NCBI GenBank assembly: GCA_947173495.1
Contig: CAMWFQ010000029.1
Location: 1 to 54,197 of the forward strand
DNA from: an uncultured Lachnospiraceae bacterium
Lineage (GTDB): Bacteria; Bacillota; Clostridia; Lachnospirales; Lachnospiraceae
Length of the DNA stretch: 54,197 nt
Reading direction: 5' to 3'
Shown here: positions 1 through 54,197 of the stretch, piece by piece
How the letters are laid out: each line of letters opens with the position of its first letter
Numbering within the stretch: the stretch's first letter is position 1
The notes under the pieces: model-generated
What the model saw: the letters and a program-made list of their open reading frames with translations, nothing else
Databases searched by the model: none
What the model was told of the DNA's origin: nothing
Made by a program: the position numbers and the translations under genes

Positions 1-51
1 GTGAAGAAGAATTATGCAATTTTCCAGGATGTTTTGGCTAAAATAAAGTAA
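1..51 (+). CDS. 3' end of an unidentified gene (partial)
   Basis: The window opens inside a reading frame that ends in TAA at 49-51 and encodes the last 16 residues of a protein (reading VKKNYAIFQDVLAKIK). Too little is present to name it. It ends 14 bases before the next start and shares that gene's ribosome-binding region, so it is probably the upstream member of the same operon. Confidence 0.4.
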   Translation: MKKNYAIFQDVLAKIK

Positions 52-65
52 AGGGGGGCTTGCGT

Positions 66-305
66 ATGATGGCGGATGAAAAAATCAAAAATTCCAATGA
101 GTTGGAGTTTGCCGTGTTTTGTATTGAAAATGTAGCGGCAAAACTGGGTGTGAATGCAGAGCGTGTTTATCAGGCATTTGCTGAAAAGAGCGATATTCTG
201 AACGGCTATATCGTGCCGGAATATGAAGTGCTGCATACCCAGAGTCGGGAATATATCGTTGACGACCTCCTTGATGTTATGAAAGAAAGGGGTGTGGAAG
301 TATGA
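66..305 (+). CDS. DUF3791-like small protein
   Basis: About 79 residues, acidic and mostly helical by composition, with the stretches LEFAVFCIENVA, SDILNGYIVPEYE and YIVDDLLDVM that I associate with the DUF3791 family. A TTG at 60 is also in frame, but the AAAGGGGGG tract at 50-58 sits directly against it and is well spaced for ATG 66, so I choose 66. The stop overlaps the start of the DUF3990 gene by 4 bases, which indicates translational coupling. Function is unknown. Position before a DUF3990 protein suggests a partner or antidote role, which is inference. Confidence 0.7.
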   Translation: MMADEKIKNSNELEFAVFCIENVAAKLGVNAERVYQAFAEKSDILNGYIVPEYEVLHTQSREYIVDDLLDVMKERGVEV

Positions 306-772
306 TTCTCTATCATGGTCCCTTTTTAGAGATTGCAAAGCCGGATTTGGTTCATTCCCGCCCCAATGTAGACTTCGGGCGTGGCTTTTATGTCACGCCA
401 CTGTATGAACAGGCGGCGAAGTGGTGCGGCAAGTTCAAACGCCGTGGGAAAGACGGCATTATCTCCTGGTATGAATATGATGAAAGCCGGGAAACGGAAC
501 TGAAAACACTGAAATTCGATTTCTATTCCGAAGAATGGCTGGATTTTATTCTGAACTGCCGCAGCGGAAAAGATTCGACCGATTATGATCTTGTTGTTGG
601 CGGTGTTGCCAATGATAAGGTGTTCAATACAGTGGAACTGTTATTTAACGGACTGATTGATAAGACGGAATCAATCAATCGCCTACGTTATGAAAAACCG
701 AACCTGCAAATATGTTTCCGCACAGAGAAAGCATTGCCTCTGCTGCATTTTGAGGGGAGTGAAACACTATGA
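302..772 (+). CDS. DUF3990 family protein, ADP-ribosyltransferase-like
   Basis: 156 residues. The N-terminus has YHG at residues 4-6 and DFGRGFY at 24-30 followed by an EQAAKW helix, the hallmark of the DUF3990 family. From recollection this family has been placed in the ADP-ribosyltransferase fold superfamily; that cannot be verified from sequence alone. It overlaps both neighbours by 4 bases, so the three small genes at 66-1029 form one tightly coupled unit. A toxin or NAD-using effector with small flanking partners is the obvious hypothesis. No signal peptide or membrane segment is visible, so it should act in the cytoplasm. Confidence 0.8.
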   Translation: MILYHGPFLEIAKPDLVHSRPNVDFGRGFYVTPLYEQAAKWCGKFKRRGKDGIISWYEYDESRETELKTLKFDFYSEEWLDFILNCRSGKDSTDYDLVVGGVANDKVFNTVELLFNGLIDKTESINRLRYEKPNLQICFRTEKALPLLHFEGSETL

Positions 773-1029
773 CAGTGAACCCGATTTTACTTCAGAAAAA
801 GTATAGCCGTGTCATTGAGTGCTTTGCCAAACAGCAGGGACTTTCTCTGGATGCGGCATTGGATTTCTTTTATCATTCCGAAGTTTATCAGTTGGTCCGT
901 GAGGGTGTTTCAGATATGCACTGCATGAGCGATGCGTATCTGGCAGAAGAACTGGAACAGGAATATATTGAGAAAAGTGCCGGATACCGAGGAAGGAAAG
1001 AAAGTGACTTATGGACACAGACAAAGTAA
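769..1029 (+). CDS. Small conserved protein, second DUF3791-like member
   Basis: 86 residues beginning MTVNPILLQKKYSRVIECFA and including VSDMHCMSDAYLAEELEQEY. I recognise this as a companion found with DUF3990 proteins, probably DUF3791-related, but the family assignment is less certain than for the first gene. It starts inside the end of the DUF3990 gene (4-base overlap) and its own last 19 bases overlap the start of the truncated pglZ. Function unknown; coupling suggests it binds or regulates the DUF3990 protein. Confidence 0.6.
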   Translation: MTVNPILLQKKYSRVIECFAKQQGLSLDAALDFFYHSEVYQLVREGVSDMHCMSDAYLAEELEQEYIEKSAGYRGRKESDLWTQTK

Positions 1030-1187
1030 TACAAGACTTAAACCGCAGGTTCGCGGCACCTCTGCCGGAGTTTTATCAGCGTCGTATCATCTTCTGGTAC
1101 GATGAGGATAAGGAATTTGAGGATAAGCTGGATGATGTAGTTCTGGAAAATGCAATAGAGGTATTGCCCAAGCAGGCATCAATGTAG
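1011..1187 (+). pseudogene. pglZ: 5' remnant of BREX phosphatase gene pglZ (type A)
   Basis: The frame starts MDTDKVIQDLNRRFAAPLPE and continues with FYQRRIIFWYDEDKEFEDKL, which is the characteristic beginning of the BREX-1 PglZ type A phosphatase (normally above 800 residues). Similarity runs to about residue 47 (VVLENA), after which the frame reads unrelated residues and stops at TAG 1185-1187. The gene is therefore cut by a deletion at about 1150. The lost part would contain the whole alkaline-phosphatase-like catalytic domain, so the fragment cannot work. A second frame reads 16 open codons to a TAG at 1202-1204 and may be the tail of whatever was joined here. No other BREX gene is present in the window. 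Confidence 0.75.
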
Positions 1188-1320
1188 GGATTGTGAAAAA
1201 ATAGAAAAATGGATATAATAATGTTGACTGGTTTGAAAGAATGATTCCACTCAGAAGGAGGCAAAGCTGCACATTCAGGATATGGTAAAAAAGGGCAGTA
1301 TGGAGACTGGAGGCTGATGA

Positions 1321-1548
1321 ATGAATAGTGCTGTAGAACTTATGGATGCCGGTTTTGCGTGTTTAGTTGAAAGACTGGGTATTGTTGATGCGGAGCGCTT
1401 TGTAGCCATGATAAAAGGAGATAGTTTTGATTATACGCTCTGGCGAAGGGAATATTTTGATAAAATGGATTTGATTCAGGTCAGTGAGGAAATGTCTGCC
1501 TATGCTAAAAGTCATCCTCATAGAGGAAATGGAATAAGGTTTAATTAA
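1321..1548 (+). CDS. Small conserved hypothetical protein
   Basis: 75 residues with the pattern VELMDAGFACLVERLGIVDAE then FDYTLWRREYFD. I recall similar small proteins in Lachnospiraceae accessory regions but no function. A GGAGG at 1309-1313 sits 7 bases before the ATG. The gene is followed by a terminator at 1572-1614 and stands alone, so if it is an antitoxin its partner has been lost with the deleted DNA upstream. Confidence 0.55.
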   Translation: MNSAVELMDAGFACLVERLGIVDAERFVAMIKGDSFDYTLWRREYFDKMDLIQVSEEMSAYAKSHPHRGNGIRFN

Positions 1549-1571
1549 ATGCAGTGATTTCAATGTGGAGT

Positions 1572-1614
1572 AAGGATTATTCAAGTATAAGTGCCTGAGT
1601 AGTCCTTATTTTAT
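1572..1614 (+). terminator. Rho-independent terminator
   Basis: A stem made by 1572-1583 and 1596-1607 (12 pairs, two of them G-T) is followed by a T-rich run. It lies 24 bases after the stop of the small gene at 1321-1548 and closes the left-hand island fragment. Confidence 0.6.
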
Positions 1615-1659
1615 TACAACAATTTATATAGTTTGACGTGTTTTGAAAAAGTATTTCAT

Positions 1660-1681
1660 AATAATTAGCACTCACCACTTG
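1660..1681 (+). repeat. Left direct repeat of the island (putative att site)
   Basis: The sequence AATAATTAGCACTCACC followed by A-CTTG matches 15774-15795 in 21 of 22 positions. The right copy overlaps the CIRCE operator of clpB. This copy has no second CIRCE half and no clpB behind it, so it reads as the other end of an integrated element, or as the junction of two elements inserted in tandem at the same site. Confidence 0.65.
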
Positions 1682-1922
1682 TTTTGGGGAGGCGTGCATT
1701 ATCTTACTTTATCAGGCCTCGTAAAGCCCGTAAAATGGCACTTTTCGGGATCTTGCTCTTTTCATCAGGCTTCATCAAACTATATCGTTTTTGCCGCAAA
1801 TGGGGTGTGAAATGGGGTATGGGAAATGCCCTTATGCTATGGTGCATTCATATATAGAGACAATACTGTTGCGAGTAGTGGGGTATAAAGAGACGTAAAG
1901 ATATAACTTTATAAAGCACACA
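1682..1922. other. Non-coding left end of the island
   Basis: About 240 bases between the left repeat and the HigBA promoter. One plus-strand frame is open for roughly 50 codons, ending at a TAG near 1857, but it has no good start or ribosome binding site and I do not call it a gene. The segment includes a GGGGT-rich direct repetition near 1797-1822. I see no other structure. Confidence 0.5.
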
Positions 1923-1925
1923 TTG

Positions 1926-1954
1926 TTGACAATATGGCATATTTGCCATATACT
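1926..1954 (+). promoter_or_regulatory. Sigma-A promoter with internal operator for higBA
   Basis: TTGACA at 1926-1931 and TATACT at 1949-1954 are separated by exactly 17 bases. The spacer contains a perfect inverted repeat, ATATGGCA (1932-1939) and TGCCATAT (1944-1951), with a 4-base centre. A palindrome filling the space between -35 and -10 in front of a toxin-antitoxin operon is what is expected for autorepression by the antitoxin. Confidence 0.8.
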
Positions 1955-1982
1955 AAATACAGAAAGAAAACTGGAGATTACA

Positions 1983-2342
1983 ATGGATAAATTTGAGGTG
2001 GAATTTTATACTAAAGATAATGGTGAAAAACCGGCGAAAGATTTTATCCTTGGCCTGGATGTAAAAATGCGGGCAAAAGTTTTGGGAATCATTAACGTGC
2101 TGGAGGAAAAGGGAAATCAATTAAGAGAGCCATACAGTAAACATTTAGAGGATGGAATATTTGAAATCCGTGGAAAAGTGGGAACAGATATAACAAGGGT
2201 TTTATATTTTTTCTACTATGGCAAGAAAATTATAATGACGAATGGATTTATCAAGAAAACGCAGGAGACGCCAAAACAGGAAATAAGGCTGGCAAAATTA
2301 TATCGTAAGGATTATTTGGAGAGGATGAAAGAAAATGAGTGA
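1983..2342 (+). CDS. higB: HigB/RelE-type toxin (Gp49-like)
   Basis: 119 residues from ATG 1983, which has GGAG at 1973-1976. An upstream in-frame start at 1923 would lie inside the promoter and is rejected. The sequence VEFYTKDNGEKPAKDFI, then HLEDGIFEIRGKVGTDITRVLYFFYYGKKIIMTN in pieces, is typical of the phage-derived Gp49-like HigB family, ribosome-dependent mRNA interferases of the RelE fold. The final 8 bases overlap the antitoxin gene. The toxin-first order is the HigBA order. No inactivating change is seen. Confidence 0.85.
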   Translation: MDKFEVEFYTKDNGEKPAKDFILGLDVKMRAKVLGIINVLEEKGNQLREPYSKHLEDGIFEIRGKVGTDITRVLYFFYYGKKIIMTNGFIKKTQETPKQEIRLAKLYRKDYLERMKENE

Positions 2343-2628
2343 ATTTCAGGAATTTTTAAAGGAACAGATGCAGGATGACGAGTTCAAAAAAGAATGGGAA
2401 GATATCCAGCCGGAAATGGATGTGATCCGGGCAATGGTGGATGCAAGGATTTCGCAAAATCTTACCCAAAAAGAACTTGCGGAAAGGACAGGAATCAATC
2501 AGGCAGATATCAGCAAGCTTGAAAACGGAACCAGAAATCCATCCCTTAAACTGTTAAAACGTTTGGCGGACGGAATGGGAATGACATTGAAATTGGAGTT
2601 TGTTCCTAAAAGTCCGGCCAAGGGTTAG
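2335..2628 (+). CDS. higA: HigA-type antitoxin, XRE helix-turn-helix
   Basis: 97 residues. An acidic N-terminal helix (residues 1-35) is followed by an XRE helix-turn-helix around residues 43-80 (LTQKELAERTGINQADISKLENG). It overlaps the toxin by 8 bases and should neutralise it and bind the palindrome in the promoter at 1932-1951. Intact start, length and motif suggest a working pair. Confidence 0.88.
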   Translation: MSEFQEFLKEQMQDDEFKKEWEDIQPEMDVIRAMVDARISQNLTQKELAERTGINQADISKLENGTRNPSLKLLKRLADGMGMTLKLEFVPKSPAKG

Positions 2629-2720
2629 TTATGTGAGACGTATTTTGAACATGGAAGCAGATGCGAAGAGAACGAGAAGGCATTGTTGGCATAAAGAAAA
2701 AGAATGATAGGGTAGGATAA

Positions 2721-2757
2721 AGGATATATTACTTTTGTGTGAGTAATTATCCTTTTT
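2721..2757 (+). terminator. Terminator of the higBA operon
   Basis: A stem formed by 2721-2733 and 2742-2753 (one bulged base) is followed by a run of T residues (2753-2758). It lies about 90 bases after the HigA stop and before the next gene. Confidence 0.65.
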
Positions 2758-2783
2758 TCTAACAATTATTTCTGCCAGGAGAA

Positions 2784-4105
2784 ATGAATATGGATGTACC
2801 ATATAATCTGATTTCAACAATCAGTCCGGAAAAAGGGAAGAAAATAGATGATTTTGATAAGCATTCAAAATATATAGTAAAGATTTCTGCCCCTACCGAT
2901 TTGGCAGAAACGCTTTATGAGTATTCAGAAAATTTTTTTGAAACAGCACATATAATCACAGAGTTTATTTTATATGCGGAGCATCTGGACATTGGAAAGC
3001 TGAACACTTATTTCTTTTCAATTGCTTTTTTATACCGCCATTGCATGGAAATAGGATTAAAGGCAATTGGATTCCAATAAAGGATACACAGGAACGAAAA
3101 AGGTTTGTTCAAAATACACGGCATAATCTATCTGAAATTTTTGATATAATTGTGAATAAAAGTGATCCAATAAGACCGGAGAAAGAATTAGAGTGGCTGA
3201 AAAAGTATTTTGATGATTTGTCACAGACTGACAGAGAATCAGATTCATTTCGGTATCCATTTCATATTGTATGGGAATTAGATGAATGGGAATGGGAAGG
3301 GAAATTCGCCATAAAACCTGTTTTTAGTGACCAGATCCACATAGACTTAATAAAATTCGCAAATAAATTTGAAGCAGCTTATGAGATTATAAAAAAATGG
3401 TATTTAAAGGAGATGGATGATGCTGTTGAGTGGAAAGAGTTAGAACCGGTATTCATAGAAACAGGCGGATATTATTATGGACAATCTGTTGTTGGTTATA
3501 AGTATAGGAGGGCAGAATTTTATCCATATACAAAAGCTTATTTGGAAACAGCAAATTATCTGAAATGGTATATGAAGAAAGAAACCGACCTGGGCAATTC
3601 AGAGTGCAAAGAACGTCTTTTCCTTCCAATGTGCTATTTATATAGAAATTGTGTTGAGCTTAGTCTGAAAACCATTTGGTTTGAGGAAATTGGAGAAGAT
3701 TTTCAAACCAAATGTAAGTTGATGCTGGACAGAAAGCATAGTATTGAGGGAATGTGGAAAAATATTAAGCCATATGTATTGAAATATAGCAAAGACACAG
3801 ATGAGCCGGAGTACATTGAAGTTATTGAAGATTATTGCAGACAAATACATAAAATAGACAGTGATGCAAATAAATTCAGGTATCCTATGGCAAATACCAT
3901 GCAGGTATATTTTCCTCAAAACAAGAGATTTGATTTTATCAATATGGGAGATTTTTTTGAGGCGTTAAATAATATTCTTGATGGCATAGACAGTCAATTT
4001 AATAGTATGAATGAGATAATAGCAGAAATGGAGGCCGAATGCAGAGCTGAGATGGAAGCAGAATATTATGCGGAAATGATGGCTGAAAATAACTACTATT
4101 GGTGA
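2784..4105 (+). pseudogene. Two-repeat HEPN-like gene, frameshifted
   Basis: Two overlapping frames carry one protein. The first (2784-3080) ends with YFFSIAFLYRHCMEIGLKAIGF and the second (joined from about 3074 to 4105) continues with RHNLSEIFDII and later DSFRYP. The second half of the protein repeats this order: FLPMCYLYRNCVELSLKTI, KHSIEGMW, then ANKFRYP. A single missing base near 3050-3075 explains the frame change. The repeated unit, an R-x-C-x-E-x3-K helix followed by a second helix with H, resembles HEPN domains, which include many RNases of abortive systems; that assignment is inference. ATG 2790 is an alternative start better spaced from AGGAG. Confidence 0.6.
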
Positions 4106-4134
4106 ACGGCACAAAATATCACAGGGAGATAAAA

Positions 4135-4848
4135 ATGCAGGATAAAAATTATCGAGAGTATTTTAATTATTACTTAGAGCTGGAAAGGGATTTTATCTCA
4201 ACAGAACCATATGTAACTATAGACAGGGAGAATTTCGATACATTTTCGGTTCAGTTTAATAGAATGTACCAATCTATTTGCAGCGAAATAGACTGTCTGT
4301 TAAAGGAATTATGCAAACAATTGGAAGGTGGAAGTAAAGCTGGAAACATAGGAGCATATTGCAGTGTGATGCAAAAAAATTTCAAGTATTTTAATGATGA
4401 GACTGTTTATTTCTATAAATCAAGAATAGAATTGGAGCCGTGGAAGAACTGGGAAGATAAAAATGCTCCGACATGGTGGACGATGTACAACAAGGTCAAG
4501 CATCATAGAATGGAAACTGACAGCGTAACAAAAAGGCAGTATTATAAGTTCGCTAATTTGGGGAATGTATTAAATGCATTAGCGGCATTATATGTTGTAG
4601 AGGAATACTATGTTTACAGTTATGACTATTCAAAGGAAGTCGAAGTTACAAAAACAATGGAACTGAATCCGCATATATTGGAGGAAGAGATTGATAAAAG
4701 AAAGGGAAGAGCTTTGTCAAGCAGTAAATCACGTAAATGTTGTATGAAACAATGGCAAGATGTTGGTTGTTATCATGCATTTATGGGGCAAGAGTCTTTT
4801 GATGTTTCACGATTAGAAAAAATAATGGATGTCAGAGGAAATAAGTAG
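4135..4848 (+). CDS. HEPN-like hypothetical protein
   Basis: 237 residues from ATG 4135, which has AGGGAG upstream; an earlier in-frame start at 4099 lies inside the preceding gene and lacks a site. A central helical region ends in APTWWTMYNKVKHHR, a W-Y-N-x-x-K-H-x-R pattern I associate with HEPN-like proteins. It begins 30 bases after the frameshifted gene and is probably co-transcribed with it, so the two may have been one system. Composition is AT-rich like the rest of the island. No membrane segment is seen. Function is not established. Confidence 0.55.
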   Translation: MQDKNYREYFNYYLELERDFISTEPYVTIDRENFDTFSVQFNRMYQSICSEIDCLLKELCKQLEGGSKAGNIGAYCSVMQKNFKYFNDETVYFYKSRIELEPWKNWEDKNAPTWWTMYNKVKHHRMETDSVTKRQYYKFANLGNVLNALAALYVVEEYYVYSYDYSKEVEVTKTMELNPHILEEEIDKRKGRALSSSKSRKCCMKQWQDVGCYHAFMGQESFDVSRLEKIMDVRGNK

Positions 4849-5002
4849 TTAGACGGGCATAGTGTGAAAAATAATAGTATTATGCATGCTTTAGATAAAA
4901 TTGCTGTTTGAAGTTGGGTATAAAAATTATCATCTAAAAGGATAGTTATTTTGGATAATAAGTGAATATTGTGAAACATATTCGATTAAAGCCAGATATG
5001 TT

Positions 5003-5045
5003 TAAAGATATCCTATACGCTAAGTTGGTGTGTGGGATATTTTTA
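5003..5045 (+). terminator. Probable terminator after the HEPN-like genes
   Basis: AAAGATATCC at about 5004-5013 can pair with GGATATTTTT at about 5035-5044, leading into T-rich sequence. The loop is long, so the call is tentative. It lies in the 226-base gap between 4848 and the ParM-like gene, in which nothing else stands out. Confidence 0.4.
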
Positions 5046-5074
5046 TGTCATAAATTTATTGTAGCAGAAAGGAA

Positions 5075-6000
5075 ATGAAAGTACGGAACAGATTTACAGG
5101 ATTGGCATTGACCATGGGTACGGCAACATCAAGACCGCCCATCATATTTTTGAATTTGGCATTATCCAGAGGGAGAGGGCATCAGAACTGGCAGGGATGA
5201 CCGTAGAGTTTGAGGGAAAGTTTTACGAGATTGGCTCTACCCATAAGGAATACCAGATGGATAAGGTATGGGATGAGGACTATTATATCCTGACGCTGGC
5301 GGCTCTGGCAAAGGAGTTGAAAGGCAGGGGGTTATGCAACGTTTCCGTCATCCTTGCGGCAGGCCTCCCCATCAAGTGGCTTGGAGAGCAGGGGGAAGCT
5401 TTCCGAAAATATCTTTTAAAGAACAGGGAAGTGACTTTTCGCTGTAATGATACCAGATATCATGTAAAGATTGAGGACATGGAAGTCTACGCACAGGGCT
5501 TTGCGGCTGTTGCGGCGGATTTACCCAGCTACCGGGGATTTAACATTGTGGCGGATATCGGTAACGGCACAATGAATGTTATCTTCATCATTGACGGGAA
5601 GCCGGATTCCAGCCGCTATTACACGAAGCGTTTCGGCGTGGAATGCTGTGTGATCGAGATGCGGAGCGAGCTGACAAACAAGGTACATACCGTTGTGGAT
5701 GACTGTAGCGTGAAAAAGGTGCTGAAGGACGGCACGGCGGATATCGGGGAGAAGTACCTGAAAGCTATCGGTGAATGCGCCGGGGATTATACCGATAAAA
5801 TCATGCGGAAGCTGCGGGAGTATGGTTATAATGAAGAACTGGCGAAACTCCACTTCCTTGGCGGCGGCGCAATGCTGATGAAGCATTTCGCAAAGCTGGA
5901 TCAGAATAAAGTACGCTTCATTGAGGATATCCATGCCAACGCCAAAGGATACGAATATCTTTCAAACCAGAGGCTGTTACGGAGTATCAGGCGTGGATAG
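5075..6000 (+). pseudogene. ParM/StbA-like actin-family protein, frameshifted near its start
   Basis: The body reads GIDHGYGNIKTAHH, then LAAGLPIKWLGEQ, then VADIGNGTMNVIFI and LGGGAMLM, the phosphate and nucleotide-binding motifs of ParM/StbA actin-like ATPases that segregate plasmids and integrative elements. The expected ATG at 5075, with GAAAGGAA just before it, is out of frame with this body by one base. Adding one A to the run at 5078-5080 would give MKSTEQIYRIGIDHGYG, a normal start. Without that base the only in-frame ATG is 5197, which would remove the first phosphate-binding loop. It is therefore probably inactive. Confidence 0.65.
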
Positions 6001-6103
6001 TGAATATTCCACGCTGAGGGAGCCATCAATATTCGTTTGAGATCCACCTATTGTTTTGGAAGTGCTTTCAGGTGATTCTTTTGTGGGAGACAAAGGAGAC
6101 CGG

Positions 6104-6250
6104 ATGCGGTTGTTTCTGACGGATGCCGGATACAGGAAATTTCAGGAGCGGCAGGAAAAAGGGGAGATAAAGATACAGGAGCATTTGAAGGTTGCGCCGG
6201 ATGGATATTTATACCATGACCACAGCAGAGACGGGGAGCATATCCGTTAG
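6104..6250 (+). CDS. Small hypothetical protein downstream of ParM
   Basis: 48 residues from ATG 6104, which has AAAGGAG at 6092-6098. A TTG at 6056 and a GTG at 6062 are in frame and would add 14-16 residues, but have no clear site. It reads MRLFLTDAGYRKFQERQEKG and then a tail rich in H and D. I do not recognise it; its place after parM suggests an accessory of the element. Confidence 0.4.
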   Translation: MRLFLTDAGYRKFQERQEKGEIKIQEHLKVAPDGYLYHDHSRDGEHIR

Positions 6251-6380
6251 CGTGAAAAAGAGATGAAGAATTTCTAAGGCATCAAAGGACGCCGCCTAAG
6301 AAAATCTAAGTCATCTCTTGAAGAACCGCCTGCAGATGGTTCTTCTGAAATGAGTCAGTTTTGGAAAGGAGATTTTGATT

Positions 6381-6971
6381 ATGGCTGTATTCCGTATAGA
6401 AAAAACCAGAGATTTCACCGTTATGAGCAACTATCATCTGCGTGACGTGGAACTGTCGCTGAAGGCAAAAGGGCTGTTGTCGCTGATGCTTTCGCTCCCG
6501 GAGGATTGGGATTACACAACGAAGGGGCTTGCCTGTATCTGTAAGGACGGGGTGGATTCCATCACCAGCGCATTAAAGGAGTTGGAGAGCCACGTTTATC
6601 TCACCAGACAGCGCACCCGCTATGGAAACGGACGGTTAGGGGATATCACCTACACGATACATGAAAGGCCGGTGGAGCAGGAAGGAAAGAAAGAATCACC
6701 TAAACCGGGGGATCCTGAACAGGAAAAACCAAAACGGGAAAATCCAATACAGGTAAATCTTAGACAGGCGGGGCCAAGACAGGGGAACCCCGCACAATTA
6801 AATACTAAAGAATCAAATACTGACGGATTAAATACTGATCAATCAATCTATCCGGCGGAGCCGGAGGCGGCAGGCCGCCATGATGGGATAGATAGGGTGG
6901 ATGGGGAGAACAAGACGGAACTTGTGGATGCATACCGTGAAATTATCTGTGAGAATATCGAATACATGTGA
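6381..6971 (+). CDS. Helix-turn-helix protein of integrative elements, C-terminally truncated
   Basis: 196 residues from ATG 6381 (GGAAAGGAG upstream). The N-terminal ~95 residues (FRIEKTRDFTVMSNYHLRD, then LSLKAKGLLSLMLSLP, then GVDSITSALKELE) form the winged-helix domain of replication-initiator-like proteins found in Tn916-like elements. Next comes a low-complexity linker rich in E, P and N. The start of the usual C-terminal domain appears as VDAYREIICENIEYM, where the frame stops. Relatives continue well beyond this point, so the gene has lost its 3' end at the same place where the integrase has lost its 5' end: one deletion joined them. Confidence 0.7.
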   Translation: MAVFRIEKTRDFTVMSNYHLRDVELSLKAKGLLSLMLSLPEDWDYTTKGLACICKDGVDSITSALKELESHVYLTRQRTRYGNGRLGDITYTIHERPVEQEGKKESPKPGDPEQEKPKRENPIQVNLRQAGPRQGNPAQLNTKESNTDGLNTDQSIYPAEPEAAGRHDGIDRVDGENKTELVDAYREIICENIEYM

Positions 6972-7306
6972 AGGATGAGATAGGCAGGATGAAGGTAGTG
7001 GAAGTGAGACCTTCCCATGTGAAGCTGTTTTATGCAAGGCTCTCCAAGGCGGATTATTCCAGAAGCACCATCAAATTGCTCCATGATATGCTCTATCCGG
7101 TTTTTGAGATGGCGGTGGATGACGATATCATAAGGAAAAATCCCTGTAAGATGGCGCTCCGGGATTTCGGAAGAGACCCCAAGGCACGGGAGGCAATCAC
7201 CAATGAACAGCAGGAAAAGCTCCTTGCCTTTGTACGTGAGAGCAATGTTTACAATGTATATTTCCCAATGCTGGTGATCATGATCGGAACAGCCTGCAGG
7301 TGTGGC
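6968..7306 (+). pseudogene. int: Tyrosine integrase, left fragment
   Basis: The frame contains the core-binding domain (DEIGRMKVVEVRPSHVKLFY, then AVDDDIIRKNPCKMAL) and the start of the catalytic domain up to MIGTACRCG, where the Arg is the first catalytic residue. The N-terminal arm-binding domain is missing. At codon 7307 the frame leaves homology and stops 7 codons later. The next expected residues, EIIGLTW, are found 7.7 kb away at 15019. The gene is thus broken at both ends of this fragment. Confidence 0.85.
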
Positions 7307-7319
7307 GACAGCATGGTAC

Positions 7320-7331
7320 TTGTCAATTAAA
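7320..7331 (+). repeat. Left inverted repeat of the inserted cassette
   Basis: TTGTCAATTAAA; its reverse complement with one mismatch is at 15002-15013. It starts 13 bases inside the left integrase breakpoint. Short length means chance cannot be excluded. Confidence 0.4.
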
Positions 7332-7348
7332 TGACATAATGATAAAAT
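7320..7348 (+). promoter_or_regulatory. Likely promoter of the Fic-MBL-protease/NTPase operon
   Basis: TTGTCA at 7320-7325 and TAAAAT at 7343-7348 are 17 bases apart. The -35 element is part of the terminal inverted repeat, so the cassette may bring its own promoter at its very edge. The leader to ATG 7436 is extremely AT-rich and ends with a GGTGG site at 7425-7429. Confidence 0.5.
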
Positions 7349-7435
7349 AGATATAAATTTTATTATTAAAATGGACAAAAATATTTTAATATTAAAAATG
7401 ATGAATATTTATTAACATAAATTTGGTGGTACAAA

Positions 7436-8542
7436 ATGACAAAGGAATTTCAGGCGGGTTACTACAAAATTGAAGTAACAGATATTATAGAAAAGAGGTA
7501 TTGTAATTGTTTCATTCCAATAAGGATTGACAGGTGGTTTGATAGAGTTCAGATGCAATCGGAATATAATGCGCTATTGATGCAGATTTATCGGAAAATA
7601 GGTCATATAGAGGGCATGGTCGCTTTGCTAAATTGTGAAGAAATAGAAAATATTAACGGTCTGATTGACAGAATTAATTTTATGTACTGTCAGCCAGATG
7701 GGAAGCAGGCATTAGATATTTTGAAATTTTTTAGCCAAATTCATGGAGATGAATTAATGATACAATCCTTAAAAGACCAAATAACATTATATTCAGACAT
7801 AAATGTGTTGAGGTCTCGACATAGAAAAAAATTCATTATTTTAAGAAATGTCATTTCTGCATTAAGGGAAGAATTTAATCCGGTTTCACCTGAAAGAATT
7901 GGAGAAAGCATAGATGATTTGCTTGATGTGACATCAAAGTATGCAAATTATTTTAAAAAGCAGAATGATGTGTTGAATCCGATTTTATTTAGTGGATTGC
8001 TTTTGTATCAGTTATTGACATTAGCTCCATATGAACAAAATAATATTGTTTATTCATCTTATGCGGTGGAAAGGTATATGCAAAAGCTAAAAGTATTACC
8101 AGAAGTTTCACTTCCGTTTGCAAAGCTAATCCAAAATAACATAAATGAGTGTGAGGATCGTATGGCAGAGGTAAGATGGTCGTGCAATATAAATCCGTGG
8201 CTAACTTTTTATTTAAACATAATGGATAAGGCGTTGGAAGCAGTATGTAGATTTATTCAGGAGCAACATAAGCATATGGTAACAAGTATAAATGCAGTAA
8301 ACAGAGTAAAAAATATCTCTCCAAATATGAGAAATAAAATGATAATGGAATTAGGGTTCATGCGGCAGATGCCGTTTTTCCGGATAGAAGATGTTATGAA
8401 TCACTGTAGTATTACACACAGCACAGCAGTAAAAATGGTAAATACCTTTATTAAACTGAAAATTGTAAAGCAGACAGATAATAAGCAGAGATACAGGGTG
8501 TATGAATGCATTTCATTGACGGAAAGCATTAGAAGAGTTTAA
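7436..8542 (+). CDS. Fic-fold pseudoenzyme with C-terminal winged helix
   Basis: 368 residues. Layout follows the common Fic proteins: an N-terminal helical region with IYRKIGHIEGMVALL (about 51-65), a helical Fic core (about 155-225), NPWLTFYLNIMDKALEAV, and a C-terminal winged helix (about 309-365) with FRIEDVMNHCSITHSTAVK and IVKQTDNKQRYRVY. Where active Fic proteins have HPFxDGNGR this one reads LAPYEQNNI (196-204), so the catalytic His, the metal-binding acidic position context and the Gly residues are lost and only one Asn remains. The inhibitory S/T-x3-E-G/N motif is also absent (reads FMYCQPDG). It should not AMPylate. It is the first gene of an operon with the MBL and protease-NTPase genes (22-base gap), so a DNA-binding regulator or recognition subunit is likely. 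Confidence 0.65.
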   Translation: MTKEFQAGYYKIEVTDIIEKRYCNCFIPIRIDRWFDRVQMQSEYNALLMQIYRKIGHIEGMVALLNCEEIENINGLIDRINFMYCQPDGKQALDILKFFSQIHGDELMIQSLKDQITLYSDINVLRSRHRKKFIILRNVISALREEFNPVSPERIGESIDDLLDVTSKYANYFKKQNDVLNPILFSGLLLYQLLTLAPYEQNNIVYSSYAVERYMQKLKVLPEVSLPFAKLIQNNINECEDRMAEVRWSCNINPWLTFYLNIMDKALEAVCRFIQEQHKHMVTSINAVNRVKNISPNMRNKMIMELGFMRQMPFFRIEDVMNHCSITHSTAVKMVNTFIKLKIVKQTDNKQRYRVYECISLTESIRRV

Positions 8543-8564
8543 TGAGTGATTAGGAGACTGTAGA

Positions 8565-9746
8565 ATGAAGATTAAAATGATGCCTGCTCAATATGGCGAC
8601 TGTTTTTGGATTTATACAAGTGATAAAATTAATATTTTGGTGGATGGAGGATTAAAATCCACTTATAATCATTGGATAAAGCCCTTAACCTTTTTTGAAA
8701 ATAGATATGAATTGATTTTTGATTTAGTTATTGTAACACATATTGATTGTGATCATATTGGAGGCATTGTTGCTTTTTTGGAAGATTGTGAAAAAAACTG
8801 TCGTGTGGGGTTAAAAGAAATTTGGCACAACGGACTTTTTCAAATTGGAGGGAAAAAGTTTTTAGAGTATTCAGAACGGGATGTAGAACGGGATGAGGAG
8901 ATTTTGAATGCAATCATTCAAAGGGGGTATTTGTCAAGTGAAGAGTCAAATATTGGAGTATCTGAAAGTTTTGCATTAGATGTTTTAATTCAAGAGAAAA
9001 AAGTAGTAAGAAATACAGGAAATAAGAACAGTGCTATTTGTGATAAAACTGGAGAATATAATCTTGGTATAGTAACAAAGATTTTGGTTTTAGGTCCAGA
9101 TAAGGAATCGCTAAATGCAATGGAGAAGTATTGGCAGAAAGAAATGATAGCCAGAAACTATAGATTTCAAGTAACAAATAGAGTAAAATTAATGCAGGCG
9201 TTTGAATTCCAGATGTCTGCAGTGAATAACTATTATGCTCCGTTTGAACTTCAAATAAGTGGTAAAGATTGCATGGAAAGGTACTTAAGCGATTTAGAAG
9301 AGAAAGATATTTCTGTGACGAATCGTAGCTCTATTTGTTTTGTAATTGAGGAGGGAAAATACAAGGTTCTTTTTTTGGGAGATGCAGTGATTTATAATAA
9401 TGGGAGTCTGATGAAGCGGTTAGAAGAAAAATATGGCAAGACATGCCATTTTACAGCTATTAAATTACCGCATCATGGGAGTAGATATAATGTTTCTATA
9501 GATTTTATTAAAAGATATACAGCAGATGAATATTATTTTAGTACCAATTCAGAACGGTTCGGACATCCTGATATAGATGTAATCGCAGATGTAATATATT
9601 ATTCTGGCACTAATAACAAAAAGCTGATTTTTAATTATCCATTAGATGTGATAAAACTATTTGACAGAAATGATTGGAAACAACAATATCATTATGAAAT
9701 TGTTGTGGGAAATGGAAATGAAATAGTCGAAAGGAGTTATGAATAA
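8565..9746 (+). CDS. Metallo-beta-lactamase-fold hydrolase (Avs1A-like, ComEC-type)
   Basis: 393 residues. Residues 1-30 read YGDCFWIYTSDKINILVDGG, then VTHIDCDHIGG gives the H-x-D-x-D-H metal site of the ComEC-type subfamily. Later motifs are VLFLGDA, LPHHGSRYN and FGHPD, all in their normal order, so the active site looks complete. Relatives act as nucleases or phosphodiesterases; the substrate here is not known. It ends 2 bases before the protease-NTPase gene. An MBL protein beside a protease and a STAND NTPase is the gene set of AVAST type I (Avs1) defence. No signal peptide, so cytoplasmic. Confidence 0.8.
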   Translation: MKIKMMPAQYGDCFWIYTSDKINILVDGGLKSTYNHWIKPLTFFENRYELIFDLVIVTHIDCDHIGGIVAFLEDCEKNCRVGLKEIWHNGLFQIGGKKFLEYSERDVERDEEILNAIIQRGYLSSEESNIGVSESFALDVLIQEKKVVRNTGNKNSAICDKTGEYNLGIVTKILVLGPDKESLNAMEKYWQKEMIARNYRFQVTNRVKLMQAFEFQMSAVNNYYAPFELQISGKDCMERYLSDLEEKDISVTNRSSICFVIEEGKYKVLFLGDAVIYNNGSLMKRLEEKYGKTCHFTAIKLPHHGSRYNVSIDFIKRYTADEYYFSTNSERFGHPDIDVIADVIYYSGTNNKKLIFNYPLDVIKLFDRNDWKQQYHYEIVVGNGNEIVERSYE

Positions 9747-9748
9747 AG

Positions 9749-12700
9749 ATGAAAATTTCGAATATATTTTTAACCCAAATACTGTGCCATGATGAAATAG
9801 CAGGAACTGGATTTTTTATAGATTCTAAAACAGTTCTTACTGCTATGCATACCATAACCTCTGACATTGAGGACTTACAATTAAAAGAAGAGAAAGCTGT
9901 AGAGCTTTATATAAATGAGTCAGAAGTTATACAGGCAAAGAGTCTGAATCTTGTAGATGCAATTGACAATAGGGTGGATTGCGTTTTGTTGGGAATAGAG
10001 GAGGTGTTTGAAGAGGGAGAGAAAGTACGTCTGAAAGCTCCGGCAAACACTTTGCAGGATTATGAATGCAAAGTATTTGGTTATCCTAAAGAATTGGGAA
10101 CATTAATTGAGTTAGATGGACAAATTATCAAGAGGGAAGAAATTAATAGTGATTCATATGATATGATTGTGAAGATTAAGAAACAAGATAAACTTCAAAA
10201 TTATGAGGGGATTTCAGGCGGTCCTATCATGATAGGTGGCAATGTAATCGGATTCGCTGTTAAACAGTTATCAGATAATAAAATAGCAGGAATATCTTTG
10301 AAGTGCTTAAAGGAATTCTTGCCAGAAGTATATTCCAATAAGATTGTGGTTTCAAACATTAGAAAAACAGCTATATTACATACTTCTTCATTAGTGGAAA
10401 GGTGTAATTTAGATTTTTTTGAAAACCATTTGAAGCAGGTATTAAATATAGCAGGACCAAGATATGTGTCAGAATTAAATGTTGAGAATGAAACGTTTGT
10501 AACAGTGAATAAAATTCTTGATAAAGAAAGTATTGAAAAAGAAATATTAGAAGCTGAAAGAAAATGGAGTGAACTTTATAAGAAACTTTGCAATAGTATA
10601 GGCAATATAAGGGATACAAAGCATAATTTTTTAAAGAAAAGCGCAGAGGATATTGAAAGAATTACGGGAAAGCTTCAAACAAAATGGAGTTCTTTTAGAA
10701 ACAGAGATTTAGATATGGATTTATTTCGGACGCAGTTGGAATTAGCAGAAAAGGAATTAGAAGTTATTTTTGAAAAAGAATTCCAAAGATTTGAAGAAGA
10801 ATATGGGAAAGGAAACTATAGAAATCGTAGCTGGAAAGGATTTATGGCATCGTATATGTGTACTTTTCCAACATATCATTTGGAAGAATTAGAAGATTCT
10901 ATTGAGTTATGCAAGGTATTGATAAAGCAAATAAATAAAGAATCTATGTACTTATATCAGAAGAAAACTGTATTATTGACAGGCAGAGGTGGAATGGGAA
11001 AAACGCATTTACTCTGTGATATTACAAAGCAATGGATTAGTAATCAAATACCAGCGTTTCTCTTTTTTGGTGAGCAATTTGGCATGAATAATGCATCGGA
11101 GGAGATACTGAAACGATTAGGATTGGAGCAAATTTCGTTCGAAGAATTTTTAAGTTTTTTTGATGAGCTAGCAGAAGAAAAACAATGTTACGTTCCGATT
11201 TGTGTTGATGCATTGAATGAAACAATAAAAAATGACTATTGGAATTCGCAGTTGCTGTCATTAAGTGCGGCGGTTGAAAATTATAGGAATATTAAATTGA
11301 TTGTAAGCTGCCGAAGTATTTATTTGCAAGAGGTGCTTGATGAAGATATAGTAAGCCGTATGGCGATTGTAGAACAAAAAGGGTTTGAGCATGTTGAGAT
11401 TGAAGCCATGCGCCAATTTGGAGAATATTATGGCATTCATTTGAATTTTGATTATTTGCTGCATCAGGAATATAGAAATCCATTGTACTTAAAAATGTTA
11501 TGTGAGGTAGCTCAAACACAAGAAAATTTCCATGCTGAAGCTGGAGATTTGATGAAATTAATGAAGGATTTTTTTGTGATGAAAGATAAAAAGATTTCTA
11601 AGGAGATTTCTATTTCTGTGCGAGAACACATTGTGCAACAAATTTTGGGTATGGTAGCAAATTCTATGATAAAGCAAAATAAAAACTATATTTTGTGGAG
11701 CGAATTGCGTACAATTGTGAAAAAGCTGCTATCAGAATATAGTTGTGAAGGAGATACTCAAAATTTATTGAGGAAACTGCTTTCAGAAAATCTTTTTAAA
11801 GAAGCGGATAATGATAATGAAAGGATTGTTTTCGGATATGAACGTTTTTATGAGATAATAATAGCGCAAAGTGTTCTTGGAGCTACAGAGGATGAAACAA
11901 TTCAAAGAATATATAAGATTCAGGAAAAGCAACAAATGACAATCGGGACGCTTGAATTAATTCAAATACTGTTCATGCGTCAGTTTCAACATGAGATATT
12001 GGAATATATTATTCCGGAAGAATGGGATATCAGATGGATTGAGTCATTTGGGCAAAGTTTGTACTGGAGAACGAATCAAGAAGTGACAAGTGAAACAAAG
12101 AAGTTTGTCAAATATTTTTTGAAAAATAATAAGGAAGAAAAAGTACGTACTATCTTATTAGCAATATTAGGTGTTTCAACAAAAGTAGATTTTGATTTGA
12201 ATGCAGAATACTTGCATACATTTTTGATTAAGCAACCACCATTATGGCGGGATTATTATTTAAGCTTTTTTTTATTAGGAAACTTTGAAAAAGAGAAAAT
12301 AATCTATGATATTTGCATACGCAGTCAAAAATTAGCCAATTATGAGGTTACGGAAAAGGGGGCTCAGTTATGGGCGATTACACTTTCCTGGTTATGCTCT
12401 CTAAATGATATAAAGATACGAGATAATGCAAGCAAGGGCTTAGCCAACTTATTTCGAAAGAATACAAATATTATAATAGCTGTGTTAAATAAATTTAAAG
12501 ATTTGGAAGAAGATTATATTCATGAGCGAATATGGCAGGCGGCATATTCTGCACTTCTTTTGGCAGGGGAGGAGGTGGTGCTGAAAGAGGTAGTTGAATA
12601 TATTGATATACAGTTTGCGAAAAAAGGAGCATGGCCTGAAAACGTTTTAATTCGGGATTATTTATATAAAATTATTGAGTATTCTGTGAATCGAAGGGAA

Positions 12701-14011
12701 TTCCCTGATAGCATGTTAATTACTTATCAACCACCTTATAAGAGTGAGAAGTTGACAAAAGTATCGGAGGAAACATTACAAAAATGGAAAAAGGAAAATG
12801 GCAGGTTATATTTTAACTGCATTGAGAGCGACTTTGCAATATACACAATTCCGTCCGAGGTTGAAGATTATGGATTTTCAAAGAAGGAGATTGGCGGGAT
12901 CATAATGCAAAACATACTCAATAGTGGATATGACGATAATTTAGAAAAATATGATCAGATGATAGATTATAAATATGGTTCTTTGCGCAGCAGAGACTCT
13001 TCGGTTGAAAGAATCGGGAAAAAGTATCAGAAAATATTTTTATATCGATGTATGGGAAGGCTCTACGATAATTATGAGTATAAGTCAAGGTATTCATATG
13101 CTGAGGGTAATTATCCGCTGATCGGAGAACAAGGGACATCTTTTCGTGAAATTGATTTGACAGCATTGCCATATGAAGCAGAAAAAGATGCATTTAGAGC
13201 GAAACAGATTTATTATCCATTTTCCAGGTATCGTGATTTTTCTGATGAAAAATGGTTTCATAAAAAAGATGTCACACAATATTTTGAAAGCTTGTTTTTG
13301 CAAAAGTACAATAGTGATAAATATATGATTTTACAAGGATATTTTCATGATAGAGAAAAAAATTCTCCCAAGTATAGAGAAGTATGGGTGCAGATACGGT
13401 CTTATTTCTTTGGAAAAAAGTATAAACAAAATTTTTTGGATTGGTTAAAGGGAAAGGATTTTGAAGGAAGATGGATGCCGGAAGGAACAAATCATTTGTA
13501 TGAGGTAAGTATTGGTGAATATCCGTGGAGTGAATATATAACACAGTATTTGAGGGAAATGCAGGAAGAACAAAGTTTTAGAGGAAATTCGCCAGCTCCA
13601 TGTCATATTATTCCCACGGTTAACGACTATAATAATGAGAAAGATTCTGAATTTTGTCCGTCCAGTATCGCGGGAAAATTTATGTTTCCATGTAAAGATT
13701 TGTTTGAAGTATTGGATTTAAAGTGGAATGGGAAAAATGGATTTTGTGCAAAAGAAAAACCAGTAGTATATCTTTCGGAAGGAGCTGATAGTGCACTTTA
13801 TATAGATAAGGATTTATTAATAGATTATTTGGAACGTTCGGGGCAAGAAATTGTGTGGACGGTTTTGGGAGAAAAGCAAAAAATTGGAGGTATGGGATTT
13901 CGGGATTTTCCAGGAAGAAGTGAGTTTAGCTATAGTTATTATTGGGACAATGGGCAAATTAAGAGAAATCATGAAGTATTCCATGTGCGTAAGGCACAGT
14001 ATGATGGTTAA
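9749..14011 (+). CDS. Trypsin-like protease fused to STAND NTPase (Avs1B/C-like)
   Basis: 1420 residues. Residues 1-200 form a trypsin-like domain: GTGFFIDSKTVLTAMH carries the His (34), VDCVLLGI the likely Asp (77) and GISGGP the Ser (156), so the triad is complete. A coiled or helical linker follows (about 245-370). The NTPase domain has Walker A GRGGMGKT at 412-419, a Walker B-like PICVDALNE near 480-490 and IVSCRS near 515-522. The C-terminal 800 residues show no named domain but contain helical stretches such as DNASKGLANLFRKN that suggest HEAT/TPR-like repeats, the usual sensor of STAND proteins. By family logic the C-terminus recognises a phage product, the NTPase oligomerises and the protease and MBL act as effectors. 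Fusion of protease and NTPase is unlike the three-gene Avs1 layout I recall. Confidence 0.75.
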   Translation: MKISNIFLTQILCHDEIAGTGFFIDSKTVLTAMHTITSDIEDLQLKEEKAVELYINESEVIQAKSLNLVDAIDNRVDCVLLGIEEVFEEGEKVRLKAPANTLQDYECKVFGYPKELGTLIELDGQIIKREEINSDSYDMIVKIKKQDKLQNYEGISGGPIMIGGNVIGFAVKQLSDNKIAGISLKCLKEFLPEVYSNKIVVSNIRKTAILHTSSLVERCNLDFFENHLKQVLNIAGPRYVSELNVENETFVTVNKILDKESIEKEILEAERKWSELYKKLCNSIGNIRDTKHNFLKKSAEDIERITGKLQTKWSSFRNRDLDMDLFRTQLELAEKELEVIFEKEFQRFEEEYGKGNYRNRSWKGFMASYMCTFPTYHLEELEDSIELCKVLIKQINKESMYLYQKKTVLLTGRGGMGKTHLLCDITKQWISNQIPAFLFFGEQFGMNNASEEILKRLGLEQISFEEFLSFFDELAEEKQCYVPICVDALNETIKNDYWNSQLLSLSAAVENYRNIKLIVSCRSIYLQEVLDEDIVSRMAIVEQKGFEHVEIEAMRQFGEYYGIHLNFDYLLHQEYRNPLYLKMLCEVAQTQENFHAEAGDLMKLMKDFFVMKDKKISKEISISVREHIVQQILGMVANSMIKQNKNYILWSELRTIVKKLLSEYSCEGDTQNLLRKLLSENLFKEADNDNERIVFGYERFYEIIIAQSVLGATEDETIQRIYKIQEKQQMTIGTLELIQILFMRQFQHEILEYIIPEEWDIRWIESFGQSLYWRTNQEVTSETKKFVKYFLKNNKEEKVRTILLAILGVSTKVDFDLNAEYLHTFLIKQPPLWRDYYLSFFLLGNFEKEKIIYDICIRSQKLANYEVTEKGAQLWAITLSWLCSLNDIKIRDNASKGLANLFRKNTNIIIAVLNKFKDLEEDYIHERIWQAAYSALLLAGEEVVLKEVVEYIDIQFAKKGAWPENVLIRDYLYKIIEYSVNRREFPDSMLITYQPPYKSEKLTKVSEETLQKWKKENGRLYFNCIESDFAIYTIPSEVEDYGFSKKEIGGIIMQNILNSGYDDNLEKYDQMIDYKYGSLRSRDSSVERIGKKYQKIFLYRCMGRLYDNYEYKSRYSYAEGNYPLIGEQGTSFREIDLTALPYEAEKDAFRAKQIYYPFSRYRDFSDEKWFHKKDVTQYFESLFLQKYNSDKYMILQGYFHDREKNSPKYREVWVQIRSYFFGKKYKQNFLDWLKGKDFEGRWMPEGTNHLYEVSIGEYPWSEYITQYLREMQEEQSFRGNSPAPCHIIPTVNDYNNEKDSEFCPSSIAGKFMFPCKDLFEVLDLKWNGKNGFCAKEKPVVYLSEGADSALYIDKDLLIDYLERSGQEIVWTVLGEKQKIGGMGFRDFPGRSEFSYSYYWDNGQIKRNHEVFHVRKAQYDG

Positions 14012-14079
14012 AACATGGATTTTGATAAGGTATATGAAATACAGGGATTATTTTGTTCAATAAAATGATTTTGTTACCC

Positions 14080-14094
14080 TTGATGAATCATCAA
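14080..14094 (+). promoter_or_regulatory. Palindromic operator candidate before the zeta-toxin module
   Basis: TTGATGAATCATCAA is a perfect palindrome around one central base, 23 bases before the antitoxin start. Its position suggests a binding site controlling the toxin-antitoxin pair. No convincing -35/-10 pair was found next to it. Confidence 0.5.
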
Positions 14095-14117
14095 TAAAAT
14101 GAAAGGTGGTATAAAAT

Positions 14118-14336
14118 ATGAGTTCGGATTATATAACAGATGAGCAGGTAGTAAAACGTGCGAATGCAGCAGTAGGGCTTGAAATAGAAAAATTGAAAGC
14201 AATGGGAGCGCCGGTTATAATTTATGACAGAAAAAAACAAGTTGTGGTAAGACGCAATAATGACGGAACAGAAACAGAGGTAGGGAAACGATTGCGAAAG
14301 GGGAACTATAGTGAACGAATTGAAAAAGAAATCTGA
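14118..14336 (+). CDS. Putative antitoxin of the zeta toxin
   Basis: 72 residues beginning MSSDYITDEQVVKRANAAVG, with a basic, mostly beta or extended C-terminal half (IIYDRKKQVVVRRNNDG). It has a GGTGG site upstream and its end overlaps the zeta-toxin start by 26 bases, the arrangement of antitoxin-toxin pairs. It is not the classical epsilon fold by eye; the role is inferred from position. Confidence 0.6.
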   Translation: MSSDYITDEQVVKRANAAVGLEIEKLKAMGAPVIIYDRKKQVVVRRNNDGTETEVGKRLRKGNYSERIEKEI

Positions 14337-14910
14337 GATTGTTATTTTTGCCGGTCCGAATGGTTCAGGTAAAAGTACATTTACGTCATTATTGAAGCCC
14401 TCAATGGATTATATTAATGCAGATGAAATTAAGAAAATATTGAAATGTTCAGATTTTGAAGCTGCAAAATTGGCTGAAAAACAAAGAGAAGAACATTTGA
14501 AGAATATGGAAGATTTTTGTTTTGAAACAGTTCTTTCTACAGATAGAAATTTGAATCTGTTAAAAAGGGCAAAGGAAAAAGGGTATTTTATCCGATGTTA
14601 TTATATCCTTACTGCAGATCCAATGATAAACATTTTTCGTGTCAGGGCACGGGTAGAGGTTGGCGGACATGATGTTCCAGATGATAAAATTATTAGCCGT
14701 TTTGACAAAGCACTGGCATTAGTACATGAGGTAGTTGGTGTCTGTGATATTTGTCATATATATGACAATTCTGAAGACAGACCCTATCGGATTTATAAGA
14801 AGAGAAAAGATCGGTCTTTTTATGATACGTGTGATGATTGGAATAAAGAAGATATATTTTATCTAACGCAGGATATGAATGCAGAGAAAAAGAATTTGAA
14901 TGATAATTGA
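14311..14910 (+). CDS. Zeta-toxin family kinase
   Basis: 199 residues. IVIFAGPNGSGKSTFTS holds the P-loop (about 15-23), YINADEIK the conserved acidic residues, FETVLST the substrate region, and RVRARVEVGGHDVP the second nucleotide-binding and Arg element typical of the family. Zeta toxins phosphorylate UDP-N-acetylglucosamine or related nucleotide sugars; the exact substrate here is unknown. All motifs are present, so it should be active and need the small protein encoded just upstream. It is the last gene of the inserted cassette and may stabilise it by addiction. Confidence 0.85.
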   Translation: MNELKKKSEIVIFAGPNGSGKSTFTSLLKPSMDYINADEIKKILKCSDFEAAKLAEKQREEHLKNMEDFCFETVLSTDRNLNLLKRAKEKGYFIRCYYILTADPMINIFRVRARVEVGGHDVPDDKIISRFDKALALVHEVVGVCDICHIYDNSEDRPYRIYKKRKDRSFYDTCDDWNKEDIFYLTQDMNAEKKNLNDN

Positions 14911-14931
14911 GTAAAAAGAATAGAGAAACTG

Positions 14932-14970
14932 AAAAGCATCACGAAGGGCTAGTCTTTTGGTGATGCTTTT
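14932..14970 (+). terminator. Terminator at the end of the inserted cassette
   Basis: AAAAGCATCAC (14932-14942) pairs perfectly with GTGATGCTTTT (14960-14970). The run of T at the end and flanking A make it a likely bidirectional terminator after the zeta-toxin gene. Confidence 0.7.
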
Positions 14971-15001
14971 CCTTTGCAGAAAAAGAATATTTTTTTTAGT
15001 T

Positions 15002-15013
15002 TTTACTTGACAA
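15002..15013 (+). repeat. Right inverted repeat of the inserted cassette
   Basis: TTTACTTGACAA, the reverse complement of 7320-7331 except for one base. It ends 5 bases before the integrase frame resumes. Confidence 0.4.
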
Positions 15014-15018
15014 AAGCA

Positions 15019-15591
15019 GAGATCATAGGGCTTACGTGGTCGGATATTGACATGAAAAATAAACAGGTCAGCATCAACCATCAGCTTATCTACAGGAATC
15101 TGGGAGAAGGGAACAGGCTCTGTGTTACAGCTCCCAAGACCGAGGCAGGCGTAAGGGATATTCCCATGACAGCCAGTGTCAGAAAGGCTTTTGAAAAGCA
15201 ACGGGAATATCAGTTCATGATGGGGATAGACAGGGATTATGAAGTGGATGGTATGAAAGGCTTTATTTTCACCAGCAAGAATGGACGCCCCTTACAGCCC
15301 AACGCAGTCAACAACGTACTTTACAATATCGTGGATGCTTATAATAAGCAGGAAACGGCGAAAGCGAAAAAGGAGCACCGCAAGCCGGAGATGATGCCGA
15401 GAATATCAGCCCATATTTTAAGGCATACAGGATGTACCAGAATGGCGGAGCGTGGGATGGATGTAAAGGTATTGCAGTACATCATGGGGCATGCAAATAT
15501 CGCGGTCACTATGGAAGTTTATAATCATATCACGGAATATGCGAGAATAGAAAAGGAAATATTGAAGATGGAAGACCTGATGGCGATATAA
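15019..15591 (+). pseudogene. int: Tyrosine integrase, right fragment
   Basis: The frame resumes with EIIGLTWSDIDMKNKQVSI and runs to the normal C-terminus. It holds the rest of the catalytic set: HILRHTGCTR (His and second Arg), GHANIAVTMEVYNHIT (His and the nucleophilic Tyr). The first catalytic Arg is on the fragment at 6968-7306. An ATG at 14974 in frame could start translation, but it lies in the insert and the product would lack the first Arg and all DNA-binding domains. The neighbouring repeat at 15774 is where this enzyme family is expected to act. Confidence 0.88.
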
Positions 15592-15773
15592 GCCACAAGA
15601 CGTTATCTGATGAAATCGGATACGAAGCTGTACCCCAAATTTTTTCACAAATGGGGTATGAATGGGGTATAATACATGTTATTTGGCATTTTACAGAAAT
15701 TTTAGAACCCGCAAAGCCGCATAAACACTGGGTTTGCAAATAATTTCACAACAATCCTGACGGATTGTTGAAA

Positions 15774-15795
15774 AATAATTAGCACTCACCTCTTG
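15774..15795 (+). repeat. Right direct repeat (putative att site) overlapping CIRCE
   Basis: Matches 1660-1681 in 21 of 22 positions. It covers the left half and most of the spacer of the clpB CIRCE operator and the beginning of the -35 element, 183 bases after the integrase stop. Confidence 0.65.
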
Positions 15796-15805
15796 ACAGT
15801 GCTAA
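15779..15805 (+). promoter_or_regulatory. CIRCE operator for HrcA
   Basis: TTAGCACTC (15779-15787), nine spacer bases and CAGTGCTAA (15797-15805). This is the CIRCE inverted repeat bound by the heat-shock repressor HrcA, with one change in the right half (C for the usual G at its first base). It overlaps the -35 element of the clpB promoter, so binding should block transcription until heat stress. Confidence 0.92.
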
Positions 15806-15821
15806 TAACCAGTGCTATATT
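15793..15821 (+). promoter_or_regulatory. Sigma-A promoter of clpB
   Basis: TTGACA (15793-15798), a 17-base spacer and TATATT (15816-15821). Both elements survive beside the integrated island. Confidence 0.88.
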
Positions 15822-15866
15822 CATACTAGAACAAACAATGAACTCTGTTAAGTGACGGGCCAATGC

Positions 15867-15918
15867 ACTGTAAATGAATGAAATGATTCAAAAGTCCATA
15901 AAATTTATTCATTACAGT
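15867..15918 (+). promoter_or_regulatory. Hairpin in the clpB 5' leader
   Basis: ACTGTAAATGAATGAAA (15867-15883) can pair with TTTATTCATTACAGT (15904-15918) with a small bulge. It lies about 8 bases before the GAGAGGAG ribosome site. It could be an RNA thermometer-like or stability element; there is no direct evidence. Confidence 0.45.
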
Positions 15919-15938
15919 AACGGCAGAGAGGAGAGCTT

Positions 15939-18527
15939 ATGAATATATCGAAATTTACTCAGAAGTCCATGCAGGCCGTGGAGGGCTGCGAGAAGCTTGC
16001 GTATGAATATGGCAATCAGGAGATCGAGCAGGAGCACCTGCTTTACAGTCTGCTGACCATTGATGACAGTCTGATTCTGAAGCTGATTGAGAAGATGGAG
16101 ATCAACACGCAGTACTTTGTAAACCGGGTGGAGGAAGCACTGACTAAGAGGGTCAAGGTACAGGGAGGACGGGTTTATGTGGGACAGGATCTGAATAAGG
16201 TGCTGGTTTCCGCGGAAGAGGAGGCAAAGGCGCTTTCGGATGAATATGTATCGGTGGAACATCTGTTTCTGGCCATGATCAAACATCCCAATAAGGCGAT
16301 CAAGGAACTGTTTAAAGAGTTTGGCATTACCAGAGAAAGGTTTCTGCAGGTGCTGTCCACGGTGCGGGGGAATCAGCGGGTTACTTCTGATAATCCGGAA
16401 GCCACTTATGATACGCTGGCCAAATATGGACAGGATCTGGTGGAGAGGGCGAGAGACCAGAAGCTGGATCCGGTGATCGGAAGGGATTCTGAGATCCGGA
16501 ATGTGATCCGGATTCTTTCCCGGAAGACCAAGAACAATCCGGTTCTCATTGGAGAACCCGGTGTGGGAAAAACTGCAGTGGTGGAGGGACTGGCCCAGAG
16601 GATTGTACGGGGCGATGTGCCTCAGGGACTGAAGGATAAAAAGATTTTTGCCCTTGATATGGGGGCGCTGGTGGCGGGCGCCAAGTACCGGGGCGAGTTT
16701 GAGGAGCGGCTGAAAGCGGTTCTGGAGGATGTGAAGAACAGCGATGGTCAGATCATTCTTTTCATCGACGAGCTGCACACCATTGTGGGAGCAGGTAAGA
16801 CGGATGGCGCGCTGGATGCGGGTAATATGTTAAAGCCCATGCTTGCGAGAGGGGAACTGCACTGTATCGGCGCCACGACGCTGGACGAATATCGGCAGTA
16901 TATTGAGAAGGACGCAGCGCTGGAGAGAAGGTTTCAGCCTGTGATGGTGGAGGAGCCTACGGTGGAGGATACCATCTCCATTTTAAGAGGACTGAAGGAA
17001 CGTTATGAGGTGTATCATGGCGTGAAAATCATGGACAATGCGCTGGTCAGTGCAGCTGTCCTTTCCAACCGATATATTTCGGACCGGTTCCTGCCGGATA
17101 AGGCCATCGACCTGGTGGACGAGGCATGTGCGCTGATCAAGACAGAACTGGATTCCATGCCCACGGAGCTGGATGAGCTGCAGCGCAAGGTAATGCAGAT
17201 GGAGATAGAAGAAACTGCGCTGAAGAAAGAGGACGATCGGATCAGCAGAGAGCGTCTGGAAAACCTGCAGAAGGAGCTGGCGGAACTGAAAGAAGAACTG
17301 AACAACCGCAAAGCGCAGTGGGAGAATGAAAAGGCTTCTGTGGAGAAACTCTCCGGTCTTCGGGAGGAGATCGACGCGGTAGGCAGTCAGATTGAAATTG
17401 CCCAGAGAGAAGGAGATTATGAAAAAGCGGCGGAGCTGAGCTACAGCAGGCTGCCGGCGCTGAAAAAACAGCTGGAGATCGAAGAGGAGCGCGTTAAAAA
17501 TAAAGATCTTTCTCTGGTACACGAGAATGTATCCGAGGAGGAGATCGCAAGGATCATTTCCCGATGGACAGGAATCCCGGTTGCAAAGCTTACGGAAAGC
17601 GAGAGAAACAAGACCCTGCATCTGGATGACGAGCTGCACAGACGTGTAATTGGACAGGATGAGGGCGTGACCAAAGTGACGGAGGCGATTATCCGTTCCA
17701 AGGCCGGGATCAAGGATCCCACCAAGCCGATAGGTTCGTTTCTGTTTCTGGGGCCTACCGGTGTGGGAAAGACGGAGCTTGCCAAGTCGCTGGCAGCCGC
17801 TTTGTTTGATGATGAGAATAACATGGTCCGCATTGATATGAGCGAATATATGGAGAAATACTCTGTATCCAGACTGATCGGAGCGCCTCCCGGATATGTG
17901 GGATATGAGGAGGGCGGACAATTAACCGAAGCAGTCAGAAGAAAGCCTTACTCAGTGGTTCTCTTTGATGAGATTGAAAAGGCGCATCCGGATGTGTTCA
18001 ATGTGCTTCTGCAGGTACTGGATGATGGCCGGATTACCGATTCTCAGGGACGGACCGTGGACTTTAAGAATACCATTCTGATTATGACCTCCAACATCGG
18101 CGCGTCTTATCTGCTGGAGGGAATCGACTCAAATGGTCAAATCGATGAGGGCGCAGAAAATGCGGTCATGGAGGAACTGAGAGCACATTTCAGACCGGAA
18201 TTTCTGAATCGTCTGGACGAAACAATTTTGTTCAAGCCATTGACAAAGGACAATATTACAGGCATTATAAGACTGATCATTGACGATCTGAACAGGCGTC
18301 TTTCCGACAGGGAACTTACGGTGGAGCTTTCTCCTGAGGCTCAGAGTTTTATCGTGGAGAATGCCTACGATCCGGTATACGGGGCAAGACCTTTGAAACG
18401 GTATATCCAGAAATATGTGGAGACACTCTCTGCCAGACTGATTCTGGCGGATCAGGTGGAACAGGGAGATACCATAAGGATCGCGCTGAGAGACGAGGAA
18501 TTGACCGCAGAGGTCATAAAAAACTGA
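15939..18527 (+). CDS. clpB: ATP-dependent chaperone ClpB
   Basis: 862 residues, normal for the family. Order: Clp N-domain (about 1-145), first AAA+ module with Walker A GEPGVGKT at 205-212 and [12 protein letters not shown], the coiled-coil middle domain (about 405-525), second AAA+ module with GPTGVGKT at 605-612 and the C-terminal ClpB D2-small domain. With DnaK it pulls proteins out of aggregates in the cytoplasm. GAGAGGAG precedes the ATG. Control is by HrcA at the CIRCE site. Long open frames on the opposite strand are shadows of this gene. Confidence 0.97.
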
Positions 18528-18560
18528 AAACGCAATAAACTTTCATACAGGAGAAGCGAA

Positions 18561-18731
18561 ATGCCAAAAGATCCGGTCATGTTGTTAAGCTATGTAAATT
18601 TGAAACTGCGGGATTTTTATCCAAACCTGGCGTCCATGTGCGAAGACATGGAGGTAAGCCGGGCCGAGATTGAGGAAAAACTGAGCGGGATAGGATATTT
18701 TTATAACGAGGAACAGAATCAGTTTCTGTAG
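18561..18731 (+). CDS. DUF4250 small protein
   Basis: 56 residues, MPKDPVMLLSYVNLKLRDFY onward, a good match to the DUF4250 family of Clostridia. An AGGAG site lies 8 bases upstream. It follows clpB by 33 bases and may be read from the same transcript. Function unknown. A stem-loop follows at 18775. Confidence 0.85.
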   Translation: MPKDPVMLLSYVNLKLRDFYPNLASMCEDMEVSRAEIEEKLSGIGYFYNEEQNQFL

Positions 18732-18774
18732 CATGGCGTGCGGAAAACGGATCTGTCTGCGGCGTAAGAGGGAA

Positions 18775-18807
18775 AGCGGGAAATCTATGCATGGCAGATT
18801 TCCCGCT
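18775..18807 (+). terminator. Strong stem-loop after clpB-DUF4250
   Basis: AGCGGGAAATCT (18775-18786) and AGATTTCCCGCT (18796-18807) pair over 12 bases. No T run follows, so it may be a weak terminator or an RNA end-protecting structure. Confidence 0.5.
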
Positions 18808-18849
18808 GCATATAAATAGAAGTAAGATCCCTCACAAGGAATTCTTTTT

Positions 18850-19530
18850 ATGAATCTGAACAGAAGAATTTTGTCCTGCATTATTCTGCTCTTCCTTCTT
18901 GCGCTTATATGTATAATCGGCGTGCTTGAGAAGGAGAAGCTGCCGGTATCGGGGCGGGCCGTAAAGAAGGATGCCGGCAAGAAGATTGCTCTGACCTTTG
19001 ATGATGGCCCGCATCCTTTTTACACGCAGCAGCTCCTGAAAGGACTGAAAGAGCGGGATGTGAAAGTGACCTTCTTTATTACAGGTAAAAATGTGGAAGC
19101 CTATCCGGAAATCGTCAGGGAGATCCACGCGGATGGACATCTGATTGGAAATCACACTTATAATCATACGCAGCTCAGTTCACGGAATCAGGAGAGCTTC
19201 AAGCAGGAGATCATAAAGACCAACGAGGCAATCAGAAAAGTGACGGGGGAGGATACCATCTATGTCCGTCCCCCGTATGGCAGCTGGAACAAGGAGTTTG
19301 AAAAGGAGCTGAATATGTTTCCGGTTCTCTGGACCATTGACCCTCTGGACTGGTGCAGCAGCGATGTGTCCTGTATTGTGAAGAATGTCTGCGCCAGAGC
19401 AGATGAAAATGATATTATTCTGATGCATGACCAGTACAAGACTACAGTGACGGCGGCTCTTAAGATTGTTGATCGTCTGACGGAGAAGGGCTTTGAATTT
19501 GTCACGGTAGACGAGCTGATGTTTGACTAG
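18850..19530 (+). CDS. Polysaccharide deacetylase, membrane-anchored
   Basis: 226 residues. A single hydrophobic segment at about 8-24 anchors or exports the protein. The NodB domain begins at KKIALTFDDGPHP (Asp51-Asp52), with the zinc His pair in GNHTYNHTQ (102, 106), RPPYGSWN, LWTIDPLDW and ILMHDQYK near the end. These are all the catalytic motifs of family 4 carbohydrate esterases that de-N-acetylate peptidoglycan or chitin-like polymers. AAGGA precedes the ATG by about 10 bases. The substrate cannot be told from sequence. Confidence 0.9.
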   Translation: MNLNRRILSCIILLFLLALICIIGVLEKEKLPVSGRAVKKDAGKKIALTFDDGPHPFYTQQLLKGLKERDVKVTFFITGKNVEAYPEIVREIHADGHLIGNHTYNHTQLSSRNQESFKQEIIKTNEAIRKVTGEDTIYVRPPYGSWNKEFEKELNMFPVLWTIDPLDWCSSDVSCIVKNVCARADENDIILMHDQYKTTVTAALKIVDRLTEKGFEFVTVDELMFD

Positions 19531-19556
19531 CCAGAGGCTGATTTACCCAATGATGC

Positions 19557-20198
19557 TCAGAAGAGACGTCCATCTTCCAGTCTGATTTCTTCCGGTGTTT
19601 CCACAATTGCCTCAATTGCGGCTTGCACGCCTTCCGTCATCATCTCCTGGGACATGGAAGGCATATTCTTTTTGTCGGTTACCTGCTGCGGAAGAAAGGG
19701 AATATGGAGAAAACCGCTTCGCTTTCCCGGGTATTTTACGGCAATCAGATGGCATATGCCATAAGTAACATGATTACACACGAAGGTCCCTGCCGTATTG
19801 GAGACAGAAGCCGGGATCCCGTGTTCTCTGATTCGCTGTACCATTGCCTTGACCGGTACAGTCACAAAGTAAGCATCCGGTCCTTCCGGACAGACCGGTT
19901 CATCAACAGGTTGATTTCCTTCATTGTCCGGGATCTGAAAGTCATCTATATTAATCCCCACGCGTTCTACAGAAATATCGCACCGCCCGCCGGCCTGGCC
20001 GATGGACAGAATCACATCGGGGTTATATTTCTCAATTGCATTCTCTATCATATGAAGCGACTTATGACAGACAGTTGGAATCTGAAGCTTTATAATCCGG
20101 GCTCCGGCAATCTGTCCGGGCAGTCTTTTTACCGTTTCAATAGAAGGATTGATCGTTTCATTCCCAAAAGGGTCAAATCCGGTGACCAGTATTTTCAT
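19557..20198 (-). CDS. pcp: Pyrrolidone-carboxylate peptidase
   Basis: 213 residues. Cleaves N-terminal pyroglutamate from peptides in the cytoplasm. The three catalytic residues are present: Glu78 (SVERVGIN), Cys141 (SNTAGTFVCNH) and His165 (FLHIPFLP), all in the usual context and at nearly the usual numbers. It runs convergent with the deacetylase gene and divergent from sbcD, so it is a single-gene unit. Confidence 0.95.
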   Translation of the reverse strand: MKILVTGFDPFGNETINPSIETVKRLPGQIAGARIIKLQIPTVCHKSLHMIENAIEKYNPDVILSIGQAGGRCDISVERVGINIDDFQIPDNEGNQPVDEPVCPEGPDAYFVTVPVKAMVQRIREHGIPASVSNTAGTFVCNHVTYGICHLIAVKYPGKRSGFLHIPFLPQQVTDKKNMPSMSQEMMTEGVQAAIEAIVETPEEIRLEDGRLF

Positions 20199-20330
20199 CT
20201 CATATCTCCTTATCTACATTCACATGATTTTTCCGGGCGGAATCCTCCGGAACAGATAGTTTATTCTAGCATAAATGTTTACAGGAAACGATAACTATTT
20301 CCGACACTTTGGCGGTAATAAAAAGGAACA

Positions 20331-20359
20331 TTGATTCTGCGCCTCAAATTGGTTATAAT
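20331..20359 (+). promoter_or_regulatory. Promoter of sbcDC
   Basis: TTGATT (20331-20336), 17 bases, TATAAT (20354-20359), 36 bases before the sbcD start. Confidence 0.75.
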
Positions 20360-20395
20360 TTTATCCATATACGGTTGTTCCGGAAAGGAGTTTTC

Positions 20396-21595
20396 ATGAA
20401 ATTTCTTCATATATCAGATTTACATATTGGTAAGCGCATCAGCGAGTTTTCCATGATGGAGGATCAGAAACATATATTAAACCAGATTCTGGAGATTGCA
20501 GACAGAGAAAAGATACAGGGAGTCATCATAGCCGGGGACATTTATGACCGGTCAGTACCATCAGGAGAAGCGGTGCAGGTCTTTGACCGCTTTCTGACGG
20601 CCCTTGCAGAGAAAGGCAAAAAGGTTTTTATCATCAGCGGCAATCATGACTGTGCAGAGCGTCTGGCTTTCGGAGCCAGCCTCATGAACAGAGGCGGTGT
20701 GTTTATTTCCCCGGTATATACAGGGACTGTAGAGCCGGTCCGGCTTGAGGATGAATATGGAGAGCTCTTTTTGTACCTTCTTCCTTTTATCAAACCCGCA
20801 GTAATGCGCTGTGTGCTGGAGAAAGAAGGGAAAGGAAACGGAGAAGAGCAGGCAGAGGCACAGAAACAGGGAACGCCCGGGTTTCCCGAAAGCTATCAGG
20901 ATGCGGCGGCGCTGGCAGTGGAAAGGATGAAGGTAGATCCTTCCCGGCGCAATATTCTGGCTGCTCACCAGTTCGTGACAGGGGCGGGACGATGTGAATC
21001 AGAGGATATTTCGGTGGGCGGACTGGACAATGTGGACGCAGAGATTTTTGATGTGTTTGATTATGTGGCGCTTGGCCATATTCACAGCCCCCAGTGGGTG
21101 AAGCGCAGACAGGTGCGTTATTGCGGAACGCCTCTTAAGTATTCCTTTTCCGAGGCGGATCAGGAAAAATCAGTGACGGTCCTGGATATGAGGGAAAAGG
21201 GAGTGGTTGAGATCAGTACGATTCCCTTAAAACCTCTTCACGATATGAAAAAGCTTCGGGGCAGTTATGAGGAAGTGACGCTGAAATCCTTTTATCAGGG
21301 GATGGACAGGCAGGACTATATGCAGATTACGCTGACTGACGAGGAGGATATTCCTGACGGATTCAGGAAACTGAGGATTATTTATCCCAATCTGATGCAG
21401 CTGATCTATGATAACAGCAGGACAGGAGGGAGTCAGGCGATAGAATTGGAAAAGGAAGCGGAAGATAAGTCGGAGCTGGAGCTGTTTGAGGAGTTCTTTG
21501 CGCTTCAGAACAACCGGTCTATGAGCGGGAAGCAGGAGGAATGGGTCAGAGGACTGATCGAGGAACTTAAGGCGGGAGAGGAGAGTGCAGAATGA
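20396..21595 (+). CDS. sbcD: Exonuclease SbcCD, subunit D
   Basis: 399 residues from ATG 20396, which has GGAAAGGAG just upstream; a longer in-frame reading from 20309 overlaps the promoter and is rejected. Mre11-type phosphoesterase motifs are in order: ISDLHIGKR, AGDIYDRS, SGNHDCAE, AHQFV and LGHIHSPQ. With SbcC it opens hairpins and processes double-strand ends. The last 4 bases overlap sbcC. Confidence 0.95.
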   Translation: MKFLHISDLHIGKRISEFSMMEDQKHILNQILEIADREKIQGVIIAGDIYDRSVPSGEAVQVFDRFLTALAEKGKKVFIISGNHDCAERLAFGASLMNRGGVFISPVYTGTVEPVRLEDEYGELFLYLLPFIKPAVMRCVLEKEGKGNGEEQAEAQKQGTPGFPESYQDAAALAVERMKVDPSRRNILAAHQFVTGAGRCESEDISVGGLDNVDAEIFDVFDYVALGHIHSPQWVKRRQVRYCGTPLKYSFSEADQEKSVTVLDMREKGVVEISTIPLKPLHDMKKLRGSYEEVTLKSFYQGMDRQDYMQITLTDEEDIPDGFRKLRIIYPNLMQLIYDNSRTGGSQAIELEKEAEDKSELELFEEFFALQNNRSMSGKQEEWVRGLIEELKAGEESAE

Positions 21596-24500
21596 AACCG
21601 GTGGAACTGATCATAAGCGCATTCGGGCCCTATGCAGGGCGGACGGAAGTTGATTTTGAGCGTCTGGGAGGAAAAGGGCTTTATTTGATTACCGGGGATA
21701 CGGGTGCGGGTAAAACCACAATTTTTGATGCGATTTCCTTTGCCCTGTACGGAGAAGCCAGCGGAGAGGTCCGCAGGACGGACATGTTTCGCAGCAAATA
21801 TGCCAAAGACGAGGTTCCTACTTATGTGGAATTTACGTTTGATTATGGAAAAGAGCGCTATCGCATCAGACGAAGCCCCGAATATCTGCGGCGTAAGGGC
21901 AGAGGGAGCGGATATACCACCCAGAAGGCGGAGGCCTGCCTTTATTTTCCAGGAGAGAGGCAGCCGCTCACCAGGCCAAAGGAAGTGACGAAGGCAGTGA
22001 CGGAGCTGACCGGATTAGACCGGAGGCAGTTTTCCAGGATTGCCATGATTGCCCAGGGGGATTTTCAAAAACTTTTGCTGGCGGGTACACAGGAGCGGAG
22101 CGAAATTTTCCGCCATATTTTTAATACGGGACTTTATCAGAGGCTGCAGGAGAGGCTGAGAGCGGAGACAAGAATCCAGAAGGAAAAATACGAAGAGCTG
22201 GGACGGAGCCTGAATCAATATATGGACAGTGTGATCTGTCTGGACGACAATCCGTTCTCTTCTGAAATGCAGGAACTGAAAAAGGACAAATTTGACGGAA
22301 GGATCGGGGAAGGCATTTCGGTGTTGGAAGGCCTCTGTGAAGAAGACGAAACGTTTCTGAAAGAGCTGGAGAGGCGGATTGGATTCATTGACAGGCAGAT
22401 AGAGCAGGAGGATCAATTGCTGGGAAATATTCACCGAGTGAAGGAACAGCGGAAGGAACTTATAAAAAAGCGGGAAGAGCTGGAAGAGCTGGAGCCTGAG
22501 CTGGATCAGATGAAAAATACGCTGAAGGAACTGGAAGAGGCGGATCAGGACAGAAAAAAGCTGGAGGAACAAAGAGAAGAACTGTTGAAAAAGCAGGAAA
22601 GACTGCAGGGACTGCGGACAAAGTGGGAGGAGGAAAAACGAAAGCGGCTGGAGCTGGAGGAGATATCCTGCGGGGAAAAGGGCAGAGAGGAAAAACTTTC
22701 ATTGCAGATAGAAGACCTGCAGCATCAGGCGGAGGCTCTGCAGGACAGAGATGATATGTTGCAAAAGACGGCCAGCCTGCAGAGAATGATTCAGGAACAG
22801 GGAAAAGAGCTGCTGCATTTGCGGAAACAGGTTACGGATACGGAAGAGATATGTGTCCGGATTGAACATCAGGTATCGGACAGCCAAAAGAGACAGGAAC
22901 AGTTTAAGACAGAGAGAGAAAGCCTTGAAGATACGGATAAGCAGCTGCTTCTTTTAAAGCAGCAGAAAAGCGAGCTGGCGGGAAGGCGCAGAGAACTGGA
23001 CGAGCTTTCCGGGGCTGCTGAGCTTTTGGAACAGCGGAAGGAGGAACTGGACCGGACCCAAAAGGCGTATGGTACGGCGCGGGAGGAAAAAGCGCGGTCA
23101 GAGGAGCAATACAGGATCAGGGAACAGCGGTTTCTGGACGCGCAGGCAGGGCTGCTGGCTCTGGGACTGGTGGAGGGAGCAGCCTGCCCGGTGTGCGGAT
23201 CGCTTCATCATCCTGATCCTGCCCGGATGCCGGAGGCGGCTCCTCAAAAAGAAGAGCTGGACCGGGAGAAGGAGCAGCTTGAAAAAAAGCAGGCAAAGGC
23301 GGAACGAATCAGTGAAAAGGCCGCACATTTGCAGGAGCAGATTCAGGAGCAGCGGGATTTGGCAGTGAGAAAGGCGGAGGCAATCTTTGCTTCAGAAGTG
23401 CTTTCAGATAGCAAAGAGTGTTTCGGGACAGAAAAATATCCGGAAATATCCGATGATAATCTGAAGGAATGGGTAGGAGTTTTTCACCGGGAACAGGAGC
23501 GGAAAGAAGGAGAAGCTGACCGGAAAATTGAAAATACGGAGTTCCTGATAGAACGCAGAAGAGAACTTTCAGAACAAATGAACCGTGAGAGGGAACGGCT
23601 GAAAAAAGAGGAAGAAGAGCTCTGGCAAAAAAGGCAGGACCTTGCTGCAGCAAAGGGAAAACTGGAGGAGAGAAGCAGGCAGTGGGATCATATAATTTCG
23701 GAGAAAGAGGAGATGCTGTCGAAACTGCTGCCCTTAGATAAACTCAGCTCCGGTACACCGCCGGCACAGTTCCTGACAGCAATGGATGAGCTGCAGGACA
23801 AGCTGTCCGGACAGACCGCACGGCTGCAGACTGAGATTGAAAAGAGGAACACACTGGTGCAGAACAGGCAGCAGAAGGAGCGGGAGCTTTTGGAAACCCG
23901 GGAGCGCCTGATTTCCCTGGGACAGCAGATGGAGGTGGCGAAAAGCAGGCAGAAGGAAAGTGCTGACCGGCTTATGGAAAATCTGCAGGAGGAGAATGGC
24001 TTTTCGGAAACAGACAGCCTGATGGAGGCTGCCTGTAACAGAGAGAAAGCGCTCGAGGGAAAGCTCCACTCCCTGGGGGCAAAGATCATAGAGCGGTGTA
24101 GCGAAGGAATGAATCTGTTCTATCGCACAAATCTGTCCGGTGCGGGTCTGTCTGGCGGGAGACTGTCTGATGAGCCGGAGAACTGCGGCAGAATACTCAG
24201 CACGGCTCTGGAAAAGGTGCGCGACAGGGTCGGTGAGGATGGAAAGAGAAAAGAAAGACTGGATGCTGCCGTTGAAACGCTGAGAAATCAGATTTCCCAG
24301 GCAAAGGAGGCGGCCATTCTGCCGGAAGAAGCAGTACTTGCAAGAAAAGAAGGACGCCAGCGGGAGAAAAAATTATTTGGACAGGCCCGGGACCGGAAGA
24401 AAAATGCCCTGGCCACAAACCGCGAAATCCTTCAAAAGGTTACAGTACGCCAAAAGGAGATCAGAGAGGCGGAGGAAACTTATATGTGGAAGCGGTCTCT

Positions 24501-25038
24501 ATCCGATACGGCAGGGGGAACGCTTACCGGAAAAGAGAAGGTAGAGCTGGAGACTTATATCCAGATGCATTATTTTGAACGGATCCTGAAAAGGGCAAAT
24601 CTGCGGTTCCTTATGATGAGCAACGGACAGTATGAGCTGGAGCGGGAAGAGGAGAGCGGCAGCAGGAAGGAAAAAGCCGGACTGGAGCTCCGGGTGGTTG
24701 ATCATTATAATGGAAGCCGGCGTAGCGTGAAAACACTTTCCGGAGGGGAAGCGTTTCAGGCATCCCTGTCCCTTGCGCTGGGGCTTTCCGATGAAATCCA
24801 GGCCCGGTCAGGAGGAATCAGGCTGGATTCCATGTTTGTGGACGAGGGCTTCGGATCATTGGACGAGGAGGCGCTCAGACAGGCCATGAAGGCCCTGACA
24901 CAGCTGACAGAGGGAAACCGTATGGTAGGAATTATTTCCCATGTGGCGGAGTTAAGGGATCAGATCGATAAGAAGATCATTGTCACTAAGACAAGAGGAA
25001 CAGAAGCGCCAGACAGCCGGGTGACTGTGGAAGTATAG
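21592..25038 (+). CDS. sbcC: Exonuclease SbcCD, subunit C
   Basis: 1148 residues. Walker A GDTGAGKT at 35-42, long coiled coils, a zinc hook CPVC at Cys532/Cys535 in the middle, then the signature LSGGEAFQASLSLALGL and Walker B/D-loop DSMFVDEGFGSLDE near the end. This is the SMC/Rad50-like ATPase arm of the SbcCD nuclease. Translationally coupled to sbcD by a 4-base overlap. The insertion of E/K/R/Q-rich coiled coil makes several antisense frames open; none is real. Confidence 0.96.
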   Translation: MKPVELIISAFGPYAGRTEVDFERLGGKGLYLITGDTGAGKTTIFDAISFALYGEASGEVRRTDMFRSKYAKDEVPTYVEFTFDYGKERYRIRRSPEYLRRKGRGSGYTTQKAEACLYFPGERQPLTRPKEVTKAVTELTGLDRRQFSRIAMIAQGDFQKLLLAGTQERSEIFRHIFNTGLYQRLQERLRAETRIQKEKYEELGRSLNQYMDSVICLDDNPFSSEMQELKKDKFDGRIGEGISVLEGLCEEDETFLKELERRIGFIDRQIEQEDQLLGNIHRVKEQRKELIKKREELEELEPELDQMKNTLKELEEADQDRKKLEEQREELLKKQERLQGLRTKWEEEKRKRLELEEISCGEKGREEKLSLQIEDLQHQAEALQDRDDMLQKTASLQRMIQEQGKELLHLRKQVTDTEEICVRIEHQVSDSQKRQEQFKTERESLEDTDKQLLLLKQQKSELAGRRRELDELSGAAELLEQRKEELDRTQKAYGTAREEKARSEEQYRIREQRFLDAQAGLLALGLVEGAACPVCGSLHHPDPARMPEAAPQKEELDREKEQLEKKQAKAERISEKAAHLQEQIQEQRDLAVRKAEAIFASEVLSDSKECFGTEKYPEISDDNLKEWVGVFHREQERKEGEADRKIENTEFLIERRRELSEQMNRERERLKKEEEELWQKRQDLAAAKGKLEERSRQWDHIISEKEEMLSKLLPLDKLSSGTPPAQFLTAMDELQDKLSGQTARLQTEIEKRNTLVQNRQQKERELLETRERLISLGQQMEVAKSRQKESADRLMENLQEENGFSETDSLMEAACNREKALEGKLHSLGAKIIERCSEGMNLFYRTNLSGAGLSGGRLSDEPENCGRILSTALEKVRDRVGEDGKRKERLDAAVETLRNQISQAKEAAILPEEAVLARKEGRQREKKLFGQARDRKKNALATNREILQKVTVRQKEIREAEETYMWKRSLSDTAGGTLTGKEKVELETYIQMHYFERILKRANLRFLMMSNGQYELEREEESGSRKEKAGLELRVVDHYNGSRRSVKTLSGGEAFQASLSLALGLSDEIQARSGGIRLDSMFVDEGFGSLDEEALRQAMKALTQLTEGNRMVGIISHVAELRDQIDKKIIVTKTRGTEAPDSRVTVEV

Positions 25039-25140
25039 GAGCTGCCGGAAAATTTCCATAAGATGTTTCCTAAGATTTTTTCACATTTTTTCATTTCCAT
25101 TTACCGGTTGTTTATTGTATAATAATTTTATTCGGCCAAT

Positions 25141-25165
25141 GGCCGGGGCGATGTCTGCCCCGGCC
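25141..25165 (+). promoter_or_regulatory. GC-rich leader hairpin before the carboxypeptidase gene
   Basis: GGCCGGGGC (25141-25149) pairs perfectly with GCCCCGGCC (25157-25165). It lies 18 bases after a TATAAT (25118-25123) and 51 bases before the start, so it is early in the leader of the next transcript, or ends the sbcC transcript. There is no T run directly after it. The rest of this gap shows nothing else. Confidence 0.4.
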
Positions 25166-25215
25166 GGGACTTTTGAAAGAACGATTTGATCACGATAAAA
25201 AGGAGTTTGTTGTAA

Positions 25216-26415
25216 GTGAACGGACAGATAGATGACGAAGATGCGATCAGAGAGCGGTACAGTCAGCGGATCGAAGAGATGCGCAGGAGCAAGGCAAAGC
25301 AGATGCAGTTCCGCGCGAATATAAAGAAATATGGTCCGCCGGCAGCAGCGGTATGTATTGTACTGATTCTGATACTGGTCAGGGTCACAGTTTTTCATAC
25401 AGCTTCAGGGAAGCAGAATATAACGGAAAAAACGCAGCAGGTTGAGAATGAAAGTGTAAGCAGTAAAAATGCGGGGAAAGAGGCGCAAAATATTAACCAG
25501 ATTGGTCAACAAATACCGGAAGAGGAGAATGACGCTTTACCGGTCCTCTCTCTTTTACCATCGCCTTCTTCAATTTCCGGGCCGAAGCGGCAGAAAGAAT
25601 ACAGGGCTGAGGCCGGAAACGATACGGATGTGATCGGGGATGAAGACTTTTTCAGTCAATACGGGATTTTTATTGATCTGAAAAAAGAGAAGGTTCTTGC
25701 GGGAAAGGGAGCGTTTGAGGTGATCAACCCGGCATCCATGACAAAGATTCTGACCGTTCTGGTAGCTGCTGAACATGTGGATGATCTGGATGATACTTTT
25801 ACCATCACCCTTGAAATTACGGATTATGGATATGTCAATGACTGCAGCAGCGCGGGATTTGAAAAAGATGAGACGGTCAGCATACGGGATCTGTTCTACG
25901 GAACGGTTCTGCCTTCCGGGGCCGATGCGGCAGTAGCGCTGGCAGTTTATGTGGCGGGAGATCAGGATGCTTTCGTGAAAATGATGAACGATAAAGCAAA
26001 AGAACTTGGGTTGTCCAAAACAGCGCACTTTACCAATTGTGTGGGAATCTATGATGAGGAGCATCACTGCAGTGTTTATGATATGGCCATGATTCTGGAG
26101 GCGGCTCTGGACAATGAGCTCTGCCGGGAAGTCCTTTCCACTAAGACCTATACCACCTCTCAGACAGAGCAGCACCCGGAGGGAATCATTCTCTCCAACT
26201 GGTTTCTGCGCAGGATAGAGGACAAGGACTGTGGAGGAGAGGTGATCAGCGGCAAGACAGGCTATGTTGTTCAGTCGGGGAATTGTGCGGCCAGTTATGG
26301 AGAGAGTAAAGACGGGGAGGGGTTTATCTGCGTGACCGCAGGAGCCAACAGCCCCTGGCGCTGTATCGCCGATCATGCGTTATTGTATAAGCGTTATCTG
26401 CCGGAAGCATCCTGA
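25216..26415 (+). CDS. D-alanyl-D-alanine carboxypeptidase (peptidase S11)
   Basis: 399 residues from GTG 25216, with AAAAAGGAG upstream. A membrane segment at about 40-58 follows a basic cytoplasmic tail. The penicillin-binding domain has S-x-x-K as NPASMTKILT, LPSGADAAVAL at the S-x-N position (Ala in place of Asn), and KTG as ISGKTGYV. It trims the terminal D-Ala from peptidoglycan stem peptides outside the membrane. Between the membrane segment and domain is a low-complexity Q/E/N linker. It ends 20 bases before rarA. Confidence 0.88.
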   Translation: MNGQIDDEDAIRERYSQRIEEMRRSKAKQMQFRANIKKYGPPAAAVCIVLILILVRVTVFHTASGKQNITEKTQQVENESVSSKNAGKEAQNINQIGQQIPEEENDALPVLSLLPSPSSISGPKRQKEYRAEAGNDTDVIGDEDFFSQYGIFIDLKKEKVLAGKGAFEVINPASMTKILTVLVAAEHVDDLDDTFTITLEITDYGYVNDCSSAGFEKDETVSIRDLFYGTVLPSGADAAVALAVYVAGDQDAFVKMMNDKAKELGLSKTAHFTNCVGIYDEEHHCSVYDMAMILEAALDNELCREVLSTKTYTTSQTEQHPEGIILSNWFLRRIEDKDCGGEVISGKTGYVVQSGNCAASYGESKDGEGFICVTAGANSPWRCIADHALLYKRYLPEAS

Positions 26416-26435
26416 TCCGGCTTTTGGAGGAAAGA

Positions 26436-27770
26436 ATGGATTTATTTGAATATATGAGAGCTTCCAGCCTGGAGAAGGAATCTCCTCTGGCGGCAAGGCT
26501 GCGGCCTGTCACACTGGATGAAGTGGCGGGGCAGCAGCATATTATCGGAAAGGATAAGCTGCTGTACCGTGCAATCAGGGCGGACAAGCTCAGCTCCCTT
26601 ATTTTTTACGGCCCTCCGGGCACCGGGAAGACCACGCTTGCCCGGGTGATCGCCAATACCACAAGCGCGGAGTTCACCCAGATTAACGCTACTGTGGCGG
26701 GCAAAAAGGACATGGAAGAAGTGGTGAAGAAGGCCGGAGATACGCTGGGGATGTATGGGAAGCGGACGATTCTGTTTATTGACGAGATCCATCGCTTCAA
26801 TAAGGGGCAGCAGGACTATCTGCTTCCTTTTGTGGAAGACGGAACCATTATTCTGATAGGCGCAACCACGGAAAATCCTTATTTTGAGGTAAATGGCGCG
26901 CTTTTGTCCCGTTCCGTTATTTTTGAGTTAAAACCCCTCGAGAAGGCGGATATTAGAAAGCTCCTGGACCGGGCGGTAAATGACAGAGATAAGGGAATGG
27001 GGGCTTATGATGCCGTTCTGGAGGAGGAGGCCGGGGAGTTCCTGGCAGATATGGCGGAAGGAGACGCCAGGCAGGCGTTAAATGCCATTGAACTTGGCAT
27101 CATGACCACGGACAGATCGGCCGATGGGAAAATACATATCACGCTGGAAGTGGCAAAGGAGTGCATTCAGAAGCGCAGCGTGCGTTATGACAAGTCGGGA
27201 GACAATCATTACGATACGGTATCGGCCTTTATCAAAAGTATGCGGGGGTCGGATCCGGATGCGGCGGTGTATTATCTGGCGCGTATGCTCTATGCGGGAG
27301 AAAGCGTTACGTTTATCGCAAGAAGGATCATGATCTGCGCCGCGGAGGATGTGGGGCTTGCCGATCCTCAGGCACTGTCCGTTGCAGTGAGCGCATCTCT
27401 GGCTGCAGAGCGGGTGGGGATGCCGGAGGCGCAGATCATTCTTTCCGAGGCAGCGTTGTATGTAGCCTGTGCGCCCAAAAGCAATGCCTGTGTGGCGGCC
27501 ATAGGAGAAGCGTCAAAGGCGGTGGAGGAGACAGGAAATCTGAAGATTCCTGTTCATCTGCAGGATGCACATTACAAAGGAGCGGCGAAGCTGGGAAGAG
27601 GAAAGGGATATCTGTATGCCCATGATTATCCCGACCACTATGTGGAACAGCAATATCTTCCTTATGAGCTGAGCGGGAGAGAGTTTTACAGCCCTTCCGG
27701 CTGCGGATATGAGGTGAAGATAAAGGAGCACATGAATCGCATCAAAGCAAAAGGAAATAAAAAAGCATGA
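26436..27770 (+). CDS. rarA: Replication-associated recombination protein A (RarA/MgsA)
   Basis: 444 residues from ATG 26436, with GGAGG at 26426-26430; a TTG at 26424 is less likely. AAA+ Walker A GPPGTGKT at 59-66, Walker B ILFIDEIHRFNKGQQD, and IGATTENPYFEVN sensor 1. The C-terminal half (QRSVRYDKSGDNHYD, then FIKSMRGSDPDAA and the tetramerisation region) is typical. Acts at stalled replication forks. The stop overlaps the next gene by 4 bases. Confidence 0.95.
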   Translation: MDLFEYMRASSLEKESPLAARLRPVTLDEVAGQQHIIGKDKLLYRAIRADKLSSLIFYGPPGTGKTTLARVIANTTSAEFTQINATVAGKKDMEEVVKKAGDTLGMYGKRTILFIDEIHRFNKGQQDYLLPFVEDGTIILIGATTENPYFEVNGALLSRSVIFELKPLEKADIRKLLDRAVNDRDKGMGAYDAVLEEEAGEFLADMAEGDARQALNAIELGIMTTDRSADGKIHITLEVAKECIQKRSVRYDKSGDNHYDTVSAFIKSMRGSDPDAAVYYLARMLYAGESVTFIARRIMICAAEDVGLADPQALSVAVSASLAAERVGMPEAQIILSEAALYVACAPKSNACVAAIGEASKAVEETGNLKIPVHLQDAHYKGAAKLGRGKGYLYAHDYPDHYVEQQYLPYELSGREFYSPSGCGYEVKIKEHMNRIKAKGNKKA

Positions 27771-29647
27771 GTGTTGAAACTGAAAAGAACAGAAAGCCGG
27801 CAGGAAAGAAGAAACGCAGAAGACATGCGCCCGGGAAAAAAGACAGGGACCGCATGAAAAAGCTCACCCGGGGCCTTCTGATCCTGCTGGGAGCTGTCCT
27901 GATTGCCGCTGTTGCGGCGGTGGCAGTCCTTCTTCTCACCAGGAAGAAGGAAGATAACGAGTCTGTCAAGGTGCCGCTTCCGGAGATCATGGAGGAGATA
28001 CAGCCTGAAACCGAAGAGACAAAGGGGCTGGGAAGTTCCGTGCTGAATCATATTATCACGGCTGGCAGTGCAGTGTGGGATTCTTTTGGAAAACGGCCGG
28101 ACAGTTATGACCTGACGGAGACGGAAGCGGCGGACTTTGCCGATATCACCCAGTGTATCATAGATCCGGATACAAAAAGGATCTCGATAACCGCGCAGGG
28201 GGACGGAGTTCCCAAAAGTGATGACAAATATTATTATCTTTTTGCTCTGAATACCTTTGAGGACAGTATTGGAGAGGACAGCGACTATCTGGCAAAGGAT
28301 TACAAGGATAACAGCGTGACGTTTTCTGCCGCACTGAATTATAATCAGGCGGGAAGCCGGCTTTTTAAAAAGTTTGCTGTGGCGGTCAAAAAAGATGGGA
28401 AGTATGTGCAGGTGGCGACGCCCAGCTATCTGACCAATCCGGAAGCCATTGCCAAATATTCCTCCGTATTCCAGCAGCCCGGCTCCAAAAAGGGACTTCT
28501 GGTGGATCCCAACAGAATGCGGGGCGGCGAACTGGACGACCTGGGCGTTAAGCAGGCGGCCTATAACATTCCGGTGGCCAGGCTTTTGGGGCCGACCACC
28601 AGCGCGGCTTATCCCACCATCAATTATACGTACAACGGCAGGACCTATGCGCTGAACGGACAGGTGGTAGCGGAATATGATCTGGTATTCGGCACGCTGA
28701 CGGCCAAGGGGATCACGACTACGGCCATTATTCTCAATAATTATTCAGGCGCCTATCAGCAGCTGATCCATCCGAAAGCCCGCAGCGGCAGTACGGCTCC
28801 GTATTACATGTTCAATGGTGCGGAGGAATCGGGAGTGGAATATATGGCGGCCATTGCTTCTTTTCTCGCGGACCGCTATTCCGGAAACAGCCACGGAAGG
28901 ATTTCCAACTGGGTTATTGCCAATGAGATCAATGCCCGCAAGGAATGGAATTATATGGCGCATACTGACATAGAGACTTATGTGGAGGAATATGCCAGAG
29001 CCTTCCGGGTATTTTATACGGCGATTAAAAGTGTGAGCAGCAGTGCCAGAGTCTATATTTCCATTGACCAGCAGTGGGACAGAAACATCAAGAATAATAC
29101 GAATTATGATGGAAGAGATATTCTGGATGTGTTTAACCGGAACATAACCTCCAAGGGAAACATTGACTGGGGTGTTGCACAGCATCCCTATAACGTGCCG
29201 CTTACGGAGGCGCGGACCTGGAAGGCTTCCAAATATGTGGAGCATAATGCCGGAACGTCCATGATCACTATGGCCAATATTGAGGTACTGGTCAATTACA
29301 TGCGGCAGGCCCATTTCCTGAATCCTTCAGGCGAGGTGCGCAGTATCCTGCTCAGCGAACAGGGATATACATCCAGCGCCGGCCAGGCAAATCAGGCGGC
29401 GGCCTTTGCCTATGCCTATTATAAGGTGGAGGCGTACAGCGATATTGATGGATTTTTGCTGAACCGACAGACCGACGCGGGGGAAGAGGTGGCCCAGGGC
29501 CTGGCCTTCGGTTTGAACGATGGAGGCGGAAATCACAAACAGATCTATAATGTATTTAAATACATTGATACGCCGGAGCATGCGCAGTACACGGATTTTG
29601 CAAAAGATATCATTGGGATTTCCAGCTGGAATGAGATCATACGATAA
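27767..29647 (+). CDS. DUF5722 protein, putative membrane-anchored glycosidase
   Basis: 626 residues. A basic tail (1-32) and one membrane segment (about 34-57) place the rest outside the cell. The core from about 250 onward has the layout of a TIM-barrel hydrolase: NWVIANEINA with Glu387 as likely acid/base and LLSEQGYTS with Glu531 as likely nucleophile, as in clan GH-A. I recognise it as DUF5722; the substrate is unknown. A preceding beta-rich region (about 120-220) may be a carbohydrate-binding part. Coupled to rarA by a 4-base overlap, although no functional link is obvious. Confidence 0.75.
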   Translation: MSVETEKNRKPAGKKKRRRHAPGKKDRDRMKKLTRGLLILLGAVLIAAVAAVAVLLLTRKKEDNESVKVPLPEIMEEIQPETEETKGLGSSVLNHIITAGSAVWDSFGKRPDSYDLTETEAADFADITQCIIDPDTKRISITAQGDGVPKSDDKYYYLFALNTFEDSIGEDSDYLAKDYKDNSVTFSAALNYNQAGSRLFKKFAVAVKKDGKYVQVATPSYLTNPEAIAKYSSVFQQPGSKKGLLVDPNRMRGGELDDLGVKQAAYNIPVARLLGPTTSAAYPTINYTYNGRTYALNGQVVAEYDLVFGTLTAKGITTTAIILNNYSGAYQQLIHPKARSGSTAPYYMFNGAEESGVEYMAAIASFLADRYSGNSHGRISNWVIANEINARKEWNYMAHTDIETYVEEYARAFRVFYTAIKSVSSSARVYISIDQQWDRNIKNNTNYDGRDILDVFNRNITSKGNIDWGVAQHPYNVPLTEARTWKASKYVEHNAGTSMITMANIEVLVNYMRQAHFLNPSGEVRSILLSEQGYTSSAGQANQAAAFAYAYYKVEAYSDIDGFLLNRQTDAGEEVAQGLAFGLNDGGGNHKQIYNVFKYIDTPEHAQYTDFAKDIIGISSWNEIIR

Positions 29648-29714
29648 AGAGAAATTAGAGGATCGCACTGCGGCGGAAAGGGATCATATCGCTGAAGCGA
29701 TCCGCCGCAGGCGG

Positions 29715-29778
29715 AGAATCCTGCAGAGCAGGATTCTTATTCATGACAATAGAATCCTCGCAAAGCGTGGATTCTATT
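29715..29778. terminator. Two stem-loops between convergent genes
   Basis: AGAATCCTGC (29715-29724) pairs with GCAGGATTCT (29728-29737), and AATAGAATCC (29748-29757) with GGATTCTATT (29769-29778). The second begins 3 bases past the stop of the DUF4364 gene on the minus strand and the first follows the DUF5722 gene, so each probably ends one of the two convergent transcripts. Confidence 0.6.
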
Positions 29779-29780
29779 GG

Positions 29781-30296
29781 TTAAAAAAGCTGTTCAATCA
29801 GATATTGATAGATTTCCTGATTTTTTTCCATCCAGTGATCACAGATAGAAGCGGCAGTCTCTTCAAGGGGAACGGATATTTTCAGATCTACCAGCGTGAT
29901 ATTTTTCTCCTTTGCAATAAGATGCGCCTCATATTCGCCGGAAGACGCCTTGCTGTAATCCGCCAGGACAGAATTTTCATTGCGCAGCTCAAAGCCCTTT
30001 TCACGGAGAAAACGGTCGATGTCGGTACGGATATCATGATTGATGTCGCCCTTGAAAAAATCAAGTGTCCTGCGTCCTTCCTCGGTGATGCTTAAGTGGG
30101 AGCGGTTCCGGACAGACTGAGAGACGACGAGCCCATCCTCGATCATTTCGCCAATGGCCTGCTGGACATTGAGAAAATTGGTGGTGTACTCTCTGCCCAG
30201 AAGGAAATCGTTGATCTGGATCCGGGTCAGGGGAAAATCCACGCCGTTCAGCATATAGAGAATGATCAGTTTGTACAAAGTCAGAAGTTCATGCAT
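29781..30296 (-). CDS. DUF4364 family protein (winged-helix-like)
   Basis: 171 residues, MHELLTLYKLIILYMLNGVD onward. Recognised as DUF4364, a family of Clostridia. The first ~90 residues have a winged-helix pattern (LTRIQINDFLLG, then VQQAIGEMIEDGLV and THE-like turn ITEEGRRTLDFF), so it may be a transcription regulator. No operon partner: 36 bases separate it from the radical SAM gene upstream on the same strand, which may be co-transcribed. Confidence 0.85.
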   Translation of the reverse strand: MHELLTLYKLIILYMLNGVDFPLTRIQINDFLLGREYTTNFLNVQQAIGEMIEDGLVVSQSVRNRSHLSITEEGRRTLDFFKGDINHDIRTDIDRFLREKGFELRNENSVLADYSKASSGEYEAHLIAKEKNITLVDLKISVPLEETAASICDHWMEKNQEIYQYLIEQLF

Positions 30297-30332
30297 AGTA
30301 AGTTACCTTTCAAAAAGTCATCTTTCCCAAAG

Positions 30333-31313
30333 TCAGCCATGATAAAGCATGCCCTGCCATGTTTGCTTTTCGGCCATTTGTCTGTGCAGTGTGTTGAGCA
30401 CCCTCTTTTTGTCAGTACTCCAGGAAGGCGCAAGCAGCAGAGATCTTGGGGCATCCCCTGTGAGACGGTGCACGACGAGGTCGGGACGCAGAAGTTCTAA
30501 AGAAGCGATCACCGTGTCAAGATACGATTCCATTGTGGAAAAGGAGCCGGCAGCGGCAGGATCTCTTTCCCAGAGACGGCCCAGATCAGTTCCTTTCAGA
30601 ATATACAGAAGCTGCAGTTTAATGCCCTGGATTGGCTGACGATTTAAATAGCGTACAGTGGCAAGCATATCCTCCCGGGACTCTCCGGGGAGACCTAAGA
30701 TGACGTGGACGATTACCGGAATGTCCGCCTGAGAGAGCCTTTTTACACGTTCCTCAAAGCAGGAGAGAGGATAGCCCCTCCGGATGAAGTCCGCGCTGGA
30801 CTCATGAATCGTCTGAAGTCCCAGCTCTATCCAGATAAATTTGGAAGGATATTCTTTTTTCAGCCGTATCAGAAGCTCTACAACAGGCTCCGGCAGGGCG
30901 TCCGGTCTTGTGGCTATGGAGATTCCTGCAGCGGAAGGCTGGGAAAGAGCAAGCCGAAAGAGCGTATCCAGATAAGAAACAGGCCCGTAAGTGTTGGTAT
31001 AGGCCTGAAAATATACAATAAACATCTGCCCTGTTCCTTTAAAGGAAAGGGCAGAAAGACTTTTCCGATAGGCAGTTTCAAAGGAATCCGGACTGAGCTT
31101 TCCGGCCTCATCGAGAACGGAATATGCAAAATCGCCGCTCCCTCCCGCACTGCAGAAAATACATCCTCTCCGCCCCAGAGTGCCATCTCTGTTGGGGCAG
31201 GAAAGGCCTGCGTTTAAGGATGCCTTGTACAGCTTCTGACCGAAGGTGTTTCTGCAGTAGGCGTTCAGAGAGTAATACGGTTTCCCATACCAGTCTGTAA
31301 AGTCAGGATTCAT
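30333..31313 (-). CDS. TIGR01212 family radical SAM protein (YhcC-like)
   Basis: 326 residues. The iron-sulfur cluster motif is CPNRDGTLGRRGCIFC with Cys39, Cys51 and Cys54, the long-spaced arrangement of this family. GLPGESREDML and IKLQLLYILKGT further on are also typical. The reaction is not known with certainty; relatives are linked to tRNA or cofactor modification. It overlaps the malic enzyme gene by 4 bases and follows it in one operon. Confidence 0.9.
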   Translation of the reverse strand: MNPDFTDWYGKPYYSLNAYCRNTFGQKLYKASLNAGLSCPNRDGTLGRRGCIFCSAGGSGDFAYSVLDEAGKLSPDSFETAYRKSLSALSFKGTGQMFIVYFQAYTNTYGPVSYLDTLFRLALSQPSAAGISIATRPDALPEPVVELLIRLKKEYPSKFIWIELGLQTIHESSADFIRRGYPLSCFEERVKRLSQADIPVIVHVILGLPGESREDMLATVRYLNRQPIQGIKLQLLYILKGTDLGRLWERDPAAAGSFSTMESYLDTVIASLELLRPDLVVHRLTGDAPRSLLLAPSWSTDKKRVLNTLHRQMAEKQTWQGMLYHG

Positions 31314-32467
31314 CGTTTGATGTGGGATTTCACAGCCTCGGCTACGATGGCTGCCACATTGGGATTAAAAGCCTCGGGCATGATATTCTCTTCGTTTAAT
31401 TCATCGTCCGGAACCAGGCTGGCAATGGCCTCTGCAGCTGCCAGCTTCATTTCCTCTGTGATCTGGGGAGCACGTCCCTCCAGCGCACCCTTGAAAATGC
31501 CGGGAAAAGCAACCACATTGTTGATCTGGTTGGGAAAATCGCTCCGGCCGGTTCCGATAATCCTTGCGCCGCCGGCCTTGGCATCCTCAGGCATAATCTC
31601 AGGAACAGGATTGGACAGAGCAAAAATAATAGCGTCTCTGTTCATGGAAGCCACCATTTCAGTGGTAACGGTGTTGGGGGCGGAAACGCCTACAAAGATA
31701 TCCGCACCCTTCAGGGCGTCCTTCAGGGTTCCGGTTACATTGTCCGGATTGGTGATTTCCGCCATCTGCTGTTTCACCGGATTGAGCTTGCGGGAATCAT
31801 TGGAGGATATAATCCCCACGCTGTCGCACAGAAGAATGTTGGTAAAACCGTAAGAGAGAAGCAGTTTGGCGATGGCAACGCCCGCGCTTCCGGCGCCGTT
31901 GATGACGACCTTGCATTCTTCTTTCTTTTTGCCCACGATTTTAAGGGCATTGATAGAAGCGGACAGAACGACGATAGCGGTACCGTGCTGATCGTCGTGA
32001 AATACAGGGATGTCCAGGGTCTGTTTCAGGCGCTCTTCGATCTCAAAACAGCGGGGAGCGCTGATATCTTCCAGATTAATTCCGCCAAAGCCCGGGGCAA
32101 GATAGGTGACGGCTTTGATGATTTCTTCCGTATCCTGAGTGGCAAGGCAGATGGGGACGGCATTTACGCCTCCGAATTCCTTAAAGAGAACCGCTTTGCC
32201 TTCCATGACGGGCATTGCGGCGTGAGGACCGATGTTTCCCAGACCAAGGACGGCGCTTCCATCGGACACAACAGCGATGGTGTTGGCTTTCATGGTATAT
32301 TTATAAGCGGCATCTTTGTCCTCGGCGATCACCCGGCAGGGCTCGGCGACGCCCGGTGTGTAGGCAAGAGACAGATCTTCTCTGGACTTGACAGGAGATT
32401 TGGATACGGTTTCCAGCTTCCCGTTCCACTGTTCATGGAGCATTAATGCTTTTTCGTTGGTAGTCAT
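31310..32467 (-). CDS. NAD(P)-dependent malic enzyme
   Basis: 385 residues, the short bacterial form. Decarboxylates malate to pyruvate in the cytoplasm. Tyr36 lies in LAYTPGVAEPC, the general-base region in YKYTMKANTIAVVSDG, a metal site in FHDDQHGTAIV, and the dinucleotide loop in INGAGSAGVAIAKLL. First gene of a two-gene unit with the radical SAM gene; its promoter lies at 32507-32535. Confidence 0.93.
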   Translation of the reverse strand: MTTNEKALMLHEQWNGKLETVSKSPVKSREDLSLAYTPGVAEPCRVIAEDKDAAYKYTMKANTIAVVSDGSAVLGLGNIGPHAAMPVMEGKAVLFKEFGGVNAVPICLATQDTEEIIKAVTYLAPGFGGINLEDISAPRCFEIEERLKQTLDIPVFHDDQHGTAIVVLSASINALKIVGKKKEECKVVINGAGSAGVAIAKLLLSYGFTNILLCDSVGIISSNDSRKLNPVKQQMAEITNPDNVTGTLKDALKGADIFVGVSAPNTVTTEMVASMNRDAIIFALSNPVPEIMPEDAKAGGARIIGTGRSDFPNQINNVVAFPGIFKGALEGRAPQITEEMKLAAAEAIASLVPDDELNEENIMPEAFNPNVAAIVAEAVKSHIKR

Positions 32468-32506
32468 GATGATAACCTCGCTTTTTTAAGTATTTGTCTT
32501 ATTCTT

Positions 32507-32535
32507 ATCATATAATATTTCGCTACTGTGTGCAA
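32507..32535 (-). promoter_or_regulatory. Promoter of the malic enzyme gene
   Basis: Read on the minus strand: TTGCAC (32535-32530), 17 bases, TATGAT (32512-32507). Confidence 0.55.
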
Positions 32536-32554
32536 GGTGAAACGAGAATAAGTC

Positions 32555-32583
32555 TTTACATGTGTGGAATCATATGTTATTAT
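32555..32583 (+). promoter_or_regulatory. Promoter of the DegV gene
   Basis: TTTACA (32555-32560), 17 bases, TATTAT (32578-32583), 39 bases before ATG 32623. Confidence 0.6.
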
Positions 32584-32622
32584 AAGTAGTAATGAAAACC
32601 ATGTGAAGAGTTGGAGGATGTT

Positions 32623-33459
32623 ATGAATTATAAGATAGTAGCGGACAGTTGTTGTGAATTCCCGGCGGAATATGACAGGAATGCCGGATATGAGAGAGTT
32701 GCTCTGCGTCTGGAGGTGGAGGATCAGATATTCATAGACGACGATACGTTTGACCAGGCGAAATTTTTGAAGGCTGTGGCAGCCTCAGCTCAGTGTCCGA
32801 AATCCTCCTGTCCATCGCCGGAGGCTTTTATGGAGGCATATCGGACGGAAGCGGAGAATGTGTTCGTATTTACGCTGTCTTCAAAGCTCAGCGGAAGTTA
32901 TAACAGCGCCGTACTTGGGAAGAAACTTTATCATGAAAAATATGGAGACAAGAATATTTTCGTATGTGATTCGGAATCCGCGAGCTGTGGAGAAACGCAG
33001 CTTGCTCTTAAGGCCGCTGAATGGAGCGGGGAAGGGTGTTCTTTTGAGGAGATATGCCGTCGGCTGACCGATTACCGGGACAGAATGAATACTTATTTTG
33101 TGTTGGACAACCTTGAAACATTAAGAAAGAACGGACGTCTTACCGGGATCAAAGCTCTGGTCGCCACCACGCTGAACATTAAGCCTGTGATGGGGGCGGA
33201 TCGTGGAGAAATTGTTCAGATCGGGCAGGCCATTGGAACCCGTAAAGCTCTGGCGAAGATGGCTGAAGCAGTTGCCCGGGAGGCATCCTGCCCGGAGGAA
33301 AAGCTTCTTGCCATCACGCACTGTAATTGTCCCGACAGGGCGGAGCTGATGAAGGAGATGATTCTGTCCAGAATAAAGGTAAGAGATGTGCTGATTATGG
33401 ACACCAGAGGCGTCAGCAGTATGTATGCCAATGACGGAGGTGTGATCGTTACACTGTGA
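32623..33459 (+). CDS. DegV family fatty-acid-binding protein
   Basis: 278 residues from ATG 32623 with GGAGG at 32613-32617. MNYKIVADSCCEF, SCPSPEAFMEAY, TLSSKLSGSYNSA and ETLRKNGRLTG are DegV signatures. DegV proteins bind a fatty acid and, as FakB, present it to the kinase FakA for incorporation into phospholipid. No FakA gene is nearby. A strong terminator for this transcript lies inside the opposing DUF1294 gene at 33666-33700. Confidence 0.92.
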   Translation: MNYKIVADSCCEFPAEYDRNAGYERVALRLEVEDQIFIDDDTFDQAKFLKAVAASAQCPKSSCPSPEAFMEAYRTEAENVFVFTLSSKLSGSYNSAVLGKKLYHEKYGDKNIFVCDSESASCGETQLALKAAEWSGEGCSFEEICRRLTDYRDRMNTYFVLDNLETLRKNGRLTGIKALVATTLNIKPVMGADRGEIVQIGQAIGTRKALAKMAEAVAREASCPEEKLLAITHCNCPDRAELMKEMILSRIKVRDVLIMDTRGVSSMYANDGGVIVTL

Positions 33460-33492
33460 AAAGAGGGCTGCTTCATGGATTTTGTCCCGAAA

Positions 33493-33786
33493 TCAGAGAA
33501 AGGAAATATCCACAGGCAGATTCATAAAGGCCGCAAGAAGGGCGATCTGCAGGATCAGGATCAAAGGCATTCCAAACCGGAAGCTTAAGTGTCTGGTTTT
33601 GTGACGAAACAGGTACATTCCCATGATGGAGCCGATGCTTCCGCCGATAGCCGCAACAATAAAAAGGGTTGCTTCCGGAATCCGGAAGGCCCTTTTTTTT
33701 GCTTTGTATTTGTCAATGCCCATAAGAGCAAGGGCAAGGAGATTGATTACGGAAAAATAAGTGGTTAAAAGCGTGATCACATCCAT
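33493..33786 (-). CDS. DUF1294 membrane protein
   Basis: 97 residues, MDVITLLTTYFSVINLLALA then MGIDKYKAKKRAFRIPE and GGSIGSIMGMYLFRHKTRH, matching DUF1294. Three hydrophobic segments (about 5-22, 42-60 and 73-90). Function unknown. It is followed on its own strand by the DegV gene in opposite orientation and lies 19 bases after the argG stop. Confidence 0.9.
   Translation of the reverse strand: MDVITLLTTYFSVINLLALALMGIDKYKAKKRAFRIPEATLFIVAAIGGSIGSIMGMYLFRHKTRHLSFRFGMPLILILQIALLAAFMNLPVDISFL
33666..33700 (+). terminator. Plus-strand terminator embedded in DUF1294
   Basis: GGGTTGCTTCCGGA (33666-33679) pairs with TCCGGAAGGCCC (33681-33692) apart from the loop and a small bulge, followed by eight T (33693-33700). 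It faces the direction of degV transcription but lies within the DUF1294 coding region on the other strand. Confidence 0.65.
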
Positions 33787-33805
33787 AAACGAGTCACTCT
33801 CCCGG

Positions 33806-35026
33806 CTATTTCAGCTCGCCGCGGTCCTGCATCTTCATGGCGCGGACTTTGGTGGAAAGGCCAAACAAATTGATAAAGCCCTCTGCATCATGATGATCAT
33901 ACAGATCTCCAGTGGTAAAGGATGCAATGCTTTCATTATATAAGGAATAAGGAGAGGTAGTGCCGGCCTTGATGATGTTGCCCTTGTAGAGCTTAAATTT
34001 CACTTCTCCGGTCACATGACGCTGGGTGGATTCAATGAAGGCCTGGACAGCTTCACGCAGAGGCGAGAACCACTTGCCCTCATATACGATCTGAGCCATC
34101 TTGTTGCCCATATCTGTTTTGAGCGCGTAGGTGTCGCGGTCCAGGATCAGTTCTTCTAACTGCTGGTGTGCTTCATAGAGGATCGTTCCGCCCGGCGTTT
34201 CATACACGCCTCTGGATTTCATGCCCACCACACGGTTTTCCACAATGTCAATGATGCCGATCCCGTGCTTACCGCCCAGCCGGTTCAGTTCCCGGATGAT
34301 ATCGGAAACCTTCATTTCTTTGCCGTTTACGGATGTGGGAACGCCGCCTTCGAAGGTCATAGTAACATACTCGCCTTCCTCAGGAGCCTTCTCGGGTGTG
34401 ACGCCCAGTACCAGAAGATGCTCGAAGTTCGGCTCATTGGCAGGGTCTTCCAGCTCCAGCCCTTCATGACTGATATGCCACAGATTGCGGTCGCGGCTGT
34501 AGCTTGAATCAGCCGAAAAAGGAAGGTCGATGCCATGTGCCTTGCAGTATTCGATCTCGGATTCACGGGAATCCATGTTCCATTTTTCATTTCTCCAGGC
34601 AGCAATGATTTTAAGATCAGGAGCTAAGGCTTTGATTCCCAGTTCAAAACGGATCTGGTCATTTCCCTTGCCGGTGGCACCGTGGCAGATGGCGGTTGCG
34701 CCCTCCTTGCGGGCGATCTCTACCAGCTTCTTTGCGATCAGGGGCCTTGCCATGGAGGTACCCAGAAGATATTTGTTTTCATAGACAGCATGAGCCTGCA
34801 GACAGGGAACGATATATTCATCACAGAATTCATCCGTTACATCCAGTATGTATAACTTTTCAGCGCCGCAGAATCTGGCTCTCTCCTCCAGACCATCCAG
34901 TTCTTCCTCCTGTCCGCAGTCGATGCAGACGCAGACCACTTCATAATCAAAATTTTCTTTCAGCCAGGGGATAATGGTAGTAGTATCCAATCCGCCGGAG
35001 TAAGCCAGAATGACTTTTTCTTTCAT
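33806..35026 (-). CDS. argG: Argininosuccinate synthase
   Basis: 406 residues from the start at 35026, which has GGAGG in front; a start 15 bases further upstream is in frame but misses the site. AYSGGLDTTTI is the ATP-pyrophosphatase loop; GATGKGNDQIRFELG and YSRDRNLWHISHEG are family motifs. Joins citrulline and aspartate in the arginine pathway. No argH follows; the next gene on the strand is DUF1294. Divergent from the argC operon. Confidence 0.96.
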   Translation of the reverse strand: MKEKVILAYSGGLDTTTIIPWLKENFDYEVVCVCIDCGQEEELDGLEERARFCGAEKLYILDVTDEFCDEYIVPCLQAHAVYENKYLLGTSMARPLIAKKLVEIARKEGATAICHGATGKGNDQIRFELGIKALAPDLKIIAAWRNEKWNMDSRESEIEYCKAHGIDLPFSADSSYSRDRNLWHISHEGLELEDPANEPNFEHLLVLGVTPEKAPEEGEYVTMTFEGGVPTSVNGKEMKVSDIIRELNRLGGKHGIGIIDIVENRVVGMKSRGVYETPGGTILYEAHQQLEELILDRDTYALKTDMGNKMAQIVYEGKWFSPLREAVQAFIESTQRHVTGEVKFKLYKGNIIKAGTTSPYSLYNESIASFTTGDLYDHHDAEGFINLFGLSTKVRAMKMQDRGELK

Positions 35027-35131
35027 AATATTTTCCTCCAATAAAATTATTTGTTGCTTCCTTCCGGAGAATGCAGGGCCCGCCTGTACAGATCAGCGGA
35101 AAGAAGATGTGGGTTCCGGTTCTCATAGGAC

Positions 35132-35160
35132 AATATACAACAGAATTCCGGGAAATGCAA
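35132..35160 (-). promoter_or_regulatory. Promoter of argG
   Basis: On the minus strand TTGCAT (35160-35155), 17 bases, TATATT (35137-35132). Confidence 0.65.
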
Positions 35161-35221
35161 TACTGATTTTTGCATAAATAAAAAGTTAATATTTATTTTT
35201 ATGCGAAAAAGTAAAAATATA

Positions 35222-35250
35222 TTGCATAATATTCATCATAGATGTATAAT
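35222..35250 (+). promoter_or_regulatory. Upstream promoter of the argC operon
   Basis: TTGCAT (35222-35227), 17 bases, TATAAT (35245-35250). A second TATAAT without a good -35 is at 35531-35536. The region between the two divergent promoters is very AT-rich, with an inverted AT repeat (GCATAAATAAAAA near 35173). I looked for ARG boxes and found no convincing one. Confidence 0.6.
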
Positions 35251-35256
35251 CATGCA

Positions 35257-35638
35257 TCATGTACAGGCGCCGGAGGCTCAAAGTAACCCCCTTTCATTCA
35301 TGGTGGTATCTGCAATGCCAATATAAGGGTTTACTATGAAAGTCTTCGACTTTCATAGCATGGAGATGGCCATGCGGCCCGTCAAAGTGGCAGGCTGAGA
35401 AAGATAAGGGTTTACTCTGAAAATACCTGCCGGAAAATCTTAAGATTAATGGTTGAGATTTTGAGCAGGAGAGAGTATGATTGGAAAGTAATGTTTTTGC
35501 CAGGTGAAAAAGGGCATTGCATATATAGGATATAATGGGCGTTAGCGAGAAGAATGTGCTCGCACATTCGGCGAGCGGCGAATGGTGATCATGAATCGCA
35601 GATTCATGATATAAGGAACCGGAACAGGAGAAAGGATT
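35257..35638 (+). promoter_or_regulatory. Long structured leader of argC
   Basis: About 380 bases without a gene. Three perfect stem-loops: CTATGAAAGTC/GACTTTCATAG (35334-35358), GAATGTG/CACATTC (35552-35569) and ATCATGAATC/GATTCATGAT (35588-35610). An 18-base motif, ATAAGGGTTTACTATGAA, occurs at 35323-35340 and again with one change at 35404-35421. No T-box or known riboswitch consensus was found. Confidence 0.5.
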
Positions 35639-36595
35639 ATGACAGAGCATAAGGTCAGAATATTTATTGATGGAAGCGAAGGAACAACAGGGCTGAGAAT
35701 TCACGAACGTTTTGCCAAAAGAGACGATATTGAGCTGATTCCCATTGATCCGGACAGGCGAAAGGATGCAGAGGAAAGAAGGAAGCTGATCAATCAGTCG
35801 GATATTACCTTCCTTTGTCTGCCGGATGAGGCGGCCAGGGAATCGGTGAGTCTGATCGAAAATGATAAGGTGAGGGTGATCGATACGTCGACAGCTCACA
35901 GAACCAGTCCGGACTGGGCCTATGGCTTTCCGGAGCTGTCGGAAGAACACAGAAGGAGGATCCGGGAAGGAGGGCGGGTGGCGGTACCGGGATGCCATGC
36001 TACCGGTTTTATCTCTCTGGCCTATCCGCTTGTGGCGGAAAAGATTCTTCCGGCGGATTACCCTGTATCTGCCTTTTCTCTTACCGGATACAGCGGCGGC
36101 GGCAAGAAGATGATCACGCAATATGAGGAGAAAGAGAGAGCTGCTGAGCTGGACTCCCCGAGAGAATATGCGCTTTCTCAGAACCATAAGCATTTGAAGG
36201 AAATGAAAGAGATCACAGGACTTTCCCGTAAACCGTTATTTTCGCCCATTGTGGCGGACTATTACAGCGGTATGGTTGTGTCTTTTCCTATATATAATGA
36301 ATTCCTGCAAAAAAGCAGCACCCCCGCAGAGCTGCAAAGGTTCTTTGCCGATTATTATGAAGGAGAGAACATGATACGTGTGATGCCGCTGGGAGCGGAG
36401 GCGCAGGCGGGGAATATGCTGGCGGGAAATGCCTGCAGCGGCTGGGATGGGCTCAGAATTTACGTGACAGGCAATGAGGAGAGGCTGGTGCTTTCCGCGC
36501 AGTTTGACAATCTGGGGAAGGGAGCTTCCGGAGCCGCCATTCAGTGTCTCAACATCATGCTGGGATGCGAAGAAGAGAAAGGATTGAATGTATGA
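35639..36595 (+). CDS. argC: N-acetyl-gamma-glutamyl-phosphate reductase (type 2)
   Basis: 318 residues. VRIFIDGSEGTTGLRIHERF is the NADP-binding start of the type 2 ArgC family; the catalytic Cys119 is in VPGCHATGF. Reduces N-acetylglutamyl phosphate to the semialdehyde. CAGGAGAAAGG precedes the ATG. First gene of the arg operon; the GNAT gene starts 55 bases after its stop. Confidence 0.94.
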   Translation: MTEHKVRIFIDGSEGTTGLRIHERFAKRDDIELIPIDPDRRKDAEERRKLINQSDITFLCLPDEAARESVSLIENDKVRVIDTSTAHRTSPDWAYGFPELSEEHRRRIREGGRVAVPGCHATGFISLAYPLVAEKILPADYPVSAFSLTGYSGGGKKMITQYEEKERAAELDSPREYALSQNHKHLKEMKEITGLSRKPLFSPIVADYYSGMVVSFPIYNEFLQKSSTPAELQRFFADYYEGENMIRVMPLGAEAQAGNMLAGNACSGWDGLRIYVTGNEERLVLSAQFDNLGKGASGAAIQCLNIMLGCEEEKGLNV

Positions 36596-36650
36596 ATCTG
36601 CTGACAGGGCGGAAAGGTCGGAAGGAAAGCCTGCCCGTAAAGCAGGGGAG

Positions 36651-37115
36651 ATGAGGAATAAAGAAATGATGGTCAGAATGATGAAAAGTGAGGATTATGA
36701 AGAGGTATATGCCCTGTGGACGAGTATTAAAGGCTTTGCCATGCGGAGTCTGGACGATTCCAGAGAAGGGGTGGAACGTTTTCTTCAGAGAAATCCGTCT
36801 ACCAGCGTGGTGGCAGTAGAGGATGGAAAGATTGTGGGAAGTATCCTCTGCGGTCATGACGGCAGACGGGGATGTCTTTACCATGTGTGTGTTCATGAGG
36901 ACTACCGGATGAGAGGGATCGGAAAGAGCATGGTGGTCTACTGTATGAAGGAGCTGGAAAAGGAAAAGATCAGCAAGGTGTCTCTGATTGCTTTTACCGA
37001 AAATGATATTGGAAACGCCTTTTGGAAGGAAATCGGATGGACCAGGAGAGAAGATCTGAATTACTATGATTTTGTGCTGAATGATAAAAATATCGTGAGA
37101 TTTAATCAAAAGTAA
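36651..37115 (+). CDS. GNAT-family acetyltransferase (YpeA-like)
   Basis: About 155 residues from ATG 36651; ATG 36666 and an upstream start at 36588 are also possible and the choice is uncertain. VVAVEDGKIVGSILCGHDG, VHEDYRMRGIGKSMV (acetyl-CoA loop R-x-x-G-I-G) and NAFWKEIGW are GNAT motifs. It sits between argC and argJ, so acetylation of glutamate is a tempting role, but the sequence looks closer to the YpeA group of unknown substrate and ArgJ can supply acetylglutamate by itself. Confidence 0.8.
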   Translation: MRNKEMMVRMMKSEDYEEVYALWTSIKGFAMRSLDDSREGVERFLQRNPSTSVVAVEDGKIVGSILCGHDGRRGCLYHVCVHEDYRMRGIGKSMVVYCMKELEKEKISKVSLIAFTENDIGNAFWKEIGWTRREDLNYYDFVLNDKNIVRFNQK

Positions 37116-37151
37116 AGATGAGCAGTGAAAAGAGGAGGCTTTGAGAGAAGA

Positions 37152-38375
37152 ATGAAGGAGATAGCGGGCGGTGTGACGGCAGCAGAAGGATTCGAGGCGG
37201 CCGGTGTGGAGGCAGGGATCAAATATCAGAACAGAAGGGATATGGCAATGATCTACAGCTGCAGACCGTGTGTGCTGGCAGGGACATTTACCCGGAACGT
37301 GGTGAAAGCGGCGCCGGTGGTGTGGGATCGTCAGGTAGTGGAGGAATCGCCATTTGGACAGGCAGTGGTGATCAATGCGGGAATCGCCAATGCCTGTACG
37401 GGAAAGGAGGGATTTGCCTGCTGCCGGAGAACGGCGCAGAAAGCCGCGGAGGCTCTGAACATTCCGGAGGAGTCGGTATTGGTGGCATCCACCGGTGTGA
37501 TCGGCATGCAGATTCCCATTGACAGAATCGAGGCGGGGATTGAAAGGCTTGCGGCGGCAAAGGAAGGCACAGTCCAGGCGGCGGAAGAGGCGGCCCGGGC
37601 GATCATGACGACAGATACCCGCCCCAAGCAGGCGGCGGTGGAAATTGATATCAGAGGAGTGAAGGTCAGGATAGGAGGAATGGCAAAGGGATCCGGTATG
37701 ATTCATCCCAACATGTGTACGATGCTTGCATTTGTGACAACGGATGCGGTGATCTCGAAAGATCTCCTCACGAAAACGGTAAAGGAGGATGTGGAGGATA
37801 CCTTCAACATGATTTCGGTGGACGGTGATACCTCTACCAACGATACGCTTCTGGTGATGGCAAACGGCATGGCGCAAAATGAGGAGATCCTGGATGGAAC
37901 ACCGGAATATGAGGCATTCCGTGAGGCCTTGCACTATGTAAACGAATCTCTGGCCAGGATGATGGCAGGAGATGGAGAAGGAGCTACCGCGCTGTTTGAA
38001 ACCAGGGTAATCGGCGCCAGGACCAGGGAAGAGGCCAGGATTTTAAGCAAAGCGGTGATCTGTTCAAGTCTGACCAAGGCGGCCATCTTCGGACATGATG
38101 CCAACTGGGGAAGAATCCTGTGTGCGCTGGGGTATTCGGGCGTTGCCTTTGATCCGGAAAAAATCGAGCTTTTTTTTGAAAGCAGGTCCGGAAAAATCCT
38201 GATCTATAAAGACGGAGTGGCAGCGGATTACAGCGAAGAAGAGGCCGGAAAGATTCTTTCAGACCCGGAGGTGAGGGTGATTGTGGACATGAAAGAGGGA
38301 AGCGAATCGGCCACTGCATGGGGATGCGATCTGACCTATGATTATGTGAAGATCAATGCGGATTACCGGAGTTAG
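37152..38375 (+). CDS. argJ: Glutamate N-acetyltransferase/ornithine acetyltransferase
   Basis: 407 residues from ATG 37152; a GTG at 37125 would add nine residues not seen in the family. The precursor cleaves itself before Thr190 in [16 protein letters not shown], producing two chains, with Thr190 as nucleophile. The residue before it is Cys where relatives usually have Ala. ArgJ recycles the acetyl group from acetylornithine to glutamate. GAGAGAAG lies just before the start. Confidence 0.95.
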
Positions 38376-38386
38376 AAACAGATCTG

Positions 38387-38410
38387 AGGAAACGACTAAT
38401 GTCGTTTCCT
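38387..38410 (+). promoter_or_regulatory. Stem-loop between argJ and argB
   Basis: AGGAAACGAC (38387-38396) and GTCGTTTCCT (38401-38410) pair perfectly with a four-base loop. No T run follows, so it is more likely an RNA-stability or processing site than a terminator. Confidence 0.5.
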
Positions 38411-38428
38411 ATAAAAAGGAGACAGGAT

Positions 38429-39328
38429 ATGAACAAGGATATACAGGAAGTCTTAAAAAAAGCGGAGGTGCTGATCGAAGCCCTTCCCTACATACAGAAA
38501 TTTAACCGCAAGATCATTGTGGTCAAGTATGGCGGTTCGGCTATGAGCAATGAGGAGCTGCAGCGGAATGTGATCAAGGATGTGACACTGCTGAAGCTGG
38601 TCGGATTCAAGCCGATCATAGTTCATGGCGGCGGCAAGGAAATCAGCCGATGGGTCGGAAAGGTGGGGAAGGAAGCGGAGTTTGTAAACGGGCTGCGCGT
38701 CACCGACGCGGAGACCATGGAGATCGCGGAGATGGTGCTGGGACGGGTCAATAAGCAGCTGGTGGCTATGGTTCAGGAGCTTGGCGTGAAAGCTGTGGGC
38801 ATCAGCGGCAAGGATGGCGGTCTGATCGGCGTGGAGAAAAAGTTTTCCGGAGGCAGGGATATTGGGTTTGTGGGACAGATCACACAGGTGAACCCCAAAA
38901 TACTCTATGATCTTCTGGAAAAAGATTTTCTGCCTATTGTGGCGCCCATAGGACTGGATGATCAGTTTCAGACTTATAATATCAATGCAGATGATGCGGC
39001 CTGCGCCATTGCAAGAGCGGTGGGAGCGGATAAGCTGGTATTTCTGACAGACATTGAAGGACTGTACCGGAATATGAACGACAGAAGCACTTTTATACCC
39101 AGAATTACAGCCTCCGATGCGGATAAGCTGATCGCAGACGGTATCATTGGCGGAGGGATGCTGCCGAAGCTGGGAAACTGTACCTCTGCGGTTAAAAACG
39201 GTGTGAACAGAGTGCATATTCTGGATGGACGTATTCCCCATTGCCTTCTGCTTGAAATCTTTACCAATGAAGGCGTGGGAACGATGATCCTGCGGGATGA
39301 GGAAGCGCAGCTTTGCGAGAAAAATTAA
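38429..39328 (+). CDS. argB: Acetylglutamate kinase
   Basis: 299 residues from ATG 38429 with AAGGAG 7 bases upstream. [10 protein letters not shown] is the ATP phosphate loop, [11 protein letters not shown] the acetylglutamate site, and [14 protein letters not shown] the C-terminal motif. The N-terminal helix (residues 1-20) that mediates hexamer formation in arginine-inhibited kinases is present, so feedback inhibition by arginine is likely. Confidence 0.96.
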
Positions 39329-39340
39329 GGAGACTTTTTT

Positions 39341-40540
39341 ATGGAGACCATGAAGCAGTATATTGAAGAGGCGGAAAAAGCGCTGCTGCATACGTATAAT
39401 CGTTATCAGATCGTGCTGGATAAGGGCGAGGGTGTCTGGCTCTATGATATAGAAGGAAAAAGATATCTGGATTTCTGTGCGGGTATAGCGGTGTTTGCAC
39501 TGGGGTATCATAACAGAAAATACAATGATGCGCTGAAGGCGCAGATTGACAAGCTGATCCATACTTCAAACTACTATTATAATGTGCCGGCGATTGAGGC
39601 GGCCCGGAAGATCAAAGAGGTATCCGGTATGGACAGGGTCTTTTTTACCAACAGCGGAGCGGAAGCTGTGGAGGGTGCCATCAAGGCGGCGCGTAAATAC
39701 GCTTATTTAAAGGATGGACGCACAGATCATGAAATCATTGCCATGGAACATTCGTTCCACGGACGTACCATGGGAGCGCTTTCTGTCACAGGCAATCCTG
39801 CTTACCGGGAGGCCTTTGAACCCATGATCGGAAATATCCGTTTTGCATCCCTGAATGATTTTGAGAGTGTAAAAAAGGCTTTGACAGAGAAGACCTGCGC
39901 CATCATCATGGAGACAGTGCAGGGGGAAGGCGGTGTGATTCCGGCGCAGGAGAGCTTTTTAAAGCAGGTGAAGGCGCTTTGTCAGGAGAGGGATATTCTT
40001 CTGATCCTGGATGAGATCCAATGCGGTATGGGGCGTACAGGCGCAATGTTTGCATGGCAGCATTATGGCGTAAAGCCTGATATTATGACCACAGCCAAAG
40101 CGCTGGGATGCGGGATTCCGGTGGGAGCTTTTCTTATGACCGAAAAGGTTGGGGCAAATTCGCTGACCAGCGGCGACCACGGTACTACTTATGGAGGAAA
40201 TCCTCTTGCAGCCGCCGCCATAAATATTGTACTTGATTTATTTGCGGAGAACCATATAATAGATAATGTAAAAGAAACAGGCGCTTATCTGGAGCGGAAG
40301 CTGGACGAACTGGCGGCGGAATATGACTGCATAGAAGGAAGACGGGGAAGGGGAATGCTTCAGGGACTTGTGTTTAGCAGGCCGGTGAATGGGGTGATTC
40401 AGAAAGCTCTTGAGAAGGGGCTGATCCTGATCAATGCGGGAGCCAATGTGATCCGTTTTGTTCCGCCTCTGATTATCACCAGAGAGCATGTGGATGAAAT
40501 GGCAGAAATTTTAAAGAGCTGCCTGGACGAAATGGAGTAA
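39341..40540 (+). CDS. argD: Acetylornithine aminotransferase
   Basis: 399 residues, class III pyridoxal-phosphate enzyme. TNSGAEAVEGAIKAARKY, HSFHGRTMGALS and LILDEIQCGMGRTG are conserved motifs; Lys253 in TTAKALGCGIP binds the cofactor. Begins 12 bases after argB and ends 3 bases before the next gene. Confidence 0.95.
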   Translation: METMKQYIEEAEKALLHTYNRYQIVLDKGEGVWLYDIEGKRYLDFCAGIAVFALGYHNRKYNDALKAQIDKLIHTSNYYYNVPAIEAARKIKEVSGMDRVFFTNSGAEAVEGAIKAARKYAYLKDGRTDHEIIAMEHSFHGRTMGALSVTGNPAYREAFEPMIGNIRFASLNDFESVKKALTEKTCAIIMETVQGEGGVIPAQESFLKQVKALCQERDILLILDEIQCGMGRTGAMFAWQHYGVKPDIMTTAKALGCGIPVGAFLMTEKVGANSLTSGDHGTTYGGNPLAAAAINIVLDLFAENHIIDNVKETGAYLERKLDELAAEYDCIEGRRGRGMLQGLVFSRPVNGVIQKALEKGLILINAGANVIRFVPPLIITREHVDEMAEILKSCLDEME

Positions 40541-40543
40541 AGA

Positions 40544-41992
40544 ATGGGTCTGAAAAAACGACTGACGGCGGTGGGAATCATTGCCGCAGCTGCCGTGCTC
40601 ACCTTTGGAATAGCCAGATCAGGTCGGCAGATCAGTGAAAAGCAGGAGAATACAGTCTTTGCGGGCGGGAAGGAAACGCTTTATCTGTGGTATACGGATG
40701 AAGCGCTTACTTCTTATTTAAGCGGCGCCGCAGTTACTTATAATGAAAACCATGATGTGCGAATCGTTCCGGTATTGGAATCAGGAGCGGAATATCTGGA
40801 GAAGATCAATCAGACTTCCCTGGAAAGCAATGCTCCGGATCTGTATATTCTCAGCCATGATTCTCTGGAAAAGGCTTACCTTGCCGGACTTGCGGAGGAG
40901 GTAAGGCCCACGGGAAATGCTTCCATGGAGGACACGTATATTGAGACCGGCCTGCAGGCGGTAAGCTATAAGGATAAGATCCTGGGCTATCCTTTTTATT
41001 TTGAGACCAGCGCGCTTTTATATAATAAGACGTACCTTGAGGATATGGCAATAAGCCAGCTTCAGGCGCAGCTTGATCTTGCGGAAGGCGAGGAGGCGCA
41101 GGCACAGGTGGACGCCTCTCTTGAGGCGGGAGATTCCATAGAGGAAGAAGGCAGTCAGGAGCAGGCAGAGGCCGGGGAGAGAGAAGAGAGCCCGTTTACC
41201 AGAGAGCAGATTGAGGCGAAGATGCAGGAGATTTTACCTGCCACGATTCAGGATATTGAAAATTTTGCAGATGAGTATGATGCGCCGGAGCAGGTGGAGG
41301 GCGTATTTAAATGGGATGTCACAGATATTTTTTATAATTATTTTTTTGTGGGAAATGCGATTGAGATGGGCGGAGAGGCAGGATGGGATACCACAAAGAT
41401 CAATATTTATAATCAGGATGCCATTGACAGTATGCGCGCTTATCAGGAGCTGAATCAGTTTTTTTCCATAGACACCAGTGAAAGCGATTATGATGATATA
41501 CTGGATGAGTTTATGGCCGGGAAGATGGTTTTTACGGTGGCGACCACCGACGCAGTGTTTAAACTGGAACAGGCCAGGGAGGACGGCCTTTTTGAGTATG
41601 AATATGATATCGCGCTGCCTCCCGGAATCAACGAGGGGCAAAAGGCCAGATCACTTTCCATGACAAGCTGTGTGGTGGTCAACGGATATTCGGAACACAA
41701 AGAAGAAGCCAATGATTTTGCAGGCTTTCTTACCGCAAAGTATAATGACATTCTCTATGCCAGGACAGGGAAAGCTTCCGCGGCAAAGGGAGTGGACTAC
41801 AGCTATGAGGCGCTTGAAAAGTTTGCAGCCGGATATGAGCAGTCCATTTCCATGCCAAAGATGATTGAGACGCGCAATTTCTGGGTGAAACTTGAGGTGG
41901 CATTTTCACAGATATGGAACGGAGCAGATGCGGATGAAAAGCTGAAGGAGCTATCGGATCAGATTATGGAGCAGCTGGGCGACAGTGAATAA
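40544..41992 (+). CDS. Extracellular solute-binding protein, orphan
   Basis: 482 residues. A hydrophobic N-terminal segment (about 7-24) has no lipobox Cys, so the protein is secreted or anchored by that segment. The mature part starts KETLYLWYTDEALTSYLSGA and has the periplasmic-binding-fold pattern of carbohydrate-type binding proteins (APDLYILSHDSLEKAYLAG, FMAGKMVFTVATTDAVF). An unusual acidic E/Q-rich insert lies at about 180-225. It follows argD by 3 bases but no permease or ATPase gene is near. Confidence 0.75.
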   Translation: MGLKKRLTAVGIIAAAAVLTFGIARSGRQISEKQENTVFAGGKETLYLWYTDEALTSYLSGAAVTYNENHDVRIVPVLESGAEYLEKINQTSLESNAPDLYILSHDSLEKAYLAGLAEEVRPTGNASMEDTYIETGLQAVSYKDKILGYPFYFETSALLYNKTYLEDMAISQLQAQLDLAEGEEAQAQVDASLEAGDSIEEEGSQEQAEAGEREESPFTREQIEAKMQEILPATIQDIENFADEYDAPEQVEGVFKWDVTDIFYNYFFVGNAIEMGGEAGWDTTKINIYNQDAIDSMRAYQELNQFFSIDTSESDYDDILDEFMAGKMVFTVATTDAVFKLEQAREDGLFEYEYDIALPPGINEGQKARSLSMTSCVVVNGYSEHKEEANDFAGFLTAKYNDILYARTGKASAAKGVDYSYEALEKFAAGYEQSISMPKMIETRNFWVKLEVAFSQIWNGADADEKLKELSDQIMEQLGDSE

Positions 41993-42045
41993 AATGCCGG
42001 TCATATGGGTATGATGAATTAACAGGAAATGTTAAGGAGGCCTAT

Positions 42046-42480
42046 ATGATCGGTTTTTTTATTGCATTGATTTCAGGAGCGCTGATGAGTGTCCAGGGGG
42101 TGTTTAACACACAGGTGACCAAGTCTTCCAGTATCTGGGTAGCCAACGCTTTTGTGCAGTTTACGGCTCTTCTGGTGTGTATTCTGGCCTGGCTTTTTAC
42201 AGACAGATCTTCTTTTGGCGCACTGTTTAAGGTTGAGCCCAAATATATGCTTCTGGGAGGAGCGATCGGAGCGTTTATCACTTATACAGTCATCAAAAGT
42301 ATGGAGCTTCTCGGACCGGCAAAGGCTGTGATGCTGATTGTGATTGCACAACTGGCGGTGGCTTATGTGATTGAGCTTCTGGGGTGGTTTGGAACGGAAA
42401 AACAGCCGTTCGAATGGAGAAAAGTAATCGGGATGCTGATAGCAATCGGAGGCGTTGTGATTTTCAAATGGGAGAACTGA
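42046..42480 (+). CDS. DMT-family (YdcZ/DUF606) membrane protein
   Basis: 144 residues with about five hydrophobic segments. GFFIALISGALMSVQGVFN and the repeated WVANAFVQFTALL pattern fit the YdcZ/DUF606 branch of the drug/metabolite transporter superfamily. Substrate unknown. An AAGGAGG site lies just upstream of the ATG. Confidence 0.85.
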   Translation: MIGFFIALISGALMSVQGVFNTQVTKSSSIWVANAFVQFTALLVCILAWLFTDRSSFGALFKVEPKYMLLGGAIGAFITYTVIKSMELLGPAKAVMLIVIAQLAVAYVIELLGWFGTEKQPFEWRKVIGMLIAIGGVVIFKWEN

Positions 42481-42605
42481 AAAATAAATATGGAAAAAAT
42501 TAAGTGAAGTTTAATAAGTTTTTTCTTGTCAGAGGTTTGAATTTACTTTACAATAAAAGAGTATCGTTATCAGGGGCTTTCTTGTGTGTCAGGAAGGAGA
42601 TAGCG

Positions 42606-43322
42606 ATGAAGAGGAATTACAAAATAGCTGCAGGGATTTTGGCCGTGACCATCTGCATTCTTCCGGGATGTCAGAGAAGAGACGACGGCGGGGAAGACCT
42701 GCTTCTTTTACAGGTTCAGGAAGAAACGGAAATTTCAGCCGCCGGGGAGGCGGAAGAACAGAACGCTACGTCTGAGGCGGACGGAACGGAAGATCAGCAG
42801 GCGGAGGATTCGGCAAAAGATGCGGGCGGTCGTAAGGAGAACGCGGTATCCGGGGAATCTTTGGCCTGTGTGGTACATATCTGCGGTGCGGTGAACCGGC
42901 CGGGAGTCTATACTATGGAGAGAGGAAGCCGGATTTATCAGGCTGTTGAGAAAGCGGGAGGATTTACCGGAGATGCCGCACAGGATTATCTGAATCAGGC
43001 GGATCTGCTTACGGATGGAATGAAGATTTATGTGCCCACCGGCACAGAAGCAGAGGAGGCTGCCGGGGAAAATACATGGCTGAGTTTTGCAGGGGAGGAG
43101 GCTTCCCGGAGTCAGCCGGAGCAGACTTCTTCTCTGATTAATATCAATACGGCGGGGGAGGACGCGCTTTGCAGCCTTCCGGGAGTGGGAAGCAGTAAGG
43201 CAAAGAGTATCATCGCTTACCGTGAGAGGAACGGCGCCTACAGAACGATAGAAGATATTATGAACGTCGAGGGGATAAAGGAAGGCGTCTTTTTGAAGAT
43301 AAAAGACAAGATCACAGTGTGA
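42606..43322 (+). CDS. comEA: Competence protein ComEA, lipoprotein form
   Basis: 238 residues from ATG 42606 (AGGAAGGAG upstream); a longer reading from 42504 lacks a site. A signal peptide ends in CILPGC, a lipobox, so the protein is anchored by lipid rather than by a membrane helix. An acidic linker is followed by an SLBB domain (VVHICGAVNRPGVYTMERGS) and a C-terminal pair of helix-hairpin-helix motifs (ININTAGEDALCSLPGVGSS). Binds DNA at the cell surface for uptake. Confidence 0.92.
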   Translation: MKRNYKIAAGILAVTICILPGCQRRDDGGEDLLLLQVQEETEISAAGEAEEQNATSEADGTEDQQAEDSAKDAGGRKENAVSGESLACVVHICGAVNRPGVYTMERGSRIYQAVEKAGGFTGDAAQDYLNQADLLTDGMKIYVPTGTEAEEAAGENTWLSFAGEEASRSQPEQTSSLININTAGEDALCSLPGVGSSKAKSIIAYRERNGAYRTIEDIMNVEGIKEGVFLKIKDKITV

Positions 43323-43379
43323 TGATGATAAGTTATGATCGTTTAAGGATCGAAGAACTGAAAAGGGTGGAAAGATGAT

Positions 43380-44060
43380 ATGGCAAAAAAAGTGCTTGTG
43401 GTTGACGATGAGAAGCTGATCGTGAAGGGAATCCGCTTCAGCCTGGAACAGGATGGTATGGAAGTGGACTGTGCCTATGATGGCGAGGAAGCGTTGGAAA
43501 TGGTGCGGGAAAAGGAATATGATATCGTTCTTCTGGATGTTATGCTTCCCAGGCTGACAGGATTTGAGGTTTGTCAGCAGATCAGAGATTTTTCGTCAGT
43601 TCCAATCGTAATGCTTACTGCAAAAGGCGAGGATATGGACAAGATACTGGGGCTTGAATATGGCGCTGATGATTATATTATCAAACCGTTTAATATTCTG
43701 GAGGTAAAGGCAAGAATCAAAGCCATTATCAGGCGGACTTCTCCAAAGCCGAAGGATGTTTCCAGAGTGATACAGAATAAGGATATGAAGCTTGACTGTG
43801 AGAGCAGGAGAGTATATGTGGCAGGAAAGGAGATCAATCTGACCGGCAAGGAATTTGAGCTGTTGGAGCTTCTTATTATGAATGCAGACAAGGTCTACAG
43901 CAGAGAGAACCTGCTGAAGCTGGTATGGGGGGCGGATTATCCGGGAGATGTGCGTACCGTGGATGTACACGTAAGAAGGCTGAGAGAAAAAATCGAAAGA
44001 AATCCTTCGGAACCCCAGTATGTGCACACCAAGTGGGGTGTGGGTTACTATTTTGCATGA
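43380..44060 (+). CDS. OmpR/PhoB-type response regulator
   Basis: 226 residues. Receiver domain with acidic pair D9-D10 and E11 and phosphorylated Asp53 (VLLDVMLPRLTG), Lys in MLTAKGEDMD, then a winged-helix output domain (LTGKEFELLELLIMNADKVYSRENLL and VDVHVRRLREKIE). It is partner to the kinase encoded 63 bases downstream. Sequence resembles the WalR/PhoP group. Confidence 0.95.
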   Translation: MAKKVLVVDDEKLIVKGIRFSLEQDGMEVDCAYDGEEALEMVREKEYDIVLLDVMLPRLTGFEVCQQIRDFSSVPIVMLTAKGEDMDKILGLEYGADDYIIKPFNILEVKARIKAIIRRTSPKPKDVSRVIQNKDMKLDCESRRVYVAGKEINLTGKEFELLELLIMNADKVYSRENLLKLVWGADYPGDVRTVDVHVRRLREKIERNPSEPQYVHTKWGVGYYFA

Positions 44061-44123
44061 CAGTTTGGATGGTAAAAAGCTGTCGGCGCGGTATGACAGC
44101 ATTTGTTTGAAAGGCAGTGTTAT

Positions 44124-45617
44124 ATGCCCTGGAATATAAAGACAATTCTGAAAAAATTCAAGATATGGCGGAGCCTTAAGGCCCGCCTGTTCGTGGTAAT
44201 GTTTCTTTTAGGGATTCTGCCCTCTGTTCTCATGCGGATGGCAATTCTGGATAATTATGAAAGCCGTGCTGTGGAGGTGCGTATTTCCGACGTACAGACG
44301 CAGCTGCGCATCATAGCAAATCACCTGATTACATACAATTACCTGCAGGATACATCGTCGGAGATGATTGGCGCGGAGCTGGAGCAGCTTTCCAACCTGT
44401 ACAGCGGAAGAGTGCTGATCATCAATGAGAATCTGAAGGTGGTAAAAGATACCTACAGCATCAGCGAGGGGAAGACGATCATTTCGGAGGAAGTGGTCCG
44501 CTGCATGAAAGGAACCAACACAGTTAACTATGATCCGGTAAACGGATTCATCGAGATTACGATACCGATCACAGAGGCAGTTACAAACCGGCCGGCTTCC
44601 GGGGAGCTGCCGGATGATCAGCCAGCCGGTGAAGAGGTGGTGCGGGGCGTGATGCTTACCAGCGTTTCCACAGACAGTATCGTAAATACCATGGATATTC
44701 TGAACCGGAAAGCGCTTATTATGCAGAGCATTATGCTGATTTGCATTCTTGCGCTCTGTATGATTCTGGTAAAGATTATGATACGGCCCTTTGACCGGGT
44801 GACGAGAGTGATCGGAGAGGTGAAGGAGGGGTACAGCGACGAGATCATATCAGTGCCGGATTATCTGGAAACAGAGCATATTATAGACGCGTTTAACAGT
44901 CTTCTGGGCAGGATGAAGGTTCTGGACGATTCCCGGAAAGAGTTTGTGGCCAACGTATCTCACGAATTGAAAACGCCTATTACTTCCATGAAAGTGCTGG
45001 CGGATTCCCTGATCGCACAGCAGGATGCTCCGGCGGAGCTTTATCATGAGTTCATGGAAGACATTGCAGAGGAGATCGAGAGAGAAGACAAGATCATCAA
45101 CGATCTTCTGGCGCTTGTCAAGCTGGATAAATCTGCGGCAGTGCTGAATATCAGTGTGGTCAATCTCAATGATCTGACGGAAATCATATTAAAGCGCCTG
45201 CGCCCTATTGCCAGAAAAAATAACATAGAAGTGCTGCTGATCAGTACGAGAACGGTTCTGGCGGAGGTAGATGAAGTGAAAATGTCCCTGATCCTGACGA
45301 ATCTGGTGGAAAACGCGATCAAATATAACCGGGAGCAGGGCAGGGTTGAAGTTACGCTGGATGCGGATCATCAGTTTTTTACCGTGCAGGTAAGAGATAC
45401 GGGAATTGGAATTCCACAGGAGGCGCAGGAGCAGATCTATGAGCGTTTCTATCGGGTTGACAAATCACATTCCAGGGAGATCGGAGGCACCGGGCTGGGA
45501 CTTGCGATTACCAAAAGCGCCATTTTGCTCCACCGGGGAGTGATCAAGGTTGAAAGCGTTTTGAATGAGGGAACTGTCTTTACTGTAAAAATTCCCCTGA
45601 CCAGGACTCTGGTGTAA
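44124..45617 (+). CDS. Sensor histidine kinase
   Basis: 497 residues from ATG 44124; an upstream start at 44103 is in frame. Two membrane segments (about 25-40 and 200-222) flank an extracellular sensor domain, followed by HAMP, the phosphoacceptor His in EFVANVSHELKTP, and the ATPase domain with NLVENAIKYN, DTGIGIPQE and GGTGLGLAI. WalK/PhoR-like layout without PAS. The signal is unknown; the next gene is a GerMN lipoprotein that may report to it. Confidence 0.94.
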   Translation: MPWNIKTILKKFKIWRSLKARLFVVMFLLGILPSVLMRMAILDNYESRAVEVRISDVQTQLRIIANHLITYNYLQDTSSEMIGAELEQLSNLYSGRVLIINENLKVVKDTYSISEGKTIISEEVVRCMKGTNTVNYDPVNGFIEITIPITEAVTNRPASGELPDDQPAGEEVVRGVMLTSVSTDSIVNTMDILNRKALIMQSIMLICILALCMILVKIMIRPFDRVTRVIGEVKEGYSDEIISVPDYLETEHIIDAFNSLLGRMKVLDDSRKEFVANVSHELKTPITSMKVLADSLIAQQDAPAELYHEFMEDIAEEIEREDKIINDLLALVKLDKSAAVLNISVVNLNDLTEIILKRLRPIARKNNIEVLLISTRTVLAEVDEVKMSLILTNLVENAIKYNREQGRVEVTLDADHQFFTVQVRDTGIGIPQEAQEQIYERFYRVDKSHSREIGGTGLGLAITKSAILLHRGVIKVESVLNEGTVFTVKIPLTRTLV

Positions 45618-45630
45618 GGAGACTTGCGAT

Positions 45631-46572
45631 TTGGCATGGAGGAAGATGAGTTTGAAACAGACAGGCAAATATTTTTTTCTGCTTTTGCTTTTGACGGCAT
45701 GTATCTGCGCCTGCGCATCAAAGGAGAAAAGGCAGGAGGGAAAGAGCTACCAGATTTATTATGTAAACAAAGAGGGAACGGCGATTTCTCCCTATGAATA
45801 TACGACTGAGACGACAGATAGAGAAGCGCTGCTCAACGAACTGCTGCAGCAGCTTGGCACGGCTTCTGAAAAGCTGGAGTATAAGCCGCCTCTGGAGAGC
45901 GGATTTTCACTTTTGAATTACTCGCTTGCGGAGGATCAGCTGATTCTGAGTTTTGATGAAGGCTATAAGGCCCAGGAGAAAATTGCGGAGATACTTGTGA
46001 GGGCCTCTATTGTCAGAACGCTGACGCAGATAGAAGGAATACGGTATGTGTCCTTCCAGATCAAGTCGGAGCCCTTAACCGATGCGTCGGGAGCAGTGGT
46101 GGGTATTATGAATGCAGAGCAGTTCGTCGATAATGCCGGCAATGAGATCAATACTTATGAGAAGGTGAAACTCACCCTGTATCTGGCGGATGAAAGCGGT
46201 GAGAGACTGAAACCGGTAAACAGAACGGTGGTATACAACAGCAATATATCCATGGAACGGCTTGTGGTGGAGCAGCTGGTGGGGGGACCAAAAGAAAGCG
46301 AAAAGGCATTCCCTGTGATCAACCCGGAAACAAAGGTGATCAGTGTCAATGTCAAGGACGGTATTTGCTACATTGACTTTGACAGTGCGTTCCTGACACA
46401 GATCTATAATGTGACTTCCGAAGTGGCGATTTATTCCATTGTAGATTCGGTTGCGGAGCTTTCCAATGTAAATAAAGTGCAGATTTCAGTGAATGGAAGC
46501 ACTACTGTAAGCTACAAGGAGAACATCAGCCTCTCAACTGTGTTTGAGAGGAGTCTTGAGATTGTCAATTAA
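45631..46572 (+). CDS. GerMN-domain lipoprotein
   Basis: 313 residues from TTG 45631, which has AAGGAG at 45617-45622; ATG 45646 is the alternative start. Signal peptide ends in LLLTACICAC, with two candidate lipobox Cys. Two GerMN domains follow: one around 45-165 and one around 180-305 (VEQLVGGPKESEKAFPVINPET and YIDFDSAFL). GerM-like proteins take part in sporulation and cell wall remodelling. Starts 13 bases after the kinase gene, so co-transcription is very likely. Confidence 0.88.
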   Translation: MAWRKMSLKQTGKYFFLLLLLTACICACASKEKRQEGKSYQIYYVNKEGTAISPYEYTTETTDREALLNELLQQLGTASEKLEYKPPLESGFSLLNYSLAEDQLILSFDEGYKAQEKIAEILVRASIVRTLTQIEGIRYVSFQIKSEPLTDASGAVVGIMNAEQFVDNAGNEINTYEKVKLTLYLADESGERLKPVNRTVVYNSNISMERLVVEQLVGGPKESEKAFPVINPETKVISVNVKDGICYIDFDSAFLTQIYNVTSEVAIYSIVDSVAELSNVNKVQISVNGSTTVSYKENISLSTVFERSLEIVN

Positions 46573-46589
46573 ATAATGAAAGGGGAATT

Positions 46590-48836
46590 ATGGTAAAACG
46601 TCCTCTGGGACTTATCTGCCTGCTGATGTCAGGTCTGCTGTTTCTGCTGACCAGATCTGCCCCGATGCCCTCTGAAGAGTATGATCAGAAGTATGAACAG
46701 CTTCAGGGGCAGACGCTTACGCTTATCGGCAGGGTATACAAAAAGGAAACGGCCCGCCAGGCAAAGGGGGTTGTCATGGTATTGTATCTGAAAACGGATC
46801 CGGAAGGCGCCAGGGTTATGTGCTATCTCTCGCCGGATCAGAGTCAGCCGGAGGTGGGAAGCCATGTCAGGATCAGGGGAAAGGCGGCATGCTTTGAAAG
46901 GGCCTCCAATCCCGGGCAGTTCGATGCCCGTTCTTATTATCGGATTTTCGGAATTTCTTATCGCCTGAATCAGGCGGTTATTCTCGCAAAAACAACCAAA
47001 TATGATATACTCCCGGAAAAACTCTTTCTGCTCAGGGCGTATTTGGCCGACTGCCTTTCAGGCGCACTTCCTGAAAAAGAGGCCTCTGTGATGCAGACCA
47101 TGCTGCTTGGAGAAAAGAGCGGTATGGAGAAGGAGCTGAAGAAGCTTTATCAGCGAAATGGGATCGCCCATATTCTGGCCATTTCCGGTCTTCATATCTC
47201 GATGCTGGGGATGGGATTTTACAGGCTGATCAGAAAATGTGGAGTTCCCATGAAGGCTGCTGCGGTGCTGTCCGCCGGGGCACTGGTACTGTATGGAATG
47301 ATGACGGGGTTTTCCGTGTCCGCCCTGCGGGCCATCTTTATGTTTGGTCTGCAGATGCTGGCGGTTCTCACAGAACGGACATATGATACGTTGACGGCCG
47401 CTGCTCTTGCGGCAGTATCAATTCTGCTGTATCAGCCGCTCTATTTCGGGCACAGCGGTTTTGTGTTTTCTTTCGGCTGTGTGTTTGGAATTGCGCTGGT
47501 ATTGCCGGCGCTTACGGAAAATAATACAAAGGCTGAAAAGAGGAACTGTCCGCCTGTAAAAAATGTGCTGATACTGCGGGCTTTGAAGGCAGTATCGGGC
47601 GGCATTGGCATTGCCGTAATCACGCTTCCCATTTATCTGTGGTATTATTATCAGTTCCCGGTGTATTCCATTCTGTTAAATCTTCTGGTAATTCCCCTCA
47701 TGAGCGTGTTGATGGCGGCAGGACTCCTGCTTGTGGCCTGCCGGATGATCTGCCCCTGGTTTCCCGGACTGGCGTTTCCATTTTCTCTTGGGATCAGATT
47801 CATACTGGGAATTTATGAGAAGATGTGCTCCTTATGCGGGAACCTGCCCGGGAACCTGCTGACACCGGGTAAGCCTGAAGTCTGGCGGATGGTACTATAT
47901 CTGCTCCTGCTTTTGTTCCTGGTGCAGATGAAGAAAAAGCTGAGGCTGTCTGCCAGATGGGGAATTGCCGCACTGGCAGTGGGAATATTACTTTGGATTC
48001 CCGGGCCGGGGATTTTCCTGCCGGGGATGCAGATCACCTTTCTGGATGTGGGGCAGGGGGATTGTATTTATGTGGAAAGCAGGCAGGGGGAGCGCTATTT
48101 AATAGACGGCGGGAGCTCTTCCGTATCCTCTGTGGGGGAATACCGTATCATGCCGTTTTTGAAATACCAGGGGGCCGGCCGGCTGGATGCGGTTTTTGTA
48201 ACCCATCCGGATGAGGACCACTGCAACGGGATCAGAGAACTTCTGGAACAGGGGGAGGCAGAAGGGATCAGGGTGAAGAATCTGGTACTGCCGGATATAG
48301 CGGACGGGGCCAGAAATGAGGGCTATCAGGAGCTGGAGCAGGCGGCGGAAACCAGAGGAATCCCCGTTTCCTATATCGGAAGAGGACAGCAGATCATAAA
48401 CAGAGATCTGACCTTTGCCTGCCTTCATCCGCGCTCTGGCGCTTCCTGTAAAGAAGCTAATGAGTATTCGATGGTGCTGAAGCTGACCTGTGGAAATTTC
48501 AGCGTAATGCTGACCGGGGATGTGGAGGGCGCCGGAGAAAAGCAGATGATAGATTACCTGCAAAAAGAAAAGAGCGCTGGCAGGCTGACGATCCTGAAAG
48601 CAGCCCATCACGGCTCAGGGAATTCTACGCCGAACGAGCTGCTGGAGGATCAGAGACCGCTGTATACTGTGATTTCCTGTGGAAAGAATAATTCCTACGG
48701 GCATCCCCACGCAGAGCTTCTTGAGCGGCTTGCCCATTGCGGAAGCAATGTAATGGTTACTTATGAAACCGGGGCGGTCACCTTCAGGACAGATGGGAAA
48801 AAGGTAAGAGTTGCCAAATCTTTTCTGTTAAAGTAA
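46590..48836 (+). CDS. comEC: Competence channel protein ComEC/Rec2
   Basis: 748 residues. N-terminal soluble DUF4131 region between the first hydrophobic segments, a ComEC membrane core (about 170-470, with AISGLHISMLGMGFYRLI), and a C-terminal metallo-beta-lactamase domain with VTHPDEDHCNG, VMLTGDVE and AAHHGSGNSTP. It carries single-stranded DNA across the membrane, and the MBL domain probably degrades the other strand. With comEA upstream it suggests natural uptake ability. Confidence 0.94.
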   Translation: MVKRPLGLICLLMSGLLFLLTRSAPMPSEEYDQKYEQLQGQTLTLIGRVYKKETARQAKGVVMVLYLKTDPEGARVMCYLSPDQSQPEVGSHVRIRGKAACFERASNPGQFDARSYYRIFGISYRLNQAVILAKTTKYDILPEKLFLLRAYLADCLSGALPEKEASVMQTMLLGEKSGMEKELKKLYQRNGIAHILAISGLHISMLGMGFYRLIRKCGVPMKAAAVLSAGALVLYGMMTGFSVSALRAIFMFGLQMLAVLTERTYDTLTAAALAAVSILLYQPLYFGHSGFVFSFGCVFGIALVLPALTENNTKAEKRNCPPVKNVLILRALKAVSGGIGIAVITLPIYLWYYYQFPVYSILLNLLVIPLMSVLMAAGLLLVACRMICPWFPGLAFPFSLGIRFILGIYEKMCSLCGNLPGNLLTPGKPEVWRMVLYLLLLLFLVQMKKKLRLSARWGIAALAVGILLWIPGPGIFLPGMQITFLDVGQGDCIYVESRQGERYLIDGGSSSVSSVGEYRIMPFLKYQGAGRLDAVFVTHPDEDHCNGIRELLEQGEAEGIRVKNLVLPDIADGARNEGYQELEQAAETRGIPVSYIGRGQQIINRDLTFACLHPRSGASCKEANEYSMVLKLTCGNFSVMLTGDVEGAGEKQMIDYLQKEKSAGRLTILKAAHHGSGNSTPNELLEDQRPLYTVISCGKNNSYGHPHAELLERLAHCGSNVMVTYETGAVTFRTDGKKVRVAKSFLLK

Positions 48837-48924
48837 ACTGTTGGATAAGAGGATATGCAGGCACCGAAGACGGATTGCCGGTACGGAAGCTGACAGGTCC
48901 GGAAGGACAGGAAGAGAGGTTAGT

Positions 48925-50229
48925 ATGGTTAGAATTGCATTGATTGGAGCAGGACAAAGGGGAGGAGACGTTTACAGTGATTTTATCAGCAGGCATGGGG
49001 AAGAGACAGTGCTGACTGCGGTGGCTGAGCCGGATGAGGTCAGGAGAAGGATAGTGGCAGAAAGGCATAAATTGCAGCCGGATCAGGTGTTTGATGACTG
49101 GCGCCTGCTTCTGGAGCAGGAGAAAATGGCGGATGCTGTGATCATTGCCACAAATGACGACATGCATTTTTGTGTAGTGGAAAAAGCACTGGAAAAAGGG
49201 TATCATGTGTTGGTGGAAAAACCCATGTCAAACAGGGAAGATGAGATCGGAAAGATGGAACAGCTTGCCGACGCTCATCCGGATCAGATTTTTGCCGTTT
49301 CCCATGTGCTGCGGTATACTCCTTTTTTCCGTACCATCAAAGAGGTACTGGACAGAGGGGAAATCGGGGAACTGATCTCTATTGCGCACAATGAAAATGT
49401 GGGATACTACCATATGGCGCACAGTTATGTGAGAGGAAACTGGAGAGATGGCCGAAAGACAAGTCCGATCATTCTGGCCAAAAGCTGCCATGATATAGAT
49501 ATCCTGCTGTATCTCACAGGCAGTCATTGCAGGAGAGTATCTTCCTTTGGTTCCCTGAAACATTTTCAGCGGGAAAAAATGCCTGAGGGAGCAGCGCAGA
49601 GATGCCTGGACTGCACCTTTCAGGAGGAATGCCCTTATTCGGCAGTTAAAATCTATTCGGACAATATAGAAGACTGGCCGGCAAATGTCATTACCCGGGA
49701 GCATACAAAGGAAGGAATCCGGAAAGCGCTCCGGGAAACAGACTACGGAAAATGCGTCTATCAATTGGATAATAATGTGGCGGATCATCAGGTAACCATT
49801 CTGGAATTTGAAAACGGCGTATGCGCGACCTTTCATCTGAGCGGCTTCACCCATAGTATTTCAAGAACCATTAAGCTTATGGGAAGCAGGGGCGAGATAC
49901 GCGGCGATATGGAAAAAAACCAGGTTGAAGTATATCATTTCGCCACCGGAGCTGTGCGTACGATAGATACGAGCGCCGCAAAAGAAGGACATGTGGGACA
50001 TGGCGGAGGAGATGAAGGGCTTATGGAGGAATTTGTGCAAAGCCTGGAGCGGGCTGTTTTCGGTACAGAAAAAGAACAGATGACGTCTTCAGCCCGGATA
50101 TCAGCGGAGAGCCATAAAGTGGCGTTTGCCGCCGAACGTGCAAGAGTGGAAGGCGTGGTGGTACAGCTTAAGAGCGGTCCGGCAGAAGACCAGTTCCGGC
50201 TGCCCGGGAGAGACATATGCAGCGTTTGA
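48925..50229 (+). CDS. Gfo/Idh/MocA-family oxidoreductase
   Basis: 434 residues from ATG 48925 (GAAGAGAGG upstream); the frame is open back to 48841 without a site. NAD-binding loop RIALIGAGQRGGDVY, then LVEKPMS with the conserved Lys, and KSCHDIDILLYLTG with the catalytic His region. A Cys cluster CLDCTFQEECPY around residue 230 is unusual and may bind metal. Substrate is probably a sugar or inositol; not defined. Its end overlaps holA by 13 bases. Confidence 0.9.
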   Translation: MVRIALIGAGQRGGDVYSDFISRHGEETVLTAVAEPDEVRRRIVAERHKLQPDQVFDDWRLLLEQEKMADAVIIATNDDMHFCVVEKALEKGYHVLVEKPMSNREDEIGKMEQLADAHPDQIFAVSHVLRYTPFFRTIKEVLDRGEIGELISIAHNENVGYYHMAHSYVRGNWRDGRKTSPIILAKSCHDIDILLYLTGSHCRRVSSFGSLKHFQREKMPEGAAQRCLDCTFQEECPYSAVKIYSDNIEDWPANVITREHTKEGIRKALRETDYGKCVYQLDNNVADHQVTILEFENGVCATFHLSGFTHSISRTIKLMGSRGEIRGDMEKNQVEVYHFATGAVRTIDTSAAKEGHVGHGGGDEGLMEEFVQSLERAVFGTEKEQMTSSARISAESHKVAFAAERARVEGVVVQLKSGPAEDQFRLPGRDICSV

Positions 50230-51191
50230 TTCGGGATATAAAAGCAGGGCAGTTCAATCAGCTTTATCTTCTGTACGGAGAGGAGGCTTATCTGCGCAGG
50301 CAGTACCGGGATAAGCTTAAGGCGGCGATAATCGGTGATGATAATATGAATTACCATTATTATGAAGGAAAGAACATCTCGGTGGGAGAGGTGATCGATC
50401 AGGCTCAGACGCTGCCATTTTTTGCGGAGAGAAGGCTGCTCATTCTGGAAAACAGCGGTTTGTTTAAAAGTGGAGGCGAGGCGCTGGGGGATTATCTGAA
50501 GGAGCTGCCGCCCACCTCGTTTTTTGTATTTGTGGAGACCGAGGTGGACAAGAGGAGCCGACTGTATAAGACCCTGAAGTCTAAAGGGTGTGTGGTGGAA
50601 TTTGGCGTCCAGGATGAAAATACCTTAAAGCGCTGGATCCTTGGAATGCTGAAAAAAGAAAATAAAAAGATTTCCCAGTCGGATCTGGATTATTTCCTGG
50701 ATAAGACCGGAACGGATATGGAGAATATCCGCAGAGAGGCGGAAAAGCTGTTCTGCTACTGTCTGGATAAGGAAGCCGTAACCAGAGCGGATATTGATGC
50801 GGTGTGTACCAAAAGAATTGGAAATCATATTTTTGATATGATAAGCGCCATAGCGGATAAAAAACAGAAGAGAGCTCTGGAGATGTACTATGAGCTGCTT
50901 TCCCAGAAAGAACCGCCCATGAGGATTCTGTTTCTGATCGCCCGGCAGTTCAACCTTCTTCTGCAGGTGAAGGAGCTTCAGGGAAAGGGACATTCCAACA
51001 AGAGCATTGGAGAAAAAGTGGGATTGCCGGGATTTGTGGCCGGGAAATATGCGGCCCAGGCTGCCAGGTTCGAATCAGATGAGCTGCTGCAGGCGCTGGA
51101 GGAAAGTGTTGCGGCGGAGGAAGCGGTCAAAACCGGAAGAATGAATGACCATATGAGCGTGGAGATGCTGATCATTAAGTACAGCAGTTAA
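50217..51191 (+). CDS. holA: DNA polymerase III delta subunit
   Basis: 324 residues. YLLYGEEAYLRRQYRDKLK at the N-terminus and FFVFVETEVDKRSRLYKTLK, GTDMENIRREAEKLFCYC and the C-terminal oligomerisation helices are typical of HolA, the clamp-loader wrench. Starts inside the oxidoreductase gene by 13 bases. Confidence 0.93.
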   Translation: MQRLIRDIKAGQFNQLYLLYGEEAYLRRQYRDKLKAAIIGDDNMNYHYYEGKNISVGEVIDQAQTLPFFAERRLLILENSGLFKSGGEALGDYLKELPPTSFFVFVETEVDKRSRLYKTLKSKGCVVEFGVQDENTLKRWILGMLKKENKKISQSDLDYFLDKTGTDMENIRREAEKLFCYCLDKEAVTRADIDAVCTKRIGNHIFDMISAIADKKQKRALEMYYELLSQKEPPMRILFLIARQFNLLLQVKELQGKGHSNKSIGEKVGLPGFVAGKYAAQAARFESDELLQALEESVAAEEAVKTGRMNDHMSVEMLIIKYSS

Positions 51192-51244
51192 AAGTCTGCA
51201 TTTCACGAATGCGGTCCCGAAATAACCGGGAGGAGGATGCGGAA

Positions 51245-51796
51245 ATGGATAAGAAACAGAGCGAAAGAAGCCGGCTTACTACTCTGTGCTATATTGAGAG
51301 AGAAAACCAGTATCTGATGCTCCACAGAATTTCTAAAAAGAATGATGTCAATAAGGACAAGTGGATAGGAGTGGGAGGCCATTTCGAGGAAGGAGAAAGC
51401 CCGGAAGACTGTCTTTTGCGTGAAGTGAAGGAGGAAACAGGACTTATCCTTACCGCCTGCAGATTCCGTGGGATTGTGACCTTTTGCTTCGAAGACTATC
51501 CCACGGAATACATGTGCCTTTACACGGCGGATGGATTTGAGGGAAAAATAAAGGAATGCGATGAGGGCCGGCTGGAATGGGTGGATAAGAGCGAGGTAAA
51601 AAACTTAAATCTCTGGGATGGAGACCTTTTATTCTTTGATCTTCTGGAGCAGGGCCGGCCGTTTTTTTCGTTAAAGCTATGCTATAATAAAGAATATGTA
51701 TGGCAGGAGGCAGTACTGGATGGCAGAAGGCTGGAGCTGTTTCCCATTTGTGATAAGGAAGGAAAACCCACGGGGCATGTGGGATATAAGATCTGA
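51245..51796 (+). CDS. Nudix hydrolase, MutT-like
   Basis: 183 residues from ATG 51245 with GGGAGGAGG upstream. Nudix box GHFEEGESPEDCLLREVKEE-TG is complete (about 46-68). The start RLTTLCYIERENQYLMLHRI resembles 8-oxo-dGTP diphosphatases. A short C-terminal extension follows the domain. Ends at a terminator. Confidence 0.9.
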   Translation: MDKKQSERSRLTTLCYIERENQYLMLHRISKKNDVNKDKWIGVGGHFEEGESPEDCLLREVKEETGLILTACRFRGIVTFCFEDYPTEYMCLYTADGFEGKIKECDEGRLEWVDKSEVKNLNLWDGDLLFFDLLEQGRPFFSLKLCYNKEYVWQEAVLDGRRLELFPICDKEGKPTGHVGYKI

Positions 51797-51839
51797 AGCG
51801 GTTCATGGAAGATGAGTCGGCTTATGGTATAAGAGAAAA

Positions 51840-51878
51840 AGGCATTTTGTAAAAAGGCTTACAAAATGTCTTTTTTAT
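51840..51878 (+). terminator. Terminator after the Nudix gene
   Basis: GGCATTTTGTAA pairs with TTACAAAATGTC (one G-T pair) and is followed by six T. It closes the long comEA-to-Nudix gene run. The next 180 bases up to the sigma gene hold a short GCCG/CGGC hairpin near 51904 and no gene. Confidence 0.8.
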
Positions 51879-52059
51879 GCGCAGCCCCATGCAGAGGAAG
51901 TATGCCGCTAAAGCGGCGCATGGGAAGATAAATTTTCTCTACTCGATTATATCATAAGAAATCTTTCCGGCTCGATTGCAATATTTTTCCGCCTTAAACT
52001 GTCTAATAGATAAAGGAGAAAAATTCTGGAAAACAGATACAGACGAAAGGAGAAAAAAG

Positions 52060-52584
52060 GTGGAGCTTCTTGTAAAAAGAGCGAAAAGAGGTGATGCAGA
52101 AGCCTTTATAACGCTGATAGAAGAAAACAAACAGAGTATGTACAAGGTTGCCAGAGGCTTTTTGCACAGCCAGGAAGATGCGGCGGATGCCATAGCGGAG
52201 ACCGTCTTAAACTGTTATGAAAAGATAGGATTACTGAAACAGGACGCCTGCTTCAGGACATGGATGATTCGTATTCTGATTAACAACTGCAAGGATATTC
52301 TGAAGAATCAGAAACGCTGCATCTCTACAGAGGATGTGGAAGAAAAGGAGAATTTTCAGAGAGAAAACCCGCAATTTAAGGAACTGATCGAACCGCTTGG
52401 GGAGCAGGACCGCAGTATATTTACTTTATATTATGTTTACGGGATGAAAGTGAAGGAAATCGCAGCTTATATGGAAATGAAGGAAAGCACTGTTTTAAGC
52501 CGCCTGAAGCGGGGGCGGGAGGCACTGCGGGACGAAATGACTGGCGGCACAACTGACGGTCGGAGAAAAGGAGGGCGCCTATGA
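52060..52584 (+). CDS. ECF-type RNA polymerase sigma factor
   Basis: 174 residues from GTG 52060, which has AAAGGAG at 52043-52049 region; reading from ATG 51976 would add 28 residues lacking family similarity. Region 2 is DAEAFITLIEENKQSMYKVA and SQEDAADAIAETVL; region 4 is GMKVKEIAAYMEMKESTVLSRLKRGRE. Its end overlaps the next gene by 4 bases, as usual for a sigma factor and its membrane regulator. Confidence 0.92.
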   Translation: MELLVKRAKRGDAEAFITLIEENKQSMYKVARGFLHSQEDAADAIAETVLNCYEKIGLLKQDACFRTWMIRILINNCKDILKNQKRCISTEDVEEKENFQRENPQFKELIEPLGEQDRSIFTLYYVYGMKVKEIAAYMEMKESTVLSRLKRGREALRDEMTGGTTDGRRKGGRL

Positions 52585-53975
52585 AAAACAACAGGGAAGA
52601 AATGATTCCTCAGATCGTGGAAGAAAGACTGCAGGAAGTTTATGGACAGATTCGGAGAGGAGAGATCGTGCAGATGAAAAAACAGAAAAAAATCTATAAA
52701 AGCTGGGTGAGTATAGCGGCGGCAGTTGTCCTGATCATTCTTATACCTTCGGCAGTTTATGCGGCAGTTGCCTGTTTCCAGAAAAGCGAACGCCGGTCCG
52801 GTGACGAGCTCACCTATGAATTTGAACTGAACTATGAACTGATACCGGGAGAGTACCAGGTGAGTGCCGGATATCTTCCGGAAGGATTTGCAGATAACGG
52901 CAGCGGGCAGTACCGTTCGGCGGATGACGACAGATGGATCACCATCATGCCGGTCTACACTACTGCGGAGCTGGATCAGTTAAGCAGCGGGATTACTGTG
53001 AAACGGATTGACGAGGTGGAACGGACGGAGCTGTCCGGTATGCCGGCTGATGTTATTACGTTTCAGGAGGCGGAAAAGTATCAGTCTGACACCTGGATTT
53101 TCATGTTTAATGAAAGCGCGGGGTATGTGCTGAATCTGATCGCCGGTCATGCAGTGGAGAGGGACGAACTTCTGAAATTTGCAGATTCTCTGAAGGTAGA
53201 GCGGACAGGAGATGGTCACTTTGAGACAGAAGATGAAAAGCTGTCCAGAGAGCAGAAAGAGAGTGACAGTGCCCGCAGGGAGATAGAGAGCCGGAAGAAC
53301 TGGGATGCACTGGCAGCGCTGGGGATACCGGAAGGAAAAATAGCTGGCGTGGGAGAGGAGCTGTTCAGCTTTGGCAATGCTTATAGTTATATGATAACAG
53401 ACTATGGATTTACAGACAGCATGGATGGATTTGAGGAAAAAGACTTCTTTGATTTTTCAAGGTTTGAGGGCTGGCTGAATGAGGATGGGACCCTGCGCCC
53501 CTATACAAGGATGCATTATGACAAAAACGGAGAACTTCTGGAAGAAGTACAGACAGAGCAGGAATTTCTGCGGGTAAATGTAAAGGTTCACTGCTATGAT
53601 GATACAGAGCCGGACGTGCCTCTGGAACTCACGCTGCAGTATGTAACCAGGACTCCGGACGGAGCGCTGACCTGGGCGGAGGATTCCTACCATGCTGTGC
53701 CGGAAGAGAATTACACGCTTCAGATGGATCAGGGCGCGGTTTATCTGGACAAGGCGGTCCATACAGAGGGAGAAAAGCGGAGCCACTTTTTTTACCGCGA
53801 TATGAAGTCCGGAGAGGATCTGGAATACACATTGCTCTTTGTGGTAGATCAGGATCGGAAAGATAATTTTCTGCTCTACAGAACAGGAGAGAACAGTGCC
53901 TTATGGCAGACCGAGACCATGACGGCCGGGGAAATTCGGGACGGACTGGAAGGTTATATCTCTTTGCAGCGATAA
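52581..53975 (+). CDS. DUF4367-like membrane protein, putative anti-sigma partner
   Basis: 464 residues. An N-terminal cytoplasmic part of about 40 residues, one membrane segment at about 42-67, then a large extracellular region beginning ELTYEFELNYELIPGEYQVSAGYLPEG, which resembles DUF4367. Coupled by a 4-base overlap to the sigma factor gene, so it most likely holds that factor at the membrane until a signal arrives. The second extracellular half (about 215-464) is not recognised. Confidence 0.75.
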   Translation: MKNNREEMIPQIVEERLQEVYGQIRRGEIVQMKKQKKIYKSWVSIAAAVVLIILIPSAVYAAVACFQKSERRSGDELTYEFELNYELIPGEYQVSAGYLPEGFADNGSGQYRSADDDRWITIMPVYTTAELDQLSSGITVKRIDEVERTELSGMPADVITFQEAEKYQSDTWIFMFNESAGYVLNLIAGHAVERDELLKFADSLKVERTGDGHFETEDEKLSREQKESDSARREIESRKNWDALAALGIPEGKIAGVGEELFSFGNAYSYMITDYGFTDSMDGFEEKDFFDFSRFEGWLNEDGTLRPYTRMHYDKNGELLEEVQTEQEFLRVNVKVHCYDDTEPDVPLELTLQYVTRTPDGALTWAEDSYHAVPEENYTLQMDQGAVYLDKAVHTEGEKRSHFFYRDMKSGEDLEYTLLFVVDQDRKDNFLLYRTGENSALWQTETMTAGEIRDGLEGYISLQR

Positions 53976-54072
53976 GGCGATAAGAGAGAAGACGCCGTTA
54001 CGCTTCGTGAGCCGCTTTATTCACACAGCAACGAGCCCAGGCGGACATCACTGCAGGTCCATTTGACTTACG

Positions 54073-54100
54073 CGGGCAGGGAAGATTTCTTCCCTGCCCG
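54073..54100. terminator. GC-rich stem-loop between convergent genes
   Basis: CGGGCAGGGAAG (54073-54084) pairs with CTTCCCTGCCCG (54089-54100) around a four-base loop. It lies 3 bases past the stop of a gene entering from the right on the minus strand and may end it, although no T run follows on either strand. Confidence 0.5.
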
Positions 54101-54102
54101 AT

Positions 54103-54195
54103 TCACTCATCTGACCGGAAGCTTTTTAATGCGTCCATACGCATTTTGATATGGGCTTTAGCCTGTTGAGTATGACGTAGTTTTTCGTGTTCCGA
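54103..54195 (-). CDS. 3' end of an unidentified minus-strand gene (partial)
   Basis: Read on the minus strand from the window edge, an open frame gives 30 residues (SEHEKLRHTQQAKAHIKMRM then DALKSFRSDE) before a TGA at 54105-54103. The charged helical character and the stem-loop right behind it suggest the true end of a gene. It is too short to identify. Confidence 0.45.
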   Translation of the reverse strand, partial: SEHEKLRHTQQAKAHIKMRMDALKSFRSDE

Positions 54196-54197
54196 AA

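What the first reader, a model, noticed from the sequence alone, without database searches (positions are those of the whole stretch)
7436..14011. Pseudo-Fic + MBL hydrolase + protease-STAND fusion: a variant AVAST type I defence operon
Seen: three same-strand genes with gaps of 22 and 2 bases encode a Fic-fold protein without its active site, an MBL-fold hydrolase with a complete H-x-D-x-D-H site and a 1420-residue protein with a full trypsin-like triad and a P-loop NTPase. Known: MBL, trypsin-like protease and STAND NTPase are, to my recollection, the three components of AVAST type I (Avs1). Inference: this is a compact two-effector Avs1 relative with an added Fic-derived subunit. The extra gene and the fusion are not part of the Avs1 I know.
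Basis: partly seen in the sequence, partly recalled or inferred. Interest (0 to 1): 0.88.

Follow-up and report, generated by a model that had tools for sequence, protein, structure and literature searches.

The report
Avs2-type phage sensor with protease-activated nuclease
Two of the three genes look like a bacterial phage alarm in which a sensor protein carries a protease that should cut and switch on a DNA-shredding partner enzyme, while the third gene, a dead relative of a Fic enzyme, seems to belong to the mobile element that carries the alarm and that has inserted into another mobile element's integrase gene.

Summary
(1) MBL plus trypsin-STAND fits the published 'gated nuclease-protease pair': the MBL has the metal motif and two loop isoleucines 101 residues apart, near the positions mapped in HamM and Avs1a. 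(2) The STAND part is Avs2-type, not Avs1: it aligns along its length with Avs2, and with Avs1b only in the protease. Fusion is normal in Avs1b, so it is not the oddity; the Avs2-type sensor is. A second MBL + trypsin-Avs2 pair lies on a gut contig with no Fic-like ORF. (3) The Fic-like protein is catalytically dead but under purifying selection. In four other genomes copies 91-94% identical have other neighbours. It sits at the left end of a mobile element, 7.7 kb in the window, that interrupts a tyrosine-integrase gene at the conserved Glu codon. The right end closely matches that of elements carrying three large serine recombinases, one of them in the same genome (there with a split second recombinase). 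I read pseudo-Fic as the element's regulator rather than an Avs subunit (inference). New variant of a known kind.

The parts
6968..7306 (+). N-terminal part of a Tn916/phage-type tyrosine integrase, interrupted at the GxRxG|E motif; the ORF runs on into the element to 7330
   Evidence: ORF list; the two halves joined as protein align in one piece with a plasmid integrase over residues 1-286 of 303 at 36.5%
7307..7435 (+). left end of the mobile element: GA, then CAGCATGGTACTTGTCAATTAAATGA..., including a promoter-like site 7320-7348
   Evidence: 88-94% identical over 136 bases in the genomes of L002-L005, starting where the integrase breaks; promoter match 10 of 12, weak evidence because the scan found 51 against 38 expected
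7436..8542 (+). pseudo-Fic protein, dead Fic core plus C-terminal winged-helix-like region
   Evidence: SoFic 2.3e-16; lost HPFxxGNGR; dN/dS 0.19-0.23 against close copies; winged-helix reading from a poor model
8565..9746 (+). MBL-fold pro-nuclease; loop isoleucines I130 and I231
   Evidence: Avs1a 1.5e-68, LmuA 2.8e-67; NCBIfam Avs1a 270 bits, below its cut-off of 420; alignment with other MBLs
9749..10438 (+). trypsin-like protease domain of the fusion, triad H34-D77-S156
   Evidence: Pfam Trypsin 9.9e-6; alignment with Avs1b proteases
10439..14011 (+). Avs2-type STAND NTPase and C-terminal sensor region
   Evidence: PADLOC Avs2 2.4e-189; PDB 9o4e residues 387-1037 and 1051-1410
14118..14336 (+). 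small ORF, possible antitoxin of the next gene
   Evidence: read by eye from the sequence; no Pfam (E 0.01) or PADLOC (E 0.1) family for its first 64 residues
14311..14910 (+). zeta-toxin-like P-loop kinase
   Evidence: Pfam Zeta_toxin 9.2e-8
14985..15020 (+). right end of the mobile element, TTTTTTTTAGTTTTTACTTGACAAAAGCAGA
   Evidence: the same or near-identical end in L002, L005, L119, L125 and in serine-recombinase-trio elements L121, L122, L124, L126, L134
15019..15591 (+). C-terminal part of the interrupted integrase, resuming at the Glu codon
   Evidence: XerC 8.1e-14; joined alignment

Best explanation
Genes 2 and 3 form a two-gene abortive-infection system. The Avs2-type STAND sensor binds a phage protein (terminase or similar, by analogy), assembles, and so activates its fused trypsin domain; this cuts the MBL protein after I130 and I231 in its two gating loops and frees a DNase that destroys phage and host DNA. 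It is the known nuclease-protease effector module placed on an Avs2-type sensor. Gene 1, the pseudo-Fic, is not a dedicated subunit: it is the conserved first gene of a small mobile element (serine-recombinase type by its GA junctions, without its own recombinase) that carries exchangeable cargo, in part defence-related, and sits at the catalytic-region Glu codon of another element's integrase gene. Its probable job is to regulate the cargo through its winged-helix region. Shown: domains, motifs, gene order, ends, recurrence of the parts. Inferred: all activities, the cut sites, the trigger, the role of pseudo-Fic, trans-mobilisation.
For: Family matches. MBL metal motif and loop isoleucines at positions and spacing like those given by Tuck et al.. 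Protease-only similarity to Avs1b. A second MBL + trypsin-Avs2 pair, collinear over residues 19-1387 at 22.6% identity. Pseudo-Fic with other neighbours in 4 of 4 other close loci. Ends at GA in the Glu codon of integrase genes that differ in DNA. Serine-recombinase trio beside the same type of right end, also in the window's own genome. Purifying selection on pseudo-Fic.
Against: No activity was tested. HamM and the Avs1a studied in print were not aligned; equivalence of the cut sites rests on position, spacing and conservation among five plasmid MBLs. The second isoleucine falls one column off in a gap-rich loop, and the other MBL of this kind (L132) has Val at the first site. The left end was not found in the serine-recombinase elements, and in the window's own genome the second recombinase is split into two ORFs. 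The last 40 or so bases of Fic show a break (67% identity), which suggests that the Avs pair followed a Fic relative before and leaves room for a real functional link. The structure model of pseudo-Fic is poor (mean pLDDT 52). Low GC does not mark the insert alone: bases 2001-5000 to its left are as low (0.34-0.35).
Confidence: 0.68

Rival explanations
1. One reading: a three-gene Avs1 relative in which the Fic-derived protein is a working subunit (for example an adaptor or inhibitor of the nuclease or the sensor).
For: Tight gene spacing (22 and 2 bases); conserved dead Fic under selection; recombination scar at the Fic 3' end, as if the Avs pair had followed a Fic relative before.
Against: STAND is Avs2-type; 0 of 4 close Fic copies stand beside MBL or Avs; the other MBL + trypsin-Avs2 pair has no Fic-like ORF on its contig.
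Confidence: 0.15
2. Pseudo-Fic works with whatever defence cargo follows it, as a guard or repressor that keeps a toxic effector off until infection, with a direct effect on defence (overlaps with the main explanation).
For: Pseudo-Fic genes precede different cargoes, several of them defence-type: Avs2 (window), SIR2 (L004), nSTAND3 beyond a transposase-like ORF (L005 second copy); more distant degenerate Fic genes lie near RhuM-type genes and, in L061, a KAP NTPase.
Against: Direct adjacency varies; in L002-L005 recombinase-type sites lie between Fic and cargo; the two cargo proteins tested from L002 match no PADLOC family; no interaction data.
Confidence: 0.3
3. The locus is a decaying passenger: a broken element in a broken integrase, with no working defence.
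For: No recombinase inside the element; integrase interrupted; neighbouring ORFs that look frameshifted.
Against: All three ORFs are intact with complete motifs for MBL, protease and P-loop; dN/dS about 0.2 for pseudo-Fic.
Confidence: 0.12

Closest known systems
Nuclease-protease pairs (Tuck et al. 2025, PMC12799240; HamMAB, EpiAvs1)
   Same: Separate upstream MBL gene, trypsin domain fused to the N-terminus of a defence protein, loop isoleucines about 100 residues apart
AVAST type I (Avs1a-Avs1b-Avs1c)
   Same: MBL (33-34% identical to the two best plasmid Avs1a) next to a trypsin-STAND fusion
   Different: STAND and sensor not Avs1b-like, fusion 1420 instead of 1910-1939 residues, no Avs1c found
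AVAST type II (Avs2)
   Same: STAND and C-terminal region along about 1000-1200 residues
   Different: Trypsin instead of the N-terminal part of the models, plus a separate MBL gene; below the NCBIfam cut-off (552 against 1000)
SoFic (Fic AMP-transferase, defence-listed)
   Same: Fic core and C-terminal region, E 2.3e-16
   Different: Catalytic motif absent
Tn5397/Tn4451-type elements with large serine recombinases
   Same: GA dinucleotide at both junctions; the third trio recombinase beside the shared right end is related to TndX over 95% of its length at about 31%
   Different: The window element has no recombinase; the target is the integrase Glu codon

Membership tests
AVAST type I (Avs1) | Avs1a MBL by curated model | tested here: not met
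   NCBIfam NF041809 270 bits against cut-off 420; PADLOC Avs1a 1.5e-68 but LmuA nearly equal
AVAST type I (Avs1) | Avs1b protease-STAND, whole length | tested here: not met
   54.6 bits, residues 10-228 only, cut-off 1500; blastp to 4 Avs1b-position proteins gives the protease region and only short weak pieces elsewhere
AVAST type I (Avs1) | Avs1c small third gene | tested here: not met
   next ORFs are a small ORF (first 64 residues: no PADLOC or Pfam family; unlike four Avs1c proteins by eye) and a zeta-like kinase
AVAST type II (Avs2) | Avs2 STAND and sensor by homology | tested here: met
   PADLOC 2.4e-189; PDB 9o4e 6e-76, to residue 1410
AVAST type II (Avs2) | NCBIfam Avs2 equivalog cut-off | tested here: not met
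   551.6 bits against 1000
AVAST type II (Avs2) | recognition of a phage protein such as terminase | not testable with these tools
   needs experiment
Gated nuclease-protease pair | separate MBL gene upstream of a fused trypsin domain | tested here: met
Gated nuclease-protease pair | conserved isoleucine in each of two loops, at the place of the mapped cut sites | tested here: inconclusive
   I130 same column in 6 of 6 sequences, Val in L132; second site Ile followed by S or T in 7 of 7, but one column off for the window; HamM and EpiAvs1a themselves not aligned, positions from passages
Gated nuclease-protease pair | cleavage activates DNase | not testable with these tools
   needs biochemistry
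Fic AMP-transferases (SoFic) | HPFx(D/E)GN(G/K)R motif | tested here: not met
   window APYEQNNIV; motif kept (once with HPI) in 24 of 25 class-level hits other than the window, the 25th being a fragment that misses it
Large-serine-recombinase transposon | GA at both ends | tested here: met
Large-serine-recombinase transposon | own large serine recombinase | tested here: not met
   no such ORF among those of 80 aa or more between 7309 and 15018; a trio lies elsewhere in the genome, at G000:C4, its second member split

The most novel reading that the evidence does not exclude
A family of small mobile elements specialises in the conserved Glu codon of integrase genes of other mobile elements. 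Each is led by a pseudo-Fic regulator and carries exchangeable modules, anti-phage ones among them, and is moved in trans by serine-recombinase-trio elements with the same type of right end. Insertion disables the host element's integrase while the cargo guards the cell; precise excision could restore an intact integrase in copies whose integrase is otherwise whole, so the element could act as a switch of mobility.
Probability: 0.3. Interest if true: 0.75.

Novelty: new variant of a known kind. Interest (0 to 1): 0.5.

Why it matters
It shows the protease-nuclease effector pair on an Avs2-type sensor, which fits the published model of modular transfer between defence systems. It also gives a testable case of defence genes travelling on an element that breaks integrases of other mobile elements, and of a dead Fic protein kept by selection as a probable regulator. 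If the trans-mobilisation holds, it would link turnover of defence genes to conflict between mobile elements.

Tried and rejected
Considered and rejected: membership in Avs1 (STAND and Avs1c tests failed); membership in SoFic (motif lost); the 306-aa tyrosine recombinase of L002/L003/L005 as the mover of the element: not supported, since its family often lies beside its own GATAA...TTATC sites, of which the window has none by the pattern used.

Led nowhere: viral-contig scans for the left end, pseudo-Fic and the MBL; phage and plasmid searches for pseudo-Fic, which gave no phage hit and only annotated Fic family proteins on 2 plasmids at 22.5%; plasmid search for the left end; left end in the serine-recombinase elements; structure model of pseudo-Fic, mean pLDDT 52, not used for fold search. 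Paper searches on insertions in integrase genes and on degenerate Fic showed no paper on this combination in the listed titles and abstract starts; one search listed mostly unrelated papers.

Of 44 listed matches (up to 2 mismatches) to the right-end 20-mer in 38 of 397 genomes, against 11 for the reversed pattern, I examined 33: 30 fetched loci, the window, G000:C4 and G264. Six of the 33 adjoin an integrase C-half by tblastn or reading (L104, L110, L117, window, L121, L122). The other 27 do not, and 11 were not looked at, so the 20-mer alone is a poor marker; it contains a promoter-like TTGACA.
Full report
What is there. Three intact same-strand ORFs with gaps of 22 and 2 bases: pseudo-Fic 7436-8542, MBL 8565-9746, trypsin-STAND 9749-14011. 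GC is about 0.32-0.34 across these genes and about 0.46-0.53 from 15001 on, but bases 2001-5000 to the left are also low, 0.34-0.35. Behind them come a small ORF, which I read from the sequence, and a zeta-toxin-like kinase.

MBL and protease. The MBL matches Avs1a (1.5e-68) and LmuA (2.8e-67) about equally in PADLOC and stays below the NCBIfam Avs1a cut-off; the only solved relatives by sequence are ComEC-type competence proteins (3.7e-8). In Tuck et al. 2025 (PMC12799240; I saw the outline, passages found by word search, and part 1 of 2 of the Results) such MBL proteins are DNase pro-enzymes opened by a fused trypsin domain. It cuts HamM after isoleucines 118 and 218; the cut-site mutants of the Avs1a studied are I134K and I234K. 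In an alignment of the window MBL with five plasmid MBLs the first isoleucine (I130) is in the same column in 6 of 6. The second (I231, followed by Ser) is matched by Ile-Ser or Ile-Thr in the others, one column off for the window in a gap-rich loop. In a seventh sequence, L132, the first site is Val and the second is kept. HamM and EpiAvs1a were not aligned themselves. The metal motif is kept in 7 of 7. The protease triad H34, D77, S156 is complete.

Sensor. Residues beyond about 220 match Avs2 models (PADLOC 2.4e-189; NCBIfam 552 bits, cut-off 1000), and residues 387-1410 the solved Avs2 9o4e at 6e-76. Against the four plasmid proteins in the Avs1b position blastp finds the protease region, and beyond it only short weak pieces. 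In those four Avs1 loci the protein is a single long gene of 1910-1939 residues, named avs1b in two and 'serine protease' in two, followed by a small Avs1c; in three of them a P-loop follows the protease within the stretch I aligned.

Recurrence of the pair. Contig MT836073 (13 kb, labelled a phage, from human stool; some ORFs look conjugation-related to me) holds an MBL gene overlapping by 4 bases the start of a 1356-aa trypsin-Avs2 protein, collinear with the window's fusion over residues 19-1387 at 22.6% identity. It has no Fic-like ORF by profile search. In 295 genomes of the order, 4 including the window matched the fusion at 1e-20, and none of the other three matched its protease part. 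Of 67 plasmid records that match the fusion, none of the 25 listed shows a match that starts before residue 212. Lysinibacillus has an MBL next to a protein with the Avs1b-type protease domain, annotated as NACHT.

Pseudo-Fic. Fic core and C-terminal region align with SoFic, but the active site is gone. Of 16 family genomes with a match at 1e-6 (397 searched), the window and two others (L006, L018) have degenerate motifs and 13 keep it. Of 26 class genomes with a match at 1e-10 (391 searched), 24 of the 25 besides the window keep it and one is a fragment that misses the motif. Close copies give dN/dS 0.19-0.23, so the protein is maintained. In the poor model, residues 296-355 show the order helix, strand, helix, helix, strand, strand, at mean pLDDT 73-89 up to residue 350, as in a winged helix; this is a reading, not a test.

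Neighbours of pseudo-Fic. One genome-collection scan gave four loci at 91-94% identity. None has MBL or Avs next to it. L002 and L003: an SHMT-like protein and a 776-aa (L003: 772) P-loop protein, without PADLOC match for the pair tested from L002. L004: a SIR2-like protein, cut by the contig end. L005: frameshifted Fic and short ORFs, then a second pseudo-Fic (50% identical) and, beyond a transposase-like ORF, an nSTAND3 protein. More distant degenerate Fic genes stand beside RhuM-type genes (L060 by Pfam, L061 by resemblance), the latter also near a KAP NTPase. The window's Fic region matches L002 and L005 at 87-100% per 60 bases until the last 40 or so bases, which drop to 67%, while L002 and L005 agree there: a likely recombination point, by which the Avs pair may have come with the tail of another Fic gene.

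The element. Left of pseudo-Fic all five loci share sequence that begins where a tyrosine-integrase ORF breaks, at GG(N)|GA. The left flanks are three different integrase genes: L002/L004 and L003/L005 are each about 95% alike, these two groups share only a 64-base match at 75-78%, and the window matches neither. On the right, an end of the type TTTTACTTGACAAAAGCA|GA leads back into an integrase at the Glu codon of GxRxGE. The two halves in the window align as one integrase. The same or a near-identical right end, running into an integrase C-half, follows a trio of large serine recombinases in the window's own genome (L121, second recombinase split in two ORFs), a same-genus genome (L122), G076 (L124), G240 (L126) and a viral-collection contig (L134), and stands without recombinases in L125. 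Of these C-halves, seven (window, L002, L119, L121, L122, L125, L134) were compared as DNA: 2 of 21 pairs gave a match, of 19 and 29 bases. So the same codon was hit in many different integrase genes. The third recombinase is related to TndX over 95% of its length at about 31%. In Bacillus subtilis the target of TndX of Tn5397 always has a central GA, and Tn4451 recombines at 2-bp identities (passages of PMC4430133 and PMC5704250; a passage of PMC4735348, agrees on GA). I therefore read the window unit, about 7307-15020, as a serine-recombinase-type element without its own recombinase. The left end was not found in the trio elements, so mobilisation in trans is inference.

Mechanism. Most likely: a phage protein is sensed by the Avs2-type part, the fusion assembles, trypsin is activated, the MBL is cut in its gating loops, and DNA is destroyed. 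Each step is by analogy with PMC12799240 and, for Avs triggers, with statements in PMC12931631 (passages). Pseudo-Fic probably regulates transcription from the left end; I give that about even odds within the main explanation.

Prior art and novelty. The words Avs2 and Fic were not found in the main text of PMC12799240; its supplements could not be read, and Gao et al. 2022 is not held. A trypsin-type Avs2 may be listed there; I only recall that Avs N-termini vary. Hence 'new variant of a known kind', not more.

Noticed in passing
L002 2576-2640 and 6334-6398, L003, L004 7145-7209, L005 10257 and 12267; L021-L050: A 306-aa tyrosine recombinase family (86 of 397 genomes at 1e-40) often has GATAA-N5..8-TTATC sites within 250 bases 3' of it (18 of 30 loci, against 2 of 30 on the 5' side; no shuffle control); such sites also flank the cargo behind pseudo-Fic, and in L047 an ORF that looks TIR-like to me follows the site: possibly an integron-like cassette platform.
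   Followed up: partly
window 302-1029: DUF3990 protein (PADLOC candidate PDC-M13) with a DUF3791-like neighbour (just below its Pfam cut-off): likely another toxin or defence module.
   Followed up: no
window 1971-2628: Gp49-like and HTH pair, a probable HigBA-type toxin-antitoxin system (the HigBA label is mine).
   Followed up: no
window 2784-4105: Two overlapping ORFs (98 and 354 aa) in different frames that look by eye like one gene with a frameshift.
   Followed up: no
L005 14191-15330: Second pseudo-Fic directly behind the right end of the first element: two related elements in tandem in one integrase gene.
   Followed up: partly
L124 5017-5268; similar sequence in L121 about 4037, L122 about 2231, L138 about 1568: A DUF6870 gene precedes the serine-recombinase trio (Pfam for L124 only; the others by DNA similarity).
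   Followed up: no
literature, PMC4430133 passage: Tn5397 itself is reported to insert into a Fic-domain gene in C. difficile; perhaps a coincidence, but curious beside an element that starts with a Fic-like gene.
   Followed up: no
G1041 8119-12877 (record behind L134): A second, inverted run of three related serine recombinases just beyond the first trio and the integrase C-half.
   Followed up: no
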